This document shows, piece after piece, positions 1 to 64,000 of a stretch of 64,000 nucleotides of DNA. Made by a program: the position numbers and the translations under genes. Under the pieces are notes generated by a model. It saw only the letters and a program-made list of their open reading frames with translations, searched no databases and was not told where the DNA came from. Position 1 is the stretch's first letter; the number at the start of each line of letters is the position of its first letter. This DNA comes from Pelotomaculum schinkii (GTDB lineage: Bacteria; Bacillota; Desulfotomaculia; Desulfotomaculales; Pelotomaculaceae). The stretch is from contig NZ_QFGA01000001.1 of NCBI RefSeq assembly GCF_004369205.1, positions 2,232,001-2,296,000 on the forward strand, read 5' to 3'.

Positions 1-658
1 CGCGGCCGGTCAACCTGTTTCCGGTGACGCCCCTCGCTGTGGCGGCCAGATTGGTCAACGGACGCAGGGCATAGCGGATGACCAGATATATCAGTCCGAC
101 CGCTGCCAACAATACCGCCAGGCCGCCGGCAAAAAGCAGCAGGCGCGTCCGCGCCAGTGAGACGTCAACACTAGACATTGAAGCACGGACCTCCAAAGCG
201 CCCTGAACCAGCCCGCTGCTGTTAATAACCGGCGACAGGTAGACCAGCTCTCTCCCTGCCGTACCGGTCCGGATTTGGCTCAGGCTTTTGCCTTTCATTA
301 CCGCCGACAGAAGTGAGGGCTGCAGAGGTATCGCGTCTTCCAATGACTGGCTGTTGTTTGCCGACGGTTGGCCGTTTTGATTATATAACCGCACTTCAAG
401 CCCCTGGGCTTCCAGTTCCTGCATCAAATCGGCGGCAGACGAGTACAGGTCTTCACGCAGCGGGGAGCGCAGACCGGCGCAATACTCCAATAACGGTTCC
501 GCCTGAACACGCAGCTTGGCTTCGGCTATCTCCATTAAATCGGCTTTCAACTCGGCATAGGCCAGCAGGCCGTAGACCAGCAAAAGCAAGGTTAAAACCA
601 AAAGCAGCCCCAGTGCCAGGCGGGCACGCAGGCTGTGCAGATATTGGGGAACATTCAC
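1..658 (-). CDS. Sensor histidine kinase, N-terminal part (runs off window)
   Basis: Open from a GTG at 658 to the window edge (219 codons), so only the sensor half is present. Translation shows a first membrane helix at about residues 12-34, an extracytoplasmic segment of about 120 residues, a second helix and the beginning of a HAMP linker (ALRPLTNLAA). The GTG overlaps the TGA of the response-regulator gene by 4 bases, the usual coupling of a two-component pair. The kinase core lies outside the window, so the histidine box was not seen. The signal is unknown. Confidence 0.85.
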   Translation of the reverse strand, partial: MNVPQYLHSLRARLALGLLLVLTLLLLVYGLLAYAELKADLMEIAEAKLRVQAEPLLEYCAGLRSPLREDLYSSAADLMQELEAQGLEVRLYNQNGQPSANNSQSLEDAIPLQPSLLSAVMKGKSLSQIRTGTAGRELVYLSPVINSSGLVQGALEVRASMSSVDVSLARTRLLLFAGGLAVLLAAVGLIYLVIRYALRPLTNLAATARGVTGNRLTGR

Positions 659-1344
659 GTCTTCACTTCCTCCAGGACATAGCCCGCGCCCCGTACCGTA
701 CTGATCAGCTGTGGTTCACCAAGCTTGCGGCGCAGGTACCCGATATACACCTCAACGACGCTGGCGTCCCCTCCAAAGTCATAGCCCCAAACATTTTGCA
801 AGATGGTCTCTTTTGGCAGGACCTGATGCGGATGCTGCATGAACAGGTGGAGGAGAGCAAATTCCGTAGGGGTCAAAGCCAGGCGCAGCTGTCCGCGGCG
901 GGCCTCACGGCGGGAAGGCCACAGGCGTACATCGGAGAATTCAAGCACATCTTTGTTATAAGCTTGTCCCCGCCGGCGCAAGAGAGCCTCCAAGCGGGCC
1001 AGCAATTCTTCAAAGTGGAACGGCTTGACGAGATAATCATCTGCCCCGGACCTCAGGCCGGCAACCCGGTCAGCCACCTCGTCTTTGGCGGTAAGCATCA
1101 GGATGGCCGGGTCTGCCAGTGTGCGAAGCCTCTGGCAGATTTCCGGGCCGGAAGTATCGGGCAGCATCCAATCCAGTATTACCACATCGGGCGGCGCCAC
1201 CCGGGCACGTTCAAACGCCAGGCCGCCACTGACGGCGCTATCCACGGCATACCCTTCATAGCGTAGTCCCAGGGAAAGAAAATCAATTATCCCGGGGTCA
1301 TCGTCAACTATTAAGACCCTAAATTTGGGCGCTTCAATAGACAC
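655..1344 (-). CDS. OmpR/PhoB-family response regulator
   Basis: Receiver domain at about residues 7-120 with the acidic pocket (IVDDD), the phospho-acceptor Asp in VVILDWMLPD and the Lys of YLVKPF, followed by a winged-helix DNA-binding domain ending STVRGAGYVL. I chose the GTG at 1344 because it has a strong site (AGGGGGGAG, 4-5 bases upstream); longer readings from 1389 lack one. The gene is the first of a two-gene operon with the adjacent sensor kinase. It resembles the second regulator in this window (39.2-39.9 kb), including the VWGYDFGG stretch, so the two are paralogues. Target genes are not known. Confidence 0.93.
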   Translation of the reverse strand: MSIEAPKFRVLIVDDDPGIIDFLSLGLRYEGYAVDSAVSGGLAFERARVAPPDVVILDWMLPDTSGPEICQRLRTLADPAILMLTAKDEVADRVAGLRSGADDYLVKPFHFEELLARLEALLRRRGQAYNKDVLEFSDVRLWPSRREARRGQLRLALTPTEFALLHLFMQHPHQVLPKETILQNVWGYDFGGDASVVEVYIGYLRRKLGEPQLISTVRGAGYVLEEVKT

Positions 1345-1486
1345 GCTGCTCCCCCCTATGCATTTCATCCAACTATCAAGTACTAACATCTATGTATTCT
1401 TCTACAGACTGTAAATTACCTGGTTAATCGTTCAGCCAAAAACAGTTTCTACAGCTGCAGCGCTATGGCATAATGCGGCCGGGTAC

Positions 1487-2323
1487 TTACAATATTGATT
1501 CCAAACATGCCAAGGCCTCTCTGGCTGAACTGAAGCCATCTTTTTGACTTAAAAGCTTTTGCAGAAACACAATAAACTGTCCGGAGAGAGGAAGTACTTC
1601 CTGCCAGGACAGCTCAAACTGGGACTCATCCTCCACCCAGGTGGTAAAAAGATCGACAGCGGCGACGCCAACTCCAAAAAGGTCGCTGCGCGGCGAAATT
1701 TCCCTGCGCAACAGTTTATATGTCTCAGGGCCAGGTATCTTCTTTAAGGAGGGAAGTTCTTTGACTTTTTCAGGCGCCCTCTTTTCGGATCCGACGGCGG
1801 CGCTAAATTTATATTGCAACGGGTCAGGACAAAAAACAAACTGAGCCGGATCTAGAAATCTGGCATAGCCAAAATCAATCAGAAATACCTGTTTATCTTT
1901 AAGCAACAGGTTGGAGAGACGCACATCCCGGTGGATGACGGCGTTTTCCTTCTGCGCCGGACGGTGCAGCCCATTGAGGATGGAAAGAAGCTGCAAGACG
2001 ATACCCTTGACCTCTGCCTCGTGAAAACGGCGGCCTATATCAAGGATGGAACTCAAAGGCAGTCCATCGATATGCTCCTGGACAATATAATGGACATCTC
2101 CTGCCGTAAAAGCCTCCACAAAACCCGGTACGCGCGGGTGAGCAATCCGTCTGAGAATTTCCGACTCCAGCTGAAAAGGTAAAATACCGGAATTTCGCTC
2201 ATCCTTGATCAAAGCTTTAATGGCATAGCAGCGCCCTTTGCGCCTGGCTCTGATTACAACCCCATAGCTTCCTTTACCAAGAAAATCTTCTATCTCATAA
2301 TCTCTGATCCAGGGATGTTCCCT
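1487..2323 (-). CDS. Ser/Thr protein kinase domain, in frame after a TGA, no usual start codon
   Basis: Eukaryotic-type protein kinase fold. The glycine loop LGKGSYGVV and the ATP-binding Lys of YAIKAL are encoded at about 2213-2280, the catalytic loop is HRDVRLSNLLL, and the metal site is DFGYARF. The frame continues directly from the zinc-ribbon gene, separated only by its TGA at 2324-2326, and the 37 codons after that TGA contain no ATG, GTG or TTG. The first possible start, TTG at 2212, lies after the catalytic lysine and would give an inactive kinase. The most likely reading is a zinc-ribbon/kinase fusion interrupted by a nonsense codon, a sequencing error, or a read-through event. The kinase domain itself looks intact. 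Confidence 0.8.
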   Translation of the reverse strand, partial: REHPWIRDYEIEDFLGKGSYGVVIRARRKGRCYAIKALIKDERNSGILPFQLESEILRRIAHPRVPGFVEAFTAGDVHYIVQEHIDGLPLSSILDIGRRFHEAEVKGIVLQLLSILNGLHRPAQKENAVIHRDVRLSNLLLKDKQVFLIDFGYARFLDPAQFVFCPDPLQYKFSAAVGSEKRAPEKVKELPSLKKIPGPETYKLLRREISPRSDLFGVGVAAVDLFTTWVEDESQFELSWQEVLPLSGQFIVFLQKLLSQKDGFSSAREALACLESIL

Positions 2324-2632
2324 TCAGGAAGAAAAGAGATTACCCAGAAAACCCCTGCGGTGACGACGTTTGTGTGAACTGCTGCCATAGTGATGGCCGT
2401 GTGAATATTGAGGCTGGTTGGTATTTTGCGGATAATGCTGCGGAGGCTGTGCCGGAATATTTTGGTTTGGCCTGCCTTTTAATGAAGCGCCGCAACCGGG
2501 ACAGAAAACCCAGGTGGGATCAGCCTGTTTTCCGCATGAGGGACAGTGCGGATTTTTTGTTGTTGCCGTGCCACAGTGAGGACAGAATTTAGCATCTTCC
2601 TGCAGGGATTTCTGACAATTAGGGCAATTCAT
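2324..2632 (-). CDS. Double zinc-ribbon protein (N-terminal part of a zinc-ribbon/kinase gene)
   Basis: 102 residues beginning MNCPNCQKSL. Three CxxC knuckles are visible (CPNC, CPHC, CPSC) plus CPGC, forming two zinc ribbons. They are followed by a Pro/Gln/Asn-rich linker and a basic stretch (HKRRHRRG). The start is preceded by AAGGAGG at good spacing. Zinc ribbons of this kind are common N-terminal modules of bacterial membrane-associated or kinase proteins. The reading frame continues past the TGA into a kinase domain. A four-box 11-bp repeat array lies about 110 bases upstream, which suggests regulation by a PhoB-type response regulator. Confidence 0.8.
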   Translation of the reverse strand: MNCPNCQKSLQEDAKFCPHCGTATTKNPHCPSCGKQADPTWVFCPGCGASLKGRPNQNIPAQPPQHYPQNTNQPQYSHGHHYGSSSHKRRHRRGFLGNLFSS

Positions 2633-2740
2633 ATAAAAACCTCCTTATTTTTGAATTCCTTAGAATAAATACTCCGCCGGCAAGGGCGCCACTTGACAGG
2701 GTTGTCCAGCCTTTTTTCCATTTTAAGTATACCCCGGCCG

Positions 2741-2779
2741 ACTGAAAATTAGCTGAGAATAAGCTAAGAGAATGCTAAG
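2741..2779 (-). promoter_or_regulatory. 11-bp-period direct-repeat array (4 boxes)
   Basis: On the minus strand the boxes read CTTAGC, CTTAGC, CTCAGC and TTCAGT, each separated by exactly five bases. The same pattern lies upstream of four other minus-strand genes in this window. Tandem hexamers at 11-bp period are typical of OmpR/PhoB-type response-regulator binding. The two leftmost boxes are the most divergent of the set. Confidence 0.65.
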
Positions 2780-2931
2780 AGATCCTCTCCCCTGATTATT
2801 ACTGTAGTTTTTAACCACAAAGAAGCCCCGCGTTCAACGCGAAACCTCAAATATGATCAAGAAAGACTAATGCTAAATACCTCGATGACAATCTCTAAGC
2901 CGGTCACCTGCTCATGAGTTATATTTTTTAC

Positions 2932-3137
2932 TTACTTTTAGCGATGTTCTCAACCTTCTCGTTAAGGTAAACCCATCTTTCCATCTTCTCATTAAAGTCG
3001 TTTTTCCAGATCTTCCTTGTCAATTAATAATTGCTGCAGCAGAACATAGTCGGAAAAGGATTCATTAATTTTAGTCATTAAATTTTTAAGCTTGTCTTCA
3101 TGCTCAGCAACATCTATTTCCGCATATTCTTTTTACT
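2932..3137 (-). pseudogene. Remnant of an ABC-F ATPase C-terminus
   Basis: Two minus-strand frames together encode a charged coiled-coil tail: first EIDVAEHEDKLKNLMTKINE... up to DKEDLEKRL with a stop, then, in another frame, NEKMERWVYLNEKVENIAK before TAA at 2932. The pattern of Glu/Lys/Leu heptads and the MERWVYLNE motif match the C-terminal arm of Uup/YfmR-type ABC-F proteins. A frameshift near 3000 and the absence of the ATPase domains show it is dead. No other gene occupies 2780-3156. Confidence 0.6.
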
Positions 3138-3156
3138 CATAAAAGGCATACCACCA

Positions 3157-3193
3157 ATTAGGCCGGGCCCTTCAAAAAGGCCCGGCCTAATTA
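3157..3193 (-). terminator. Strong intrinsic hairpin after the betaine transporter operon
   Basis: A 14-bp perfect stem (AATTAGGCCGGGCC and its complement) with a 9-base loop sits just beyond the stop of the substrate-binding protein gene. No long T run follows on the minus strand. Confidence 0.75.
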
Positions 3194-3207
3194 CCAAATT
3201 ATTTTAA

Positions 3208-4083
3208 TTATTTTCCAGTCCACTCTTTTACTTTGTCCTGGTTTGCTTCGACCCACTTGGCAGCAGCCTCTTCAGGCTTCATACCGTTTTCAATGTCCAG
3301 CATCACGGCTCCCATGTCGGATGCCTCCCAATGAAATTTGTCCAGCACTGCATACACTTCAGGTTTATCCTTTTGCAAGCCCTTGCGCACAATAGTGTTG
3401 ATATATTCTTCCCCACCGTAAATATTCTTGGGATCCTCCAAATATTTCAGATCCCACTTGGCAAACTTCCAATGGGGCGTCCAGCCGGTAACTACAATCC
3501 AATCCTTATTATCCTCAGCCTTTTTCAGTGCGGCTACCATGCCGGCACTGCTGCTGCTTTGTAATTCATAGTTCAGGTCATAATCCTTAATCGCCGTTTC
3601 CGTAGCTATCATAATACCGGCACCCGGCTCAATACCGGTTATTTTACCTGCAAATTTGTCCTTTACACTATTTAATTCCTCAATAGAATTAATCGTCACA
3701 TATGCCGGTACCACCAGCCCAATCTTGGCCCCCTCTAAATTGGGCCCCAGGTCTTCGATCTTGTCTTTTACGTTTGCATAATAATCCTTGTGAGTAGACG
3801 GCAACCATGCTGCAACGATGCCGTCAAAATTGCCTTCCCCCACGCCAAGCCACATGGCAGCAGCATCAACTGCAGTAATTTTTACTTCATAGCCCAAATC
3901 TTCCAATACTTTTTTCACGACATTGGTGCTTGCGATCTCAGAATCCCACTGAACGTAGCCAAGTTCTACCTGACCCTTTGCGCCTTGGTCTTGCTGTGAC
4001 GCCTTCTGCCCGCAACCGGTTACTATCCCGGCCAACAACACTGCTACAGCCAGCAAAACAATCAACTTCAATGCCCTCTTCAT
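3208..4083 (-). CDS. opuAC: Glycine betaine/proline betaine ABC transporter, substrate-binding lipoprotein
   Basis: 291 residues with a lipoprotein signal peptide: basic start, hydrophobic core, lipobox VTGC with the acylated Cys near residue 24. The mature part has the OpuAC/ProX-type pattern (VELGYVQWDSE, WLPSTHKDYY, GIEPGAG, GWTPHWKFAKWDLKYLEDP) with many Trp and Tyr residues as expected for a quaternary-amine cage. The start has GGGGAGG upstream. It is the last gene of a three-gene operon with the permease and ATPase and is followed by a strong hairpin. Role: binding of compatible solutes outside the membrane during osmotic stress. The exact substrate is inferred from family. Confidence 0.92.
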   Translation of the reverse strand: MKRALKLIVLLAVAVLLAGIVTGCGQKASQQDQGAKGQVELGYVQWDSEIASTNVVKKVLEDLGYEVKITAVDAAAMWLGVGEGNFDGIVAAWLPSTHKDYYANVKDKIEDLGPNLEGAKIGLVVPAYVTINSIEELNSVKDKFAGKITGIEPGAGIMIATETAIKDYDLNYELQSSSSAGMVAALKKAEDNKDWIVVTGWTPHWKFAKWDLKYLEDPKNIYGGEEYINTIVRKGLQKDKPEVYAVLDKFHWEASDMGAVMLDIENGMKPEEAAAKWVEANQDKVKEWTGK

Positions 4084-4176
4084 TTTTAAAATCCTCCCCT
4101 TCGTTTAAATTTATTTATATAAGCACCTAAACACCACAGCCTGCAAAAAAAACATTAATGGCTGGGGTGCTGGGAA

Positions 4177-5019
4177 CTACGATTTTATCTTCCTCTTTTC
4201 GCCATAACTTTGGGTAATCCGGTCAAGGATCATGGCCATGATCACAATGGCCAACCCCCCTTCAAAGCCTTTAGCGATATCAAGCCGTGAGATACCGGCC
4301 AGCACTTCAGAGCCCAGGCCGCCGGCTCCAATCATAGCGGCAATAACCACCATGGAAAGGGAAAGCATGATGCATTGGTTGATACCTGCCATAATAGTGG
4401 GTAATGCCAGAGGTATCTGTACCTTGATAAGCTTTTGCCATTCCGTGGAACCAAAGGCTGTTGCAGCCTCAACCAATTCCAACGGCACTTGCCTGATACC
4501 CAGTCCGGTAAGCCGAATACAAGGCGGCATGGCGAACACCACCGTAGCAATCAGACCGGGCACCTGGCCCAAACCGAAGAAAAGTACCGCCGGGATTAGA
4601 TACACAAAAGACGGCATAGTCTGCATTAAATCCAGTATAGGCATCGTTATTCTGTGCGCCAAATTGCTGCGGGTGGTCAGGATGCCTAATGGTACACCCA
4701 TTATCAGGGCCAGAACGGTAGCTACAAGGACCAGAGCCAGTGTTTCTACTGAAGGTCTCCATAATTCCATATTATAGATCAAGTAAAGGCCAACCGCAGT
4801 ACCCAAAGCTGTCTTCCAGTTGGATATAAACCAAACCAGTGCAAAAACCAGGATCACAACCAATATCGGGTGTACGCTTAATATGGCATGTTCAATAACG
4901 GTAACAATTTTTTCGATCACCAGCGTTACTAAATCAAAAACCACACCCAAATTATCCTGCGCCCATTGTACGAGTATCTCTACCCACAAACCGATCGGGA
5001 TTTTAGGTAACACTACCAT
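4177..5019 (-). CDS. opuAB: Glycine betaine ABC transporter, permease
   Basis: 280 residues with six or seven hydrophobic segments and the binding-protein-dependent permease signature around residues 190-215 (EAATAFGSTEWQKLIKVQIPLALPTIMAGINQ), typical of ProW/OpuAB. The start is preceded by AGGAGG about five bases upstream and lies inside the last 17 bases of the ATPase gene, so translation of the two is coupled. It forms the channel for the lipoprotein-bound solute. Confidence 0.92.
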   Translation of the reverse strand: MVVLPKIPIGLWVEILVQWAQDNLGVVFDLVTLVIEKIVTVIEHAILSVHPILVVILVFALVWFISNWKTALGTAVGLYLIYNMELWRPSVETLALVLVATVLALIMGVPLGILTTRSNLAHRITMPILDLMQTMPSFVYLIPAVLFFGLGQVPGLIATVVFAMPPCIRLTGLGIRQVPLELVEAATAFGSTEWQKLIKVQIPLALPTIMAGINQCIMLSLSMVVIAAMIGAGGLGSEVLAGISRLDIAKGFEGGLAIVIMAMILDRITQSYGEKRKIKS

Positions 5020-6205
5020 TCATCCCTCCTTTCCTGACCATTCCTGCCAGCACCGAGCCCTTAACCAAAATCCCCATTAGTTTATTGTCTTCACGGGTTA
5101 CTGCCACGGGGAACCTGGAATCGGCGATGATCGGAATAATCTCAATAATCGGCGTATCCATATTCACTTTCGGGATATCTTTATAAATAATGTCCATGAA
5201 ATTTTCTTTTTGTTCTTTTACTAACTGTACCAAGTCTTCGACAAGAACAATCCCGATAAGCTTTCGGTCTCTGGACACTACAAAAATACTGGATATGCCA
5301 TGCTCTTTCATAAGTCGTAAAGCAACACGTGGACCGTCCTTCAAAGATACGACAGGAACCGGGGCTTTCATGACACCCTCAGCCGTCAGCACCTTGGATC
5401 GATCCACGTCTGCGACAAACTTTTCTACATAATCATTGGCCGGATTGGTAAGAATTTCTTCAGCTGTCCCAGTTTGTACTATCGCTCCGTCATTCATTAG
5501 AGCAATGCGGTCACCGATTCTCAGTGCTTCATCAAGGTCGTGGGTAACAAAGATAATCGTCTTGTTCAGGGAGTTTTGCAATGATAGCAGCTCTTCTTGC
5601 ATCTCTTTGCGGATGAGCGGGTCCAGGGCGCTGAAGGCCTCGTCCATGAGGAGAATATCCGGGTCGTTGACAAGCGCCCTGGCCAGTCCTACCCGCTGCT
5701 GCATACCTCCACTGAGCTGCGTAGGCATACTGTCTTCCCAGCCTTTCAAGCCCACCACCTCCAGCATTTGCGCTGCCTTTTCCCGGCGCTTTTCCAGGGA
5801 AACTCCCTGGATTTCAAGACCGTAAGCCACGTTATTCAATACTGTGCGATGGGGAAATAAGCCGAAACGCTGGAATACCATGCTTATTTTCTTCCTGCGT
5901 ATTTCTCGCAGCACTTCCGGTTTAGCTTTGGTTAAGTCCTGACCGTCTATGTCAATGGTCCCACTGGTAGGTTCAATGAGGCGATTTAGACACCTCAACA
6001 AAGTTGATTTCCCACTGCCCGACAGTCCCATGAGGACGAAGACCTCACCTTTATTCACATGGAAGTTTATATCGAAAACTCCGACTGTCTGACGGGTCTT
6101 TCCCATAATCTCACTTTTACTGCAACCCTCCTGGAGCATTTTAAGTGCCTCTTCTGGATGGTCGCCAAATATTTTCACCAGGTCTTTGACTATGATTTGA
6201 CTCAT
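5003..6205 (-). CDS. opuAA: Glycine betaine ABC transporter, ATPase with tandem CBS domains
   Basis: 400 residues. Walker A GLSGSGKST at about residue 60, signature LSGGMQQRVGLARAL, Walker B ILLMDEAFSALDP and the H-loop THDLDEAL are all visible. The C-terminal 120 residues form two CBS domains, which in OpuA-type transporters sense ionic strength. It is the first gene of the operon. AAGAAGG precedes the ATG. An AT-repeat stretch at 6285-6301 lies in the promoter region. Confidence 0.93.
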   Translation of the reverse strand: MSQIIVKDLVKIFGDHPEEALKMLQEGCSKSEIMGKTRQTVGVFDINFHVNKGEVFVLMGLSGSGKSTLLRCLNRLIEPTSGTIDIDGQDLTKAKPEVLREIRRKKISMVFQRFGLFPHRTVLNNVAYGLEIQGVSLEKRREKAAQMLEVVGLKGWEDSMPTQLSGGMQQRVGLARALVNDPDILLMDEAFSALDPLIRKEMQEELLSLQNSLNKTIIFVTHDLDEALRIGDRIALMNDGAIVQTGTAEEILTNPANDYVEKFVADVDRSKVLTAEGVMKAPVPVVSLKDGPRVALRLMKEHGISSIFVVSRDRKLIGIVLVEDLVQLVKEQKENFMDIIYKDIPKVNMDTPIIEIIPIIADSRFPVAVTREDNKLMGILVKGSVLAGMVRKGGMNGSVT

Positions 6206-6336
6206 TCTAGACCTTCTTTCATTATTATTCTTTTGCTGTCCTCCTCCAGCAACTTACTTGTTCATCTTAAGTTGGCAGCTAGTTATATTATATATATATA
6301 TTTCTTGGCTTGTCCAGGATAAGAAGTTGAGTAATT

Positions 6337-6355
6337 AAAAAAACCCTGTCAAGGG
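6337..6355 (-). terminator. Short intrinsic terminator after the helicase gene
   Basis: On the minus strand a short stem (CCCT, loop TGAC, AGGG) is followed by a run of seven T. The stem is only four to five pairs, so this is a weak call. Confidence 0.4.
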
Positions 6356-6396
6356 ATTAGTCACCAAGCAGAGTTCATTTTTGGTTATATGCTGGT

Positions 6397-8382
6397 TCAT
6401 TTTTTAAGAAAGCCGCAAAGATCGCTCAGTCTGCCAACCACTCCGGCTCCCGCCGGCAGCGCTTCCCGTACGACCTGTTCCCAAGGCGTCCCCTGTACCG
6501 GCTCCAGAACGGCGATCACACCCCGGTCATCCGATTTCCGGATCAGCCTGCCGCAACCCTGCTTCAATCTCAGGCCCATTTCCGGATAGTCCACCGCAGT
6601 CAGCGGATTGAGCCCTTTTTCTATCGCCTCGTGACGCCTTGCTTCGATCAACGGGTCCCTTGGCGGAAAAGGCAGTCGCCAGACCACAAGGAGAGACAGT
6701 GCGGCGCCAGGCACGTCAATTCCCTCCCAGAACCCTGAGCCGACGAGCACCGATGAGACTTCCTCGCGAAACCTGCGGACCAGATATCCCCGTTCGGCGC
6801 GATCCTCCCATAGCAACTCAAAGGGTAGCTGGTACTCCTTGAGGCCCTTGCGAAGCTTTCGCACATCGGATGGAGCGCTGGTAAGCACCAATGCCCGCCC
6901 TCCAGAAAGCTTGAGCAGTGAAACCAGCCGTTTCAAGGCCAGGGGAAACCAGGTTGCTTCGTCACCTGGAGGCAAGCGCCGGGGCAGATAAATCAAAACT
7001 TGCTTCTCAAAATCGAAGGAACTATCTACAGACGAGCCCGACGGCTCCTCTAAACCAAGAGTGCGCGCGAAGTAACTGAAATCGCCTCCGGCGCTTAAGG
7101 TTGCGGAGGAAAACACTACAGGAATTTTTTTTGCAAAGAGGCGTGTCCTTAACAGCCTGCTTAAGTCCCTGGGCACAACCCAGAAGCTCCTGTCCACCCG
7201 GTCAACCCAGACGATGGCCTCTTGACCCCTATTACGGTAAAATCTGGCAAGCGCCGCCGTCGTCCGCTCAATTCTGGCTTCAAACGCCTGCAGCTGAGCG
7301 GTGGATAGTGACTCGAGGTGCAGCTCCTGTTCGTACTGCAACTCTACGTATAAGACATCCAGAGCCCGCCGCAAGGCGCCGGCCGCTTCAAGCAACTCAT
7401 CGCCTACCTGGACGGCAAGCCTGTCCGTTCCCTCATCCTGGCTCGCCGCCTCGTAAAGCGTCTTGAAGAACTTGGCGGTGGCGCTTCTCATGGCAAAAGT
7501 AATGGAAACCAGGGAGGTCCTGGCTCCCTGGATTTGCTCGAGCAGGGAAAGCATGCTGTCGATGTCCTCCTTGACCACCTGCTGGCCGGCCCTCATCGCT
7601 GCCGGAAGCATCACTTTGTGCCCTTCGTCAAGAATTACCGCTGCATAGTCTGGCAGGAGAGGCAGCTTACCGTCAGCGATTCGTTCGTCACGCGTCCACA
7701 GATCTTCAAAAAATATGCCGTGGTCACAGACGATCAGATCCCGGGCCGGCCGGTAATGCTCTCTTGCCTTGACAAGCTTGCAAAAGCCCCGTGAAGAACA
7801 TACCTCGCAAGACTCGGTCTCGTCCCAGGCGATTTGCGCCCACACCCGGTCGGATACTTGCGGCATCTCGGAGCGTTCACCCCGCTTGGTCACCTCGGCC
7901 CAGCGCACAACTTCTTCAAGCGCTCTGCCTGGTTGTCCCAGGGGCTGGTTTACAAGCCGGTTAACTCTTTCATCACAGATATACTGGCGCGGATCCTTTG
8001 CCATGCGGACATCAAGGTCCAAGTTGAGCAGGCGCGACAGCGTTTCGATATCTCCTCCGGACCCGACAAGCTGTTCCTGGAGCGCCGTTGAAGCGCATGC
8101 AATCACCACAGGCTTGCCGGTAAAGCGGGCGTAGGATATGGCCGTCAGCAAGTAGGCAAAAGTCTTGCCGGTACCGAGTCCGGCCTCCGCGAAGTGTACC
8201 TTCCGCCTGCACACAGCGTCGGCAAGCTGAAAAGCCGTGAAGATTTGTTCCTCACGGATTTCATAGCCATGGTCCGGCAGGACATCGTAGAACACATGTC
8301 CGATCCACCCGGCAAGCCTGGCCGGAAATTCATCTTTGCTGTGGTACTCAAAAGGCGCTTTGGGTCTGAAAATAGCGCACAA
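6397..8382 (-). CDS. DinG/Rad3-type ATP-dependent DNA helicase
   Basis: 661 residues of the XPD/DinG superfamily 2 group. Walker A is EAGLGTGKTFAY near residue 67, the Walker B box is ILDEGHK (a DEGH variant of DEAH), and motif VI-like GCGRLIRKSDDRG is near the C-terminus. A cysteine cluster (C-x-n-CEVCSSRGFC) between motifs I and II fits the FeS domain of this family. The best start is a TTG at 8382 with GGAAGGCGG upstream. There is no N-terminal exonuclease domain, so it resembles E. coli DinG/YoaA more than the B. subtilis fusion. Probable role: unwinding of damaged or R-loop DNA. Confidence 0.85.
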   Translation of the reverse strand: MCAIFRPKAPFEYHSKDEFPARLAGWIGHVFYDVLPDHGYEIREEQIFTAFQLADAVCRRKVHFAEAGLGTGKTFAYLLTAISYARFTGKPVVIACASTALQEQLVGSGGDIETLSRLLNLDLDVRMAKDPRQYICDERVNRLVNQPLGQPGRALEEVVRWAEVTKRGERSEMPQVSDRVWAQIAWDETESCEVCSSRGFCKLVKAREHYRPARDLIVCDHGIFFEDLWTRDERIADGKLPLLPDYAAVILDEGHKVMLPAAMRAGQQVVKEDIDSMLSLLEQIQGARTSLVSITFAMRSATAKFFKTLYEAASQDEGTDRLAVQVGDELLEAAGALRRALDVLYVELQYEQELHLESLSTAQLQAFEARIERTTAALARFYRNRGQEAIVWVDRVDRSFWVVPRDLSRLLRTRLFAKKIPVVFSSATLSAGGDFSYFARTLGLEEPSGSSVDSSFDFEKQVLIYLPRRLPPGDEATWFPLALKRLVSLLKLSGGRALVLTSAPSDVRKLRKGLKEYQLPFELLWEDRAERGYLVRRFREEVSSVLVGSGFWEGIDVPGAALSLLVVWRLPFPPRDPLIEARRHEAIEKGLNPLTAVDYPEMGLRLKQGCGRLIRKSDDRGVIAVLEPVQGTPWEQVVREALPAGAGVVGRLSDLCGFLKK

Positions 8383-8622
8383 AGAAAAGCCCGCCTTCCA
8401 ACGTTTTAAGGCTATGATGCCGAACGATATTACTTCGCTGCAACGGTCAATTATCCCTCTACTGTGAAATCAAATATAAGTTCCCGTACAGTGTGTCATA
8501 CGCTGATCAGCAGTTGCTGTCTTTCCCACTGCTTGCTTTCTACTACCATTTTTTCCTTTTTTGGCTTCATTCAACCGGTTCCAGTTGATACAAATAATCA
8601 GGCCAAGATACAAAAATGATTA

Positions 8623-8658
8623 AAGGAGCTATCGCTGCTAAAGCGATAACCCCTCCTT
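8623..8658 (-). terminator. Intrinsic terminator of the glycosyltransferase operon
   Basis: Hairpin AAGGAG..TATCGCT / AGCGATA..CTCCTT immediately beyond the stop of the last gene. The remaining DNA up to the helicase start (8383-8622) holds no gene I can support. Confidence 0.6.
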
Positions 8659-8670
8659 CATCTCACATCT

Positions 8671-8919
8671 CTATGTTGTTTGCTGTTGCGTTACAGGTAT
8701 ATTTTTCTTTGTTATAGCAATATCGTATAAAACTTTAACAAGGTAACCGAACAACAGCATATTCAGAAGTGAAGTGATTACCAGCGCGGGACTATAAGGC
8801 GCTGCATGGACTCCTTTACTCGTCCAATAGAGAATATAATGGGTATTCATATAAACGGTAGCGCTGAACCCGGCAGATAACAGGAGCAGCCTCTTATCCT
8901 TTTCAAGAAATTTCACCAC
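8671..8919 (-). CDS. Small membrane protein of unknown function
   Basis: 82 residues with two hydrophobic segments (about residues 11-30 and 43-66). It begins at a GTG that overlaps the end of the GtrA gene by 17 bases, so it is probably translated with it. I do not recognise the family. Its position as last gene of a membrane glycosyltransferase operon suggests an accessory role in lipid-linked sugar transfer, but nothing in the sequence proves it. Confidence 0.6.
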   Translation of the reverse strand: MVKFLEKDKRLLLLSAGFSATVYMNTHYILYWTSKGVHAAPYSPALVITSLLNMLLFGYLVKVLYDIAITKKNIPVTQQQTT

Positions 8920-9319
8920 TTGCTTTCCGGTTTTCTGAAAATACCCAAAGCCGGTTTCCTATATAATTGACAACCAGGCCGCCCCCTGTTGCTATAAACT
9001 TGCTAAGCCAAAGACTCAACTGATTTTCATCATGCAAAACGGCCAGCAGGCCGAGTGACACCAGCAAGGACAGCCCGTTCACGATGATAAAACTCCCGGC
9101 CTCCAAGGCGTTAGCTTTCCTTACAACCCGGAAGGTCCACCTTCGATTGAGAAAATAACTATTCACAATACCGGCCACATAAGCCAGCGCCTGGGCCAGT
9201 AGATATGGAATCCCGCCTAAAGTCAGAAGAAAAAAGGCGGTAAAATCTATAGCCGTATTTCCTAACCCTACCGTGCAAAAACGCAAGAACCGGGCAGCTC
9301 TATGCTTGTTTGCGAACAC
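8903..9319 (-). CDS. GtrA-family membrane protein
   Basis: 138 residues with four hydrophobic helices and the GtrA pattern: RFLRFCTVGLGNTAIDF at the N-terminus, YFLNRRWTF in the middle and NYIGNRLWVF at the end. GtrA-like proteins are thought to move or present polyprenyl-phosphate-linked sugars. The GTG start has AGGGAG upstream inside the end of the preceding glycosyltransferase gene (20-base overlap). It fits a pathway in which the GT2 enzyme makes a polyprenyl-phosphate sugar, GtrA helps flip it and the GT39 enzyme uses it. Confidence 0.85.
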   Translation of the reverse strand: MFANKHRAARFLRFCTVGLGNTAIDFTAFFLLTLGGIPYLLAQALAYVAGIVNSYFLNRRWTFRVVRKANALEAGSFIIVNGLSLLVSLGLLAVLHDENQLSLWLSKFIATGGGLVVNYIGNRLWVFSENRKASGEIS

Positions 9320-10283
9320 GCCAGGTCACTCCCTTAAGCTTTGAACTATCAGCTTTTTCCTGATTCCGAAGAATATACAGCGGGCGGTTTTTGGTTTCAT
9401 CATAGATTCTGCCGACATACTCCCCGAGGATCCCCAAAATGATCAGGATTACACCGTTGAGCAACAGCAGGCAGGCTATTAACGATGACCATCCGGCGAC
9501 CGTGTTGTTCGTAAATAATCTTTGGCCCAAAGAGATCATCAGGTAGATAAAACTTGCCAGCGAAATTATAAAACCTAGATATGTGGCCAACTTCAACGGT
9601 TTATAAGAAAAAGAAGTGATCCCGTCCATCGAGAAGCGAAGCATTTTCTTCAGCGGGTATTTGGTCTCTCCGGCAAATCGTTCTTCCCGGACATACTCAA
9701 CGGCTGCAGAACGAAAACCCACCCAACTGACCAGCCCGCGCACAAATCGATTTTTCTCCCGAATGCTGCGCATGGCGTCGCACACTTTCCGGTCAATCAG
9801 GCGAAAGTCGCCGGTATCAAGCGGAATATCCACTTCTGTCAGCACGCGCAGAGTACGATAGAACAAAGCCGCGGTCCATTTTTTGAACAGTGTCTCCCCT
9901 TTACGTTTTGAACGTTGCGCGTAGACGATATCATAGCCTTCCCGCCATTTGTCAATCATTTGCGGGATTAGCTCGGGCGGATCCTGCAAATCGGCGTCGA
10001 TAATCACAATGGCGTCCCCGCAGGCATAATCCATGCCAGCGGTGATCGCTATTTGATGCCCGAAATTACGAGAGAAATCTAAGAGCTTAACACAATTGTC
10101 CGATTCAGCCAGGCCTTCTATAATTTCTGCCGTCCGGTCCCGGCTGCCGTCGTTGACAAACAGCAATTCATACGGCTCGCCGATTACCTGCATGACTCGT
10201 GTCAGCCTGCGGTAGGTTTCATGTACAACGGCCTCTTCGTTAAAGACCGGTATGATTATGGAATAGCAAACGTTTCTTGTCAT
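9300..10283 (-). CDS. Family 2 glycosyltransferase, polyprenyl-phosphate sugar synthase type (GtrB/YkcC-like)
   Basis: About 327 residues: a GT-A domain beginning YSIIIPVFNEE, the metal site in VIIDADLQDPPELI, the GDFRLIDRKV and RFVRGLVSWVGF motifs of the DPM1/GtrB group, then two C-terminal membrane helices. I chose the ATG at 10283 (GAGG nine bases upstream) over the TTG at 10313. The product is expected to be an undecaprenyl-phosphate sugar. It is the second gene of the operon and resembles the ykcBC arrangement of Bacillus. Confidence 0.88.
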   Translation of the reverse strand: MTRNVCYSIIIPVFNEEAVVHETYRRLTRVMQVIGEPYELLFVNDGSRDRTAEIIEGLAESDNCVKLLDFSRNFGHQIAITAGMDYACGDAIVIIDADLQDPPELIPQMIDKWREGYDIVYAQRSKRKGETLFKKWTAALFYRTLRVLTEVDIPLDTGDFRLIDRKVCDAMRSIREKNRFVRGLVSWVGFRSAAVEYVREERFAGETKYPLKKMLRFSMDGITSFSYKPLKLATYLGFIISLASFIYLMISLGQRLFTNNTVAGWSSLIACLLLLNGVILIILGILGEYVGRIYDETKNRPLYILRNQEKADSSKLKGVTWRVRKQA

Positions 10284-10360
10284 CAATCTCATCCTCGTTA
10301 AATATTTTGCCAAGGCGAGTCAGGGGACGGTTCTCTGTCTCATTCATCCCCTTTAGGTTT

Positions 10361-12511
10361 TTAAAGAGTTACCTCATATAATACGTTTTCGTTCCCCCTG
10401 CCCATAGGACCACTACTCTGGGAAGAGCCTGTTTGCCAATCTTCCCCTGGCACCTCCGTACTGTTGGCCCGGATCCACTCCATCACTTCGTTCGAGCCGC
10501 CTCTGCCGCCGGAACCGGAGCCCGACGGAATCAAGAAGTATTTCACTTCCTTGTTGGCCACCATTTGCTGCAGCTTCTCGACCGTGAGAATGGGGTCCGA
10601 ACCACTATATCCCCCCATAGCTATGACCGCTTTGCCGGTTTCAATGATATAAGACTCGGCCGTGGAGGCCTCGGTGGTGGCAAACAGGATAGTTTCCCCC
10701 GTATTATTCCTGGTCACATATTCAAGTAATTTATCGTTAACACTTAAACCCTGCCTCCCACCGTTGCCCTGTCTTTGGCCGAAGCCCTGTTGGCTGGGGC
10801 CGGCTTGAGGCAGATGGCTGTTGTCGCCATAGAGAAGCGGCGTAGCCGACCAGTAAAGTGGCGCCACCAGCAGTACCAGCATCCCGGCCATGGCCGTCAG
10901 CTTTTGTTTTTTGGATACCAGGACTAAGACCAGTGCCAGTCCAAGGCCTGCGGCTCCGATGCCGATGGACCAGCCTGCACCGATTTGCTTTTGGTAGGGC
11001 TGCAGTATATACAGTTCAAAAGCTGTTGTCACCAGAATACCCGCCGGTAAAAGCCACTTTTTCCAGCCTGCCCGGTCACGATAGTGGTTCCAAAGCTCAA
11101 CCCAGCCTCCTCCGGCGAGCGCCGCAATAGGTGGGGCAAGCATGATCATGTAATAGTGATGGAAAAAGCCCGCTACGCTGAAAAACACCATTCCCGGGAT
11201 TAACCAGGCCAGCCAGAACAATGTCTCTTTTTCTTTGTCCGTAAGCTCTCTTCTCCGGCGCAAGCCTGCCAGCAAGCCTGTGCAGGCGAACGCTACAAAG
11301 GGCAGCAGCCAGCTGATTTGTCCGGAAAGCGCGGATTGGAACAGGCGCAATGGACCGGCCTGGCCGGTACCAAACATACCGCCGCCCCCTTCGGGCATTT
11401 GACCCGGTCTTCCATTACCCTTACCCTCTGGGTCATAGCCTTGCGGACCGTTGTTACCAGCTTGACGCGGCTGCCCATTGGGCATGTTGCTCCCGTCCTG
11501 TGGTGGCTGCTGGTTGGACATGTTGTTTCCCTTCTGTGGCATTTGCTGCCCGCCAGGCGCGCTGTTTCCATCCTGCGGAGCCTGCTGCACTTGCTGCTGG
11601 CTGGACGTATTGTTTTCGTCCTGCTGCATTTGCTGCCGGTCCGGTTTTGTGCCCCCGTCCTGCTGCCTTTGCCCTTGCTCCGGAGCAGCGCCACCTGGGC
11701 CCATGCCACCCCTGCTCATTCCCTTCAGGCGCTGGATCCCGTTATAGCCGAAGGCCAGCTCCAATACGGAATTCGTTTTGCTGCCTCCGATATATGGGCG
11801 GTTTTCTTGAGGGACAAGCTCTACGGCAACAGCATAGGACACGGACACTCCGACCAGGACAACTGTTGCCGCCGCAAGGATAGCCAGTTTCTTTTTCCAG
11901 GCGCCCTTGAATGCAAACAGGTACAATAAGTAAAAAGCCGGTACGACCATGTAAGCTTGCAGCATTTTCATATTAAAGCCGACACCAATCATGGCAAAGG
12001 CTCCAAGCAACCAGGGCAGTTTCTGATTGCGAATCCCCCGGAACAACATCCAGGCAGCGACAAGGAGCGTAAATACCAATAAACTGTCTATATTATTAGT
12101 ACGGCTCACCGCGACGGCAATCGGGGTACAGGCTATAATCAAGCTCGCGAGCCGGGCAGCCGTTTGACCGAAGGTCGGTTTGACCAAAATATACATCAGC
12201 AAAACGGAGCCGACACCGGCCAAAGCCTGCGGGAGAATTACGCTCCAACCATGCACCCCAAAGACATAGGCGAATACTGTCTGGACCCAAAACGTGACCG
12301 GTGGTTTATCCACCGTAACGTACCCGGCCGGATCAAGAGAAGCGTAGAAAAAATTGTGCCAGTTTTGCAGCATACTGGTTACGGCCGCAGTGTAATAGGC
12401 ATTGGCGTACTGCTCCTGCCAGATGTTGAAAATATTTAAGAAAGCGGCTAGCAAGGCAATGCCTATCAGGAGCCAGTCTAAGCTTCGGCCTTGTTCCAGT
12501 CTCATGGTCAT
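10361..12511 (-). CDS. GT39/ArnT-like membrane glycosyltransferase with a Gln/Gly/Asn-rich insert
   Basis: 716 residues, about ten membrane helices, and the PMT/ArnT-like N-terminus (DPAGYVTVDKPPVTFWVQ, with acidic residues in the first loop), as in B. subtilis YkcB. Residues of roughly 265-380 form a low-complexity stretch of imperfect repeats (PQDGN, QQMPQ, GNNMSNQQ) predicted outside the membrane, and a second Gly/Gln-rich patch lies near residue 580. These proteins transfer a sugar from a polyprenyl phosphate donor to a cell-surface acceptor. A second ATG at 12505 has better spacing from GGGGGG. A six-box 11-bp repeat array lies upstream. Confidence 0.85.
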   Translation of the reverse strand: MTMRLEQGRSLDWLLIGIALLAAFLNIFNIWQEQYANAYYTAAVTSMLQNWHNFFYASLDPAGYVTVDKPPVTFWVQTVFAYVFGVHGWSVILPQALAGVGSVLLMYILVKPTFGQTAARLASLIIACTPIAVAVSRTNNIDSLLVFTLLVAAWMLFRGIRNQKLPWLLGAFAMIGVGFNMKMLQAYMVVPAFYLLYLFAFKGAWKKKLAILAAATVVLVGVSVSYAVAVELVPQENRPYIGGSKTNSVLELAFGYNGIQRLKGMSRGGMGPGGAAPEQGQRQQDGGTKPDRQQMQQDENNTSSQQQVQQAPQDGNSAPGGQQMPQKGNNMSNQQPPQDGSNMPNGQPRQAGNNGPQGYDPEGKGNGRPGQMPEGGGGMFGTGQAGPLRLFQSALSGQISWLLPFVAFACTGLLAGLRRRRELTDKEKETLFWLAWLIPGMVFFSVAGFFHHYYMIMLAPPIAALAGGGWVELWNHYRDRAGWKKWLLPAGILVTTAFELYILQPYQKQIGAGWSIGIGAAGLGLALVLVLVSKKQKLTAMAGMLVLLVAPLYWSATPLLYGDNSHLPQAGPSQQGFGQRQGNGGRQGLSVNDKLLEYVTRNNTGETILFATTEASTAESYIIETGKAVIAMGGYSGSDPILTVEKLQQMVANKEVKYFLIPSGSGSGGRGGSNEVMEWIRANSTEVPGEDWQTGSSQSSGPMGRGNENVLYEVTL

Positions 12512-12599
12512 GTCCCCCCACTTAATTCCTCATGTCCATTTATACGATGAATAACCCATCGTAATATACGTGCCTTATATCACAATAATAACCAATTTA

Positions 12600-12660
12600 G
12601 CTGAATTGACACTTAACAGCAACTGAATATTAATTGAGAGCCAGCTGAATATACGCTGAA
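12600..12660 (-). promoter_or_regulatory. 11-bp-period direct-repeat array (6 boxes) before the GT39 operon
   Basis: On the minus strand the hexamers TTCAGC, TTCAGC, CTCAAT, TTCAGT, TTAAGT and TTCAGC follow each other with exactly five bases between them. A TATAAG lies 20 bases after the last box. It matches the array before the macA-like gene almost box for box, including the degenerate third and fifth boxes. Confidence 0.75.
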
Positions 12661-12713
12661 AACAAAGCCCTGTTTTTTGATGATGCAGGAGGTTTCCTGC
12701 CGCAAACAGCAAA

Positions 12714-12752
12714 ACGGCATTCACGCACTGGTAAACCGTGCATAAGTGCCGT
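12714..12752 (-). terminator. Intrinsic terminator after the Mpv17-like gene
   Basis: Stem ACGGCA / TGCCGT with an inner GCAC / GTGC pair, followed on the minus strand by TTTT. A closely similar hairpin lies at 37671-37708, also beside a repeat array. Confidence 0.65.
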
Positions 12753-12796
12753 CACTAAAGTTGTCGATATAGACAAAAAATATATTTTTAAAATAA

Positions 12797-13456
12797 CTAA
12801 CTGTTGGCTTTCCTTTTAGCAAAGGAAAGGATCCCACCCAAAGCAATACCCAAGGCAGCCGCCGCCAAAACCCTGTACACAGGTGGAAGCATAAATACAA
12901 TGGTATGCGCGGGTACCCAGAAGAAAGGTAATGTTTTGGCATAAACAAATTTAATAAGATTATCAAGGTTCATGTTTTTAATAACTTCATCTACAGTCGG
13001 TTTGGCGCCACCGGCAAAAGACAAATCTATATACGTATCTGTGAACCTGTGAACACCCATCAACGTTACTCCGAAGGTAATGTTCATAATTAAACTTGTA
13101 AAAAATGCTGATACGATTTGATAGCCGTTGCCAGGCAAAAGCCCATTTGCTAATGCTGCAGTAACACCAGCATTAAAAATTGTAAATGAAAGCGTAATTC
13201 CCATACCAAAAATACCCCAAAGGATCGATTTATAGATGGCGCCTTTCGGTTTAACCCATTCACCGGTTACAATTCGCGCGCCCAACCAGTCACCCATTGA
13301 GGCTAAGATAAAAAACTTAATAAAGCCCATGGAATAAGGATGTGCTGTCGTTAGTGTTACAAAAACAGCATGAGTTGACGGATAGATTAATAATGCTGCA
13401 ATGACCGCCAGTATCGCTAACCAAATAATATCCCCTATATTCAATCCCTTTTTCAT
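12797..13456 (-). CDS. Membrane protein resembling the Mpv17/PMP22 family
   Basis: About 220 residues from the ATG at 13456, chosen for GGGAGTGG upstream. Four to five hydrophobic helices are visible. The end (WVPAHTIVFMLPPVYRVL...GGILSF) resembles the Mpv17 signature of Trp-Pro, Asn-Phe, Val-Pro and Tyr-Arg-Val spacing, and the start (HPYSMGFIKFFILASMGDWLG) resembles its HP...GD motif. This is recognition by eye of a weak family pattern. Bacterial members have no established role. It is a single-gene unit between two hairpins. Confidence 0.55.
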   Translation of the reverse strand: MKKGLNIGDIIWLAILAVIAALLIYPSTHAVFVTLTTAHPYSMGFIKFFILASMGDWLGARIVTGEWVKPKGAIYKSILWGIFGMGITLSFTIFNAGVTAALANGLLPGNGYQIVSAFFTSLIMNITFGVTLMGVHRFTDTYIDLSFAGGAKPTVDEVIKNMNLDNLIKFVYAKTLPFFWVPAHTIVFMLPPVYRVLAAAALGIALGGILSFAKRKANS

Positions 13457-13534
13457 TGTTACCACTCCCAAACAAATACTGCCAAGATTCTTTCTCGCAA
13501 TAAATTCATAACTCATCTCACAAATGAACTATTG

Positions 13535-13590
13535 TAATAGGGCTCATTAGTATTATAGTTTATCTTTAATACTATTAGGAGCCCGTTATT
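13535..13590 (-). repeat. Long imperfect hairpin upstream of the Mpv17-like gene
   Basis: GGGCTC-ATTAGTATTA and TAATACTATTAG-GAGCCC face each other around an 11-base loop. It lies about 80 bases before the start codon. It could be a leader structure or a terminator remnant. There is no T run on the minus strand. Confidence 0.5.
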
Positions 13591-13968
13591 TGATAAATAA
13601 AATTGCAGGTCCACCTCCCCATCCTGCTAGCAAATTTATCCTGACGTTAATAAATAAGCAAGTTATATGCCAGCAAAGGCTTTTGGCTGCCACATAAACC
13701 ATACATCCTGAAATCCTGAGTATCTATCAATAACGGGGGCCTTGCCAATCACTCCATGCCGGAACTAATAAAACCAACAAAAATTTATGTGTATAATTTT
13801 TTAACACCTTCAGTGCCTGGTCATTATTTGTACAATTAATTGTACTGAGCTTATGGACTCACAATACACAAGGGAATTTTATACGGCCGGCTTCCTGTGA
13901 CGCCGGCGCACACTGCTATCAATCGGGCGCTTTGTCCTTCTTTACTCCAGGCATCTTAAGGAGTGACC
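13591..13968. other. Intergenic region without a recognisable gene
   Basis: I see no coding signal. A GCCGGC / GCCGGC hairpin at about 13885-13910 lies just after the radical SAM gene and may be its terminator. Confidence 0.5.
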
Positions 13969-16053
13969 CTACCTGTTTACTCCCCTATACAAAGGGTCCC
14001 CCGTAATACTTGTCAAGTTATAAGCGCAAAACGGGATGATGCGCCTATCCGGACTCACCACATGTATATAGCACTCCTGCAACCTGGTCAAATCAAGATT
14101 CCAGGCATCCTGAAATGCCATACCGGATACAGCCAAGGTATACAGGGCTCTGCGTTCCAAAAACTCATCAAAAGATCCGGGCGCCGCATACCTGGAAATC
14201 ACCCACTTGGGTTCCGGCGCGCTGCTCCATTGACGGGCCACATACTCTCTGGCTTTTTTCGAATCCCCGGCCGGCTTTTGCTCCGTGGAACTACTGCAGC
14301 AGCAGTTTTGTGTCTTTGGCAATACCTTGAGCGTGCCGTCGGGTTGCAAAAGGAAGCTGGCATTGAAGGAACAATAGGAGTTTTCAGCCGTACCCGGTCT
14401 AAAGTCTTCCACCTTCATCTGTCCACCGGTCTGTTCTTCGATCGCGCGCAACACATCTGGTATCGTTATGCGCTCGTTTTTCTTTTCTCCATACCTGCCA
14501 AAATAACTGACCGGCTGGAAATGAACTCCCCGTATATGTGGCATGTTTTCTATAGCAAAGCGGATGATCGGACCGATTTCATTTTCGTTCAAGCCGGGCA
14601 CGAGGGTGGGGACCAAAACCACCCCCAGGCCCGCGTCAATGCAGTTTTCGATGGCCTGAAGCTTGGTTTCGAGCAACTTGCGGCCTCGTAAAGCGAAATA
14701 AGGCTCATCGCTCATTGCATCAAATTGCAAAAACACACAATTAAGTCCCGCCTTTTGCAGCGTTTCTACATAGGCAGGCTCTTCGGCAAGGCGCAATCCA
14801 TTGGTATTGAGCTGAAAGAAAGAAAAACCTTTTTCCTTGCCCAAACGGATGATGTCTGCGATGTCATCACGCAATGAAGGCTCGCCGCCGGATAATTGGA
14901 TGTTAAAAGGTCCGCCGCAGCGCATCAAGGTATCATACCACGCGCCAATCTCCTCCAATGACGGGTCCGGGGCGGCGTTTTCCTGCGAGGAAGCAAAACA
15001 GACCGGGCACAAAAGATTGCATCTGTTGGTAATCTCAAGCAATACGCAACAGGTATTCTGACGATGGCCGGGACAAATGCCGCAATCATAAGGGCAGCCC
15101 TTGTCCACTTTTGTGATGCAGCTGACAGAGGGAGAAGGCTGTCTGATAAGCTCCCATGATTTATAGTCAGGAGGACCGTTCCAGATGATAGTTTTATAAT
15201 CACCATGTTGCGGGCAGGTTTTTTCCAAATAAACTTTAGCGCCATATTTGACCTTTTGCGCCGGAATACGCGAAAGGCAAACCGGGCAAAGGCTTTCTGT
15301 TTCCCCCAACACGATCTTTTCGGGAAAATACGGGCATTGAGACTGGATGCACTTTTGATTATTCATAAACTGGCTGCAGATGTAGCGGCTACGACCATTA
15401 TTATCAAACTCTTTGATGTTTCGTTTGGCCGTTTCAATTGAAATCATCGCATCCCGTTTACAACACCTTGGTCCACCAAATCGACTGATTTCTAATAGCG
15501 CCAAAGCTGTCAGGCGGTTGGCAGCACCTCTTTCCTCCTTGGAATAAGGAGTTACCTGATGGATGATAGAATAAGCGACTCCCACGCCGACCCCGGCCCC
15601 ACAGGCGCCATGAGTCCCGCATACCCCGCCTTTAATGTCTTTACCCCGCTTTATGGCTTCTTTTATTGCCTGCGCTTGTTTGTCTTTTACTGAATTGCCG
15701 TATGCAGTCACCAACACTGCAGCAACGATACTGTGATATTCCGGGCCATGCATGTGCAAACCAGGCAGTTTAAAAATCTGTAAGGCAATTTCTACAGGAT
15801 CTGTTAAATTTGTAGCAACACATACCCGCTCCACAACATCAAGAATTTTTTCTCTATGACACTCATCACAAATATAATGACCATTTACACATATAGTATT
15901 GGACTGTTCTTCCTTACCGCAAATCACGCATTTAACATCTATAGCAGAATCAGCATTATAAAATAATTCTCCCCCGCATACCAAACAACCGGATGCATGA
16001 TCAGTATTACAGCTACAAATAATCTCCTTTTGCATTTTTACATCTTTCACCAC
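13969..16053 (-). CDS. TrsS-like radical SAM protein with N-terminal DUF5714
   Basis: 694 residues. Residues 1-220 form a cysteine-rich DUF5714-type domain (CLVCGG, CVICG, CDECH, GGVCGTHGACGAGVGVG, GPRCCKRDA). A linker follows with CPVCLSRIPA and KTCPQHG as in Tes-like radical SAM enzymes, then the CxxxCxxC cluster motif CNLLCPVC near residue 350 and a GGEPSLR box. A CCC run (QNCCCSS) falls where, as I recall, some relatives carry selenocysteine. It ends the companion cluster of the aldehyde oxidoreductase. The start may be GTG 16053 or ATG 16035. The family name is from memory and the reaction is unknown. Confidence 0.8.
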   Translation of the reverse strand: MVKDVKMQKEIICSCNTDHASGCLVCGGELFYNADSAIDVKCVICGKEEQSNTICVNGHYICDECHREKILDVVERVCVATNLTDPVEIALQIFKLPGLHMHGPEYHSIVAAVLVTAYGNSVKDKQAQAIKEAIKRGKDIKGGVCGTHGACGAGVGVGVAYSIIHQVTPYSKEERGAANRLTALALLEISRFGGPRCCKRDAMISIETAKRNIKEFDNNGRSRYICSQFMNNQKCIQSQCPYFPEKIVLGETESLCPVCLSRIPAQKVKYGAKVYLEKTCPQHGDYKTIIWNGPPDYKSWELIRQPSPSVSCITKVDKGCPYDCGICPGHRQNTCCVLLEITNRCNLLCPVCFASSQENAAPDPSLEEIGAWYDTLMRCGGPFNIQLSGGEPSLRDDIADIIRLGKEKGFSFFQLNTNGLRLAEEPAYVETLQKAGLNCVFLQFDAMSDEPYFALRGRKLLETKLQAIENCIDAGLGVVLVPTLVPGLNENEIGPIIRFAIENMPHIRGVHFQPVSYFGRYGEKKNERITIPDVLRAIEEQTGGQMKVEDFRPGTAENSYCSFNASFLLQPDGTLKVLPKTQNCCCSSSTEQKPAGDSKKAREYVARQWSSAPEPKWVISRYAAPGSFDEFLERRALYTLAVSGMAFQDAWNLDLTRLQECYIHVVSPDRRIIPFCAYNLTSITGDPLYRGVNR

Positions 16054-16056
16054 TCT

Positions 16057-16722
16057 CTAAACACCCTTTGTTGAAACAGATAAAAAATAGCCCGGTTTGG
16101 CAAACTTGGCATGGCGCCATTGCTTGCAATCAAATAGATTCTCCAGGCTCCCATATTCCCAAATCGCCCTAATGGCAAATTCCGTGAAGGCTTTGGAGCA
16201 ATCAATAAATTGAATACCCGAAAACCCGCATTGCTTTAACAATTCCACCCATTGGTCTTGCATCATCAAACTGACGTCCAGCGTATCCAGTCTCGTGGTT
16301 TGCGGTTTCCGGCGCACATATAAATCGGATATTAAGACCTTGCCGCCGGAAATCAAAAGCCGGTTACACTCTTCTAAAACATGTTGAGCCGGCATCACGG
16401 AAAGACTGCATTCACAAATCACGGCATCAAAAGAGCCCGCATCAAATGGCAGTTCAGTTCCATCAGCGACCTGCAAATACGCATCAGGGTATTTGATACG
16501 GCCTTTTTCGATCAGTTTTTGAGAACTATCCACGCCTATTGCCTGAAAACCAAGCTTGTTCAATTCAGACACCGTACTTCCCAAACCACAGCCAATATCA
16601 AGTATTCTCGCCCTGTTTTCCAGTGCCGCCAATTCCAGCAATTGTCCGGTAAGCTGCAATCCGCCCGGCCTCATGGCGCCTTGCGGCATTTGCATCCAGG
16701 TATTGCTTTCATATTTATTCAT
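16057..16722 (-). CDS. SAM-dependent methyltransferase (TrsM / DVU_1556-like)
   Basis: Class I methyltransferase: SAM site ILDIGCGLGSTVSEL, acidic residue in AIGVDSSQK, and VADGTELPFDAGSFDAVICECSLSV. The ATG at 16722 matches the start of the conserved core (YESNTWMQMPQGAMRPGG). A TTG at 16777-16779 overlapping the upstream stop is an alternative with GGAG in front. It sits between the C-GCAxxG-C-C gene and the radical SAM gene, three bases from the latter, in an order I recall from the Desulfovibrio DVU_1551-1559 region. The substrate is unknown; a role in maturing the molybdenum enzyme is inferred from context. Confidence 0.8.
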   Translation of the reverse strand: MNKYESNTWMQMPQGAMRPGGLQLTGQLLELAALENRARILDIGCGLGSTVSELNKLGFQAIGVDSSQKLIEKGRIKYPDAYLQVADGTELPFDAGSFDAVICECSLSVMPAQHVLEECNRLLISGGKVLISDLYVRRKPQTTRLDTLDVSLMMQDQWVELLKQCGFSGIQFIDCSKAFTEFAIRAIWEYGSLENLFDCKQWRHAKFAKPGYFLSVSTKGV

Positions 16723-16775
16723 GGGCTGCCCCCCAAAAAATTTGTGTAGATGAGGCTGTTTTATGGATGGATACT

Positions 16776-17168
16776 TCAAATAAAGTCATGCTCCTGCAAA
16801 ATTTCCAGGCATTTTTCTGTGGTTTGCAAAAGAGCATCATTGCATATCCAGGCAGGCTGGCCTCCCGGACCCAGTAGATCGACACAGTTGACTCCGCCGA
16901 AATGAGCATCAAACCAATCCACCAGTTCCGCACATACTTTCCGCAAGGTTTCCTGATCGAAATCATATAGGGCCAGCGCGCAAACTCCTCCTGATAAAAC
17001 ACCGCAAGTATGCTGCGCATACATGCCATAACACAACCCGCGTATTGACTGCACCAAATCAGCGTTTTCCTTTCCCTGCGGCTCCAACCCCACAAGGACA
17101 AGTATCATCTGCGCACAACAAAAGCCTTGCATTTTCAGTTCCACGATGCGCTGTTGTACCGAATCCAT
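16776..17168 (-). CDS. C-GCAxxG-C-C family redox protein (DVU_1555-like)
   Basis: 130 residues with the conserved cysteine pattern: GFCCAQ near residue 16, CGVLSGGVCALAL near residue 55, and further Cys at VCAEL, VNCVD, WICND and EKCLE. The family is thought to bind metal or carry electrons, but no member has a proven reaction. It is co-transcribed with the methyltransferase and the zinc-ribbon gene. Confidence 0.82.
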   Translation of the reverse strand: MDSVQQRIVELKMQGFCCAQMILVLVGLEPQGKENADLVQSIRGLCYGMYAQHTCGVLSGGVCALALYDFDQETLRKVCAELVDWFDAHFGGVNCVDLLGPGGQPAWICNDALLQTTEKCLEILQEHDFI

Positions 17169-17196
17169 TACAGACTTTCCTCCCTGAAAAGCTATA

Positions 17197-17394
17197 TTAT
17201 TTATCTTCCAATTCTCTTTCTATCTGCTGCATTTTACCCATCACAACCTCTTCCGGGATATAAACAAGCTTGCACACCGGGCATGTTGGAAATTGATGCG
17301 TCATCCTGTGACCAAGGTATTCAAGATTGATACTTGTCAGCTCCAGTTCCCTATTGCACTTCGTGCAAATGAGTTTGTCCGGCTCCATCACCAC
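17197..17394 (-). CDS. Small CxxC/CxxC zinc-ribbon protein (DVU_1557-like)
   Basis: 65 residues with CTKC and CPVC knuckles separated by about 25 residues and a helical acidic tail. The GTG start follows the upstream stop by one base and uses GAAGGAG inside the end of the upstream gene, so it is coupled to the dicluster flavoprotein. It is a probable redox or metal-binding partner of that protein. Confidence 0.75.
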   Translation of the reverse strand: MVMEPDKLICTKCNRELELTSINLEYLGHRMTHQFPTCPVCKLVYIPEEVVMGKMQQIERELEDK

Positions 17395-17395
17395 A

Positions 17396-19699
17396 TCACT
17401 CTCCTTCTATGGTCAGCCTGTGGCAATACGCGTTAATAATTCTATAGGCCCCTTCCTCAACTTGATAAATCACCCAGTATGTCATAACACCCTGCCTTTG
17501 ATGACCGATATAATAGCCCTTTGCAGGATTAAAAATTTTGTTGCCTGAAGACTCGCAGTATTCTATTGTTTCACGTATATCGTCTTCAACGATCAGTTGT
17601 TTATTTAACTTCTCCATAAGTTCCGGTGAAATCAATATGGCTGGCTTTTGCCTTTCTTCATAGCTCTCCTCTTGCCAGATATTTTTCAAAAGAGAGGCTT
17701 TTAAAGCCACCCGGTTGTTCCTGCGGTCCGTGAGAGAAGGCGGTTTGCGCAACTCGCCATTGATGTCAAAAAGAACATCCAGCACATGGCGGCAAGGCTT
17801 GCCCATATCAGCAAAAATATCCCTGCAATTTGTACAATAGGTGATATATGGATTTTGGCCAAGCTCAATTCTTTTCCTGGCGATATCCTTTGCCAAAGCA
17901 GGATTGGCGGTATAAATATGTCCGCCATAACCGCAGCACTGAGCCGTTTTCTCCCTGTAGGGCAACTCATCGATCGCAAAACCGGCCTTTAAGACAAGTT
18001 CGCGCACGCTTTTTTGCATGGATTCATCGTAACGGCTGGAACAGGGATCAAATATGGAAACGGCGGCATTACTTACGATATGGTTTAAAGGCAGTCCATG
18101 CTCTTTGATAAAGTCATATAAAGAAATCTTCTTGATCTGGGGCAGGTATTTGGTAAACATCTTTTCACAAGTTGGACAGGCCAATATGGCGACAGGCTTT
18201 CCCATATCCTCCCATTGCTTTCGTATCCCAGCGGTTATTTCTTTCGTTAAGGGCTCATCCCCTGCCCATTCGGCGGGTGCGCCGCAACAGCTCAAAATTA
18301 TGCCGGACTGAGGAAACTTTTTTAATAAATAGGCATACGGCCTTTCTACATATGCCGGCTCCGAAGCTCCCAGTTGACAACCCGGGAAAAATATGTATTC
18401 ACTTTTTTGATATCCGGGCGCATTTTTAGCCACATAGGCTTTTTCACTTGCCGCGAATTTCATATCCCGGATCCAAAAATCATGAAAGGCGGGCGGCAAG
18501 GACCCTTCCCGGTGCATAATGCGGCGCGCTTCCAGCAAAAAATCGCCCATATCGATGTTTTCAGGACAGACGGTTCCGCATAAACCACAATTATTACAAG
18601 AACTAAGCATCCTTGTTGCCACTCTCGGCTGCAGGCTTTCCACCGGATTTAAAGTCATCCGCACGTCGCCGGCGATGCGTTTGGGCATTTTATTATACCG
18701 CTTTATCATATCGCAAGCGTTTATGCAGTCCCTGCAATCGCATTTCAAACACCGTTTCGCTTCGTAAACGGCTTCTTCCTTAGAATAACGCTCGGCTTTT
18801 ACCCCTTTGGATGGCTCTATTTTACCGATATCCATTCTAAGGCGTGAGGTTTTGTCGAGATCTATGCCCAGCATCACATGCATACGATTCGTTTGTAAAT
18901 AAGATTCTATGGATTGAGCGGCACGTATGCCCTGTTCGATGGACTGCATGGGAGTGGTTCCAAGCAAGAAACCAGCCAAAAAAATCCCCTTTATCGCGCT
19001 CCCCAGCGAATCCCTGTTCAATCCCTCCAGCAGGCCAAAGGATGCCCCGTCTTTCCCGGTAGCAATCAGTACCGCATCAAAATGATTTTGAAGTTCACCT
19101 ATATTTTCAATTTCCGTATCCAACTTAAGGGTATATTCAAAAAACTGCATCTGGTTTTCGATTTCCGGAATAAATATGTCAGGGGAAAGCAAATCCCACA
19201 ATCTTCCGCCGATCTTATCTTTCTTCTCAAATATGGTCACATCATATCCATGCGAAGCGAGCTTTACGGTACAGCTTAAGCCGCAAAGGCCCGCTCCCAG
19301 GATTGCTACTTTCTTATTTTTTTTAAGCACCCTATATTTAACCGGTGCGGTGGACCGGGTATAATCTACTATTGCTTTTTCCAATTTTAACATGTCAATA
19401 GCATCATCTATGTCTTTTCTCACACATACATTTAGACAGGGCTGATCACAAATTTTAGAAACAATGCCCGGAAAGAGGACCTTGTCCCTGTACATGGTGT
19501 ATGCGCTATTAAAATTTCCCTTTTGCAATTTAGTGTTCAACATAACGACATCCAGGTCCAGCGGACAGACACACCGGCAGGGAGGTTTTTCCCCGTTGCA
19601 ACAATCCTTTACATATTTGTCCATGTCTTTGGACAATATCCTGCCGCTGGCCGGCGCATTGAGTAAGCCTTCCAGTAATTTCGCATCGCTATTACCCAT
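17396..19699 (-). CDS. FAD/pyridine-nucleotide oxidoreductase with FeS clusters and CCG domains
   Basis: 767 residues in four parts. The N-terminal GltD-like cysteine region (PCRCVCPLDLD, QPCLNVCVR) is followed by an FAD-binding fold (VAILGAGLCGLSCTVKLASHG) at about residue 128 and a ferredoxin-like segment (CLKCDCRDC, CNNCGLCGTVCPEN). The C-terminal half has two CCG domains as in heterodisulfide reductase HdrD (FFPGCQLG...CCGAP; CCGYGG...CTNC). The architecture suggests electron transfer between NAD(P)H and a thiol/disulfide or quinone-type partner. It leads the companion gene set. Confidence 0.85.
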   Translation of the reverse strand: MGNSDAKLLEGLLNAPASGRILSKDMDKYVKDCCNGEKPPCRCVCPLDLDVVMLNTKLQKGNFNSAYTMYRDKVLFPGIVSKICDQPCLNVCVRKDIDDAIDMLKLEKAIVDYTRSTAPVKYRVLKKNKKVAILGAGLCGLSCTVKLASHGYDVTIFEKKDKIGGRLWDLLSPDIFIPEIENQMQFFEYTLKLDTEIENIGELQNHFDAVLIATGKDGASFGLLEGLNRDSLGSAIKGIFLAGFLLGTTPMQSIEQGIRAAQSIESYLQTNRMHVMLGIDLDKTSRLRMDIGKIEPSKGVKAERYSKEEAVYEAKRCLKCDCRDCINACDMIKRYNKMPKRIAGDVRMTLNPVESLQPRVATRMLSSCNNCGLCGTVCPENIDMGDFLLEARRIMHREGSLPPAFHDFWIRDMKFAASEKAYVAKNAPGYQKSEYIFFPGCQLGASEPAYVERPYAYLLKKFPQSGIILSCCGAPAEWAGDEPLTKEITAGIRKQWEDMGKPVAILACPTCEKMFTKYLPQIKKISLYDFIKEHGLPLNHIVSNAAVSIFDPCSSRYDESMQKSVRELVLKAGFAIDELPYREKTAQCCGYGGHIYTANPALAKDIARKRIELGQNPYITYCTNCRDIFADMGKPCRHVLDVLFDINGELRKPPSLTDRRNNRVALKASLLKNIWQEESYEERQKPAILISPELMEKLNKQLIVEDDIRETIEYCESSGNKIFNPAKGYYIGHQRQGVMTYWVIYQVEEGAYRIINAYCHRLTIEGE

Positions 19700-19744
19700 A
19701 ATAGATAATTCTCCTTTTACCGGGGGCGTAATAAAGCAAAGGCA

Positions 19745-20137
19745 TCAGTGTTCACCGCAGCAGTTTTTTGTTTCATCGGTATCCGACTCACTGGGGCAGC
19801 CTGTGCCGCCGATGCAATCGGTTATTAAATCCAGCATACTCTCACAGTTTAGCGCATCTGTAACGGAGAGCCCACTTCCAAGTGATCGGGTCACATGATT
19901 GTCCGCCAATATCTCAAAGGGTATTTTCTCAATTTCACCACAAATCACCAACTCGCAATCCCTGTCTACAATTTTTTCTGCCAGTTCTGTGTTTTCCACG
20001 TCACCCTCACTTTTTTCAATCGCCTCAACAATGCATTGCTTATCCATGTCCACAATTAATAGCCACCGGGCATCAGCAAATTTCTCTGAGACCTTGCTAT
20101 TGCCACCACAGCCATCCGACATTACTGCGATTTTCAC
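19745..20137 (-). CDS. NifX/NifB-C-like (dinitrogenase iron-molybdenum cofactor family) protein
   Basis: 130 residues, starting MKIAVMSDG and folding as the small cofactor-binding domain of NifX/NafY relatives, with a Cys-rich tail (CESMLDLITDCIGGTGCP, NCCGEH) that could bind metal. It lies between the aldehyde oxidoreductase and the flavoprotein genes. A role in carrying or guarding a metal cofactor is inferred from the family. No nitrogenase genes are present in the window. Confidence 0.8.
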   Translation of the reverse strand: MKIAVMSDGCGGNSKVSEKFADARWLLIVDMDKQCIVEAIEKSEGDVENTELAEKIVDRDCELVICGEIEKIPFEILADNHVTRSLGSGLSVTDALNCESMLDLITDCIGGTGCPSESDTDETKNCCGEH

Positions 20138-20253
20138 TTTTCACTCCTCCTGTTTGCCATTTATTGGTAGTGCTGCAGCCATATGGCTGCAGCACTACCG
20201 CCGGCAATTACTATTATCATTTGTTTAAATGGAATTCAGGCTCACATCGCGCC

Positions 20254-23106
20254 CTAAAGAGCCATGTCGGGACCTGTAGATTCAACCGGATTTTCCGCGA
20301 TATCATCAAGCGCTTCAAAGAGGTCGGAGCCGAGGAAGTATTTTTCAGGTTTAAGCTCTTTTCCTTGCGCCTTTGCTTCCATGGCTGCTTTCACTTTATC
20401 CGGAGTGGCGGGGAGATCGTAAATTCTTACGCCGGCGGCATTATTGATAGCGTTAATTACTGCCACATGGCCTGCAGACTGGAATCCTTCGCAACAACCG
20501 ACCGAGCCAAAGGGAGCGGTTTTTCTGGGGGAAGGGACGCTTTCCAGATATATATCATCAGGAATATCGTCCGCATACAGGAAGCCGCACCGCACAAGGC
20601 TGCTGTATTTATTATTGTCAATGTACTTTTCCGAAAGCGCAAAACCGATGGAGTGGGTCAGGGCGCCGTATGCCTGCCCTTCAACCGCTTGGATACTGCC
20701 TATAGCGCCGATGTCATAGATCATTTTCATGGCCACGACTTTTGTTTTACCTGTGGCGACTTCCACTTCAACTTCCGCAAGGAAAACGGCGTAATTGTAA
20801 ACAGGAGTGGGATCGCCGACGCCTGTGTTCGGATCAAGGTCGACAGTGATATCAGTGGTATCAAATACTCCAAGATATTTAGTCGGGATTCCTTCGGCAA
20901 CCATTTCCGCATGGGTGCGGTAAGTGCCATCATCTTTACGCATCGCGTTAAGCAGTTTCTTCGCTGCATTAATGGTAGCATTGCCTGCCATATAATGTGA
21001 ACGGTTGGCTCCGGCAGGACCTGTTTGCGGACACTGTGCCGTATCGTTTTGCACCAGTTTGATTTGCCTGTAGTCGAGATTCAATTCTCTCAAGCTTTCA
21101 TGGGTAAGGACCAGTGTACCCACATCGCCGCCCTGACCCTGGTCTTCCCAGGTATTGTAATGGGTGATCGTACCGTCTTCATTCAGCTCAAGAGCAACTT
21201 CCGCATGGTCCGCCGGCCCCCCGGTAACATTGTAACCGCCGAAAGCAAGACCTACGCCACGTTTCTTTTCAGGCGTGCTCTGGGCTTCCGCCCTGGCCTT
21301 AGCCTCTTCGTATAGGGGACGGAGCCTGTCCATAAGTGTGGTAAAGGGATATTCTTTAAATGGATAACTGTTGATGTTGGTATCCCCCGGCCTTGCCAGG
21401 TTTATATACCTGAATTCAAAAGGATCGATACCGGCTTTTTCCGCCAGCATATCAACTATTGCTTCAGACATGGTGTAAGCCTGTGAATTGCCATAGGAAC
21501 GATAAGCGGTACCAAAAGTCTGGTTAGAGAAACCTACTCTGGCCAAAGCTCTTACATTGGGGATGTTATAACTAAAGCCTGCAAAACGAATGGCTTTTGA
21601 TGCAAGAATGGCAGCCATTTCAGTATAAGCGCCATGGTCATAGGCAAAATCAAATTCAAAACCGGTAATTTTTCCGTTTTTGTCACAACCCATTCTGGCG
21701 TTGGAGTAATGGGCGGCGCGTTTGCCAGAAAAGGCATTGTGTTCCGCATAGCTCATGGTCAGGGTGACCGGGGCTCCATCAAGGGCCAGGGTGCAGGCCG
21801 CCGCTAGAGCGGAGCTGGCTGGAGATATACTAGAACCAAAGCTGGCGCCCGTCGGATTTTCGATAACCCTGATCTTACCATCAGGCAGTCCCAGGCCTGG
21901 TGCAAGTGTGATGAGCGGGAAGAGGAGAGCAAGTGTTTTGTTATGAATACATACGTTACCGTCTTCATCGATATAAGCCTGGGTAACATCCGGCTCCATG
22001 ATGAGGTGAGGCTGGCTGGTACTATAGAAACTGCCTTCAACAACATAATCGGATTCAGCCAGAACATCACGGGTATCTTCACCTTTGAAAAGAGGCATTC
22101 TCAGATACTCATTGGGTATACCTTCATGAATTTCTGTTGCCCCAGGGGCAACGGCATCCAGATAGCTCATGTAGGCCGGCAATTCCTCCAAATCAAGTTT
22201 AACCTTTTTCGCTGCGGCACGGGCGCGTTCTTCCGTTTCCGCCGCTACAACGGCGACTACATCGCCATATCTGAATACTTTCGTATCCGCGATAATAGGA
22301 CGCTCAAAGCCATCGGCTTTAGAGCGGGGATGGGCTACCGGCAGCATAATCCTGTTGGTCCCTTTGATATCTTTGGAGGTGATCACTTTTACCACGCCGG
22401 GCATTTTTTCCGCTTCAGAACAATCAATACCTTTAATAACGGCATGGTTCAAGCCAGGCTGTACAATGGCCAGGTGCAAGGTGCCGGGCGGCATTTTCAG
22501 CTTGATATCGTCGCCGTAATCGCACAAACCGGTAACTTTGGCAAGCGCGGCCGGGCGCGGGACGTTCGTGCCGTAAATACGTCCATCCGGGGGAGCCTTG
22601 AAGGTAATGTCTTCCATAGTGGCTTCGCCACGCATGACTTTGGCCGCTTCCATAACCGCGTCAACAAGCGGTTTCCACCCCGTGCAGCGGCAGGCATTGC
22701 GGTGCACCGTGAACCAATGGCGCACCTCTTCTCTTGTGGGATTCGGATTTTGATCTAGAAGCCCCTTTGCAGATACGATAAACCCGGGGGAACAAAAGCC
22801 GCATTGCACACCACCGTAAGTAATCCAGGCCTGTTGCAGCGGATGCAAATTGGTTGGAGTGCCAATTCCTTCAATGGTTACTATTTTACTAAAATCAGGA
22901 ACGTCTTTAATTTTCTTGATACACGAGCGTACAACTTCACCTTCCAATATAACACTGCAAACACCGCATTGTCCAGTTTTGCAACCTAACTTCACCCCCG
23001 TCAGGCCAACTCTTCTGAGCACATCCGCCAGAGTGTCTTTCTCAGGATCACAAACCATCATTCTGTCTGCTCCGTTTAAGTTCAACCAAATTTTCCTTAA
23101 AGCCAT
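20254..23106 (-). CDS. Molybdopterin-dependent aldehyde oxidoreductase (MOP type)
   Basis: About 950 residues, close to the 907 of the Desulfovibrio gigas enzyme. The N-terminal plant-type [2Fe-2S] domain (GCKTGQCGVCSVI) and second [2Fe-2S] domain (CGFCSPGF...CRCTGW) precede the large Moco-binding region (PTGASFGSS, GQGGDVGTLV). The catalytic-Glu motif appears as GSVGCCEGFQSAGH near the C-terminus. No FAD domain is present, as in D. gigas MOP. The ATG at 23106 has AAAGGGGGAG upstream. It oxidises aldehydes to acids. The following genes look like its maturation or electron-transfer partners. Confidence 0.93.
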   Translation of the reverse strand: MALRKIWLNLNGADRMMVCDPEKDTLADVLRRVGLTGVKLGCKTGQCGVCSVILEGEVVRSCIKKIKDVPDFSKIVTIEGIGTPTNLHPLQQAWITYGGVQCGFCSPGFIVSAKGLLDQNPNPTREEVRHWFTVHRNACRCTGWKPLVDAVMEAAKVMRGEATMEDITFKAPPDGRIYGTNVPRPAALAKVTGLCDYGDDIKLKMPPGTLHLAIVQPGLNHAVIKGIDCSEAEKMPGVVKVITSKDIKGTNRIMLPVAHPRSKADGFERPIIADTKVFRYGDVVAVVAAETEERARAAAKKVKLDLEELPAYMSYLDAVAPGATEIHEGIPNEYLRMPLFKGEDTRDVLAESDYVVEGSFYSTSQPHLIMEPDVTQAYIDEDGNVCIHNKTLALLFPLITLAPGLGLPDGKIRVIENPTGASFGSSISPASSALAAACTLALDGAPVTLTMSYAEHNAFSGKRAAHYSNARMGCDKNGKITGFEFDFAYDHGAYTEMAAILASKAIRFAGFSYNIPNVRALARVGFSNQTFGTAYRSYGNSQAYTMSEAIVDMLAEKAGIDPFEFRYINLARPGDTNINSYPFKEYPFTTLMDRLRPLYEEAKARAEAQSTPEKKRGVGLAFGGYNVTGGPADHAEVALELNEDGTITHYNTWEDQGQGGDVGTLVLTHESLRELNLDYRQIKLVQNDTAQCPQTGPAGANRSHYMAGNATINAAKKLLNAMRKDDGTYRTHAEMVAEGIPTKYLGVFDTTDITVDLDPNTGVGDPTPVYNYAVFLAEVEVEVATGKTKVVAMKMIYDIGAIGSIQAVEGQAYGALTHSIGFALSEKYIDNNKYSSLVRCGFLYADDIPDDIYLESVPSPRKTAPFGSVGCCEGFQSAGHVAVINAINNAAGVRIYDLPATPDKVKAAMEAKAQGKELKPEKYFLGSDLFEALDDIAENPVESTGPDMAL

Positions 23107-23255
23107 AAATTCTCCCCCTTTCATTTTTTGCACTTTGCAGTTGGTGTACTTACGACTTTAATTAAGAATAACTTGAACATTCATAAAATAATTGGATATT
23201 TCGGCGAAACCAACTTATGGCTACCACCCATAGAAAGGGGTTTGATATCTGTCAG

Positions 23256-23307
23256 ATTTAAAAATAAAGAAACCGTCCCTAACCTGTTGCCGGTTAATGG
23301 GCGGTTT
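23256..23307 (-). terminator. Intrinsic terminator after the AraC-type regulator
   Basis: On the minus strand AAACCG-CCC-TAACC pairs with GGTTA-GGG-CGGTTT, followed by CTTTATTTTT. It separates the regulator from the aldehyde oxidoreductase gene, so the latter probably has its own promoter in 23107-23255, where I saw no clear consensus. Confidence 0.75.
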
Positions 23308-23361
23308 ATAAATATCACGCATGAAAAAGCATAACAAAACCTGTCTTTTTTGCCGGCAATT

Positions 23362-24294
23362 TTACAGTGCTGCTTGTGAATAATCTTCGGCGCCAGTATT
23401 ACAAACATTAATCGCAGTTTTATTTGTTCTATTTTTATACAATAAATTCATATATATATTTCTAAACCTGGAAGGTGAAGTCATGGAAAAACCTTTGAAT
23501 TCGTTGATAAAGTGAGATTGATCAAAGTAGCCTAACTCATTTACTATATCAGGAACACCCTGCCAGTCCTCCTGCATAACCATTCTTAGCGCGTTTTGGA
23601 AGCGAACAATACGGCTATAGTGTTTAATGGACACACCATAAGTCCTTTTAAAATTTTGCCTGCAATATCTTTCAGAATAACCGGTCTCTCTTTCAATATC
23701 TTCAAGTTTAATATTTCCGCGCGATAAGCAGATAAGGATAGCGCAGTATTCTGTGAAATCGGGGAAATATGTCTCATCTATCAAGTTAGACATGGCATAG
23801 TTCTGGAAAAGCTTTATCCGCTCATTCATGCTATCTTTCATAGCAATTTTTTCAATAATGGATGAATTAACAAAAACATCTTCCAGTTTTAATACGTTGT
23901 TTTTTAGATCACCCAAGCGGGCCTTGATATTTTTTATGCCTACCACAGAATAGGGCTTAAAACCAAAATAAGTCGTATTTGGCTCAAGCATGATTTTCGC
24001 CCATCCTTCATGTATGCCCCATATCAATGCAGCTGGATTGTTGGGGTTGCACTTAAAGATTATATTCACACAAGCATCCGGTACGATACCGATAAAATCA
24101 TCCTGTGTATCCCTCGTAGTAAACTGATAGTATACGGCATTATTTTTTATGCAGATAGGATTCCAATTTACTAATTTTTCCCGGTAATTATACATAGCGG
24201 AACTAAGCCAAGGCTGGTGGGGCGGCGGTATCGCGCGTAATTGGGCGTTAATATTTTTATACTCCATAGAATCAACAACCCTCCTGTCCATCAA
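23362..24294 (-). CDS. AraC-family transcriptional regulator
   Basis: 310 residues. The C-terminal third has the two helix-turn-helix units of AraC proteins (KLEDIERETGYSERYCRQNFKRTYG and VPDIVNELGYFDQSHFINEFKGFSMTSPSRFR). The N-terminal 200 residues are a sensing domain I do not recognise. Alternative starts are the ATG at 24291 (AGGGG six bases before) and the ATG at 24267 (AGGAGG twelve bases before). It lies between the CoA ligase and the aldehyde oxidoreductase and may control the latter. Confidence 0.85.
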   Translation of the reverse strand: MMDRRVVDSMEYKNINAQLRAIPPPHQPWLSSAMYNYREKLVNWNPICIKNNAVYYQFTTRDTQDDFIGIVPDACVNIIFKCNPNNPAALIWGIHEGWAKIMLEPNTTYFGFKPYSVVGIKNIKARLGDLKNNVLKLEDVFVNSSIIEKIAMKDSMNERIKLFQNYAMSNLIDETYFPDFTEYCAILICLSRGNIKLEDIERETGYSERYCRQNFKRTYGVSIKHYSRIVRFQNALRMVMQEDWQGVPDIVNELGYFDQSHFINEFKGFSMTSPSRFRNIYMNLLYKNRTNKTAINVCNTGAEDYSQAAL

Positions 24295-24352
24295 TTACCC
24301 CTGGCAAGGGCTTTCTTTGGTGTTTCCTGTCCATCAGCCAACTGCCTGCATC

Positions 24353-25768
24353 TTAGTTTTTGTTGCGGTTGTCCCGGATAATTCGCTTTGCCGGTTTCCA
24401 GAGTTCCGGTGATGTATCTATTTGAACTGGCGCCAAGATTAAATTTCCCTTCTTGATGTTTCTGGAAAGCACAGGAACAGAAAATAGCGCTTTTTCAACC
24501 AATCCCGGTATTTCTTCAGCAGCCCAGGCGGCTGCCAGTACTCTGACAGCCAATCTGTCCCTGCCGTTTTCCGGCAGTAAAGATGCCTCAAAGTCCACAA
24601 CACCGTTTACTGCAAAAAGGACCTCGTCCAGTATGGACAAACTAAGCAGCTCGCCCCCCGTTAAGGTGATTCTGCCCTGAACCCGGTCCCGCACGCAAGA
24701 CATACGCTTCAGCACCGTACCGCAGGGGCAGGGTTCGGGCATAAACCGGGCAATATCTCCGGTACGGTAACGGATCAGGGGCATACCCCGGCGGGTTAGC
24801 GTTGTGAAAACCACTTCCCCTTCTTCCCCTTCCGGTAAAACTTCGCCGGTCAAGGGATTGATTATTTCAAAAAGCAAATCCGCCTCCCGCAGGTGATAGC
24901 CTGCCCGCGCTTCACACTCGACGCCGCCCCCCAGGCCCATTTCAGTCATGCCATAATGGTTGAAAACACGGCAGCCCCATGTTTCCTCCAAAAACCTTAC
25001 AATCGCGCCGGGAACGTGGTCCGTACTCAGCAGCAGGCTTTTCAACCTGATCTGGTGTTTTCTTTTGTCAGACTGCCGGCAGCGGGCGAGTGCCAATACT
25101 TGAGTCGGAATCCCGACTAGGGAGTCAACCTGTTCCACGGCCATAATCTCCAAGACAGCCTCCGGGTCCCGGACCACCCCGTAGGGAACGGGTTTCACCT
25201 GCATGCGGCGCAAACCATCAGCCAGCAGGTCACCCACACTGCCGGGCGAGTATCCGGGCAGCAGGATTAACACCTTGTCGCCCGGCTGAACCAGGGTGGA
25301 CATACCATGCTGAAAAAAGTCCCTGGTCAGTTCCTGATCCGCGGCTGTAAAATATATTCTCTTGGGCAGGCCGGTGGTGCCGGAAGTGTCCAGGGTTACC
25401 ACCCGGTTAATCTGATCCTGTGAAACACAAAGCAGTTGCAGCGGGTTTTGTCTGATATCCGCAGGAGTAGTAAAAGGTAATCCGCCAAGATCCTTTAAGG
25501 ACTGGAATTTATCTATGCCGCACCGCGCCAAACGGCGCCGGTAAAAGGGGCTCTTGTCGCGAGCGAGGGTCAGAGTCTCCCTTAGTTGCTGAATTTGATA
25601 AGTCTCTATGATGGAGCGGGTTAACTTGCCCAAACTGCCATTGTGCCCTTCTATCTTCGCGAGTATCCAGCTTTCCAGAGGTGTTTTTTTGTACAATTTG
25701 CCGACCGCCTCTACAAGGTCATATTGTGATGCATGCCATGGCATCTTTTTTATAGACGTCCAGTTCAA
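24353..25768 (-). CDS. AMP-dependent acyl-CoA ligase, PaaK-like (DVU_1553-like)
   Basis: 471 residues of the adenylate-forming family: P-loop DTSGTTGLPKRIYFT near residue 130, HYGMTEMGLGGG near 270, YRTGDIARF near 330 and a zinc-type PCPCGTVLKR segment as in phenylacetate-CoA ligases. It would activate an acid made by the aldehyde oxidoreductases to its CoA thioester. The start is uncertain: TTG 25768 or ATG 25744, neither with a good ribosome site. It lies directly downstream of a riboswitch-like leader and terminator hairpin and of a sigma-54 promoter. Confidence 0.85.
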   Translation of the reverse strand: MNWTSIKKMPWHASQYDLVEAVGKLYKKTPLESWILAKIEGHNGSLGKLTRSIIETYQIQQLRETLTLARDKSPFYRRRLARCGIDKFQSLKDLGGLPFTTPADIRQNPLQLLCVSQDQINRVVTLDTSGTTGLPKRIYFTAADQELTRDFFQHGMSTLVQPGDKVLILLPGYSPGSVGDLLADGLRRMQVKPVPYGVVRDPEAVLEIMAVEQVDSLVGIPTQVLALARCRQSDKRKHQIRLKSLLLSTDHVPGAIVRFLEETWGCRVFNHYGMTEMGLGGGVECEARAGYHLREADLLFEIINPLTGEVLPEGEEGEVVFTTLTRRGMPLIRYRTGDIARFMPEPCPCGTVLKRMSCVRDRVQGRITLTGGELLSLSILDEVLFAVNGVVDFEASLLPENGRDRLAVRVLAAAWAAEEIPGLVEKALFSVPVLSRNIKKGNLILAPVQIDTSPELWKPAKRIIRDNRNKN

Positions 25769-25782
25769 AGGACATCTATAAT

Positions 25783-25815
25783 AAAAATGCAGTTACCCCT
25801 GTAGGAAACTGCATT
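25783..25815 (-). terminator. Attenuator hairpin between riboswitch and CoA-ligase gene
   Basis: On the minus strand AATGCAGTT pairs with AACTGCATT around a 12-base loop and runs into TTTT, about 15 bases before the CoA-ligase TTG. Placed between the aptamer and the gene, it is the likely expression platform. Confidence 0.7.
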
Positions 25816-25863
25816 ACTAAAAAGGATATATCTATATTATTATATAGAATATATACTTATAAG

Positions 25864-25957
25864 TATTTCCTTTCCAACAGGAGGCGCAAATGTTTCCAGC
25901 TACACCCTAACGGTTAACAACCATGGCAATCGCTGTAGGTTGGTTAACTCGGAAATA
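25864..25957 (-). ncRNA. Moco/Tuco riboswitch-like leader, copy 1
   Basis: Minus-strand RNA starts TTATTTCCGAGTTAAC and ends GCGCCTCCTGTTGGAAAGGAAAT. The TATTTCC/GGAAATA ends can pair as a closing stem, and the GCCTCC...TGGAAAGG block matches the conserved 3' part of the E. coli moaA Moco leader as I remember it. It shares most positions with the second copy at 31052-31147. The arm corresponding to P3 looks short, a trait reported for tungsten-cofactor variants. It precedes the acyl-CoA ligase of the aldehyde module. Confidence 0.75.
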
Positions 25958-26013
25958 AATATTCATTATTTAAATAAATGAAAAATCCTTTTGCTATTTA
26001 TATTTTACACACT

Positions 26014-26029
26014 AGCAAAGTATATGCCA
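26014..26029 (-). promoter_or_regulatory. Sigma-54 (-24/-12) promoter
   Basis: Minus-strand TGGCATATACTTTGCT has GG and GC separated by exactly ten bases, as required for sigma-54. Transcription would start near 26003, just before the riboswitch-like leader. The neighbouring gene encodes a sigma-54 activator. Confidence 0.75.
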
Positions 26030-26280
26030 ATAAACGGACTCACTCCCACAATCCCAAAACATATCTACTTTTTGATGAATTTTTATAGACCCGTCCCTGA
26101 CTGGTTAACAGTACAGGATATTTTTTGTGTCTAATTTTTGTACATATTTTTGAGGTTTTTAATTATTGAACAGCAACACAATAAATCCCAATTTTTTTAA
26201 AGCAGTTCAAAGCAATACTTCTTCAATCAACAAAAATGCATTTTTTATCTGGAATCGGCAGCATCAATCAAATGTATGAA

Positions 26281-26316
26281 AAGGGCTTACTTCCCTCATC
26301 CGGGAGGTAAGCCCTT
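26281..26316 (-). terminator. Intrinsic terminator of the sigma-54 activator gene
   Basis: A 15-bp stem AAGGGCTTAC(C/T)TCCC with a short loop, followed on the minus strand by TTTTCATA, lies 12 bases after the stop codon. Confidence 0.8.
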
Positions 26317-26327
26317 CTCGTGGCAAT

Positions 26328-28406
26328 CTAGCCAATTTTATGTTTACTAAAAAGCATTTTCAGTTTCTTACTACTATTAATTTTATTATATAATGTTGTC
26401 CTGCTAATTCCTAAACGCTCAGCAGTCTTACTTAGATTGCCGTTTTCCTCACTTAATAGCAGCTCAATAACTATTTCCTCACTCATTTTCATTAAATTAT
26501 TGGATCCATTTTTTGTGTTTTCGATTACCCTTATTTTATTCTTCAGAGTCTTGTAATTATAGGCTTTAACTATTTTCTCAGGAAGATCACAGAGAGATAT
26601 TTTTGTCCTGCCACTTAATAAAACTATAGCTCTTTCAATTACATTCCTTAATTCCCGTATATTGCCACGCCAGGAATAGCAGGTAAGCGCCTCAAAAAAC
26701 TCGTTATCAATTTCTTTCACATGCAAATTGTATTCTTTACTAAATATATCAATGAAATGTTTTGCCAATATGGGGATGTCGTCATCTCTTTCGCGCAAAG
26801 ACGGTAATTTTAGTGTAATTATGCCGATTCGGTAATACAAATCCTCTCGAAAATTACCCTCATCAGCTTCCTGCAACAAATCTTTTTTTGTTCCCGAGAT
26901 AAGCCTAATATCTATAGGTATCTCTTTAATCCCACCAATTCTACATATTTTATTAGTGGAAAGAACACGCAATAATTTAATCTGAATATTTAGAGGCATA
27001 CTTTCAATTTCATCAAGAAACAGGGTTCCGCCGCAGGCTACCTCCAACTTGCCTGGCTTGCCATTTTTAGAAGCTCCGGTAAAAGCGCCGGACTCATAAC
27101 CAAATAATTCACTTTCCACCAAATCATGCGGTAAAGCGCCACAATTAATTGCAACAAAAGGGTTAATTTTTCTTGGACTCTCATTATGAATAGCCTGAGC
27201 AAACAACTCTTTGCCAGTACCACTTTCCCCAAATATTAAAACTGGTGAAGAAGATTTTGCAACTATTTTAGCCTGGTTTTTTACATCTATTAGATTATGA
27301 CTTTTTCCAATGATGTCATTAAATGTATAATCAGCCTCATTTCCCTGCAGGGTATTATTAGCATTTTTCGCATTTTCTATAAAAATTATTTTCTCTTCGT
27401 TACTGGTATGGTTAAGTATTTTCTTTGTTGATACGAAAAAACGTTTTTTTCGACCATTGACATCTAAATATATTTCTTTTTTATGTCCGGAATCATTTAC
27501 GATATTGTTTTGTAAAGTAGAAATATATTTTGCAAGATCAGCTTTAATGTTTGACTTGTCAAGCCCCAACATCTCTACTATCTTATCATTATAATGTTCG
27601 ATTTCGTTATCATTATTAACATAAACCATACCATGAGGCAAATAATCAATGGTGCTATTCATGGCAAGACTAATTGTATCCAGTTTCCCCATGGTATCCA
27701 TAATAAAATTTATACTGTCAAAGGTTTTAGCTAACAATGTCACCAACATCAAGGTATCTATAGTATGCCTATGGCTATAACTTGAAATATTTATTGCCCC
27801 AATTACCTCGCCCTTAGAGTTATGAATAGGTGCGGCAGAACAATAAAAGTTATGGAAATAAAAGTTAAAATGCTCAGGTCCCAATACTTGTACTGATTTA
27901 TTCTCCCGTAATGCAAGGCAAGCCGCATTAGTTCCCACCTCATTTTCCGCTAAACCAGCTGGGATCGGACTTCTAACACCCAATTCCCGGTGTAAAAAAT
28001 TAGTATGGGCAATTAATTGAAGACCCTTTGCCTCGCTATCAAATATTTGCACAGATAAACCCTTTTCTCTGGCCAAACTTTGCACTTCTATAATAATATC
28101 GCCAAATTTTTTGATAAAGTCATGATTATCTAAGATTTGCTTCTTAATTTCCTCTTTAGACAGAAATCTTCTGTTTTTTGAATATGGATCAACTCCATAT
28201 TCCATACTTCTTTGCCATGACTCATATATTGTTCGCGGCACTATATTCTGATTTACCGGTTTACCTGTAACTAAGTTATTCCATTCTTCCTCAATTTTAT
28301 CCAGCCTTGCAGGAGCCTTTTCGCTAATTGCCCTTCCTGTTTTTAGTATTTGAGCAAGATGCTGTTGTAACAACAAGGAGCCATTAACATTCATTTTCTC
28401 TGCCAC
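26328..28406 (-). CDS. Sigma-54-dependent activator, AcoR type
   Basis: 692 residues. The N-terminal half has a GAF-like sensing domain (GVRSPIPAGLAENEVGTNAACLALRE, as in AcoR/DhaR) and a PAS-like segment. The central AAA+ domain carries GESGTGKELFAQ, the sigma-54 contact loop GAFTGA and the Walker B region GGTLFLDEIE. The C-terminus is a Fis-type helix-turn-helix (NLSKTAERLGISRTTLYNKI). The GTG start has AGGGGG five bases upstream. AcoR relatives respond to acetoin, alcohols or aldehydes. Its neighbours with sigma-54 promoters make it the probable activator of this alcohol/aldehyde module. Confidence 0.9.
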   Translation of the reverse strand: MAEKMNVNGSLLLQQHLAQILKTGRAISEKAPARLDKIEEEWNNLVTGKPVNQNIVPRTIYESWQRSMEYGVDPYSKNRRFLSKEEIKKQILDNHDFIKKFGDIIIEVQSLAREKGLSVQIFDSEAKGLQLIAHTNFLHRELGVRSPIPAGLAENEVGTNAACLALRENKSVQVLGPEHFNFYFHNFYCSAAPIHNSKGEVIGAINISSYSHRHTIDTLMLVTLLAKTFDSINFIMDTMGKLDTISLAMNSTIDYLPHGMVYVNNDNEIEHYNDKIVEMLGLDKSNIKADLAKYISTLQNNIVNDSGHKKEIYLDVNGRKKRFFVSTKKILNHTSNEEKIIFIENAKNANNTLQGNEADYTFNDIIGKSHNLIDVKNQAKIVAKSSSPVLIFGESGTGKELFAQAIHNESPRKINPFVAINCGALPHDLVESELFGYESGAFTGASKNGKPGKLEVACGGTLFLDEIESMPLNIQIKLLRVLSTNKICRIGGIKEIPIDIRLISGTKKDLLQEADEGNFREDLYYRIGIITLKLPSLRERDDDIPILAKHFIDIFSKEYNLHVKEIDNEFFEALTCYSWRGNIRELRNVIERAIVLLSGRTKISLCDLPEKIVKAYNYKTLKNKIRVIENTKNGSNNLMKMSEEIVIELLLSEENGNLSKTAERLGISRTTLYNKINSSKKLKMLFSKHKIG

Positions 28407-28895
28407 CTTTCCCCCTGGATAATATAATTATGTCCATCAAACTGAAAAGGTAATGAGTGTCAGCGCATCCTATAACAACCAGACCGCGAAATTATAAACC
28501 GCTATCCGACTATATGATACCACAACTTGTCCAACAATTCTAACATTAATTAATTTTGCTGCCATATGTTTTAAGTTGCCTATTGCCTGTTATTATTTGG
28601 TGATGTATCCCAATTAAATTGAGTATTTATAGCTTTATGTGACAATATAAGTATTTATGTTATGCTTTATTGAACACAGTCCATATGTTGACTTACCAGG
28701 GGGGAAAAGCCACCCGGAGCAATCCAGATGGCTGAATGTTTACCAACTAACATTTATCGCGGGATATAGATGGATACCTGAACCAGAAGAATATCGGAGG
28801 GGCGCTTCCTGTGACATTTGTTTAAGCTGCTGCCGCAAACAAAACAAGCCCCACTTCGCCGTCGCAAGACCGTCCCTCCAACATCTTGACACACT
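28407..28895. other. Intergenic region without a supported gene
   Basis: The region holds the activator's promoter and the end of the MoaD-like gene's operon. No open frame here shows a recognisable domain or good ribosome site, and I saw no clear terminator. Confidence 0.4.
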
Positions 28896-29165
28896 TTAAC
28901 CGCCACCCATGAGACGGTATATTTCTATTAAATCTCCGTCTGATAAAACTTTATCTTTTACGACTTTCCCGTTGACAACCTTGAACCCTATATGATTTCT
29001 ATTTTTACTGAATAACTGCTGAACTAATTCCTCTAATGTAATGGCAGCACGCAGCTTTAATGGAAATTCCTTACCTGATTCAAATCCTTCAACATGTTCC
29101 GAAGGAGTCACATATGACTTGAATTTAACCGTAATTGGACTGGCAGGTTCAGAACCCACATTCAT
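28896..29165 (-). CDS. MoaD/ThiS-family sulfur-carrier protein
   Basis: 89 residues with the ubiquitin-like fold pattern and a C-terminal Gly-Gly-Gly (DGDLIEIYRLMGGG), the site adenylated and thiocarboxylated in this family. GGGAGGAG precedes the ATG. It follows the AOR gene by 116 bases. MoaD-like genes often accompany tungsten AOR genes and presumably supply the dithiolene sulfur of the pterin cofactor. Confidence 0.88.
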   Translation of the reverse strand: MNVGSEPASPITVKFKSYVTPSEHVEGFESGKEFPLKLRAAITLEELVQQLFSKNRNHIGFKVVNGKVVKDKVLSDGDLIEIYRLMGGG

Positions 29166-29281
29166 TCTCCTCCCTGCAATTCATTCAATGCACACATCAA
29201 GGGCGACGGTCAATGACCTCACCCTTTGATGTTTACACCTGTAGATTAATAATGTTAACTTGTTGATTGGATGCTAATTGC

Positions 29282-30991
29282 TTAGAAAGGTATCGCTTGA
29301 CTTAATTCTTCATCCGTAATGTCAAACACGGCGCCGCTTGACGGAAGAACTTCAGTCCTAATGAATTCAGGGACATCGACTTTGGGCACACCAGCTGCCT
29401 CATTGAATTTTTTCTCCAGCGCTATCGCTTCGACGCCCAGGCCCATCAATCTATCGACAGTCCATTCACCACCGAATTTGCCTGCGAACATATTAACTAG
29501 CGCCAGCAGGTACGGTTCTTCTGTGGTGCAGAAAGTATTAAACAGACACATACCCGTGCAATCATTCATGCAAAAAGCTACCTGCAGCATGGTTGATAAT
29601 TCAACCTGGCCTGCCTTATCGTATGGATTAACTTGTTCAACGGTACCAAGCGAGTTGCCGCAGGTATGGTCGGCTCCCTGCTGAGCAGTGGCATAAGTGA
29701 CTCCTGTTCCTTTTAAGCTCCTTGGATCATAGGCGGCAAAGCTTTGCCCTTTGGAAACCGGAATTCTCTTTACACCGAGGCGCTTACCAACAGCCAGCGC
29801 GCCGTTGCCGATGATATTGCCGAATTCTGTGCCGTCCGCTATTTCCTGGACCAGCTTAATTGCTGCTTCATCATCGCCCCAGGCGATTTTCCCAGACTCC
29901 ATCGCAACAGCTATGGCTGCACCCGTATCCATGGTATCAATACCAATGTCGTCGCACATGCGGTCAATCTTGGCAACCGTGTCCAGGTTGGATATTAAAC
30001 AGTTAGAACCAACCAGACCGATGGTCTCGTATTCCAGGCCTGAGGTAAGGTATTTGCCGTCCGGGCCGTGGTAAACATTGGAGCAATGGATGATGCAGCC
30101 GGGCTGGCAGGCGTGACCGGTCCGGCCGCCTCTTTCACTGCAGTTTTTAGCCAGGGTTTCGCCGCTGATGTTTTCTGCTTGATCCCATCTGCCGTCGCTG
30201 AAGTTTTTCGTCGGCAGGGCGCCCAGAGCGTTGACACCCATGACTCCGGCTGCTGTGCCCATGGCTGGATAACCGCCTCCGGAAATGGGATGTCCTTTAA
30301 TACCTTCAACGAATTTCCGATTAGCTTCCATGAACTTTTCTTTGTCGGCATACTCGGCCTCAAGTTTAGCGCCTTCCGTATCCAAGACGATGGCCTTGAT
30401 CCTCTTGGAACCCATGACCGCTCCGACACCACCCCGGCCGGCGGCGCGGGCGGTATGGCCGCTGGGATCGCTTACCTGGACTGAAGCCATTTTATAGCCT
30501 CTTTCGCCGGCTGGGCCTATGGCCATAACACTTACCTTGTTACCATAATCTTGCATTAACCTTTCAGCTGTGGCATAGGTGCCCAAACCCACATATTTAT
30601 CGCCCGGCAGCAATACCGCGCCGTCTTTGTTCACTTTTAAAATATACCAGGCATCTCCAGCGGGTGCGTTTTCAATAATAATGCATTTAAGCGCCAATCT
30701 GGCAAAGGCCGCGCCTGCGGTGCCGCCGGCATTGGCTTCTTTAGCCCCTCCTGTCAGCGGACTTTTGCAGCCGACTGAGATCCTGCCACTGGCCGGGGCA
30801 GCCGTGCCGTTTAAAAGCCCTACGCATACTATAAGTTTGTTGCCGGTGCCCAATGCGTCACAGGTGGGGTCTACTTCGTCGGTTAGAATCTTATCAATAA
30901 GACCGCGGCCGCCATACAACTCCAGGTCTTTTCTTTCTTCATAAACGACTGTCTTTGAATCCATTTTTACTCTGATAAATTTATCAGCCAT
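29282..30991 (-). CDS. aor: Tungsten-type aldehyde:ferredoxin oxidoreductase
   Basis: 569 residues of the AOR family. The N-terminal domain has the ELYGGRGLIDKIL and GRISVGCKSPLTG pattern, with AGRGGVGAVMGSKRIKAI for the pterin. The [4Fe-4S] ligands are in HACQPGCIIHC near residue 295 with a further Cys in MNDCTGMC near 485. It reduces ferredoxin while oxidising aldehydes, or runs in reverse on acids. The ATG lies 13 bases after AGGAGG, a long gap. A Moco/Tuco-like riboswitch and a terminator-like hairpin precede it. It is slightly shorter than the roughly 600 residues of archaeal AORs. Confidence 0.93.
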   Translation of the reverse strand: MADKFIRVKMDSKTVVYEERKDLELYGGRGLIDKILTDEVDPTCDALGTGNKLIVCVGLLNGTAAPASGRISVGCKSPLTGGAKEANAGGTAGAAFARLALKCIIIENAPAGDAWYILKVNKDGAVLLPGDKYVGLGTYATAERLMQDYGNKVSVMAIGPAGERGYKMASVQVSDPSGHTARAAGRGGVGAVMGSKRIKAIVLDTEGAKLEAEYADKEKFMEANRKFVEGIKGHPISGGGYPAMGTAAGVMGVNALGALPTKNFSDGRWDQAENISGETLAKNCSERGGRTGHACQPGCIIHCSNVYHGPDGKYLTSGLEYETIGLVGSNCLISNLDTVAKIDRMCDDIGIDTMDTGAAIAVAMESGKIAWGDDEAAIKLVQEIADGTEFGNIIGNGALAVGKRLGVKRIPVSKGQSFAAYDPRSLKGTGVTYATAQQGADHTCGNSLGTVEQVNPYDKAGQVELSTMLQVAFCMNDCTGMCLFNTFCTTEEPYLLALVNMFAGKFGGEWTVDRLMGLGVEAIALEKKFNEAAGVPKVDVPEFIRTEVLPSSGAVFDITDEELSQAIPF

Positions 30992-31010
30992 TGAAATCGC
31001 AGTACCTCCT

Positions 31011-31046
31011 TTTTAAAAATTCCATCTGAAATCATGTTTGATGAAA
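31011..31046 (-). terminator. Probable attenuator hairpin before the AOR gene
   Basis: On the minus strand TTTCATC pairs with GATGGAA (one G-U pair) and runs into TTTTT, between the riboswitch-like element and the AOR ribosome site. Confidence 0.5.
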
Positions 31047-31051
31047 TCAAT

Positions 31052-31147
31052 ATTTCCTTTCCAAGAAGGGAGGCACAAACGTTTCCATTTATACCTAGCG
31101 GTTAACAACCATGGCAATTGCTGTAGGCTGTTTAACTCGGAAATAAT
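31052..31147 (-). ncRNA. Moco/Tuco riboswitch-like leader, copy 2
   Basis: It shares the sequence plan of copy 1: TTATTTCCGAGTTAAAC..., the GCAATTGCCATGG hairpin, TGTTAACC and GCCTCCC...TGGAAAGG, with closing TATTTCC/GGAAATA. The two copies differ mainly in paired or loop positions. It lies between the transporter gene and the AOR gene, so AOR translation or elongation can be tuned separately from the transporter. Its place before a tungsten-type enzyme favours a tungsten-cofactor ligand, which is inference. Confidence 0.78.
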
Positions 31148-31166
31148 TGTTCACTTAAATATGCTT

Positions 31167-31769
31167 TTATGCAGATACTCCTTCTTTTGCGGGCACGGTC
31201 TTAATCCAGGGCGGCCCGAGGGAAACGACTTCTTTGCCATAAGCGGTATTGATTATGGTTGCAATGATAATCCAAATTAATGAAATAACGGCAATAATCT
31301 CAACCCAACCGGCTACTTTAGTTAAAACCGGCATGCCGAGAAGGTTGCCAAAGCCCATGAGTCCGAAGAAGATGACTGTAATGACAAAGAAAAGTCCGGG
31401 GACAAAGCCTGCTCTCATGGGAAGTCCAATTAGACCCAGCAAAATGATGCCCATGCTCAAAAACACCCAGCCGTCTACTAAGGAGGTATCCTGTGGTCCA
31501 ACGTTTAAGAACTTAAACATAAAGGAGATGGCTCCATAGAACATAAAGGCGCTGAAGGCTAAAGTTATGTTGCCGTTGACGACATCACCGCGCTTGAGTT
31601 CAATGGCTCCGGCAATAAACTGCACGATACTGCCTACCAAACCCAGCGGCACAAGTATGATGAGGGCTGAAGCCGGAGCAATGCCAATTAGTACTGGTAG
31701 AAGGGCGCACAGGTAAAAAACCATTACGATTAAACCCGCCGGATTGGCAGTTGCATAATTATCAGACAT
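31167..31769 (-). CDS. Acetate/carboxylate transporter, GPR1/FUN34/YaaH family
   Basis: 200 residues and six membrane helices. The family pattern is visible: NPAGLIVMVFYLC at the N-terminus and GSIVQFIAGAIELKRGDVVNGNITLAFSAFMFYGA. SatP-type members carry acetate or succinate. As the first gene of the AOR unit it would export or import the carboxylate linked to aldehyde oxidation. AGGAGG precedes the ATG. Confidence 0.8.
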   Translation of the reverse strand: MSDNYATANPAGLIVMVFYLCALLPVLIGIAPASALIILVPLGLVGSIVQFIAGAIELKRGDVVNGNITLAFSAFMFYGAISFMFKFLNVGPQDTSLVDGWVFLSMGIILLGLIGLPMRAGFVPGLFFVITVIFFGLMGFGNLLGMPVLTKVAGWVEIIAVISLIWIIIATIINTAYGKEVVSLGPPWIKTVPAKEGVSA

Positions 31770-32061
31770 CCAAATAACCTCCTAACTATTTTAAACATTA
31801 AGACAATTAGACAAATAACGTTCTCCTACACACCATACAAACCAGGGATGTACTGCCTCCAGGGTATACAGGGTGTATCATTTTTTAATTACCTGTACAC
31901 TCAGGAAAAACCACAAAATTTTGTTATAGCTCTTTAGCGGCTTTTCTGCAAAGCATGAGATTTAGTTATTTAAATTTATGCTCATCATAATCGCCATATA
32001 TGCACTGTAAGGATGTACGGTCAGCGGGTGGTACAGGGTTGCATATTGACGATGGTGGTTT

Positions 32062-32076
32062 TGCAAACCTGTGCCA
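32062..32076 (-). promoter_or_regulatory. Sigma-54-like motif with one base missing from the spacer
   Basis: Minus-strand TGGCACAGGTTTGCA looks like a -24/-12 element, but GG and GC are nine bases apart, not ten. It lies about 290 bases before the transporter/AOR unit. Apart from it, 31770-32122 holds no gene. Confidence 0.35.
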
Positions 32077-32122
32077 CCCCAATTAACCGCTAAAGACCAA
32101 CTGCTTTTTACGGATAGAACTT

Positions 32123-33280
32123 TTATTTTTTGTAAATATTCTTTAAAATCCCAAGCGCTTCAGCAGCAGTAATCTTTCTGGGCTGGAAAAGCTGGAATAT
32201 ATCCGCTTCAATTACCTTTGCAGCTTCCTCGAACTTGCTTTCATCGTAAGGGAACTCAGTGGCAGGTTTTAACCCTAACGTGTTGTCTCTGAAATCAATG
32301 AAAGCGTCTCTTGCTTTCGCACCGATTTCTTTCGATGTTTCCTTACCTGTAAACCTTACTCCCAAACATTCAGCTACATACTTGATCTTTTCAGGCACTA
32401 CTTCCGCATTATATTCCATTGTCCAAGGTTCTGCATATGCAACAGAGTGTCCGTGAGGCACATCAAAGAATCCGCCTAGTGTTTGTCCGACTGAGTGTCC
32501 GGTGTTAGCGTGAGGGTAAGCTAACATCCAGCCTGCCATTGCTGCTGCTATACTCATCTTGCTTCTTGCTTTTAAATTGCCCGGATCATGAACGCATATC
32601 GGCAAATACTTCGCAATAGTAGCAATATTCATTTCACAGATCAGATCAGTCAGATCATTCGCAAGTGTTGAAGTATAGGATTCTATAGCGTGGGTGAAGG
32701 CGTCCATTCCCGTAGATGCTGTCAATTGAGCAGGTAACTTGGTCAATATAGCGGGATCAATAATTGCGTATTCCGATCCGCAGTTATAGGCAAGAATCGT
32801 ATACTTTTGATGATCAGGGCCCATAATAATCATCCCGTCAGATAATTCGCTGCCTGTTCCTGCAGTAGTGGGTATCAAGACGCAGTTAGGTGAAAATACA
32901 ATCTTTTCCGGATGCGCTACATAGTCCAGGATTTTCCCTTCATTAAATCTCAAGACGTTTACAGCCTTAGCGCTGTCCATTACGCTTCCGCCGCCGAGAC
33001 CTACTACGCAATCACATTTTTCTTTCTTACAAATCTCGCTGGCCTTCTCAATAAATTCCGTCGGCGCATTCGGCAGTACTTCATCAAAGGTAACGTATTC
33101 CATATTTCTTTCTTTCAAGCCCGCTACTGCTTGATCGAGAATACCCATATTTACCATGCTCTTATCTGTTACAATCATCGGCTTCTTAGCGCCCAAATAC
33201 TCTATTAATTCGCCTAACTGAGCTATGCTGCCCGGTTGAATGAGTATACGACTCCTCTGGAAAAGTTGAAAATCTAACAT
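32123..33280 (-). CDS. Iron-containing alcohol dehydrogenase
   Basis: About 385 residues from the ATG at 33280, chosen for AAAAGGAGG seven bases upstream. Group III alcohol dehydrogenase pattern: GGGSVMDSAKAVNVL for NAD(P), metal ligands in AYPHANTGHSVGQTLGGFFDVPHGHSVAY. It interconverts alcohols and aldehydes and would supply or drain substrate for the neighbouring aldehyde oxidoreductases. A perfect sigma-54 promoter lies about 220 bases upstream, so it is probably under the AcoR-like activator. Confidence 0.92.
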   Translation of the reverse strand: MLDFQLFQRSRILIQPGSIAQLGELIEYLGAKKPMIVTDKSMVNMGILDQAVAGLKERNMEYVTFDEVLPNAPTEFIEKASEICKKEKCDCVVGLGGGSVMDSAKAVNVLRFNEGKILDYVAHPEKIVFSPNCVLIPTTAGTGSELSDGMIIMGPDHQKYTILAYNCGSEYAIIDPAILTKLPAQLTASTGMDAFTHAIESYTSTLANDLTDLICEMNIATIAKYLPICVHDPGNLKARSKMSIAAAMAGWMLAYPHANTGHSVGQTLGGFFDVPHGHSVAYAEPWTMEYNAEVVPEKIKYVAECLGVRFTGKETSKEIGAKARDAFIDFRDNTLGLKPATEFPYDESKFEEAAKVIEADIFQLFQPRKITAAEALGILKNIYKK

Positions 33281-33500
33281 GATACTTCCTCCTTTTGTTA
33301 TTTCACTAATCAAATTTTTGTGTCAAGCAATACACCATAAATATCCTTTTCAATCCCTGCACACCTGTCAAGCCTTGGACCTTTTTTTTAGAAGAACTCA
33401 AATCCCGCTACGTCACGCAATCAAAAACGAGGCTGTTTTTAGAAGGTTTTGTATTTCCCCCTTTTTATGGATTTTATATGACGTCACGATAATGTATAGA

Positions 33501-33516
33501 AGCAAAGCTCATGCCA
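33501..33516 (-). promoter_or_regulatory. Sigma-54 (-24/-12) promoter of the alcohol dehydrogenase
   Basis: Minus-strand TGGCATGAGCTTTGCT, ten bases between GG and GC, agreeing with the site at 26014-26029 at 13 of 16 positions. It implies an untranslated leader of about 210 bases. The rest of 33281-33814 holds no gene I can support. Confidence 0.75.
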
Positions 33517-33814
33517 GCCAAGGTTATTTTTCTGAAATATATTTACCAAATGTGTCTATCTTTAAAAAAAATTTTGATTATTATGTGAACCGTTATGAAA
33601 TAAGGCTCTAAGGCTTGTTCAGCACCCGCTATAGTTACTGCCGTTTTTGTTTTCACTTATAATGAATGGGATTAGTTACATGTGTACTTACGAAAAACCT
33701 CATTGCAAATGAAAGTCAACTGTTTAATATTTGGACACTAAGTAACATTTATAATCATCTGTACATTTACTCTCCGTCACTTCCCCAAAGCATTAAAAAT
33801 TAGTCTTCTAAAAA

Positions 33815-33852
33815 AATTCAGGGCCGGCGTTTGAACATACCGGCCCTGAATT
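33815..33852 (-). terminator. Intrinsic hairpin after the MacB-like operon
   Basis: Perfect 13-bp stem AATTCAGGGCCGG / CCGGCCCTGAATT with a 12-base loop, then TTTTTTAG on the minus strand. Confidence 0.85.
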
Positions 33853-33880
33853 TAATCTGGGTTTATATAGATATACACAT

Positions 33881-35098
33881 CTACTTTTCAAACCGCAGCG
33901 CTTCAATGGGATCCAATCCCGCAGCCTTCTTCGCAGGATAATAGCCGAAGAAAATTCCGATTGCCGCGGAAAAACCCGCGGAGATTACTATTGAGTACGC
34001 CTTGACCGACATCGTCATACCGGCCACCATGGCAATGATTTTAGACCCGGCTACACCCAGGAGAATCCCTATAATCCCCCCTGACAGACACAGCACCAGC
34101 GCCTCCACCAGAAACTGGTTGAGGATATCGCTTTCACTTGCCCCGACCGCCATGCGCAAACCAATCTCCCTGGTTCTTTCAGTTACAGAAACCAGCATGA
34201 TATTCATGATCCCGATACCGCCCACCAGCAGTGATATGGAAGCCACACCGGCCAGAAAGAGCGTCAATATGGCAGAGGTGCTCTCAACCGTTTCAAGTAC
34301 GGAAGCCAGGTTGCGCACGTTAAAATCATCAGAGGCAGTCCCTTCCAAGCGGTGCCGCTGCCTTAAAAGGCTTTCTATATTACTCTGGACGGCAGCCATG
34401 TTCTCCGCCTTATCGACCTGAACATCGACTAGACGGACACTCTTTACACCCAATAGTTTTATTTGTGCAGTGGTGATAGGAATATATATAACATCATCCT
34501 GATCCTGACCGCCCATGGAGGAGCCTTTGGAGGCAAGGGTACCTACAACGGTAAAGCTTATTTTATCAATTCTAATTTTTGTGCCTATCGGATCTTCTCC
34601 GGAGGGGTAAAGGTTGTCTACCACCGTTTTGCCCAGAACTGCCACCGGCGCGATGTTCGTTACATCATCATCGGTAATAAATGACCCTGCGCTGATTGTC
34701 CAGTTTTTGATCGACAGCAATTCGGGGGTGGTTCCGTTGTAAGTAGATGTCCAGGTTTGGTTGTTGTACCCGATGGTGGCGCTTGAACTTAGCTCAGGCG
34801 CCACATAGAGCGCCGAATCTATTTCAGCGATTGCTTCAGCGTCTTCCAGGGTAAGGGTTGCGACACTACCCCCGGAGCCCCTGACCGGCCCCTGCCCGGT
34901 TCCGGGATAAACCATCAATAGATTGGAGCCCATGCTCGAAATCTGATCCTGTACTTTTTGGGTGACGCCCTGCCCCACGGCAATCATAATAATAACAGCC
35001 GCAACCCCGATAATGATGCCAAGCATGGTCAGGGAAGCCCTTAACTTATTTGCCTTGATCCCGTTAGCGGCCACCTCAAAGTTGTTGGCGAGATTCAT
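33881..35098 (-). CDS. MacB-like ABC transporter permease
   Basis: 405 residues with the N-terminal FtsX/MacB pattern (ANGIKANKLRASLTMLGIIIGVAAVIIMIAVGQG), a periplasmic MacB-PCD region, and three C-terminal helices ending PAKKAAGLDPIEALRFEK. It overlaps the ATPase gene by four bases. With the adaptor gene it forms a MacA-MacB-type tripartite-like pump without an outer-membrane channel, as in Bacillus YknXYZ. It probably exports peptides or protects the envelope. Confidence 0.92.
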   Translation of the reverse strand: MNLANNFEVAANGIKANKLRASLTMLGIIIGVAAVIIMIAVGQGVTQKVQDQISSMGSNLLMVYPGTGQGPVRGSGGSVATLTLEDAEAIAEIDSALYVAPELSSSATIGYNNQTWTSTYNGTTPELLSIKNWTISAGSFITDDDVTNIAPVAVLGKTVVDNLYPSGEDPIGTKIRIDKISFTVVGTLASKGSSMGGQDQDDVIYIPITTAQIKLLGVKSVRLVDVQVDKAENMAAVQSNIESLLRQRHRLEGTASDDFNVRNLASVLETVESTSAILTLFLAGVASISLLVGGIGIMNIMLVSVTERTREIGLRMAVGASESDILNQFLVEALVLCLSGGIIGILLGVAGSKIIAMVAGMTMSVKAYSIVISAGFSAAIGIFFGYYPAKKAAGLDPIEALRFEK

Positions 35099-35850
35099 AG
35101 TCCCACCTCCGCTTCTACCGGAAATGCCGCCAGATCCGCAGCGGCATTCCTCTGGCTTAATACCGGAGCGTCGTTGATAATGTGACCATCCTTGATCATA
35201 ACTAAACGCCGGCAGTAAAGTGAGATTTCCTGATCATGGGTAACTACCACCACGGTTATCCCTTTTTCTTGATTCAGCCTCTGCATAACCCCAATAATCT
35301 CTATGCTTGTTTTTGAATCCAGGGCTCCGGTGGGTTCATCCGCCAGGATCAAAGAAGGGTTGTTTACCAGAGAACGGGCAATGGCGACTCTTTGCTGCTG
35401 ACCTCCTGACATCTGGTTGGGATAGTGGTTAAAATATTTTGAGAGGCCGACCCATCTCAAGGCATCTTTGGCCCTGGCTGCCATTTCTTTCTTATCTACT
35501 CCGGCATAGATCATGGGTAGTTGAACATTAGCGCCTACGGTCATCCTGCCCAAAAGGTTGAAACCCTGAAACACAAAACCAAGCTTTCTTTTACGGATGT
35601 CAGCCAACTGACTCTTATCTAATTCGGATACATTCTCACCATCGATACAATATGTACCTTCAGTAGGCTTATCCAGGCAGCCCAAAATATTTAACAGCGT
35701 GCTCTTGCCAGATCCGGAGGAACCCATTATCGCAACCATTTCTCCCTGCTTGATGGTTAAATCTATACCCCGCAAAGCGAAGACCTTGTTTTCCCCCATA
35801 TCATATATTTTCTTAATGCCTTTTAGTTCAATAGTAGTTTTATCCGGCAT
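35095..35850 (-). CDS. MacB/LolD-type ABC transporter ATPase
   Basis: 251 residues: Walker A GSSGSGKSTLLN, Q-loop VFQGFNLL, signature MSGGQQQRVAIARSL, Walker B LILADEPTGALD, and H-loop VTHDQE. The spacing and the ADEPTGALD box are typical of the YknY/MacB/LolD group. It is the middle gene of the efflux operon. Confidence 0.93.
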   Translation of the reverse strand: MPDKTTIELKGIKKIYDMGENKVFALRGIDLTIKQGEMVAIMGSSGSGKSTLLNILGCLDKPTEGTYCIDGENVSELDKSQLADIRKRKLGFVFQGFNLLGRMTVGANVQLPMIYAGVDKKEMAARAKDALRWVGLSKYFNHYPNQMSGGQQQRVAIARSLVNNPSLILADEPTGALDSKTSIEIIGVMQRLNQEKGITVVVVTHDQEISLYCRRLVMIKDGHIINDAPVLSQRNAAADLAAFPVEAEVGL

Positions 35851-35956
35851 ACGGCACCACCATTCAATAATAGATTACTCACATCGTAAGCGGCGTCAAC
35901 GGAGGATGTATGACAGAAGCCAAAATGGTCTTCAGATTAGTTTGACAGATTGCTGA

Positions 35957-37489
35957 TTAGGGTCCTCCCGGGGGTGGGCCACCGCCCATCATGCCGCCGC
36001 CCTGGTTACTCCTGGTACTGCTATTAGAAGTAGAAGTTGAAGTTGAAGTTGAAGTCTGGCTGAGAGAGCCAACTACAACTGTTTCTCCTTCGTTAAGGCC
36101 GTTTACAACTTCATAATTGCTTAAGTCTGACATTCCCAGGGTCACCTGTCTCGGTTCCGGTTGTCCTGACTGGCCCATCACCAAAATCGTCGATTGCTGA
36201 TCCTTGGAACTTGTTGCAGCGCCGGCAGCCCCATTACTGCTACTGCTACCGCTAGCGGCGCCTGCGCCTGCACCGCTGGTTTGTTTATTATTTTGAATTT
36301 GGCTGTTGCCGCCTTCAATATTTGCCGGTTTTGCGGCCCCGCTCTGACCTAGTGTGTTGAGGTAATTTGCAGCATAGGTTACGGCCGCTTTGGAAATGAT
36401 GAGGGTATTTTCTTGTCTTTCAACAATGATGGTTACGTCTGCAGGCATCCCCGCTTTTAACCCCTGCTGGTTATCATCAATTTGGATGATAACATCATAA
36501 AGCTGGACGTTGGACGACGTATATGCCTGCGGGGCTACACTGCTGATCTGACCTGTAAAGGTTGTATTGGGAAAGGAATTAACTGTAAATTCAACCTTTT
36601 GGCCAACCTGTGTCTTGCCGATGTCTGCTTCATTCACCTGTGCGGTTACCTGCAAAGCCTCCGAGATAACAACCATGAACCCGCTGGACCCGCTGGTGCT
36701 GTTGTTGTTGGCCGTAGCCCGTTGCCCTACTGCGCCGTTTATCTCACTAACGATACCATTAATGGGGCTTGTCATCGTGGCTCCTGTCAAATCAATTCTA
36801 GCCGCTTGCAACTGCGCCTGGCTGCTCGCCAACTTTGCCTCGGCTGATTTAATATCCTCCGCCTTGCTGCCTGACAGCAGCGCTTTGTAAGCTTCCTGCG
36901 CTTTTATTAAATTACCTTCGGCATTGGCATAACTTGCTTGATATGTTTCAAGATCTGTCTGGGATAATGCTTCCGCCTCAGCCAGTTTCTGATTGCGCTC
37001 CAGGTTAGACTTGGCCTGGTCATACGACGCCTGGGCTATCTGCACACTGGCCTCGGCCTCCCGCAATTCCTCCTGGGTGGAGCCTTGTTGCAGCAATTCC
37101 AAACTGGCACTGGACTGATCCACGCTTGCTACAGCCTGTGTCACCGACAATTCCAGGTTTTCACTGTCCTGATCGGCCAGCACCTGACCGGGTGTTACAT
37201 GATCTCCTACCTTGACATAAATATTTTTAATTATTTCAGCGTTTTTAAAGGACAGGGAAACCGTGCTTACCGGCTCGACCGTGCCGCTTGCCGAGATGGT
37301 GTTGGTTATTGAGCCTTTTTTAACGTTTTCAGTAAGATAACCTCCCGACGCTTTTTTTGAGTTGCCCAGTAAGAAATATCCCGCCAATGCAATAACCACA
37401 ATGATTAAGACGCCTAACAGCTTTTTTCTCTTATAGAATACAGGAGGCAAACTGAATTTTTTTATTCCATGATTGAGTGTGTTTTCCAC
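35957..37489 (-). CDS. MacA-like membrane fusion (adaptor) protein
   Basis: 510 residues: one N-terminal membrane anchor at about residues 27-47, a split lipoyl domain (GTVEPVSTVSL, ATMTSPINGIVSEINGAVG), an Ala/Gln/Glu-rich coiled-coil hairpin in between, and a beta-barrel domain. The C-terminal third has Ser/Gly/Ala-rich inserts and ends in a Ser-Thr repeat plus a Gly/Met/Pro-rich tail, unusual for the family. It is the first gene of the efflux operon, about 110 bases after a six-box 11-bp repeat array. Confidence 0.9.
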   Translation of the reverse strand: MENTLNHGIKKFSLPPVFYKRKKLLGVLIIVVIALAGYFLLGNSKKASGGYLTENVKKGSITNTISASGTVEPVSTVSLSFKNAEIIKNIYVKVGDHVTPGQVLADQDSENLELSVTQAVASVDQSSASLELLQQGSTQEELREAEASVQIAQASYDQAKSNLERNQKLAEAEALSQTDLETYQASYANAEGNLIKAQEAYKALLSGSKAEDIKSAEAKLASSQAQLQAARIDLTGATMTSPINGIVSEINGAVGQRATANNNSTSGSSGFMVVISEALQVTAQVNEADIGKTQVGQKVEFTVNSFPNTTFTGQISSVAPQAYTSSNVQLYDVIIQIDDNQQGLKAGMPADVTIIVERQENTLIISKAAVTYAANYLNTLGQSGAAKPANIEGGNSQIQNNKQTSGAGAGAASGSSSSNGAAGAATSSKDQQSTILVMGQSGQPEPRQVTLGMSDLSNYEVVNGLNEGETVVVGSLSQTSTSTSTSTSNSSTRSNQGGGMMGGGPPPGGP

Positions 37490-37602
37490 TGTCTTATTCC
37501 CCCTTCAGACATAGTCGTTGTCCTTACCATCTCATTGTGATGTTCATCCTTTCACGTATTATGTATGTCCAGGCCTATTTTCTTAAAATGATATGCGCTT
37601 TA

Positions 37603-37663
37603 ACTGAATTTCCCCTTAATGGTAACTGAGTGTTGATTGAATAATAGCTGAATATATGCTGAA
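37603..37663 (-). promoter_or_regulatory. 11-bp-period direct-repeat array (6 boxes) before the macA-like gene
   Basis: Minus-strand boxes TTCAGC, TTCAGC, TTCAAT, CTCAGT, TTAAGG and TTCAGT with exactly five bases between each. Box order and degeneracy mirror the array at 12600-12660. Confidence 0.78.
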
Positions 37664-37670
37664 AGAAAAA

Positions 37671-37708
37671 ACGGCATTCACACACGATAGATCGTGCATA
37701 AATGCCGT
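37671..37708 (-). terminator. Intrinsic terminator after the histidine kinase gene
   Basis: Stem ACGGCA / TGCCGT with an inner ACGAT / ATCGT pair, then TTTTTT on the minus strand. Similar to the hairpin at 12714-12752. Confidence 0.75.
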
Positions 37709-37726
37709 TTCGTTGGAGCTTTCCGG

Positions 37727-39238
37727 TTATGCGGGCAGCCAGACATGAAATGTAGCGCCCTCTCCCTCCCGGCTTACAACGCTAATGGTTCCGCCGTGAG
37801 CGCTTATAATGGATTTGGTAATTGCCAGGCCTAAACCGGCTCCGCCATATTTGCGCGTCCGGGAGGAATCACTGCGGTAAAAACGATCAAATACGTGGGC
37901 GAGATGGGGCTCACTGATCCCCGGCCCATTATCTTCAACGGATAATTGCACACCATTGTGAATTCCAAATAATGAGATCCGGATATGCCCTTTTTCAGGA
38001 TCTGTGTGCTGCACCGCGTTTTGAAACAGATTCAGGATCACCTGTTTCATTTTATCCGTATCATATTTGCATTTTAGGTTCGGTTCTATATTCAAGTCCA
38101 GTTTTCTGCCGCCGGCCAGAATACGCAGTTGCGGCTCCATATCCCGGATAACGTTATCGAGCGCGCCTTCCGTAAGCTCAATGCGCGGCGTGCGGTCGAG
38201 TTTGGCCAGGAGAATCAACGCATGTACCAATTTATTAAGGCGTTCCGATTCGCTGTGCATGCTTTTTAATGATTTATACAACTGCTCCGGTTGATTGGCC
38301 GCGCCGCGGAGCAGTACCTCCAAAAATCCGTGAATGGAGGTCAGCGGCGTCCGCAACTCATGAGAGGCGTCAGCGATAAAACGGCGCATCTGTTCTTTGG
38401 TCTCTCTTTCCGCTGCAAAGGAAGCTTCCAACCGTTCCAGCATGCCGTTAAAGGATTCCGCCAAACGGTCAATTTCCAGCTGCCCTTGCCGGGTGGGAAA
38501 ACGCCTGGCTAAATTCCCGGCGTCGATTTGCTCCGCGGTATCCACCATGTTGGATAAGGGGACCAGCGTTCTTTTCAGGAGCGGTAAAAAGCCAAGCAGG
38601 CCAAACAGCAGGGCAATGAGGGAAAGCAACAAAAAAATCAGTAGTTGACGGACAAGCAGCTCCTTGAGCGGAGCTGTAAAAGTACTTACCTGAACGACGC
38701 CAAGCGCCTGTCCGGGTTCTGAAAAAACCGGCTGCAAGACCAATAATTGTTCCGAGCCTCCAGCGCCGACAATTTTATAATTCGGCCATGGTCTTTTCTT
38801 CCTGACATCCAAATTCTCTTGCCCGGAGAACTCTTCTTCGACTGGATTTCTCATTATTCTTCTCTTCATGACATCCAAATACTCTTGCGCATCCAATTTC
38901 GGAGTGCTTCCGCTGTCGGGACCGCTGGAGAATATGGAATAGTTGCCCTGCAGATCAATAAATGCCAGGTTTTCCTCAGGGGTCAAGAAACGAGGCGGAC
39001 GTAAATCGCCATATTCCTGGCTTGTACCGGGATGCTGCCAGACATCGGGAGAAATAGACATGATCTGGCTCTGCATGCTGGAAGCTTTATTTCTGTAAAT
39101 AACCTCCCGCATAAAAACATATTGCAGCAAACCAATGAGCGCCAGTAAAACGGCAAGGATCAGCAGTGAGCGGGATAATAGTTGAATCCGGAGTGAATTA
39201 AAAACAAAAAAAGAACGATCGTTTCCCTTTTGCTTCAT
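37727..39238 (-). CDS. HAMP-domain sensor histidine kinase
   Basis: 503 residues: helix 1 at about 17-40, an extracytoplasmic domain, helix 2 near 190-215, HAMP, then a HisKA box FIADASHELRTPLTSIHGFL and HATPase boxes (NLFQNAVQH, VEDNGPGI, GGAGLGLAI). The ATG overlaps the TGA of the response-regulator gene (ATGA). It phosphorylates that regulator, whose targets are proposed to include the macA operon directly downstream. Confidence 0.93.
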   Translation of the reverse strand: MKQKGNDRSFFVFNSLRIQLLSRSLLILAVLLALIGLLQYVFMREVIYRNKASSMQSQIMSISPDVWQHPGTSQEYGDLRPPRFLTPEENLAFIDLQGNYSIFSSGPDSGSTPKLDAQEYLDVMKRRIMRNPVEEEFSGQENLDVRKKRPWPNYKIVGAGGSEQLLVLQPVFSEPGQALGVVQVSTFTAPLKELLVRQLLIFLLLSLIALLFGLLGFLPLLKRTLVPLSNMVDTAEQIDAGNLARRFPTRQGQLEIDRLAESFNGMLERLEASFAAERETKEQMRRFIADASHELRTPLTSIHGFLEVLLRGAANQPEQLYKSLKSMHSESERLNKLVHALILLAKLDRTPRIELTEGALDNVIRDMEPQLRILAGGRKLDLNIEPNLKCKYDTDKMKQVILNLFQNAVQHTDPEKGHIRISLFGIHNGVQLSVEDNGPGISEPHLAHVFDRFYRSDSSRTRKYGGAGLGLAITKSIISAHGGTISVVSREGEGATFHVWLPA

Positions 39239-39918
39239 GACAGATCGATCCGGTAGCCGGAACCGCGCAAGGTCCGTATTAATTGATGGTCTTTGTCGTT
39301 TAATTTGTCCCGCAAGGAGCGGATATACACCTCAACAATGTTTTCCTCTCCTCCGAAATCATATCCCCATACTTTATCCAAAATCATCGTTTTGCTTAAA
39401 ACCAATCCGTGATTGAGAACCAGAAATTTAAGGAGTTGATATTCCGTTGGAGACAGTTCCAAAACCCGGTCCTTAAGGCGGATTTCCTTACGGCGGTCAT
39501 CAATATGAAACGACCCGATCACTACTTCCCCAAACAAGTTTGGGAATTGATTGCGAATTCGGGCATAAATTCTGGCGAGCAGTTCCTCAAAACTGAATGG
39601 TTTTACCATGTAATCATCGGCCCCGAGCGTAAGCCCCTTCACCCGGTCATCCACTTCATCCTTGGCCGTCAGCATAATCACCGCCACGTTCTCCGATTTT
39701 TTGATCATCCGGCACACTTCAAAACCATCCATGCCGGGCATCATAACGTCGAGTATAACGACATGCGGCTGAAATTGCTTCAGCAAGGTAATGGCTGTCA
39801 TGCCGTCCTGGGCGGTCTGCACTTCAAACCCTTCATTTTGCAGGCCGAGCTCCAAAAACTGCAATATATTCGGTTCATCATCTACTAATAGTATTTTGAT
39901 CCCCTTCAATTGTTGCAT
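39235..39918 (-). CDS. OmpR/PhoB-family response regulator
   Basis: Receiver domain with ILLVDDEPN, the phospho-acceptor Asp in VVILDVMMPG and YMVKPF, then a winged helix with VWGYDFGGEENIVEVYIRSLRDKL. The ATG at 39918 (MQQLKGIKILL) has AGGTGG upstream and gives the normal 227-residue size; a longer frame to 40017 is unlikely to be translated. A four-box 11-bp array lies about 130 bases upstream, consistent with autoregulation, and makes this regulator the best candidate to bind all five arrays. Confidence 0.92.
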   Translation of the reverse strand: MQQLKGIKILLVDDEPNILQFLELGLQNEGFEVQTAQDGMTAITLLKQFQPHVVILDVMMPGMDGFEVCRMIKKSENVAVIMLTAKDEVDDRVKGLTLGADDYMVKPFSFEELLARIYARIRNQFPNLFGEVVIGSFHIDDRRKEIRLKDRVLELSPTEYQLLKFLVLNHGLVLSKTMILDKVWGYDFGGEENIVEVYIRSLRDKLNDKDHQLIRTLRGSGYRIDLS

Positions 39919-40049
39919 GCCTGACCTACCACCTTTATACACATTAACCAAATAGCATCCACCCAGAACCTTCGCGCTGTGAACATTCCCTGAAGGGGTA
40001 TGTTCCCGTTCCAGCATTCTTCTCCCCTATTAATATTATCCTTGCAATA

Positions 40050-40088
40050 CCTGAAAACGTACTGAATGAAAACTGAAAATTAGTTGAA
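40050..40088 (-). promoter_or_regulatory. 11-bp-period direct-repeat array (4 boxes) before the response regulator
   Basis: Minus-strand boxes TTCAAC, TTCAGT, TTCAGT and TTCAGG at exact 11-bp period, between the glnS terminator and the response-regulator start. Confidence 0.75.
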
Positions 40089-40102
40089 TCTTAGAATTGG
40101 CA

Positions 40103-40136
40103 AAGGGGTTATCGTAAATCAAGACGATAACCCCTT
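40103..40136 (-). terminator. Intrinsic terminator after glnS
   Basis: 13-bp stem AAGGGGTTATCGT with an 8-base loop, about 75 bases after the glnS stop. Confidence 0.75.
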
Positions 40137-40210
40137 CAATATATATGCATATTAATGCACAATACAAAAACAATCCATAGACTATTTGATATGAGCCGCG
40201 ATCATTTCTG

Positions 40211-41968
40211 TTACTGTCCATCCTGCCTGGCTTTCTGAATTTTAGCCCAGGTATCCTTCAATGAAACAATCCGGTTGAAAACCGGTTTTGTTTTTGTTGA
40301 ATCAACAGTATCCACACAGAAGAAGCCGTTGCGCAGAAACTGGTAGCGGCTGCCGGGCGCCGCTCCCGACAGGCTCCGTTCAAGCATGCAGGAGGTCAGC
40401 TTCATCAGCGAGTCCGGGTTGACGCAGGCTCTGAAGTCCTTTTCCTCATCCGGGTTTTCTTTTAAAAAGAGATGGTCGTACAAACGCACTTCGGCTGGCA
40501 TGGCATGGCCCGCCGAAACCCAGTGCAGCGTTCCCTTAACCTTGCGGGAACTGGCCGCGCTGCCGCTCTTTGTTTCCGGATCGTAGGTGCAGTGCACCTC
40601 AAGCGCCTCACCGGATTTTTCGTCCTTCACCACCGACTCACACCGGATAATGTAAGCGTTCTTCAAGCGCACCTCCTGTCCGGGTGCGAGCCGGAAAAAT
40701 TTCTTGGGCGGATTTTCCATAAAATCTTCCTGCTCAATATACAGCTCCCTGGAAAAGGGTAGTTTGCGCGAGCCCAGGCCTGGATTTTCCGGGTTGTATT
40801 CGGCCTCCAGCTCCTCGACCCGCCCCTCCGGATAGTTGTCAATAACCACCTTCAGCGGCCTTAAGACACCCATCACGCGCGGCACACTAGAGTTTAAATC
40901 TTCCCGGATGCAGTGCTCAAGCATGGCGATATCGACCATGCTGTTGCTTTTGGCCACCCCGATCCGATCGCAGAAGTCACGTATTGATTCCGGCGTGTAG
41001 CCCCTCCTGCGCAGTCCCGATATGGTGGGCATGCGCGGGTCGTCCCAGCCGCTTACAAAGCCCTCTTCCACCAGCATGCGGAGCTTCCGCTTGCTCATCA
41101 CGGTGTAGGTGAGGTTCAAGCGGGCGAACTCGATCTGCTGGGAATGATAAATGCCTAGAGTATCCAGCGTCCAATCGTACAGTGGGCGGTGGTCTTCAAA
41201 CTCCAGCGTGCAAATGGAGTGGGTGATCCTTTCCAGCGAATCCGAAATTGGATGGGCGTAATCGTACATCGGATAGATGAGCCACTTGTCGCCGGTCCGG
41301 TGATGAGTAGCCCGCAGTATGCGGTAGAGCACCGGATCCCGCATGTTCAGGTTCGGAGAAGCCATGTCAATTTTAGCCCGCAGGACACGCGAACCATCCG
41401 GAAACTCACCCGCCCGCATCCGCTCAAACAGGTCCAGGTTCTCCTCCACTGACCGGTCGCGGTAGGGGCTTTCCTTGCCCGGTTCCGTCAGGGTGCCGCG
41501 GTACTCTTTAATTTCCTCCGCGCTCAGGTCGCATACATAGGCTTTACCGGCCTTAATCAGCTGCACCGCGTAATCATACAGCTGGTCAAAGTAGTCGGAG
41601 GCGTAGAACATCCGGTCATCCCAGTCAAAGCCGAGCCACCGCACATCTGCCTTGATCGAATCGACATATTCGACCTCCTCCTTGGCGGGGTTGGTGTCAT
41701 CAAACCGCAAATTGGTGATGCCCCCGTTTCTGGCGGCAATACCGAAGTTGAGGCAGATGGATTTGGCGTGACCGATATGAAGATAGCCGTTCGGCTCGGG
41801 TGGAAAGCGGGTATGGACCCGCCCGTTGTATTTGTTGGTACTGAAATCATCATTAATAATGTTCTGGATAAAGTTTGCCTCCAGCGCGGAAGGTTCCGCA
41901 AAACCTTCCCTGGCCAGCTCGTCATTTTTCTTGATCATGCCGCTTGTTTCTGTCTTAGGCGTGCCCAT
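40211..41968 (-). CDS. glnS: Glutaminyl-tRNA synthetase
   Basis: 585 residues of class I GlnRS: HIGH box in [21 protein letters not shown], the VMSKRK box near residue 290, and the two C-terminal anticodon-binding beta-barrels. The size is slightly above the E. coli enzyme. It charges tRNA-Gln directly. Most Firmicutes instead use the GatCAB route, but GlnRS occurs in some Clostridia, so this fits a known transfer pattern. It is a single-gene unit with a strong terminator. Confidence 0.95.
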
Positions 41969-42108
41969 ATAACTGTCGTTCCTTTCGCAATGGATTAACC
42001 GGTAACTCTTGGTTCATATTTCCACAGATTAACCAAAAATCCTCTTATTTATGCTTATTGCATACTTTAAGCAGAGATGAAACCACCGGGAGCAGGTTTT
42101 CCCATAGT

Positions 42109-42158
42109 AAAATCAAAGGGGATTCACACCATCGATGGTGTGAATCCCCTTTGATTTT
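42109..42158 (-). terminator. Very strong intrinsic terminator after the acidic repeat protein
   Basis: A perfect stem of 22 pairs with loop ATCGAT, A-rich on one side and T-rich on the other, so it can work in both directions. It lies 70 bases beyond the stop codon. Confidence 0.9.
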
Positions 42159-42227
42159 ATAACTACTCATCAAAATCTACTCTTTCAAGTTTCATATGTG
42201 GAGGTCATTTCCAATGTGTTATTCTTT

Positions 42228-43619
42228 CTAATACAGATCCCCGTCATCCACATCATAGTCAAAACTGTCCAGCAGGTCAGAGTCTTCATCATAAAAGTAA
42301 ACAGTAACAGTATCAAGGCGAATATCCGCATCATCATCAAAAGCGTCAGCAATTTCCTCGCAAATATCCGTTACATCACTATCAATACGGCTGCTGCTTA
42401 AGTATTCCCACTCCGAGGAAGCGTCGTCGTCAACCGCATCAAGATAAGCAGTAACACTTTCGTCGTCGTCATCATAAGAAATATCCATTGTGAATTCTAT
42501 GTCATCCACATAAAAACTGTCATCCTCAAGGCTGTCCAAAACATCTTCCAGATCGGAGTCCGAGCTGCCTCCCCGATAGTCTTCATCTTGAAATTCCACG
42601 TCAAGACTGTAGTCCCCGTCCTTATAGAATTCCACCAACACATCATCACTGTCAGTATCTATAATTTCTCCACTAACCACCGTATCATCCGATAATTCAT
42701 CCTGAATACTGCTTACCAGATCTTCAATCCAGTCCTCAATGTCACTGTCGTCCAACTCTTCCCACTCATCCCCATAGTCATCCAGGTCAACATTAATAGT
42801 CGCATCAATATCGCCTTCGTCGCCATCAAGACTGATGTCTTCAATATTTACATCTTCCAAATAGTCGTATTCGGATATTAAGGCATCTTCCAGATCGCTA
42901 ATTTCATCATCATCATCTTGAAATTCCACGTCAAGACTGTAGTCCCCGTCCTTATAGAATTCCACCAACACATCATCACTGTCAGTATCTATAATTTCTC
43001 CGCTAACCACCGTATCATCCGATAATTCATCCTGAATACTGCTTACCAGATCTTCAATCCAGTCCTCAATGTCACTGTCGTCCAACTCTTCCCACTCATC
43101 CCCATAGTCATCCAGGTCAACATTAATAGCCACATCAATATCGTCTTCGTCGCCATCAAGACTGATGTCTTCAATATTTACATCTTCCAAATAGTCGTAT
43201 CCGGATATTAAGGCATCTTCCAGATCGCTAATTTCATCATCATCTGCCTCAAGAGAGTCTATTGTATTTTTCAAACTCTCGATTTCAAGTTTAAGATCCT
43301 GGATTTCTTTTTCCTTTTGAGTTAATAAATCAGTTGTTGCACTATTCTCACCGGAAATTTTCACTGCTTTGATTGAATCAATCCATTCAACATTTTGGTT
43401 TAAGGCCTCAGACACCATTCGAATGGGAACAAAGGTTCTACCATTGTAAATAAATGGTTCCTCATTATCTTGCAAACTGACCGCATTGCCATTTACATAG
43501 AGCTGTATATCCACATAATCAACAGTGATTGGCTTTGTGGCTGTGGTAGCTTCCGCAGCCACGGTCATCAACAGTACTATAGCCAGTGACATCAACACTG
43601 TAATAATTCTTTTCTTCAT
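42228..43619 (-). CDS. Secreted, highly acidic repeat protein with a copper-amine-oxidase-like stalk domain
   Basis: 463 residues. A signal peptide (about residues 1-25, cleavage near AEA-TT) is followed by the stalk domain often called copper amine oxidase N-terminal (FIYNGRTFVPIRMVSEALNQNVEWI) and a short coiled coil (QKEKEIQDLKLEIESLK). Two nearly identical 110-residue repeats (each with DDYGDEWEELDDSDIEDWI) and a diverged third follow. Asp and Glu dominate, so the protein would bind cations such as calcium. The function is unknown. A four-box 11-bp repeat array lies upstream. Confidence 0.8.
   Translation of the reverse strand: MKKRIITVLMSLAIVLLMTVAAEATTATKPITVDYVDIQLYVNGNAVSLQDNEEPFIYNGRTFVPIRMVSEALNQNVEWIDSIKAVKISGENSATTDLLTQKEKEIQDLKLEIESLKNTIDSLEADDDEISDLEDALISGYDYLEDVNIEDISLDGDEDDIDVAINVDLDDYGDEWEELDDSDIEDWIEDLVSSIQDELSDDTVVSGEIIDTDSDDVLVEFYKDGDYSLDVEFQDDDDEISDLEDALISEYDYLEDVNIEDISLDGDEGDIDATINVDLDDYGDEWEELDDSDIEDWIEDLVSSIQDELSDDTVVSGEIIDTDSDDVLVEFYKDGDYSLDVEFQDEDYRGGSSDSDLEDVLDSLEDDSFYVDDIEFTMDISYDDDDESVTAYLDAVDDDASSEWEYLSSSRIDSDVTDICEEIADAFDDDADIRLDTVTVYFYDEDSDLLDSFDYDVDDGDLY
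42584..43243 (-). repeat. Tandem 330-bp duplication inside the acidic protein gene
   Basis: Units 42584-42913 and 42914-43243 differ at only about five positions by eye. They encode the two nearly identical 110-residue repeats. A third, diverged unit follows at 42228-42583. Confidence 0.9.
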
Positions 43620-43819
43620 TTTTTCAACTCCTCACAATAGCTTTTTTCTACTAACTAATTTCACTGTAAATCAGCCTAAAACCTTGGTTTGCTTAATATT
43701 ATCAGGCAGTGCACCCCCTGACATTTGGTAGTATTGAATACAAAAAACTTTTTCAGCAACTTCTCCTCAAAAAAGTTGCGAGAAAAATTTTAGCATTATA
43801 TTAACTTTACCTAAACAAA

Positions 43820-43858
43820 GGTGAATCCCAACTGAAAGGCAACTGAATATTTACTGAA
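43820..43858 (-). promoter_or_regulatory. 11-bp-period direct-repeat array (4 boxes) before the acidic protein gene
   Basis: Minus-strand boxes TTCAGT, TTCAGT, TTCAGT and TTCACC at exact 11-bp period, with a TATAAT 19 bases after the last box. Confidence 0.75.
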
Positions 43859-43943
43859 AAATATGGTGATGAAAGGTAATGAAGGCTTTTTATATGTTAA
43901 AACCTTCTAATGCCTCACTCCAAAACCAGCTAACAAACCAACA

Positions 43944-43974
43944 AAGGGATTCTACCTAAATAGTAAGAATCCCT
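43944..43974 (-). terminator. Hairpin beside the tRNA-Ser remnant
   Basis: AAGGGATTCT / AGAATCCCTT around an 11-base loop, between the acidic-protein promoter and the tRNA half gene. Probably the old tRNA terminator. Confidence 0.55.
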
Positions 43975-43997
43975 TGTACTTCATGATATTTATCTCG

Positions 43998-44056
43998 CGG
44001 AGAGGGTGGGATTCGAACCCACGAGACCGCTCATCACGATCTACTGGATTTCGAGT
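43998..44056 (-). pseudogene. 3' half of a tRNA-Ser gene
   Basis: On the minus strand the sequence from the anticodon loop (CTCGAAATCCAG) through the long variable arm (GATCG/CGGTC), the T arm (GTGGGTTCGAATCCCAC) and the acceptor end (CCTCTCCG) is tRNA-Ser-like. The 5' half is absent: the bases before the loop cannot pair with TCCAG. The break in the anticodon loop is typical of attachment-site scars of integrating elements. Confidence 0.75.
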
Positions 44057-44274
44057 TTTGTCAAAGCCCTTTCAATGATTTTAGAGACTTCTATTGACTG
44101 GCAAAACTTATTGCTTGTGACAGGTACCTTTATATGCGTAAAAAAATTCTTCTATTACCTTTCTTTGAATGGTGCATATGTAAAATATACGATATAAAAA
44201 GTAAAATATTATTTACATTTAGAGTAGTTTATAATACAATCTAAATTATAAAGTTCCAAAAGGAGGAAACTACT

Positions 44275-44829
44275 ATGAAGAATAAGATTGTTTGGTTTAT
44301 GGTATTCTCGGTAATATTCCTGATTATAAGTGTTATACTCCAGTTCTTCAAGGATGGTATTATCGATCCAGTTCGGCTTTTGGCATCGGCTGGTGGAATT
44401 GGTATAGCTTTTTTTATTAATATAGCACCAAAAAAACCAATTGTATTATGGATTGGATTGGTTCTTACCGCACTTAGTATGCCCATTATTCTGGTAGGAG
44501 TGGTTTTATTGATTCTTTCGATATTTTCTATTCATCCTACCGGGGGTAGCATGCTTGGTATTTATGTCTTAGGAATTGTTATCATTTTCTATCTCGCCAA
44601 AAGGTTTGGAGTCAAGCATTTTTTCCCCGACCCGGTTGTGGACGAAAGAATTGTGCTGCATTATGCCTGGTCGGGCTCTTTGTCGTTTATATTCCTTAAT
44701 TTCCTGATCATAGGGGCAATTATACAACCCTGGATAGCTCTTGACCAATTAGGGTTATGGATAGGTATTTTAATCTCAGGATTACTTTTTTGGTTTGCCA
44801 GCTTGGTTCTTTTGGAGATGAAAAAATAA
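44275..44829 (+). CDS. Membrane protein of unknown function paired with a Xre regulator
   Basis: 184 residues with five or six hydrophobic helices and a short charged loop (GVKHFFPDPVVDERI). AAAGGAGG lies eight bases before the ATG. Its stop overlaps the ATG of the HTH gene (TAATG), an arrangement I know from small Firmicute membrane-protein/YgzD-type regulator pairs. The function is not known. It begins about 220 bases after the tRNA-Ser remnant and may be cargo of the element that left the scar. Confidence 0.75.
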   Translation: MKNKIVWFMVFSVIFLIISVILQFFKDGIIDPVRLLASAGGIGIAFFINIAPKKPIVLWIGLVLTALSMPIILVGVVLLILSIFSIHPTGGSMLGIYVLGIVIIFYLAKRFGVKHFFPDPVVDERIVLHYAWSGSLSFIFLNFLIIGAIIQPWIALDQLGLWIGILISGLLFWFASLVLLEMKK

Positions 44830-45026
44830 TGAAAAATAAGCTGAAAGTCTACCGCGCAATGCATGACTTGACACAGGAGGAATTGGCAAATAAACTGGGA
44901 GTTACTCGCGCCACCATAAACGCGATTGAAAAAGGGAGGTACGACCCTTCCCTTAAACTGGCCTTCAAAATAGCACGCTTTTTTGAAGTAGCTATTGAAA
45001 CTATATTTATTGAAGAAAAGTTATAG
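44829..45026 (+). CDS. Small Xre/Cro-type HTH regulator
   Basis: 65 residues: KVYRAMHDLTQEELANKLGVTRATINAIEKGRYDPSLKLAFKIARFF is a complete helix-turn-helix of the YgzD/PBSX-Xre type with no extra domain. The ATG overlaps the upstream stop by one base. It probably regulates its own two-gene unit. Confidence 0.88.
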   Translation: MKNKLKVYRAMHDLTQEELANKLGVTRATINAIEKGRYDPSLKLAFKIARFFEVAIETIFIEEKL

Positions 45027-45162
45027 TGTATTTTATTAAGAATTTCTTTAGCTTCTCAAGGCCGATTGCATTTGTGTTGGTTTTTTTGATTCCTTGAAAC
45101 TATATAAAAATAAAAATTTTACCCCTTAAACAACAAGAGATAAAATGTAGCTTTTAACATGG

Positions 45163-45250
45163 CGGAGGAGGTGGGATTCGAACCCACGTGCCACTTCCAT
45201 GACAACCGCATTTCGAGTGCGGCGCGTTACAGCCACTTCGCTACTCCTCC
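45163..45250 (-). tRNA. tRNA-Ser (anticodon CGA)
   Basis: 88 bases on the minus strand: acceptor GGAGGAG / CTCCTCC with discriminator G, an anticodon arm with loop CTCGAAA, a long variable arm and the T loop GTTCGAATC. CCA is not encoded. Reads codon UCG. Confidence 0.93.
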
Positions 45251-45280
45251 ATGTATAATTATTCAGTTTTTATGCACTCA

Positions 45281-45787
45281 TCACTCGATTTCGAGTCGAG
45301 CGCCTTCGGCCAGCCCGGCCACTTCTCCAGTATCTTTTTTCTCCCTTAATTCCCGAAAGAAGCGCCTGATAATTGACCGGCATTCTTCCTCCAGCACCCC
45401 TGCTACGACCTCAACCTGGTGGTTGAACCGAGGCTGCCTGACCACGTCGATAACCGAATCCACCGCACCCGCCTTGGGGTCCGCCGCGCCGTAGACCAGG
45501 GTCTTGACCCTGAACTGCACCATGGCTCCGGCACACATCGGACATGGCTCAATGGTGGAGTACACCACGGTTCCGTTCAGCCGCCAGTCACCCATGCGGC
45601 TAGCCGCCTCCCGCAGGGCCAGCACTTCCGCGTGCGCGGTGCTGTCCTTCAAAAACTCGCGCAGGTTGTGGCCTCTTCCAATAACCTCTCCGTCAAGCAC
45701 CACAACGGCGCCGATGGGCACCTCTCCCAAAGCATAGGCCTTTTCAGCTTCCGCCAGGGCTTCGCGCATGTAGCCGGCGTGGTCCAC
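45281..45787 (-). CDS. tadA: tRNA-adenosine deaminase
   Basis: 168 residues: catalytic zinc site HAEVLALREAA and PCPMCAGAMV, with VPIGAVVV near the start, as in TadA. The GTG start has GAGGAG upstream. It converts A34 to inosine in tRNA-Arg(ACG). The C-terminal tail beyond residue 150 (EKKDTGEVAGLAEGARLEIE) is a slight extension. It lies 30 bases downstream of tRNA-Ser on the same strand. Confidence 0.93.
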   Translation of the reverse strand: MDHAGYMREALAEAEKAYALGEVPIGAVVVLDGEVIGRGHNLREFLKDSTAHAEVLALREAASRMGDWRLNGTVVYSTIEPCPMCAGAMVQFRVKTLVYGAADPKAGAVDSVIDVVRQPRFNHQVEVVAGVLEEECRSIIRRFFRELREKKDTGEVAGLAEGARLEIE

Positions 45788-46046
45788 CGTATTTCTCCTC
45801 TAAGAACAAAATGGTACGCCCACAGGATGCCGATCCCTAAAAGGACCAAGCAATCCGGTACCAAGCGTATCCTCAAAACGTCCACTAAGCATTATAAGTC
45901 ACATTGTTTGCGATGTCAAGCTGTAACCCGTGTGCGATGCTGTCAAGTTAAAGTGGGTCGTATCCGATAATTTCCAATGCAACTCAACCAGGTTATAAAT
46001 TTGACACGATATAGATTGCAAAAAATTTAAAACACGGTGGCGGCGG

Positions 46047-46177
46047 CCTTGACTGCCACCCCCACGCATGGTCTGATAAAACATGCCGACGGGGTGGCTC
46101 CGGGAACATGTCTACAAAGATAGCGAACCCGTCGTTTCTCCCATTATACCATGCGTGTGGCCCCCGGCAGTCAAGGC
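46047..46177. repeat. Nested inverted repeat beside the ISLre2 transposase
   Basis: Outer arms at 46047-46073 and 46148-46177 share GCCTTGACTGCC and ACGCATGGT in inverse orientation. Inner arms CGACGGG / CCCGTCG lie at 46087-46093 and 46128-46134. It encodes nothing. It could be a miniature inverted-repeat element or a long transcript hairpin. Confidence 0.65.
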
Positions 46178-46229
46178 TACCCTGACGGCGCCGCCCAAAA
46201 AAAGCCTCAGGGATTCACCAAAAACATGT

Positions 46230-47729
46230 CTAAAAAATCCAATCTAAAGTGAGACGGCTAATTAGTAATGCCAGTTCCCGGCTTTTCTGATTGGGTCCAT
46301 AAGCTGCCGGCAAGGATGCCCGTACCCAATCCCCAGGATCTTTTGCAGCCAGGCCATCTGTTTGTCTTCTGGCCCAATAGCCGTCCTGAACTCGTACCGG
46401 CTCACTCTCTGGAGTAGGCGGCCCTGGCAGGCGAAGAATATCTATAAGATTACCGTTTCTTTTTGCACAACGAACATGGGCGAGATTGTCAGATCCGTTT
46501 ACCGACCAGGAAGCCCCCTGATGTTTAAACCGACGGGCAATGGTATGCCCCACATTGGGTTCGATAACTCCCAATCCCCGGGCCGGGGAAGGGCAGGGAC
46601 GGTTTCTTTCCCGCCAGTCGGTAATCCCTTCCCAAACGCTATTGATTAGGCTTTGGAAAGCTCTTAGTTTTTCTTTTCTGGTTTCGTTTGGTTCTTCAAT
46701 GATCAACGTCCTTAAAAACATATTGAAAGCGGCCCGGCTGTTCGTGTCGTTCGTATAGAGGATTTTCTCGAGTTTTTTTCTGTGCTGGGGGTTAAACAGG
46801 CTAATAAGATCCCTTTTTAAGTGGAACCGGCAGTATTGATATTCGGCCCCTAAAAGATCGGCTCCTTCCCGGATCCAGTCGGCTCCGTCCCCGGCAATAA
46901 TTTTTCTTGGGCAGCCGTCAAGATCGTAGAGCCGGCTTAAACGCCGTTCTAAGGCGCCCCAAAATTCTTCTCCTTTTCCGTGGTAAATGAAGTAAGTGGG
47001 GTTGATCAGTTTTGCTCTGCCATTCGGACCTTCTTCCCACCCTTCATAAACTACCGCTGTTTTTAACTCAAAGCGTCTCTGCTCACTTCTTTTGTGCCGG
47101 CGCTGTTGTTTGATCATCGCTCCGTCTACTTCGACAACCAATAAAGGGACAACACGGATACCGGTACCGTCTAAGCCAGTTTCCCCATCCCATTTCTTGA
47201 GGTGTTCACCGGCTACTTGGACATCCCGATGGATGGTCTCGTGGCTGATGCTCACCCCCAAAGTGGTCTTTAAGGTTTCTTTTGCCTTCCTGTAGGTTTG
47301 TTCGGCGGCAAGCATTACGGCTATTTCGCTCAACCGGGCAGAGACATGCGCTCTTGCTGGTATACCCAGCAGTTCGTCCAGCAAAAAGGTGTAAGCGTAA
47401 GCTCCGCTTAAAGTGCGCTTTTTGTAGTAGCGTCTTGGGTAGCTGAGCACCCCCAGGGTGGTTTCGAGGCTTCGCTCCCTTATTTCAACTACTTCCCAAC
47501 CCTCCCGTTCGGCCGAGTAAAGTATGAGCCGATCAAGGTGTTCTAAAAATGCAGTCAGCATCTGAATCAAGTAGTCTCTGGCAATGGTAAATAGTTCTTT
47601 TTCTAAAGTATTGAAATTTGTCTTTCCGGCAAGTACACTGTTAAGTAAAGTACTCACTCTTTTCTCTTGCAGCCAGGAACTTTCTTTCAGATAGTCTTGG
47701 GCTGCTTGGATTTGGGGTGATGTATTCAC
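46230..47729 (-). mobile_element. ISLre2-family transposase (UPF0236)
   Basis: 499 residues, apparently complete, with the family pattern: LGVLSYPRRYYKKRTL..., DELLGIPARAHVSARL, VEVDGAMIKQQRR, IIAGDGADWIREGA, YCRFHLKRDL and the Gly-Leu/Glu-x-Asn-Val region GVIEPNVGHTIARR. The frame is open throughout, so the copy may be active. I could not find matching terminal inverted repeats by eye, so the element ends are not assigned. Confidence 0.9.
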
Positions 47730-48030
47730 TAGAAGAAACCTCCTTTGTCGGTTTGGCTTACTTGCATTGGAGGTTTTCTTCTTTTCTCCGTGGAAAAACT
47801 CCTTGTCTTTTCGCCTGGAGATTACTGGTGATCACCCACAGTTATTTTACAGCTACCCCGTGTGCAACATGCCTGAAGCCTTCAACATATACCGTGCTAA
47901 CCGGGAGCTCGAAAACGTTACTGTAAAAACTAGTGAATGAAATTCGCACCAATATTTTGGTCGTTATCTTTCAGGTTAATATTGGTTGTCAACCGCTGGA
48001 TTTTGGCTTGTCCCAACTATGCCGCTTTGG
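47730..48030. other. Right flank of the ISLre2 copy
   Basis: I see no gene. It probably holds the promoter side of the insertion sequence and its terminal repeat. Confidence 0.4.
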
Positions 48031-48345
48031 TTACTTCATGTAGAAGATTCGATATAAAATTACCTGTAAAATAATTATTACCGGTATTAAAACCTTAAAC
48101 TTTAAATCTTTTGTTTTGTGCCTGAATATTTCCATTCCCAATAATACACCAACAGCCCCGCCTACGATAGCAATTAAAAAGATTCTACTCTCCGGCACCC
48201 TGTATTTACCCGCCTGGGCCATTTTTTTATCATACCACATAGTACAAAAACCAATAACATTTATTAACAATATGCTATATAACAGGCTTATCCCCCCACA
48301 GTAGATATAAATAGCTTGAACAATCCCTGCATCTATGATAATCAT
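48031..48345 (-). CDS. DUF1294 membrane protein
   Basis: 104 residues with three or four helices. The MWYDKKMAQAGKYRVPESRIFLIAIVGGAVGVLLGMEIFRHKTKD pattern is that of DUF1294. Function unknown. Single gene. The DNA between it and the hydrolase (48346-48625) shows nothing I can name. Confidence 0.8.
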   Translation of the reverse strand: MIIIDAGIVQAIYIYCGGISLLYSILLINVIGFCTMWYDKKMAQAGKYRVPESRIFLIAIVGGAVGVLLGMEIFRHKTKDLKFKVLIPVIIILQVILYRIFYMK

Positions 48346-48625
48346 ATACCAAACTTTTTGCTATATCCAGCCGGCAGCTATCCTGAAAATATAAATTTTC
48401 ATTTCTGCTGGCGCCCCCGCAGGCGGCATGGGGGTCTAATGTGACAGATTCCTCCAGACATCAAAGCTGCCTGTTCTACCTCGTAACCTCACCAGGGGAC
48501 CTACTCCTCAAACCACTATACAACATATTGACCAAAAATAAAAAGGGCTGGCTTAGGACCTGTCCTTTTGTAATATTCGGTTTTGTCATGAAAGAGATCA
48601 GAAGGATTTCAGGCTCTAAAGGAAT

Positions 48626-49441
48626 TTATCCTTCGATGAATTGTACCAATTCCTTATTGAATTTTTCATGCTGATCATAAAACAGAAAATGACCGCAAGA
48701 ATCAATCGGCACTAGTTTCGCATTTTGGATCCCTTTTTTTTGCGCGATTGCCAATGGGTAAAGACAAACCCTGTCGTTGAGACCGTGAAGAATCAGGGTC
48801 GGGACATGAATTGTTTCCAAATCCTTAAATAGGCCTTCCTCATCCAGCCATGTATTGGCAATCGCCGCGGTAGCCCAACTTGAAGCCTGGAGACCCAATT
48901 GGAAAATCCAATCGGCGAGGGCAGGGGTAACGTAATTATGGAAAATCATATTACCAAAGCTCCTGAGCATATTAGGGCGGTCATTGTATGTACCTTGTAT
49001 AATGTCCAGTACCGACTGCTTCGGTAACCCATATGGAAAATAGGGGCGCTGGATTAAGCTGGGGGCTGCCGCCGCGAAAAGAGCAAGTCTGGATACGCCG
49101 TGGCCCTGATGTCTGGCCATGTAGCGAATCGCGATCCCTCCACCCGTTGAGTGCCCACCAAGTGTGATATTATTTAATTGCAACGCGTCCACGACGCCAC
49201 GGACATCATCGGACAATCGGTTGTAGTCATAACCGTCCCATGGCCTGGCTGACAGGCCAAAACCCCGGATATCCATGCCAATGCATCGGTATCCCTGTTT
49301 TGGCAGTTGATTGTACTGATACTCGAAAAGATTATGATTCCCGGGCCAGCCGTGGATAAACAGAATGGTCTTGCGGCCTGTCGGATTGATATCCTCCACA
49401 TAAATGTACACATTGGGTTCTACGTTTACATAATATCCCAC
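48626..49441 (-). CDS. Alpha/beta-fold hydrolase
   Basis: 271 residues. Oxyanion region LFIHGWPGN, nucleophile GHSTGGG near residue 96, and a C-terminal LILHGLNDRVC and CGHFLFYDQHEKFN giving Asp and His of the triad. A GTG start at 49441 is used. It resembles non-haem chloroperoxidase-like or epoxide-hydrolase-like esterases; the substrate cannot be told. Confidence 0.85.
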   Translation of the reverse strand: MGYYVNVEPNVYIYVEDINPTGRKTILFIHGWPGNHNLFEYQYNQLPKQGYRCIGMDIRGFGLSARPWDGYDYNRLSDDVRGVVDALQLNNITLGGHSTGGGIAIRYMARHQGHGVSRLALFAAAAPSLIQRPYFPYGLPKQSVLDIIQGTYNDRPNMLRSFGNMIFHNYVTPALADWIFQLGLQASSWATAAIANTWLDEEGLFKDLETIHVPTLILHGLNDRVCLYPLAIAQKKGIQNAKLVPIDSCGHFLFYDQHEKFNKELVQFIEG

Positions 49442-49665
49442 GTCAATACCACCATTTTTTTTAGTAATTCATACAGGATACTCATCACGGGGTAAGGAAG
49501 TGACGGACTTGGTAAAAATCATGAACTGTGCATGGGAAAATTTTATTTTGTAAATAAAAATTACCCATCCTTATTCTGTTTCCGTTTGGCAAACGAATAA
49601 AGGCAGGACACGTTTCAATATTAGGCCACGCAAGCTCCGTTCGACATAATTAAAAAGAATAAAAT

Positions 49666-49700
49666 AAGCCATGTACAAGAATTAAACCTGCACATGGCTT
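49666..49700 (-). terminator. Intrinsic hairpin after the DUF3795 gene
   Basis: AAGCCATGT / ACATGGCTT around a 17-base loop followed on the minus strand by TTATTTTATT. The rest of 49442-49665 holds no gene I can support. Confidence 0.6.
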
Positions 49701-49750
49701 TCCTGAAAAGTTAGGTGAATATAGATGCCAATGCTTTTTACGCAAAATAC

Positions 49751-50305
49751 TTATTTTCTCAGTTTAAAGTTAATATTTTTACTCTTTGCTTTTTCATTGA
49801 ACCATGATTCTACCATTTTCACTTTATCTTTTTGGGGAATTGTTTCGTCACATTTTTTAATATGTTCTTTTATATCATTTAAATCCGCAAGATCCAGAAG
49901 ATTGATGGCAATACAAAAAAAGTTCTTTTTTCTGCCATCGTTAAAATTACTGATTAAGTATTCTAAAAATAATATTTTTTCATTAAGCTCCGCTTGATAC
50001 TGTTCAATCCCGTTGTCAATGGCCTTCTGCATATCATTTATAACATTGCGGTAGGTGATGAACGAATCTTTTTCGCTTGGGCATTTATATCTATTACATG
50101 GATAATTTTTGCACAGGAAGCAATACTCAACATCACCATGCTTTTTACTGCACGTAATCACTGCACAGCTTGGGTGTTGCAGATGAAAATCTTTGCCACC
50201 GCATCCGGGGCACCTTGTTGTTCCCTCACTTTGATATCTTGGGCAAAGTCCACAGTTAAGACCACATAAAGAAAACAAGGGATATTCTCTTTTATATTCC
50301 TTCAT
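49751..50305 (-). CDS. DUF3795 cysteine-rich protein
   Basis: 184 residues. The N-terminal third has the DUF3795 cysteine pattern (CGLNCGLCPRYQSEGTTRCPGCGG, CAVITCSKK, CFLCKNYPCNRYKC), likely binding zinc or FeS. The rest is helical and charged. Function unknown. A truncated relative lies at 52991-53158. Confidence 0.82.
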   Translation of the reverse strand: MKEYKREYPLFSLCGLNCGLCPRYQSEGTTRCPGCGGKDFHLQHPSCAVITCSKKHGDVEYCFLCKNYPCNRYKCPSEKDSFITYRNVINDMQKAIDNGIEQYQAELNEKILFLEYLISNFNDGRKKNFFCIAINLLDLADLNDIKEHIKKCDETIPQKDKVKMVESWFNEKAKSKNINFKLRK

Positions 50306-50349
50306 GATTTATCACCATTTTCATCTCTTCCTTACACAAAAAATTTATT

Positions 50350-50507
50350 GTTAGCACACGCACCCATGCACGTCCTGCTTCGATAGCTTTCCGAGGTCGG
50401 TTGTCTTTCGGGTACTTCTCCTCGAACTATGGGAATACATGCTCGGTGCAGTCAGTAGCCCAGAGCATCAATATTCTGTGGTCCCGCTTGCTCAGAAGCC
50501 TGCGATT
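50350..50507 (-). pseudogene. Remnant of an Imm-5-like putative immunity protein
   Basis: One minus-strand frame reads LLSKRDHRILMLWATDC then TEHVFP, an in-frame TAG, and FEEKYPKDNRPRKAIEAGRAW. The Trp-Ala-x-Asp-Cys, FE...P-x-D-x-RPR-x-AIE and RAW elements match a family annotated as putative immunity protein. It is cut by the stop and lacks its C-terminus. Confidence 0.55.
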
Positions 50508-50556
50508 GACTTATCATGTTTATAACTGCAGTTTCTTAAAGGGAGCTTATTAAATC

Positions 50557-50814
50557 AATGTATGTTGAAACTGCATCCAATCTCGCAGACATATATGTAG
50601 AGAAAACGACTATACATCGGCTGAATTGCTGCTGCTTAGGGTATTGGACATCGACCCGTACAATGAAGACACCTGTATGGGGCTTATGGGCATTTATGAA
50701 TTAGCAGGCCGTAAAGGCCGAGCTGTTAAAGTATATTCATCCTTTATTTATAGACTAAAAAAAGACTTAGACATAGGGCCAAGTCCAAACCTTTTAAATG
50801 AATATAAGTTCTGA
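50557..50814 (+). pseudogene. Remnant of a BTAD (AfsR/SARP-type) regulator
   Basis: The first frame reads MYVETASNLADIYVEK; after a frameshift near 50605 a second frame reads NDYTSAELLLLRVLDIDPYNED... to a stop at 50814. Together they form the TPR-like bacterial transcriptional activator domain found C-terminal to OmpR-type DNA-binding domains. The DNA-binding part is missing. Confidence 0.65.
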
Positions 50815-50837
50815 AAATAGGAGGATATTGCATTTCC

Positions 50838-51116
50838 TCATTTTTTGAATAAATCGGAATGTGTCCCTGTGCGGGTTGCCGTAAGTATGAGTAAACTTTC
50901 ATTTATTTCATAAATCAGCAGCCAGTCCGACAGAATATGGCATTCCCGGAAACCAATATAGTTTCCTGTTAGTGCATGGTCGAGATGTTTTTTGTCAAGT
51001 GGCTTTTCTTCCAAAAGCATTTGCAAGATTTCTTCCAGCAAATCCATCTTGTATCCACGCTTTTTCGCTAATTTATAGTCCTTGCGAAATTGTGCGGTTG
51101 TTTTTAATGTCAACAT
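50838..51116 (-). CDS. YafQ/RelE-type mRNA interferase toxin
   Basis: 92 residues: the N-terminal TAQFRKDYKLAKKRGYKMDLLEEIL and C-terminal DWLLIYEINESLLILTATRTGTHSDLF are those of YafQ-family toxins, including the catalytic His near the end. The start overlaps the antitoxin gene by seven bases. Confidence 0.9.
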   Translation of the reverse strand: MLTLKTTAQFRKDYKLAKKRGYKMDLLEEILQMLLEEKPLDKKHLDHALTGNYIGFRECHILSDWLLIYEINESLLILTATRTGTHSDLFKK

Positions 51117-51394
51117 TCGCTGTCAAGATCTTCGAACAGTTCACGCGCTGAAGCATAGCTTTTCGCCGAGACTTTTCCGCTGGCAATGTCCCTTGCTTCC
51201 CGCATGGCTGTCTCTGTTACAGCATTAAAACGGGGCTGCTTCATTTCAAAAGGTAAGCCGCCCACCATTAAGGACTGACGCAGAAAAATATTTATTGCAT
51301 CGGTAATGGTAATACCAAAGCTGGCAAAAAGCTGTTCTGCCCACGCCTTTGTTTCCGGGTCAATACGAATGTTGATGTTTGCTGTTTTTGCCAT
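51110..51394 (-). CDS. RelB/DinJ-type antitoxin
   Basis: 94 residues from the ATG at 51394, which has AGGAGGTGAG at good spacing. The ribbon-helix-helix start NINIRIDPETKAWAEQLFASFGITITDAINIFLRQS is typical of RelB/DinJ. It neutralises the downstream toxin and represses the pair. Confidence 0.9.
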   Translation of the reverse strand: MAKTANINIRIDPETKAWAEQLFASFGITITDAINIFLRQSLMVGGLPFEMKQPRFNAVTETAMREARDIASGKVSAKSYASARELFEDLDSEC

Positions 51395-51501
51395 TAGCTC
51401 ACCTCCTTGCATTTATTATTATATCCCATTGTACGCACATTATCAATACAACGTGAAACTTTTTTAATAAAATATGTGCAATTGTGGTCAGTTGGGGGCT
51501 G

Positions 51502-51561
51502 CCTTGACATTGGACAGTGGTATATAATACCCGCCTAACTTCCGGCTGTCCAATGTCAAGG
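51502..51561. repeat. 16-bp perfect inverted repeat with 28-base loop
   Basis: CCTTGACATTGGACAG at 51502-51517 is repeated in inverse orientation at 51546-51561. It lies in the non-coding stretch before the antitoxin. No T run marks it as a plain terminator. Confidence 0.7.
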
Positions 51562-51610
51562 GGACCCCTTTATTCCTGTGCGGTCGAGCGGTCGAATCTG
51601 ACCGGTATAG

Positions 51611-51788
51611 AAAGGGACGGTTCTTATGTGCTTCTTTAGTCCGACTTTTAAATACAAAATAACCGTATGCAATAACACTATTCTTTTAATATCATACCTT
51701 TCTTGCCTCTCCCCTATCACTGCTAGAAAAATAATAAATAGCTGGAACTTCTATCGCAGAAATTAAAGCACAAGAGAACCGTCCCTTT
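51611..51788. repeat. REP/MITE-like element with inverted ends
   Basis: AAAGGGACGGTTCTTATG... at 51611-51633 and its inverse at 51766-51788 match at 21 of 23 positions around about 130 bases of non-coding DNA. The GGGACGGTTCT core resembles ends linked to REP-associated (Y1) transposases in Clostridia. A single similar motif (GGGGACGGTTCTCTG) lies at about 10321-10336. No transposase gene is present here. Confidence 0.65.
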
Positions 51789-51966
51789 GCTAAGAGATTA
51801 TCCCTGACGCTGGTACCTTACCTACCACTAGAAGGCCGCCGACATTGGAGCGTGGCCGGAGGACATGATCACAAAGCACAGTCCGTTATTAAAAAGATGT
51901 AAACAGAGAAATTTATGCAGGAATATTTGGCGTAAAAGGTAAAGTATACAAAAGGAGGGCTGGAAA

Positions 51967-52758
51967 ATGGTGAGAATCATTTGGATAATGCTAAAAGAAA
52001 TTGAGAAGTGGGAAGTTGAATGGCTAAAACAGGAATCTATTGGTGCTTTATTCATAGCTAGGCTAGGATCGCTAGCTTGTGTTACATTAGTGGCTTATTT
52101 TTTGACAACATTACTAGTGGCGTTAGCTATCTCAATAGGTAGTCATTCTAATTCTTTCATAGTCAGCCTTAATTACAACTATATGTGGGCACCGCCCTTA
52201 TTGATTCTTTGTCCTTTAATAATCCCGCTATTAACAAATTGGTTTAACAGAGGTTTTCGATATTCTACGATCATTGCTAATTTTTTTGATATGGTTATTC
52301 TGGTTAAATTTGATGTAACAAGTTTGAGTTTTATGTTCGAGCTTATGGGGTTCATATCTTACATCGTGGGGAATATTTATTTAACTCTGTACGCTGCTGG
52401 AGCTTTTATTGATAAAGAAACTTTAGTGAAGTTTGTTGAAGAGAATAAAATCTCTTTATTATCGATTATTGGACTAGTTCATATAGTAATTTACTTAACA
52501 ATAAGAGTATTAATTCTACCGGAAGAAGAGGTGATGCAACAGTTAGTTAAATATAGAAGAGAATTTTGGATTTGGATGGGCACATTAGTATTCACACTGA
52601 GCTACATAACTATTAAGCTATTTTCCCCTTTCAATTCTATTGAATTTATTTATCTAACATTTGTTCTATTGATAGCTCTCGTTAGAATCATTGATGTTTA
52701 TAAGAAGTTAAGCTGTGTAGTTGAGAAGATTAAAGTATCGGAAAACCCCGGTCTATAA
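51967..52758 (+). CDS. Multi-pass membrane protein of unknown function
   Basis: 263 residues with six or seven hydrophobic helices after a charged amphipathic start (LKEIEKWEVEWLKQE). AAAGGAGG lies eight bases before the ATG. I do not recognise a family. It is a single gene with AT-rich codon use, in a stretch full of remnants, so recent acquisition is possible. Confidence 0.7.
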   Translation: MVRIIWIMLKEIEKWEVEWLKQESIGALFIARLGSLACVTLVAYFLTTLLVALAISIGSHSNSFIVSLNYNYMWAPPLLILCPLIIPLLTNWFNRGFRYSTIIANFFDMVILVKFDVTSLSFMFELMGFISYIVGNIYLTLYAAGAFIDKETLVKFVEENKISLLSIIGLVHIVIYLTIRVLILPEEEVMQQLVKYRREFWIWMGTLVFTLSYITIKLFSPFNSIEFIYLTFVLLIALVRIIDVYKKLSCVVEKIKVSENPGL

Positions 52759-52990
52759 CAACCGAAGGCTCCACTTTAACCGATAACTTCTAGCAATTCT
52801 TTTTATGGAAGGATACAAGCCCTACCCTTCCACAAAGGTCCGGTCTTTTAATGAAACATCGTTTCTGCCTCAGCCATCAACGATTTAACTTCCTCAACAG
52901 CCCGTAAGGCTTCATCTATCTTTATAAGAGATTTTGCTACGAGGATAAAAATCGAACCTCCCGACCAATATTTGAATAAGGAGCAAGAAA

Positions 52991-53158
52991 ATGAAAATAA
53001 AGCACCCGGAAATTGGTGTATGCGGACTTTCCTGCAGACTCTGCCCAAGATATCATACCGATACCAAGAGCAAGTGCCATGGGTGCAAAAGTCAAGCCAG
53101 AATAGCTGTAGGATGTCCTTTTATTACCTGTGCAGTTAAGAAAAAAGTAGGGTCTTAA
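52991..53158 (+). CDS. Short DUF3795-like protein, probably truncated
   Basis: 55 residues from an ATG with AAGGAG eight bases upstream: VCGLSCRLCPRYHTD...CHGCKSQ...CPFITCAVKKK, then a stop at 53156. This is only the cysteine-rich start of DUF3795; family members run to about 180 residues. It may be a small protein or a remnant. Confidence 0.55.
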   Translation: MKIKHPEIGVCGLSCRLCPRYHTDTKSKCHGCKSQARIAVGCPFITCAVKKKVGS

Positions 53159-53188
53159 TAACGTTACTCAACGTGAGCAATGATACCG

Positions 53189-53491
53189 TCATGGATTCCT
53201 GGGCTTCCCAAGTGCCAGGATGGTCAACTTAGAACCATTATCCCTGACTTTGTAAACATAGCCACGTTCCAATAGGTAACGCATGGCATTCTGCACTGTG
53301 GTATGACTGCTGATTGCACACCAATCTGCTGCAAATCTCCAGGAAAAAGGCGCCCCAACCTGCTCCGGGTTATAAAACGTTCTCAAAGCTAAGAGCAGAA
53401 TAAACCCCTTGTAGAGCTTCTTAACCGATTCCGGGGCATCTTCCGGTAATTTGTGGGCAAACATGGACGGTGTTTTTACCGGCGGCAGCAT
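53189..53491 (-). pseudogene. Winged-helix fragment resembling a mobile-element primase C-terminus
   Basis: About 85 residues from KLPEDAPESVKKLYKGF to LGKPRNP look like the C-terminal helical/winged-helix part of bifunctional primase/polymerase proteins of Firmicute elements. This is recognition from memory and uncertain. The first dozen residues are read from the end of the neighbouring flavodoxin gene, so the frame is a junction product without a start of its own. Confidence 0.4.
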
Positions 53492-53897
53492 TAATTATTT
53501 TCTGTACTTTGTCGGAAGCGGGAGCCTGATGACTCACAATATAATTTCCCGGCATTTTGACCTCATCTGCATAAGATAAACGAATACCTTTTTCGGTAAG
53601 AATATCCTCCAGCATACCTAATGGGTTCGCTCTGGTTCCTCCGGAATTTGTTATTGCAAAGCAATAGGTTTCTGGAAATATAGCAAGTTTTTCAATAAAT
53701 CGTTTTACTAATCTGGGCAACCCATTATAGAAAACAGGAAATACGAAACCAATAGATTCACCAGGCCCACCTACAGGTTCACTCGGCATCTGTGCAGCCA
53801 TTGACTTGATTGTGCAATATCCCAATTCTTTTGCAATTTTAGTAGTAATTTCCAGCGAATTGCCTGTTGCAGAAAAATAAAAAATTGTAAAACCCAT
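53421..53897 (-). pseudogene. EFR1-like flavodoxin/ferredoxin protein truncated at its 3' end
   Basis: From the ATG at 53897 (GAGAGGGG upstream) the frame has the flavodoxin FMN loop FYFSATGNSLEIT and VFPVFYNGLPRLVKRFI. It should continue into a two-[4Fe-4S] ferredoxin domain, but homology ends near 53480 and a short unrelated tail runs to a stop at 53421, inside the primase-like fragment. It follows the TetR gene by 22 bases as a former operon partner. Confidence 0.7.
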
Positions 53898-53919
53898 ATA
53901 TACCCCTCTCATTAATTTT

Positions 53920-54540
53920 TTATTTATAGAAGAGCTTTCTGAGTTCATTAAAGTAACCATCAAGTTTTGCAATAATCTTGTCATAATCCAATTCATTGAT
54001 TTCTAAGTTTCGAATATCCTCCAGCATCTGATTCGTAAAACCAATATTCACCCAAAAAATAAGCTGTTTGCACCTTTCAATGTCAAGATCTTCTCTGAAT
54101 TTAGATTCATCAATTGAACCAAACATTGTCTCGTAGCATAATGATTGTTTCCCTTTATGTCTTTCTTCCAGTTCCTTATTGATTTCATCAGACTTGGTGG
54201 CGGTAATCTTATTGAATTCAAAAATCCAGGGATGCTGTTGCAGCAACTCAAGCTGGAGAAGATATGACTGCCGCAGCCTTTCAAAAATATCTTTTTCATT
54301 AAAATTCATTAAATCAAAATATTCTTTATTAATCATGTCCGAGCAGTAATCATAAAGGAATAGAAAAAGGTCTTTTTTGCTATTTACATAATGGAACATT
54401 AACCCCTTTGAAATCCCAGACTCTTTTGCAATTACATTTGTTGACGCTTCATCAAATCCCTTCGTGGCAAATTCCTTTAACGCTGCGTTTAAAATAGCAT
54501 TTCGTCTTTTGGATTCCAGATTTAATATTTTTGAAAGCAT
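53920..54540 (-). CDS. TetR/AcrR-family regulator
   Basis: 206 residues. The N-terminal helix-turn-helix is RRNAILNAALKEFATKGFDEASTNVIAKESGISKGLMFHYVNSKKDLF; the rest is a helical ligand domain. It probably represses itself and the truncated flavodoxin-type gene downstream. The ligand is unknown. Confidence 0.92.
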   Translation of the reverse strand: MLSKILNLESKRRNAILNAALKEFATKGFDEASTNVIAKESGISKGLMFHYVNSKKDLFLFLYDYCSDMINKEYFDLMNFNEKDIFERLRQSYLLQLELLQQHPWIFEFNKITATKSDEINKELEERHKGKQSLCYETMFGSIDESKFREDLDIERCKQLIFWVNIGFTNQMLEDIRNLEINELDYDKIIAKLDGYFNELRKLFYK

Positions 54541-54617
54541 GATATCACCTTCATATTAATATACTCAATTTTTATCTATCAGGTTAATTATATTATAGAC
54601 TTATTTATCTAAAAGGT

Positions 54618-54652
54618 CAAAGGCATCGGAATTTTTCATCCCGATGCCTTTG
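54618..54652. terminator. Intrinsic hairpin upstream of the TetR gene
   Basis: CAAAGGCATCGG / CCGATGCCTTTG around an 11-base loop with T-rich flanks on the plus strand (GATTTTCCT). A second hairpin, AGGCGGACG / CGTCCGCCT at 54901-54926, follows the recombinase remnant. The DNA between them has no gene. Confidence 0.65.
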
Positions 54653-54934
54653 GATTTTCCTCTCCCCAATACCAGAACTATACTCTCAACGTGTTTTGTT
54701 TGCCGGAACATGTCCACGGACTTGATTCCCTTAAACATAAAGCCAGTATCAATGAAATGATTCAAATGATACTGGTTTTATTCAAATGCATCTATGGAAA
54801 ACGGGCTTCCTGAAATTGCTTTCAAAAAGCCCGTAAACCCTTCTAATAACGTTCATAGGGACATTTTGTGAACAATGCCTATGAACAAAGCCTATGTATG
54901 AGGCGGACGGCGAAAGTCGTCCGCCTTATGCGTT

Positions 54935-55373
54935 TTATGCAATGTTTTCCTCTGTGTTTTCTATGACCGGCTCCACGCTGTCCATCACGCCCACATCGCG
55001 ATAGACAATACGGATGCTCTGCTCTGCGGTGCGGGAGTATTTTTCACCGCGTTCCCCAACCTCGATGCGGCTAATGAACAGCCTTAAAATTTCCGGCGTC
55101 AGCTCGCGGATTTCCGTATACCGCTTGGCCTTTTCAATGAAGGCTTCCACATTGGAGCACTAAAGTCTTTCCACAGTCGGCGCAGTACACCAGTCCCGAG
55201 AACATATTCGGCTCGTCCATTTGCTTCGGCATCCGCTTTTTGTGCTTGCGGACGTCCTGCACAATGTCCCACAGCTCCTGCGAAATGAGCGGCTCATGAG
55301 TATTCTCCACCAGAATCTGCTCCAACTCCGGGTGCCGGATGAGCTTTTTGTTCTTGAATGGTCTTTTCGACAT
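54935..55373 (-). pseudogene. Remnant of a large serine recombinase (TnpX/DUF4368 type)
   Basis: Two minus-strand pieces remain. One has the recombinase middle region and half of a zinc ribbon (HPELEQILVENTHEPLISQELWDIVQ, GLVYCADCGKTL); the other is the DUF4368 C-terminal tail (FIEKAKRYTEIRELTPEILRLFISRIEVGE). They are in different frames and the catalytic N-terminal domain and much of the middle are gone. It marks a decayed Tn4451-like or related element. Confidence 0.8.
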
Positions 55374-55420
55374 TCTTGAAACCGCTTTTCGGAATAATTC
55401 AAAAAATACTCAGAATATGG

Positions 55421-55467
55421 TTGACAACTGTAACCTATTGGAATACAATAGGGTTACAATAGTAACC
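55421..55467 (+). promoter_or_regulatory. Promoter with overlapping BlaI-type operator dyads
   Basis: TTGACA at 55421, 17 bases, then TACAAT at 55444. The -35/-10 spacer and start site contain TGTAACC...GGGTTACA and GGTTAC-N4-GTAACC dyads, resembling the TACA/TGTA operators of BlaI/MecI regulators. This points to autorepression by the gene that follows. Confidence 0.75.
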
Positions 55468-55482
55468 TATATTGAGGTGAGT

Positions 55483-55869
55483 ATGATGGCGGAAAAGAAT
55501 GAAATAAACTTATCGAGCAGTGAATGGGTGATCATGGAGTGCCTTTGGGATAAGGCTCCCCTGACGGTAACACAAATTGCAAAGGCCATGGAACGCGAAA
55601 CCGGCTGGGCTAAGAGTACAACCAAAACTCTTATCAGCCGCATGGAGACAAAGGGATATCTGCACTATGAAGAAGGCGGCAAGGCTCGGCGGTATTACCC
55701 TACCGTTGAGCGCTCGGAAGTAATCCTGGCGGAAACCGAGAGCTTTCTCAGTCGGCTTTATAACGGCAGTTTGGGTATGATGGTGAACACGCTCGCTCAC
55801 CAAAATAATCTTTCTCAGAGAGAAATCAAAGAGCTACGGGCAATTCTTGATAAGATGGAAGGGGTGTAA
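55483..55869 (+). CDS. BlaI/MecI-family repressor
   Basis: 128 residues from the ATG at 55483, which has GAGGTGAG upstream. The winged helix SSSEWVIMECLWDKAPLTVTQIAKAMERETGWAKSTTKTLISRMETKGYLHYEE and the C-terminal dimerisation helices are typical. It should repress its own operon until the co-encoded metallopeptidase sensor cleaves it. Confidence 0.92.
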   Translation: MMAEKNEINLSSSEWVIMECLWDKAPLTVTQIAKAMERETGWAKSTTKTLISRMETKGYLHYEEGGKARRYYPTVERSEVILAETESFLSRLYNGSLGMMVNTLAHQNNLSQREIKELRAILDKMEGV

Positions 55870-55873
55870 TAAA

Positions 55874-58540
55874 ATGCTTGAAACCATTATTACTTCTTCC
55901 GTATTAATAGCGATTCTTATCCTGTTGCGCTATTTCTTCAAAGGGAAAATCAATTTACGGCTGCAATATGCCCTATGGTTGTTGGTTGCTGTCAGGCTGC
56001 TTATACCTTTTTCCGTATTTAATAGCCCGTTTAGTGTATTGAATATCGCCCCAATAAGCAGCCAGACGGAACGAATTGAAAGCCCTGCCGTGTTGACGCT
56101 GCCCGAATCCGCCAGCCTGACTGACGGTAACATGAATGAGGGAATAACGGGTACTGCGAATGATTCAGTACCACCCCGTTATTTCGTGCAAAATGATTCG
56201 ACTAGCGCTAATATTATCTCGCACCAAAAAGCTTCGTTGAAAGATATCTTACATAATGTATGGCTCATTGGAGCTATTGCCGTGGGGCTTTGGTTTATAC
56301 TGCAAAACATATGGTTCTATACGAGGTTGAGAAAAACACGGGAAACTGCGGAAATACCGAACAGTCGGCTTCCGGTATACCTGTCCCGCTATGTTAAATC
56401 ACCTTGTCTGTTCGGTTTCCGTCCGGCAATATATATTCATCCCGATAGTCTGACTGACGACGAAGTTCTGAAATACATTTTGGCGCATGAAGAAACGCAC
56501 TACCGGCATGGCGACCATCTTTGGTCTTACCTGCGCTGCGTTTGCCTTGCGCTTCATTGGTTCAATCCTCTCATATGGTGGGCGGCCGTGCTCTCCCGAA
56601 GGGACTGTGAAATCGCCTGCGACGAAGGTACTTTAAAGCGTATCGGTGATGAGCATCGCAAGGCCTACGGCAATACGCTGATCAATATGATTGAACACCG
56701 GGCAAAACCATCCGATCTGCTCTGCAGCGCCACTACGATGACATCGGGTAAATCGGGAATCAAAGAACGGATAACGATGATTGCAAAAAAACCGAAAATG
56801 CTGTTGCCGACGCTACTTGTCATGATTCTCATTTTGGCCGCTGCCGTGGGATGCACATTTACGGGAGCCAACGGGAACTCCGCGAAAGATGTGGCCCTGT
56901 ATGAACGTGCCGGAATGACCATCGCCATACCGAATGAGTATGAAGACCAATTGCTCATTGATCCGGTTGAATACAATGATGAAACCACACTTATACGCGT
57001 ATATCAGAAATCGACTTATGAAAAATATGAAGGGATGGGATTCCTTTTCAGCATTGTCCGTTACACCGAAGCTCAGCATGAGCAGTTTTTGAGCTCTGAT
57101 GGCAGCGGACAGATCTTCTTCGCGAAGGATGAAACGTCATATTATGGGTTTTTCTTTGCGACCGATGTGCAGGCTCCGGACGACTATGAGGCGTTTTCCA
57201 AGCTTTTCTCAGCCGTCGGCGATTACGTCAAGAGCGATATGATAACTCGAAACGGACTGACCCCTTACAGCGACGACGAATTCTTCAACAGAAACTATAC
57301 CTACGACAGCGGGCATATTTTCCTCAGTTACTACCCTTACTACGCATATAACGGCAGTAAGGAAGAAGTATGGACGCTAATCCTCTCCCAGCCTGTGAAA
57401 CAGGGGGATACCGGCATATGGTGCGTGGAGCGCTGGAAGGATCAAAACGGCAATATCTATACATATTTCCCTGATGAGAACGGAACGCCTTCCACAAAAT
57501 ACTATGCCGAACGGCAGGCTGAATGCGATTCAGGCAGCGATATGTCCTGGCTTGATCCGAAGCAGGTGGCGCTTGCGTTTGTTAAGAGAGTATTTGACCA
57601 TGCCCCGGCGACTTTGGACAGTCTTTTGATATCCGACAATCCTGCTTCGCCAGCCGATTTATTTGCCGCGTCCACAGGAAATATACGCGACTATATGCCT
57701 GATCTGCTGGCAGGCAACGACGTCAGCGGCTACGACCTGTTGCCTTGTCTGGAGAGCTTTACGCATAGCACATGGTTAGAGCTGGATGAAGCTTACGGGC
57801 GAGATTGGTGGAATCCGCTGTGGGTTGCTCTGCGCGACGCAGCGATCAGCGATAGGCCGGCCGACAGCGACGATCAATCTCTGCGTGACTATTATATAGG
57901 CAAAGCTTATCTTGTATCCGACGGCGCCTATGCCGAGGGCTTAGCCGATATCGTGCTGCTGCAGTGGGACAATAACAGCGTCTTGTATAGCGCCTGTCTG
58001 AACGGACGTTTTTCCGCGGAGGAGGCGACCTCTCTGCGACGCTCTCTGACTTATTCAATCAGCTACGACGAGAGCACGTTCGGCCTGTTTATACCCGGCA
58101 GCGAGCGCAGCATATATCTTAACGCATATCCGGTCGATTTCCCGTTCGGCTGCGACCTTACTGAGAAAAGCCGGGAGACTCACCGGGCCGAGAGCTTCGG
58201 ACAGGTCACGGTAGTGAAGAGCGACGGCCTGCAGGTAACGTACCTGAACCCCGCCGAGGGCGTGTATACTGTGATCACCCTTCGCGCAGACAAGGAATAC
58301 TATACCGCGGCAGGCGTCACGATTGGCGATAATGAAGAATTCCTTTTGGCACACTGGCCCGATAAACTCAAAAAGCTGGACGGGATCAGCTACGACGACG
58401 AGGCTTGGTTTGGCAGCGGATATGATCATGCCTATGCCTATACGCCGCAAGAAAGCACCATAAGTGTGGTATACCTCATAAAGGACGGCATGGTTTCCGG
58501 TATAGAAATCATAAACGGCTTGGACGGAGCTATGTATTAA
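55874..58540 (+). CDS. BlaR1/MecR1-type M56 metallopeptidase with a large unrecognised C-terminal domain
   Basis: 888 residues from the ATG at 55874 (GGAAGGGGTG upstream). Residues 1-320 are the BlaR1 membrane protease: helices, RLQYALWLLVAVRLLIPFSV, zinc site AHEETHYRHGD and CEIACDEGTLKRIG. A further helix ends near AAAVGCTF. The remaining roughly 550 residues are extracytoplasmic and rich in Tyr, Asp and Ser. They do not show the SxxK/SxN motifs of a penicillin-binding sensor, so the signal is probably not a beta-lactam. It pairs with the repressor four bases upstream. Confidence 0.85.
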   Translation: MLETIITSSVLIAILILLRYFFKGKINLRLQYALWLLVAVRLLIPFSVFNSPFSVLNIAPISSQTERIESPAVLTLPESASLTDGNMNEGITGTANDSVPPRYFVQNDSTSANIISHQKASLKDILHNVWLIGAIAVGLWFILQNIWFYTRLRKTRETAEIPNSRLPVYLSRYVKSPCLFGFRPAIYIHPDSLTDDEVLKYILAHEETHYRHGDHLWSYLRCVCLALHWFNPLIWWAAVLSRRDCEIACDEGTLKRIGDEHRKAYGNTLINMIEHRAKPSDLLCSATTMTSGKSGIKERITMIAKKPKMLLPTLLVMILILAAAVGCTFTGANGNSAKDVALYERAGMTIAIPNEYEDQLLIDPVEYNDETTLIRVYQKSTYEKYEGMGFLFSIVRYTEAQHEQFLSSDGSGQIFFAKDETSYYGFFFATDVQAPDDYEAFSKLFSAVGDYVKSDMITRNGLTPYSDDEFFNRNYTYDSGHIFLSYYPYYAYNGSKEEVWTLILSQPVKQGDTGIWCVERWKDQNGNIYTYFPDENGTPSTKYYAERQAECDSGSDMSWLDPKQVALAFVKRVFDHAPATLDSLLISDNPASPADLFAASTGNIRDYMPDLLAGNDVSGYDLLPCLESFTHSTWLELDEAYGRDWWNPLWVALRDAAISDRPADSDDQSLRDYYIGKAYLVSDGAYAEGLADIVLLQWDNNSVLYSACLNGRFSAEEATSLRRSLTYSISYDESTFGLFIPGSERSIYLNAYPVDFPFGCDLTEKSRETHRAESFGQVTVVKSDGLQVTYLNPAEGVYTVITLRADKEYYTAAGVTIGDNEEFLLAHWPDKLKKLDGISYDDEAWFGSGYDHAYAYTPQESTISVVYLIKDGMVSGIEIINGLDGAMY

Positions 58541-58625
58541 CATAAATTGTTATTTGCATTAGAATTTGTGAATATTCGTGACGTTCACTGAGGTGACAAT
58601 ACCTTTAGAAACAATAACTTAAAGA

Positions 58626-58668
58626 AATCAGACATCTACCCACATAATTGTGAATGGATGTCTGATTT
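58626..58668 (+). terminator. Intrinsic terminator of the BlaI/BlaR1 operon
   Basis: AATCAGACATC / GATGTCTGATT stem followed by TTCTTGTT, about 85 bases after the stop. Confidence 0.75.
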
Positions 58669-58780
58669 TCTTGTTGCCCCGTACCGGTTACCCCCTCGGT
58701 TCAGTAGTTGACCTGTGGGTGATAACTCTTCTATTTACTGGTCAAAATGGACTTGCATCTATTTCAACCTAAAATTCTGG

Positions 58781-58854
58781 TGCGCCCGGAGAGACTCGAA
58801 CTCCCGACACGCGGTTTAGGAAACCGCTGCTCTATCCACCTGAGCTACGGGCGC
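58781..58854 (-). tRNA. tRNA-Arg (anticodon CCT)
   Basis: 74 bases on the minus strand: acceptor GCGCCCG / CGGGCGC, D arm GCTCAGGTGGATAGAGC, anticodon loop TTCCTAA and T loop GTTCGAGTC. CCA is not encoded. Reads codon AGG. Confidence 0.93.
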
Positions 58855-59167
58855 ATGCGTAGCAATAAGTATTCTACAACCCCCAAGTTCGTTTGTCAAG
58901 GTTTAAAAGGTTTACAATTCTAAACAAACTTCTCCTCTCCCCATACCTAACAGCTTCTGTACACCTTCAAAAAAGGATCTTTTCTTTGTGAGTAGGCTAT
59001 ATCTGTCAAACATTAGCATATGCATCGATATCCTACCTGTTTGTGTCGAAGCAAGTTGAAATTTATGGAAAATTTATAAATTACAATTAAAGGAATTGCA
59101 TTGATTTTATTGAAATATTTTGTATAAGCAATTGATATTTTAAGACATAAAAGATCTGGGGTTAATA
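58855..59167. other. Intergenic region with a possible promoter for the agr locus
   Basis: No gene seen. TTGATT, 16 bases, TATAAG at about 59103-59130 on the plus strand could be a promoter for the membrane-protein/agrBD operon. The region is AT-rich. Confidence 0.4.
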
Positions 59168-59629
59168 ATGTTTAATTTTGTATTGTTTCTTATGCAAGGC
59201 ATTCCCGAGAGCATAGGATTAGCCGCGCTGAGCCTGGCGTTGACCGGTATCCCGTTGCGCTGGGGGCGTGTCCTGGCAATAGGAATTGTTATGACTCTAA
59301 TAATCTATCTGATCAGATTACTTCCCGTTACTTTTGGTTTGCACACAGTCGCTGCAATACTGCTGTATATATCGTTCATCATCAAGATTACCAACGTACC
59401 GGCAACAAGGGTTTTTATCGCTGTCTTTACCAGCTTCGCTATCCTGATTGCACTTGAAGTGGCAATCTTTGAAGCATTTCTGTTCTTTAGCAACATGGAG
59501 CCGGAGGAGGTCATTTCAAATAAACTACTATGGTTAGGACTGGGGATGCCTCAAGCTTTCATATTGATATTTCTTGCCATTGTTGCTGCAAGATTAAAAC
59601 GGCCTGCAGGCGCCGTATTCAAGCAGTGA
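59168..59629 (+). CDS. Membrane protein, first of a tandem paralogous pair upstream of agrB
   Basis: 153 residues with four or five hydrophobic helices. It aligns along its whole length with the next gene (LFLMQGIPESIGLAALSLAL, RWGRVLAIG, IRLLPVTFGLH, GMPQAFIL). I do not recognise the family. The conserved QGIPE start and RLLP-x-xFGLH loop are the best hooks for a search. Its place before AgrB suggests a part in peptide signalling, unproven. Confidence 0.7.
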   Translation: MFNFVLFLMQGIPESIGLAALSLALTGIPLRWGRVLAIGIVMTLIIYLIRLLPVTFGLHTVAAILLYISFIIKITNVPATRVFIAVFTSFAILIALEVAIFEAFLFFSNMEPEEVISNKLLWLGLGMPQAFILIFLAIVAARLKRPAGAVFKQ

Positions 59630-59828
59630 ACAGCCTTATACCGGTTTGGCCGGAAATAAAGACAGCGACCAAAAAGCGTCCCAGCCTTCAGTCTAATCTA
59701 ATCATTTGCCGTTGGAAATTAATTCATAAATATTCAACAAAGCCATCCGCTGGGATATGGGAAATCAATTAAAACATCGTATCTTGTAGAAATGATCGAA
59801 ATTACAAAATAAAGATATGAGGGCAAAA

Positions 59829-60290
59829 ATGATAGAATTCGGACTATTTCTTCTGCAGGGCATCCCTGAAATGGTAGGGTTAATAGGGCTAAGCCTTGCA
59901 CTGGCCGGTGTTACACAGCGCTGGGGCCGCATCCTGTTAGCGGGAACACTGCTGGCAATATTAATTTTCTTAATCAGATTACTTCCCATCCCCTTCGGTT
60001 TACATTCAGTGGCAGGACTGTTGCTGCTGACGGTGTTAATCATCAAAACCACCAGCGTCCCCCCTTCACGGGTTTTTGTAGCGGTTTTTGCCAGCTTCGC
60101 CATCATAATTCTGCTTGAACTAGCAGTCCACGAAATGTTCTTCTTCATAACGAAGCTAAATCCGTATGAGGTTATCGCCAACTACCCTCTTTGGATAAAA
60201 CTGGGGATGCCTCAGGCTATCCTGTTGGTTGTATTCGCTTTACTTGTTGCAAGGTTTAAACAGCCTCAAAAGGGGGCCTGGAAGGTTTGA
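59829..60290 (+). CDS. Membrane protein, second of the tandem paralogous pair
   Basis: 153 residues from the ATG at 59829, chosen because GAGGG lies five bases before it and the protein then aligns end to end with its paralogue. Four or five helices, with RWGRILLAG, IRLLPIPFGLH, VPPSRVFVAVFASFA and LGMPQAILL conserved. Its stop overlaps the TTG of agrB (TTGA), so the two are translationally coupled. Confidence 0.7.
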   Translation: MIEFGLFLLQGIPEMVGLIGLSLALAGVTQRWGRILLAGTLLAILIFLIRLLPIPFGLHSVAGLLLLTVLIIKTTSVPPSRVFVAVFASFAIIILLELAVHEMFFFITKLNPYEVIANYPLWIKLGMPQAILLVVFALLVARFKQPQKGAWKV

Positions 60291-60919
60291 GCCGCCTTGT
60301 TTTCAGCCGAAGCTGGGCCAGGTATCTGGCCGCCAATTCCAACCTGTCCCAGGATAAGGAACTTATCATTACTTACGCTATTGAGGTGCTGGTGATTAAC
60401 CTGATTAATGTGCTCCTCACCCTGCTCCTGGGCCTGTTGCTGGGCGTCCTGCCCGTCACCGCCGCATGTCTGGCCTCGGTGTTCCTGTTCAGGCATACAG
60501 CCGGAGGAGCCCATTCAAAATCACCCTGGCGCTGCGCAATGATAACGGTTATAATATTCCCCACCCTAGCGTTTATAGCCACTTTTTTATCACAGTTTAA
60601 CCGTATTTCTGGCGATGTTATATCAGCCCTGGCTGTTTTAACCGGATTTACGGCAGTCCTAGTTCTGGCCCCGGTGGACAACCCGGCAGCGCCAATTATC
60701 TCACCGGTCAGAAAAAAACGGTTAAAGATCCTGTCCCTTATGGCGGTCATTCTTATCGCTACAGCCATAATAATCCTCGGGCAGGTCGGCTGGGAACAGG
60801 CTCTCGCGTTTCGTAACGGCCTCTCTTTAAGCCTCCTGTGGATAAGCTTCGTCCTCAGTAAAACTGGACACCGTGCCATTAATTTTATAGATGGAATTAA
60901 CTTAACACAAAGGAGGTGA
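60287..60919 (+). CDS. agrB: AgrB-like peptide processing membrane protease
   Basis: 210 residues with five or six helices. The AgrB catalytic motif RHTAGGAHSKSPWRC gives His76 and Cys83, spaced as in Staphylococcus aureus AgrB (His77/Cys84). The TTG start overlaps the upstream stop. The last codons contain AAAGGAGG, the ribosome site of agrD, whose start lies five bases after the stop. It cuts the precursor and forms the thiolactone ring. Confidence 0.92.
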   Translation: MSRLVFSRSWARYLAANSNLSQDKELIITYAIEVLVINLINVLLTLLLGLLLGVLPVTAACLASVFLFRHTAGGAHSKSPWRCAMITVIIFPTLAFIATFLSQFNRISGDVISALAVLTGFTAVLVLAPVDNPAAPIISPVRKKRLKILSLMAVILIATAIIILGQVGWEQALAFRNGLSLSLLWISFVLSKTGHRAINFIDGINLTQRR

Positions 60920-60924
60920 AAAAG

Positions 60925-61056
60925 TTGAAAAAGTATAAGACCCTTTTCTTTCTAGCCGCTGTTTCGCTATTAACCTTTCTGGCAAGTATAGCTTCAGCAT
61001 CTGCTTGCATAGGATCCCATTACCAGCCTGAAGTACCAAAATCACTAAGAAAATAG
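60925..61056 (+). CDS. agrD: AgrD-like cyclic lactone autoinducer precursor
   Basis: A 43-residue peptide, easily missed because of its length. It has an amphipathic start (MKKYKTLFFLAAV), a hydrophobic middle, and the tail ASACIGSHYQPEVPKSLRK with a single Cys and the YQPEVPKSLRK end typical of the clostridial cyclic-lactone family. The TTG start is eight bases after AGGAGG; a GTG at 60916 in the same frame lies inside that site and is unlikely. The mature ring should begin at or just before the Cys. Confidence 0.9.
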   Translation: MKKYKTLFFLAAVSLLTFLASIASASACIGSHYQPEVPKSLRK

Positions 61057-61062
61057 TGTTCC

Positions 61063-61085
61063 GGGAGGTGAAATTCTCACCTCCC
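61063..61085 (+). terminator. Hairpin between agrD and the histidine kinase gene
   Basis: GGGAGGTGA / TCACCTCCC with a five-base loop, seven bases after the agrD stop. It lacks a long T run, so it may be a partial terminator or an RNA-stabilising stem that lets agrBD exceed kinase expression. Confidence 0.65.
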
Positions 61086-61122
61086 TTCCTCATCAAATGC
61101 TGCTCTGTGGGAGGGACCTGTC

Positions 61123-62766
61123 TTGAAAGCTGATAACGAAATACTGGACAGACAAAAAGAACTATATGAGCATACGACAGTTACCCACATGTTGTGTATC
61201 ATCATATTGGCTTCAGCACTGACATTATGCAAAAAATTTTATATACCCGGTGATATTTACCCTATAATCAACATACGTTCTTTTGCGCTTGTCTCCTTTT
61301 TAGGGCTTGGGATTATTTTTTTATTAAGGTCGAAAGACACCATACCATTTGAGACCAATAAGTCCTTATCACCTATAGAATTAGGCTACGTAAGTTTCCC
61401 GTTGCTAATCTCATCCATAACCCTTATTATGGCCGGCGACAGCCTTGACTCGATAGAAATCATTCTCCTCTTACCGGTACTGATCACGGCCTCGATTATG
61501 GGCAAAAGGGCCGGGCTGGTTATGGCTACGGTTTGCGCCTTGTTGCTTTTTGTGTATGAGCTCAGCATGAAAAAACCTTTACAGGTGATCTTCGAGTCCA
61601 ACCTCATAGTAATCAGTATGATGTACGTGGTAGGCTGGTTTGTCGGCGGTATCATCAACATCGAATCCGAACACCGGGCCCATTTAAAAACCAGTTTGAA
61701 TTCTGTTAAAGAAGAGATAGCCAGGCGGGAAAAGGTTGAAGAACAACTCCGCAAATTAACCGGCGCCGTTGAACAAGGTCCCAGTATCGTGGTGATAACC
61801 GACACCTTCGGGAATATTGAATATGTGAACAAGAAATTCACTCAGGTAACGGGATACCTGCTCGAAGAAACAATTGGAAGAAATATCAGCGAAATCGCAG
61901 GGACTCCATCAGAGCCGTCCCAGCAAAACTGGGGCAATGTTGATTCATGCCGGGAATGGCATGAAGAGCTGGAAAACAGAAAGAAAAACGGGGATTATTA
62001 TTGGGAGTCGGTCTCGATATGCCCTTTTCGCAACCATGAAGGCATCATCACTCACTTCCTTCGAATTTCCGAGGACATAACCGAGTCCAAGCGCATGGAG
62101 AAGGAAATGGCGCGCTTAGACCGCCTCAACCTGGTAGGTGAAATGGCGGCGGGGCTGGGCCATGAAATCCGCAACCCGATGACCTCGGTGCGAGGCTTTC
62201 TGCAGTTGCTCTCAGGCAAGAAAGACTGTTTACTCTACAAGGGTTATTTCGATTTGATGATTGACGAGCTGGACCGGGCCAACTCAATCATCACTGAATA
62301 TCTCACCATGGCCAAGGACAAGGCCATTGTCTTAGAATTAAAAAGCCTGAACTCAATAATAGCAGCTATGCAGCCACTATTATCCTCTGACGCGACTAAA
62401 TCTGAAAAAACAGTTTACTTTGATCTGCAGGAGATGCCGGCCCTGCTGCTGGACGAAAAAGAGATTAGGCAGCTCATATTGAATCTCGTCCGCAACGGTC
62501 TTGAAGCGATGCGCCCCGGCGGAGCCCTGACCATTAAAACATACCTTGAGGACACAGAGGCCGTGCTTTCCGTGCAGGACCAGGGAAGCGGCATCAGCCC
62601 GGAAGTATTGGAGAAAATAGGAACGCCCTTTTTCACCACCAAGGACACCGGGACAGGTTTGGGGCTGGCGGTATGTTACAGCATTGCAGCCCGGCACAAC
62701 GCCTGCTTAAAAGTTGCAACCAGCCCTGGTGGAACAACTTTTTATGTCAGGTTTAAGCTTATATAA
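61123..62766 (+). CDS. PAS-domain histidine kinase, likely AgrC-like sensor with a sporulation-kinase-type H-box
   Basis: 547 residues from a TTG with GGGAGGGA upstream. Five or six membrane helices fill residues 20-185, a PAS domain spans about 205-325 (VVITDTFGNIEYVNKKFTQVTGY), His347 lies in LGHEIRNPMTSVRGFLQLL, and the ATPase has NLVRNGLEA and TKDTGTGLGLAV. The H-box resembles B. subtilis sporulation kinases more than HPK10-type AgrC. No response regulator lies beside it. Its place after agrBD suggests that it senses the peptide. Confidence 0.85.
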   Translation: MKADNEILDRQKELYEHTTVTHMLCIIILASALTLCKKFYIPGDIYPIINIRSFALVSFLGLGIIFLLRSKDTIPFETNKSLSPIELGYVSFPLLISSITLIMAGDSLDSIEIILLLPVLITASIMGKRAGLVMATVCALLLFVYELSMKKPLQVIFESNLIVISMMYVVGWFVGGIINIESEHRAHLKTSLNSVKEEIARREKVEEQLRKLTGAVEQGPSIVVITDTFGNIEYVNKKFTQVTGYLLEETIGRNISEIAGTPSEPSQQNWGNVDSCREWHEELENRKKNGDYYWESVSICPFRNHEGIITHFLRISEDITESKRMEKEMARLDRLNLVGEMAAGLGHEIRNPMTSVRGFLQLLSGKKDCLLYKGYFDLMIDELDRANSIITEYLTMAKDKAIVLELKSLNSIIAAMQPLLSSDATKSEKTVYFDLQEMPALLLDEKEIRQLILNLVRNGLEAMRPGGALTIKTYLEDTEAVLSVQDQGSGISPEVLEKIGTPFFTTKDTGTGLGLAVCYSIAARHNACLKVATSPGGTTFYVRFKLI

Positions 62767-62922
62767 TATTTCTATAAAAATCGCTTGCCTTCACTTTTAT
62801 GGCGCGCCCGTAAAGATTCTCCCTCTACTTCTGCCTTAGTCAAATACAACCCCAGACCCCACGCCTGGATACACCAGCAAGCACTAAAACAAGCAGCTTA
62901 ACCTTAAAAGAACTATTATGAA

Positions 62923-63345
62923 TTATTTTATTTCTAAATGATATAGACTTTTAATGTATTCCACAACTTCATCCTCATCTTTCAAATATTGATCTATACA
63001 CGATGAAAGGTGAAATGAACTATTAATATTTTCATTAATGCCAAGCCCGATTACAGGCTTCTGTTTTAAATAACAATATGTCAGTTCAAAAATAGTTCCT
63101 GGTGATTCCAATATGTGATCTGTATTAACTATGATTATATCTGATTCGCTTAAGTAGAATACGTTTTGTTTAAGATTAGACAAATTAGTATACAACATGT
63201 TTTGTTTAAGATTTGTGCAAGCATTAAAACATTTAACATCCAGCATATTCAACTTCTCGGTTAAGCTTATTCTCCACTTTAAACACTCATTAAATTTATT
63301 ATTTCTTATATACCAACTAATTGCACCCGCAAGATATACTAACAT
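62923..63345 (-). CDS. Nucleoside 2-deoxyribosyltransferase-like protein
   Basis: 140 residues. YLAGAIS at the start, SDIIIVNTDHILESPGTIFELTYCYLKQKPVIGLG in the second half and a short helical end follow the NDT-like fold, in which the Glu of SPGT-x-x-E is catalytic. AAGGAG precedes the ATG. Base composition is much more AT-rich than the agr genes, and a repeated LKQN segment fills the middle. Probably acquired. Substrate unknown. Confidence 0.65.
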   Translation of the reverse strand: MLVYLAGAISWYIRNNKFNECLKWRISLTEKLNMLDVKCFNACTNLKQNMLYTNLSNLKQNVFYLSESDIIIVNTDHILESPGTIFELTYCYLKQKPVIGLGINENINSSFHLSSCIDQYLKDEDEVVEYIKSLYHLEIK

Positions 63346-63669
63346 TTAATATCTCCTTATCCCTGATATACTGCAGCCACCGACACAGCTCCGTCTCATT
63401 TATCATCTACATATTCAGCACAAATACTACAATTTTTATCTTAGTTAACCATCCCCCTTTATTATATATCTATGTTCTTTATTTGAGGAATAGCTAACCG
63501 CGAAATAGCAGTTTATTTTTTCGGCGATTATTCCCACATGGAATTATTTAGACAAAGCCCCGCTTTTCAGCGAGCAAAAAAAACACCTGCCCGCTTCCCC
63601 TTTCCCCATAATCCGTAAGCGTAGTCAACCATCAACTCAACCTCTTTACCGGTTTCGTCTAATAAGAAA
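63346..63669. other. Intergenic region without a recognisable gene
   Basis: No coding signal, tRNA or clear repeat seen. Confidence 0.4.
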
Positions 63670-63689
63670 AGCACCCTCTGGAGGGTGCT
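63670..63689 (-). terminator. Intrinsic terminator after the small membrane protein gene
   Basis: AGCACCCTC / GAGGGTGCT with a two-base loop, followed on the minus strand by TTTTCTT. Confidence 0.8.
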
Positions 63690-63694
63690 AAATA

Positions 63695-63853
63695 CTATAT
63701 GGGTAATTTATAGCCGTACTTAAAATAAAGCCAGAAGCAGCCAACCACAATCAAAGCCATAAAGAGAAATTTGATTATTCCTTTAAATATCCTGACAACA
63801 ATAAATAATATGAATAACGGTACGATCACGTATAAAAGTGATGTTAAGTCCAA
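63695..63853 (-). CDS. Small membrane protein (52 residues)
   Basis: TTG start with AGGAGGGG seven bases upstream. Two hydrophobic stretches (LLYVIVPLFILFIVV and FLFMALIVVGCFWLYF) are joined by RIFKGIIK. A strong terminator follows six bases after the stop. No family recognised, but the ribosome site and terminator support expression. Confidence 0.6.
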   Translation of the reverse strand: MDLTSLLYVIVPLFILFIVVRIFKGIIKFLFMALIVVGCFWLYFKYGYKLPI

Positions 63854-63878
63854 TAAGAACCCCTCCTATTCTTTTCAG

Positions 63879-64000
63879 TTAGAGATTTCGACAGGGGGGC
63901 AGTATTCCCTTTATATAAAAATCAAGAAAAATTAAACATGGAGAAAAGGCTATCCCCGCAAATTTCCCGTGTTCAATCTCCGCCAGAGCATCCTGGTGAC
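63879..64000 (-). CDS. Possible 3' end of a gene entering from the right
   Basis: One minus-strand frame is open from the window edge to a TAA at 63879-63881 and begins HQDALAEIEHGKFAGIAFSP. No family recognised. It could be chance. Confidence 0.25.
   Translation of the reverse strand, partial: HQDALAEIEHGKFAGIAFSPCLIFLDFYIKGILPPCRNL

Follow-up and report, generated by a model that had tools for sequence, protein, structure and literature searches.

The window, a 64,000-nucleotide stretch of the Pelotomaculum schinkii genome, carries an Agr-type quorum-sensing operon in which, on a somewhat better than even estimate for the whole chain to the phosphorelay, a sporulation-type kinase replaces the AgrC/AgrA output. 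The operon may belong to a wider type of 'Agr without AgrA', widespread but patchy, in which a split AgrC N-terminal protein and a membrane sensor module would serve an output that has repeatedly been exchanged, a cyclic-di-GMP enzyme for a Spo0F kinase or the reverse; for this broader reading we put the chances at even.

All genes of the operon lie on the forward strand. It begins with two genes for small membrane proteins of one family, here called MP, assigned by family alignments: MP1 (59168–59629, 153 aa), relatives of which are fused N-terminally to AgrC-like kinases, and a second copy, MP2 (59817–60290, 157 aa), which is 54% identical to MP1. These are followed by agrB (60287–60919), encoding the peptide-processing membrane protease (PF04647, 133.7 bits against a cut-off of 23), and agrD (60916–61056), encoding the autoinducer precursor. 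The latter was identified by TIGR04223 (40.9 bits against a cut-off of 19) and by a survey of the ring motif, and scores 17.5 bits with Pfam PF05931, below the cut-off of 22.7. Overlaps of 4 bp join MP2 to agrB and agrB to agrD, and 66 bp separate agrD from the gene for an orphan histidine kinase (61123–62766, 547 aa, TTG start).

The kinase starts with a membrane module of 208 aa (61123–61746), which it has in common with GGDEF-HD-GYP proteins and which is weakly similar to DUF4118. The PAS domain (61783–62085; PF13426, PAS_9, 64.4 bits, aa 221–321), the HisKA domain (62137–62319; PF00512, 47.2 bits, aa 339–399) with H-box HEIRNPMTSVRGFLQLL and residues TSGFQL, and the HATPase_c catalytic domain (62452–62760; PF02518, 78 bits, aa 444–546) each score above the Pfam cut-off. 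Neither the GHKL/HATPase_c_5 nor the SPOB_a domain of AgrC was found in the kinase by Pfam scan, no receiver domain was detected up to 5 kb from the HisKA domain, and the locus has no gene for a LytTR AgrA. The reading frame with its PAS domain and H-box is exactly as described in the initial annotation, and the statement made there that no regulator follows the kinase is borne out over those 5 kb.

The gap between agrD and the kinase gene contains a 9-bp hairpin (GGGAGGTGA/TCACCTCCC, 61063–61085, forward strand) predicted by RNA folding. Comparable hairpins between agrD and the receptor gene are present at the window, L007, L010, L152 and other loci, with stems that vary (e.g., GAGGTGG/CCACCTC, GGAGAGG/CCTCTCC); a helix run of at least 8 occurs in 85 of 99 loci, compared with 42% of dinucleotide shuffles, and one of at least 10 in 67 of 99, compared with 19%. 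No intrinsic terminator was detected after agrD by a consensus scan, although the hairpin folds clearly, and the sole known RNA family found in 58500–63200 is a tRNA (58781–58854). The hairpin is a possible attenuator or processing site. Downstream of the kinase gene, on the opposite strand, is an ORF (62923–63345) with weak Pfam similarity to nucleoside deoxyribosyltransferases. Elsewhere in the window, a BlaI/BlaR1-like pair (55339–58540) consists of a penicillinase-repressor family gene followed by the gene for an 897-aa M56 peptidase protein, the long C-terminal extension of which has no Pfam match.

The host genome (4.44 Mb) carries five agrB loci, each with at least one MP gene (in the labels used here, G000 is the host genome, other G-numbers are sampled genomes and L-numbers are fetched loci). 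Two of them, L008 and L009, combine a GHKL kinase with a LytTR regulator; the L008 kinase is of the AgrC GHKL type (HATPase_c_5, SPOB_a), as is that of L009, except that its SPOB_a match falls just below the cut-off. The agr loci of the window and of L007 each have a PAS kinase, and at L010 a protein with the window-type N-terminal membrane module continues into GGDEF and HD-GYP domains. The module of the window kinase is 33% identical to that of L007 (E 2e-33) and 26% identical to that of L010 (E 1e-12), and for the kinase as a whole, the nearest relatives with a name are from Pelotomaculum and one Desulfotomaculaceae bacterium. The contrast with classical agr systems drawn in the initial annotation is therefore valid for the window locus, which is without GHKL AgrC and LytTR AgrA, but not for the genome, which has two such loci. 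That reading had also missed the probable split AgrC receptor, the four further agr loci, and the fusion of the module to GGDEF-HD-GYP enzymes. Behind the classical agr locus of L009 with its LytTR regulator (L009:1711–5022; G000 C2) are genes for PqqD-radical SAM-SPASM and B12-binding radical SAM proteins, which may form a quorum-controlled cluster for peptide modification.

When the host's family (25 genomes) was searched with a profile built from three sequences of the membrane module, 22 genomes matched, of which G014 entered solely through a weak match to a 700-aa kinase (L183) that was itself not counted; a later profile gave 21 of 25. Both L183 and L184 (E 3e-5), which are 700-aa kinases with a LytTR-like regulator alongside, were rejected as members of the module family. 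With a 32-sequence profile, matches were found in 75 of 113 genomes of the host's order (a search by class covered the same set) and in 86 of 398 genomes sampled from the phylum, the weakest of which may be unrelated; strong matches (E 1e-12 or better) were present in 62 of the 398. AgrB accompanies the sensor in 58 of these 62 genomes, compared with 108 of the 336 others (Fisher p 1e-20, a guide only, because the genomes are related). There was no match to the sensor module on a plasmid.

Gene context was examined in 140 fetched loci, in which receiver, AgrB, AgrD and MP labels come from small home-made profiles with possible single misses. Outside the host's family, 60 of the 75 order-level stretches are included, the omitted 15 being nearly all among the weakest, together with 40 phylum stretches that are mainly stronger ones (those omitted comprise some equally strong, such as G296, G398 and G318, and weak ones). 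Dropping the duplicate stretches L180 and L222 left 143 sensor ORFs, and 132 of these had at least 1500 bp of upstream sequence. The genome context in relatives, proposed as a check in the initial annotation, supports the linkage: 118 of the 132 sensor ORFs have agrB or agrD on their own strand no more than 3 kb upstream (41/49 kinases, 73/78 GGDEF-HD-GYP proteins, 3/4 receiver-hybrid kinases and one cut ORF of one), and the recurrence of the arrangement across the order and the phylum sample argues against chance adjacency of the kinase and the agr genes. An MP gene is found within the same distance upstream of 117 of the 132, and in 110 of 126 rows, counted with duplicates, less than 150 bp separate agrD from the receptor gene. 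For 14 of the 132 there is no agr gene within 3 kb upstream, among them the family kinases L153, L154 and L160; at L265 and L297, which also belong to the 14, the agr genes lie downstream. A same-strand regulator occurs near the kinase in only two of 55 kinase rows (L155, L273), both with another kinase alongside. At L155, L158, L161, L173 and L178, agrD adjoins the sensor kinase and no agrB was found within 3 kb upstream, so that these loci would need AgrB made elsewhere.

The part of the protein that follows the sensor module varies. Most of the fetched relatives outside the host's family carry, like L010, GGDEF and HD-GYP domains; both HD-GYP motifs are present in 80 of these 83 proteins, GG[DE]EF or SGDEF in 63 and GSDEF in eight. 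The L010 protein has GSDEF, and its cyclase may therefore be weak. In a tree of 140 modules, built by a quick method, the output must have changed at least 12 times between kinase (a category that includes the receiver hybrids) and GGDEF-HD-GYP, eight of these changes being forced by well-supported branches, whereas shuffled labels average 45; single placements are unsure because several branches are long. At locus L259 of D. acetoxidans (G058), the order MP-agrB-agrD is followed by a kinase with residues TTGFQF and then by a GGDEF-HD-GYP protein, the module of which is the sister of the L259 kinase module in the tree. L206, L265, L295 and L298 also combine a sensor kinase with a GGDEF-HD-GYP sensor protein, in varying order around agrBD. 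In other families of the phylum (L278, L283, L294, L296), the module occurs in receiver-bearing hybrid kinases, with agr genes upstream in three of four cases and MP in all four.

Identification of the sensor module itself as AgrC was rejected, there being no AgrC family among its matches and, instead, a weak resemblance to DUF4118, which 26 of 32 members show at E 0.01 or better. As the module shows no sequence relationship to MP or AgrB by hhalign, and as the function of DUF4118 is itself unknown, the cue that it senses may be a different one. Its AlphaFold2 model, built from four sequences, has six helices and is poor (mean pLDDT 66.3).

MP1 and MP2 are likely to be the split-off peptide-receptor half of AgrC, homologous to its N-terminal part, since MP occurs fused to AgrC-like kinases and the kinases of L008 and L009 have no match to that part. 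An MP profile matched 157 of the 398 phylum genomes (kinase-fused matches included), many of the matches lying in frames of 440–496 aa. From these, 20 loci were picked for an MP match within a long frame, and 21 of the 22 long MP-bearing ORFs consist of MP followed by an AgrC-like kinase; a LytTR regulator is present in 17 and agrB in 16 of the 20 loci. When seven fused ORFs were compared with the staphylococcal AgrC model, five aligned from model positions 12 to 38, one from 135 and one did not align, all of the matches being far under the cut-off of that model. The stand-alone MPs match it at E 1 or better in two of 49 cases (best 0.068), and the GHKL kinases of L008 and L009 only from model residue 131 or 136 onward. 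AgrC residues 134–430, with the last two membrane helices only, keep constitutive kinase activity (PMC3841183). Recognition of the peptide and activation are described as dependent on extracellular loops 1 and 2 (PMC10482373), which, by the helix count of PMC3841183, are within the first 133 residues. MP also stands immediately upstream of sensor genes that have no agrBD before them (L260, L283) and of second receptors (L295, L298), a placement that ties it to the receptor and not to AgrB alone.

The AlphaFold2 model of MP2 has five long helices and one short one (mean pLDDT 88.3). An origin of MP as a copy of the kinase sensor module or of AgrB was rejected by hhalign, with probabilities of 0.2 and 0.6%, respectively. 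Searches for a solved fold gave nothing usable, either by Foldseek (best E 1.2) or by VIA-align (best Z 5.3 over 119 residues at 5.1 Å, to MprF), and the missing match is no statement on novelty.

Phosphorelay kinases have been described as orphans with a PAS domain and a signature of six docking residues (PMC6136694). According to Table 1 of that paper, these residues are T[AVSG]GFQ[LI] in the kinases of B. subtilis (KinA TAGFQL, KinC TSGFQI) and NVSAQV or NISAQL in those of C. acetobutylicum. The PAS orphan kinases of D. acetoxidans have TTGFQ[LMF], and a phosphorelay of that species has been confirmed in vitro, the kinase used being Dtox_1918 with TTGFQL (PMC6136694). Counting from the histidine, by our own reading of the positions in Table 1, the docking residues are TSGFQL in the window kinase and TTGFQL in the L007 kinase. 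The TTGFQF of the L259 kinase is listed in that table for Dtox_3081 only, and the L229 kinase of D. acetoxidans has TTGFQL and a map position that fits Dtox_3426 by linear estimate; from residues and map position, we infer that the former is Dtox_3081 and the latter probably Dtox_3426.

The host genome has 33 HisKA kinases. The pattern T..[FL]Q is present in all 11 that have no separate neighbouring regulator and in none of the remaining 22. For ten of the 11, no receiver domain lies within 5 kb, and the ORF of L029 itself contains one; each of the other 22 has one no more than 2 kb away, which for L026 is the one inside the ORF of L029 (46 of 48 receiver matches were used, the remaining two being far from all HisKA matches). 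At L203:5557–7845 (G000 C3), a kinase with TAGFQL, a Spo0F-type sequence, and a receiver domain share one ORF that adjoins a short HisKA kinase. As 11 kinases of the genome have Spo0F-type residues, the window kinase is one of many possible relay inputs, and the residues alone do not single it out.

Candidates for all later steps of the relay are present in the host genome: Spo0A (TIGR02875, 419.6 bits), Spo0B (SPOB_a, 71.5 bits, immediately upstream of obg) and a receiver-only protein whose gene precedes that of a class II aldolase by 1.1 kb with one ORF in between, and which is a candidate for Spo0F because it was assigned by the aldolase-neighbourhood criterion of PMC6136694. A second receiver-only protein (L190 2176–2646; G000 C1:1032735) appears Spo0F-like by eye, with an undecisive model search, and the ORF beside it appears amidohydrolase-like, also by eye. 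The initial annotation had likened the window kinase to KinA–E, feeding Spo0F/Spo0A. Orphan status, the PAS domain, TSGFQL, the Spo0F, Spo0B and Spo0A candidates and the conserved agr linkage favour a kinase that feeds Spo0F. Direct phosphotransfer to Spo0A appears less likely, because the docking residues of the window kinase differ from those listed for the C. acetobutylicum kinases (PMC6136694).

The docking residues are largely maintained among the relatives. In 55 sensor kinases (hybrids excluded), they read T[TSV]GFQ. in 45, TTGYQY in four and TTGLQL in one; the others are VAGFQL, TIGMQL, NVTTQL, NLSAQI and one that was not read. The kinases of L159, L168 and L177 (428–446 aa) are too short for a PAS domain. 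Spo0B was searched for in 48 genomes, a set that omitted six module-bearing genomes of the host's family (G003, G005, G006, G012, G019, G023). A SPOB_a ORF of 167–244 aa is present, by eye, in all 35 of the searched genomes whose sensor kinases have T..[FYL]Q, one of these ORFs having an internal stop. No SPOB_a ORF of this size was found in G443 (NLSAQI) or G378 (VAGFQL), and G158 and G462 have one, yet their sensor kinases carry TIGMQL and NVTTQL; the agreement between residues and Spo0B is therefore good within the order and mixed outside it. The NLSAQI of the G443 module kinase (L300) is near the residues of the C. acetobutylicum orphan kinases, and that genome has no AgrB match.

The AgrD of the window has a predicted ring, CIGSH, followed by the tail YQPEVP. 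Across the loci, AgrD mostly conforms to a frame [C/S]-x4-Y-[Q/E]-P; the ring position holds C or S in 112 of 124 ORFs, Y follows the ring in 111 of the 115 matched, and the ring itself is hypervariable, with 104 distinct 5-mers among the 115 (duplicate stretches kept in these counts). The five rings of the host genome are all different (CIGSH, CGFGQ, CANMW, CWWIT and SWVGY). Such variable rings within a fixed frame would be expected of private signals.

A mechanism can be proposed from the observed gene content and order, conservation, docking residues, relay genes and fusion homology. AgrB, acting as is known for its family, would cut and cyclise AgrD to a five-residue thiolactone, with CIGSH as the predicted ring. 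Homology, fusion and gene pairing suggest that the peptide would be sensed outside the cell by MP1/MP2 together with the membrane module of the kinase, which would then set the activity of the PAS-HisKA-HATPase_c kinase. Docking residues, orphan status and the presence of the relay candidates point to a phosphate path from the kinase to Spo0F, Spo0B and finally Spo0A, by which population density would enter the sporulation phosphorelay. As the receptor module is fused to a GGDEF-HD-GYP enzyme in the sister loci, a like signal would there set cyclic-di-GMP.

Other explanations differ from this mechanism in what is sensed and by which protein. The kinase could feed Spo0F and its DUF4118-like module sense another cue (membrane state, redox or an ion), the agr genes being merely co-regulated. 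The DUF4118 resemblance and the lack of any AgrC family among the module matches are consistent with this, as are the module kinases without nearby agr genes (L153, L154, L160) and the PAS domain as an additional input; it is nevertheless unlikely, given that the module keeps the company of agrBD while its output changes, and that MP directly precedes L260 and L283, which have no upstream agrBD, and the second receptors of L295 and L298. We regard as equally unlikely that MP1 and MP2 are partners of AgrB in peptide maturation, export or self-immunity, leaving the kinase as sole receptor. The position of MP, within 3 kb upstream of nearly all sensor ORFs and usually just before agrB, would suit such a role, and no solved fold matched MP. 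Its occurrence at the N-terminus of an AgrC-like kinase in 21 of the 22 long ORFs, the alignment of five of seven fused ORFs to the AgrC model from positions 12 to 38, and its pairing with sensor genes that have no upstream agrBD argue instead for a receptor half.

The direction and the destination of the phosphate could also differ. Many HisKA kinases are bifunctional, and in a reversed circuit the peptide-bound kinase would act mainly as a Spo0F-P phosphatase and restrain sporulation when cells are crowded. This is improbable, and the least probable of the alternatives by a small step. Only slightly less doubtful is a peptide-controlled kinase with another stand-alone receiver as its partner, such as the Spo0F-like protein of L190 (2176–2646), and an output other than sporulation. 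A suitable second protein does exist in the genome, but the docking residues match those of kinases for which use of Spo0F has been shown or predicted (PMC6136694), and a Spo0B-sized SPOB_a ORF accompanies T..[FYL]Q sensor kinases in every one of the searched genomes that has them. Transfer from a peptide-controlled kinase to Spo0F is the reading preferred here.

The window operon resembles the AgrBDCA systems of staphylococci and clostridia in its AgrB and AgrD families, its variable five-residue ring and, probably, an AgrC-type N-terminal sequence in MP. It differs in that the receptor is apparently split off, the kinase is PAS-HisKA/HATPase_c and not GHKL, and there is no LytTR regulator in the locus. 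With KinA–KinE and the orphan kinases of D. acetoxidans, it shares orphan status, the PAS domain and docking residues of the same class (PMC6136694). Two of the six predicted PAS kinases of D. acetoxidans (Dtox_3081 and probably Dtox_3426) appear to be agr-linked members of the family; the available excerpts of PMC6136694 on these kinases mention neither an agr linkage nor a shared sensor module. The L010 protein and its relatives are like other membrane-bound GGDEF-HD-GYP enzymes in their domains and differ by the agr-linked module and the position behind agrBD.

In C. difficile, early sporulation is promoted by the Agr1 peptide, and the path from the peptide to Spo0A is described as unknown (PMC11210211). 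An agrA mutant of the same species under-expressed three genes for c-di-GMP phosphodiesterases (PMC3754575), an indirect link through gene expression, whereas operons of the window type encode candidate direct effectors. Among the papers that searches of an open-access library brought up, no title or opening abstract described an agr operon with a sporulation kinase or GGDEF-HD-GYP output, although an earlier description is possible, and none was found to describe an Agr-type peptide acting directly on cyclic-di-GMP.

We know of no identified signal for most sporulation kinases. The window locus would provide environmental anaerobes with a short route by which an extracellular peptide reaches the phosphorelay, and would assign a signal to two predicted sporulation kinases of D. 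acetoxidans. If the output is indeed exchanged behind one receptor module, an Agr-type peptide would gain a direct hold on cyclic-di-GMP, and at tandem loci such as that of D. acetoxidans, one peptide would set cyclic-di-GMP and the sporulation phosphorelay together. The unnamed family of membrane proteins of about 155 aa (MP), which the profile search located, kinase fusions included, in 157 of the 398 phylum genomes, would also be given a role. Together, the orphan kinase and the fusions of its module to second-messenger enzymes suggest that crowding is read into spore formation and lifestyle control, and, if true, quorum would be wired to second messenger and cell fate through a single protein.
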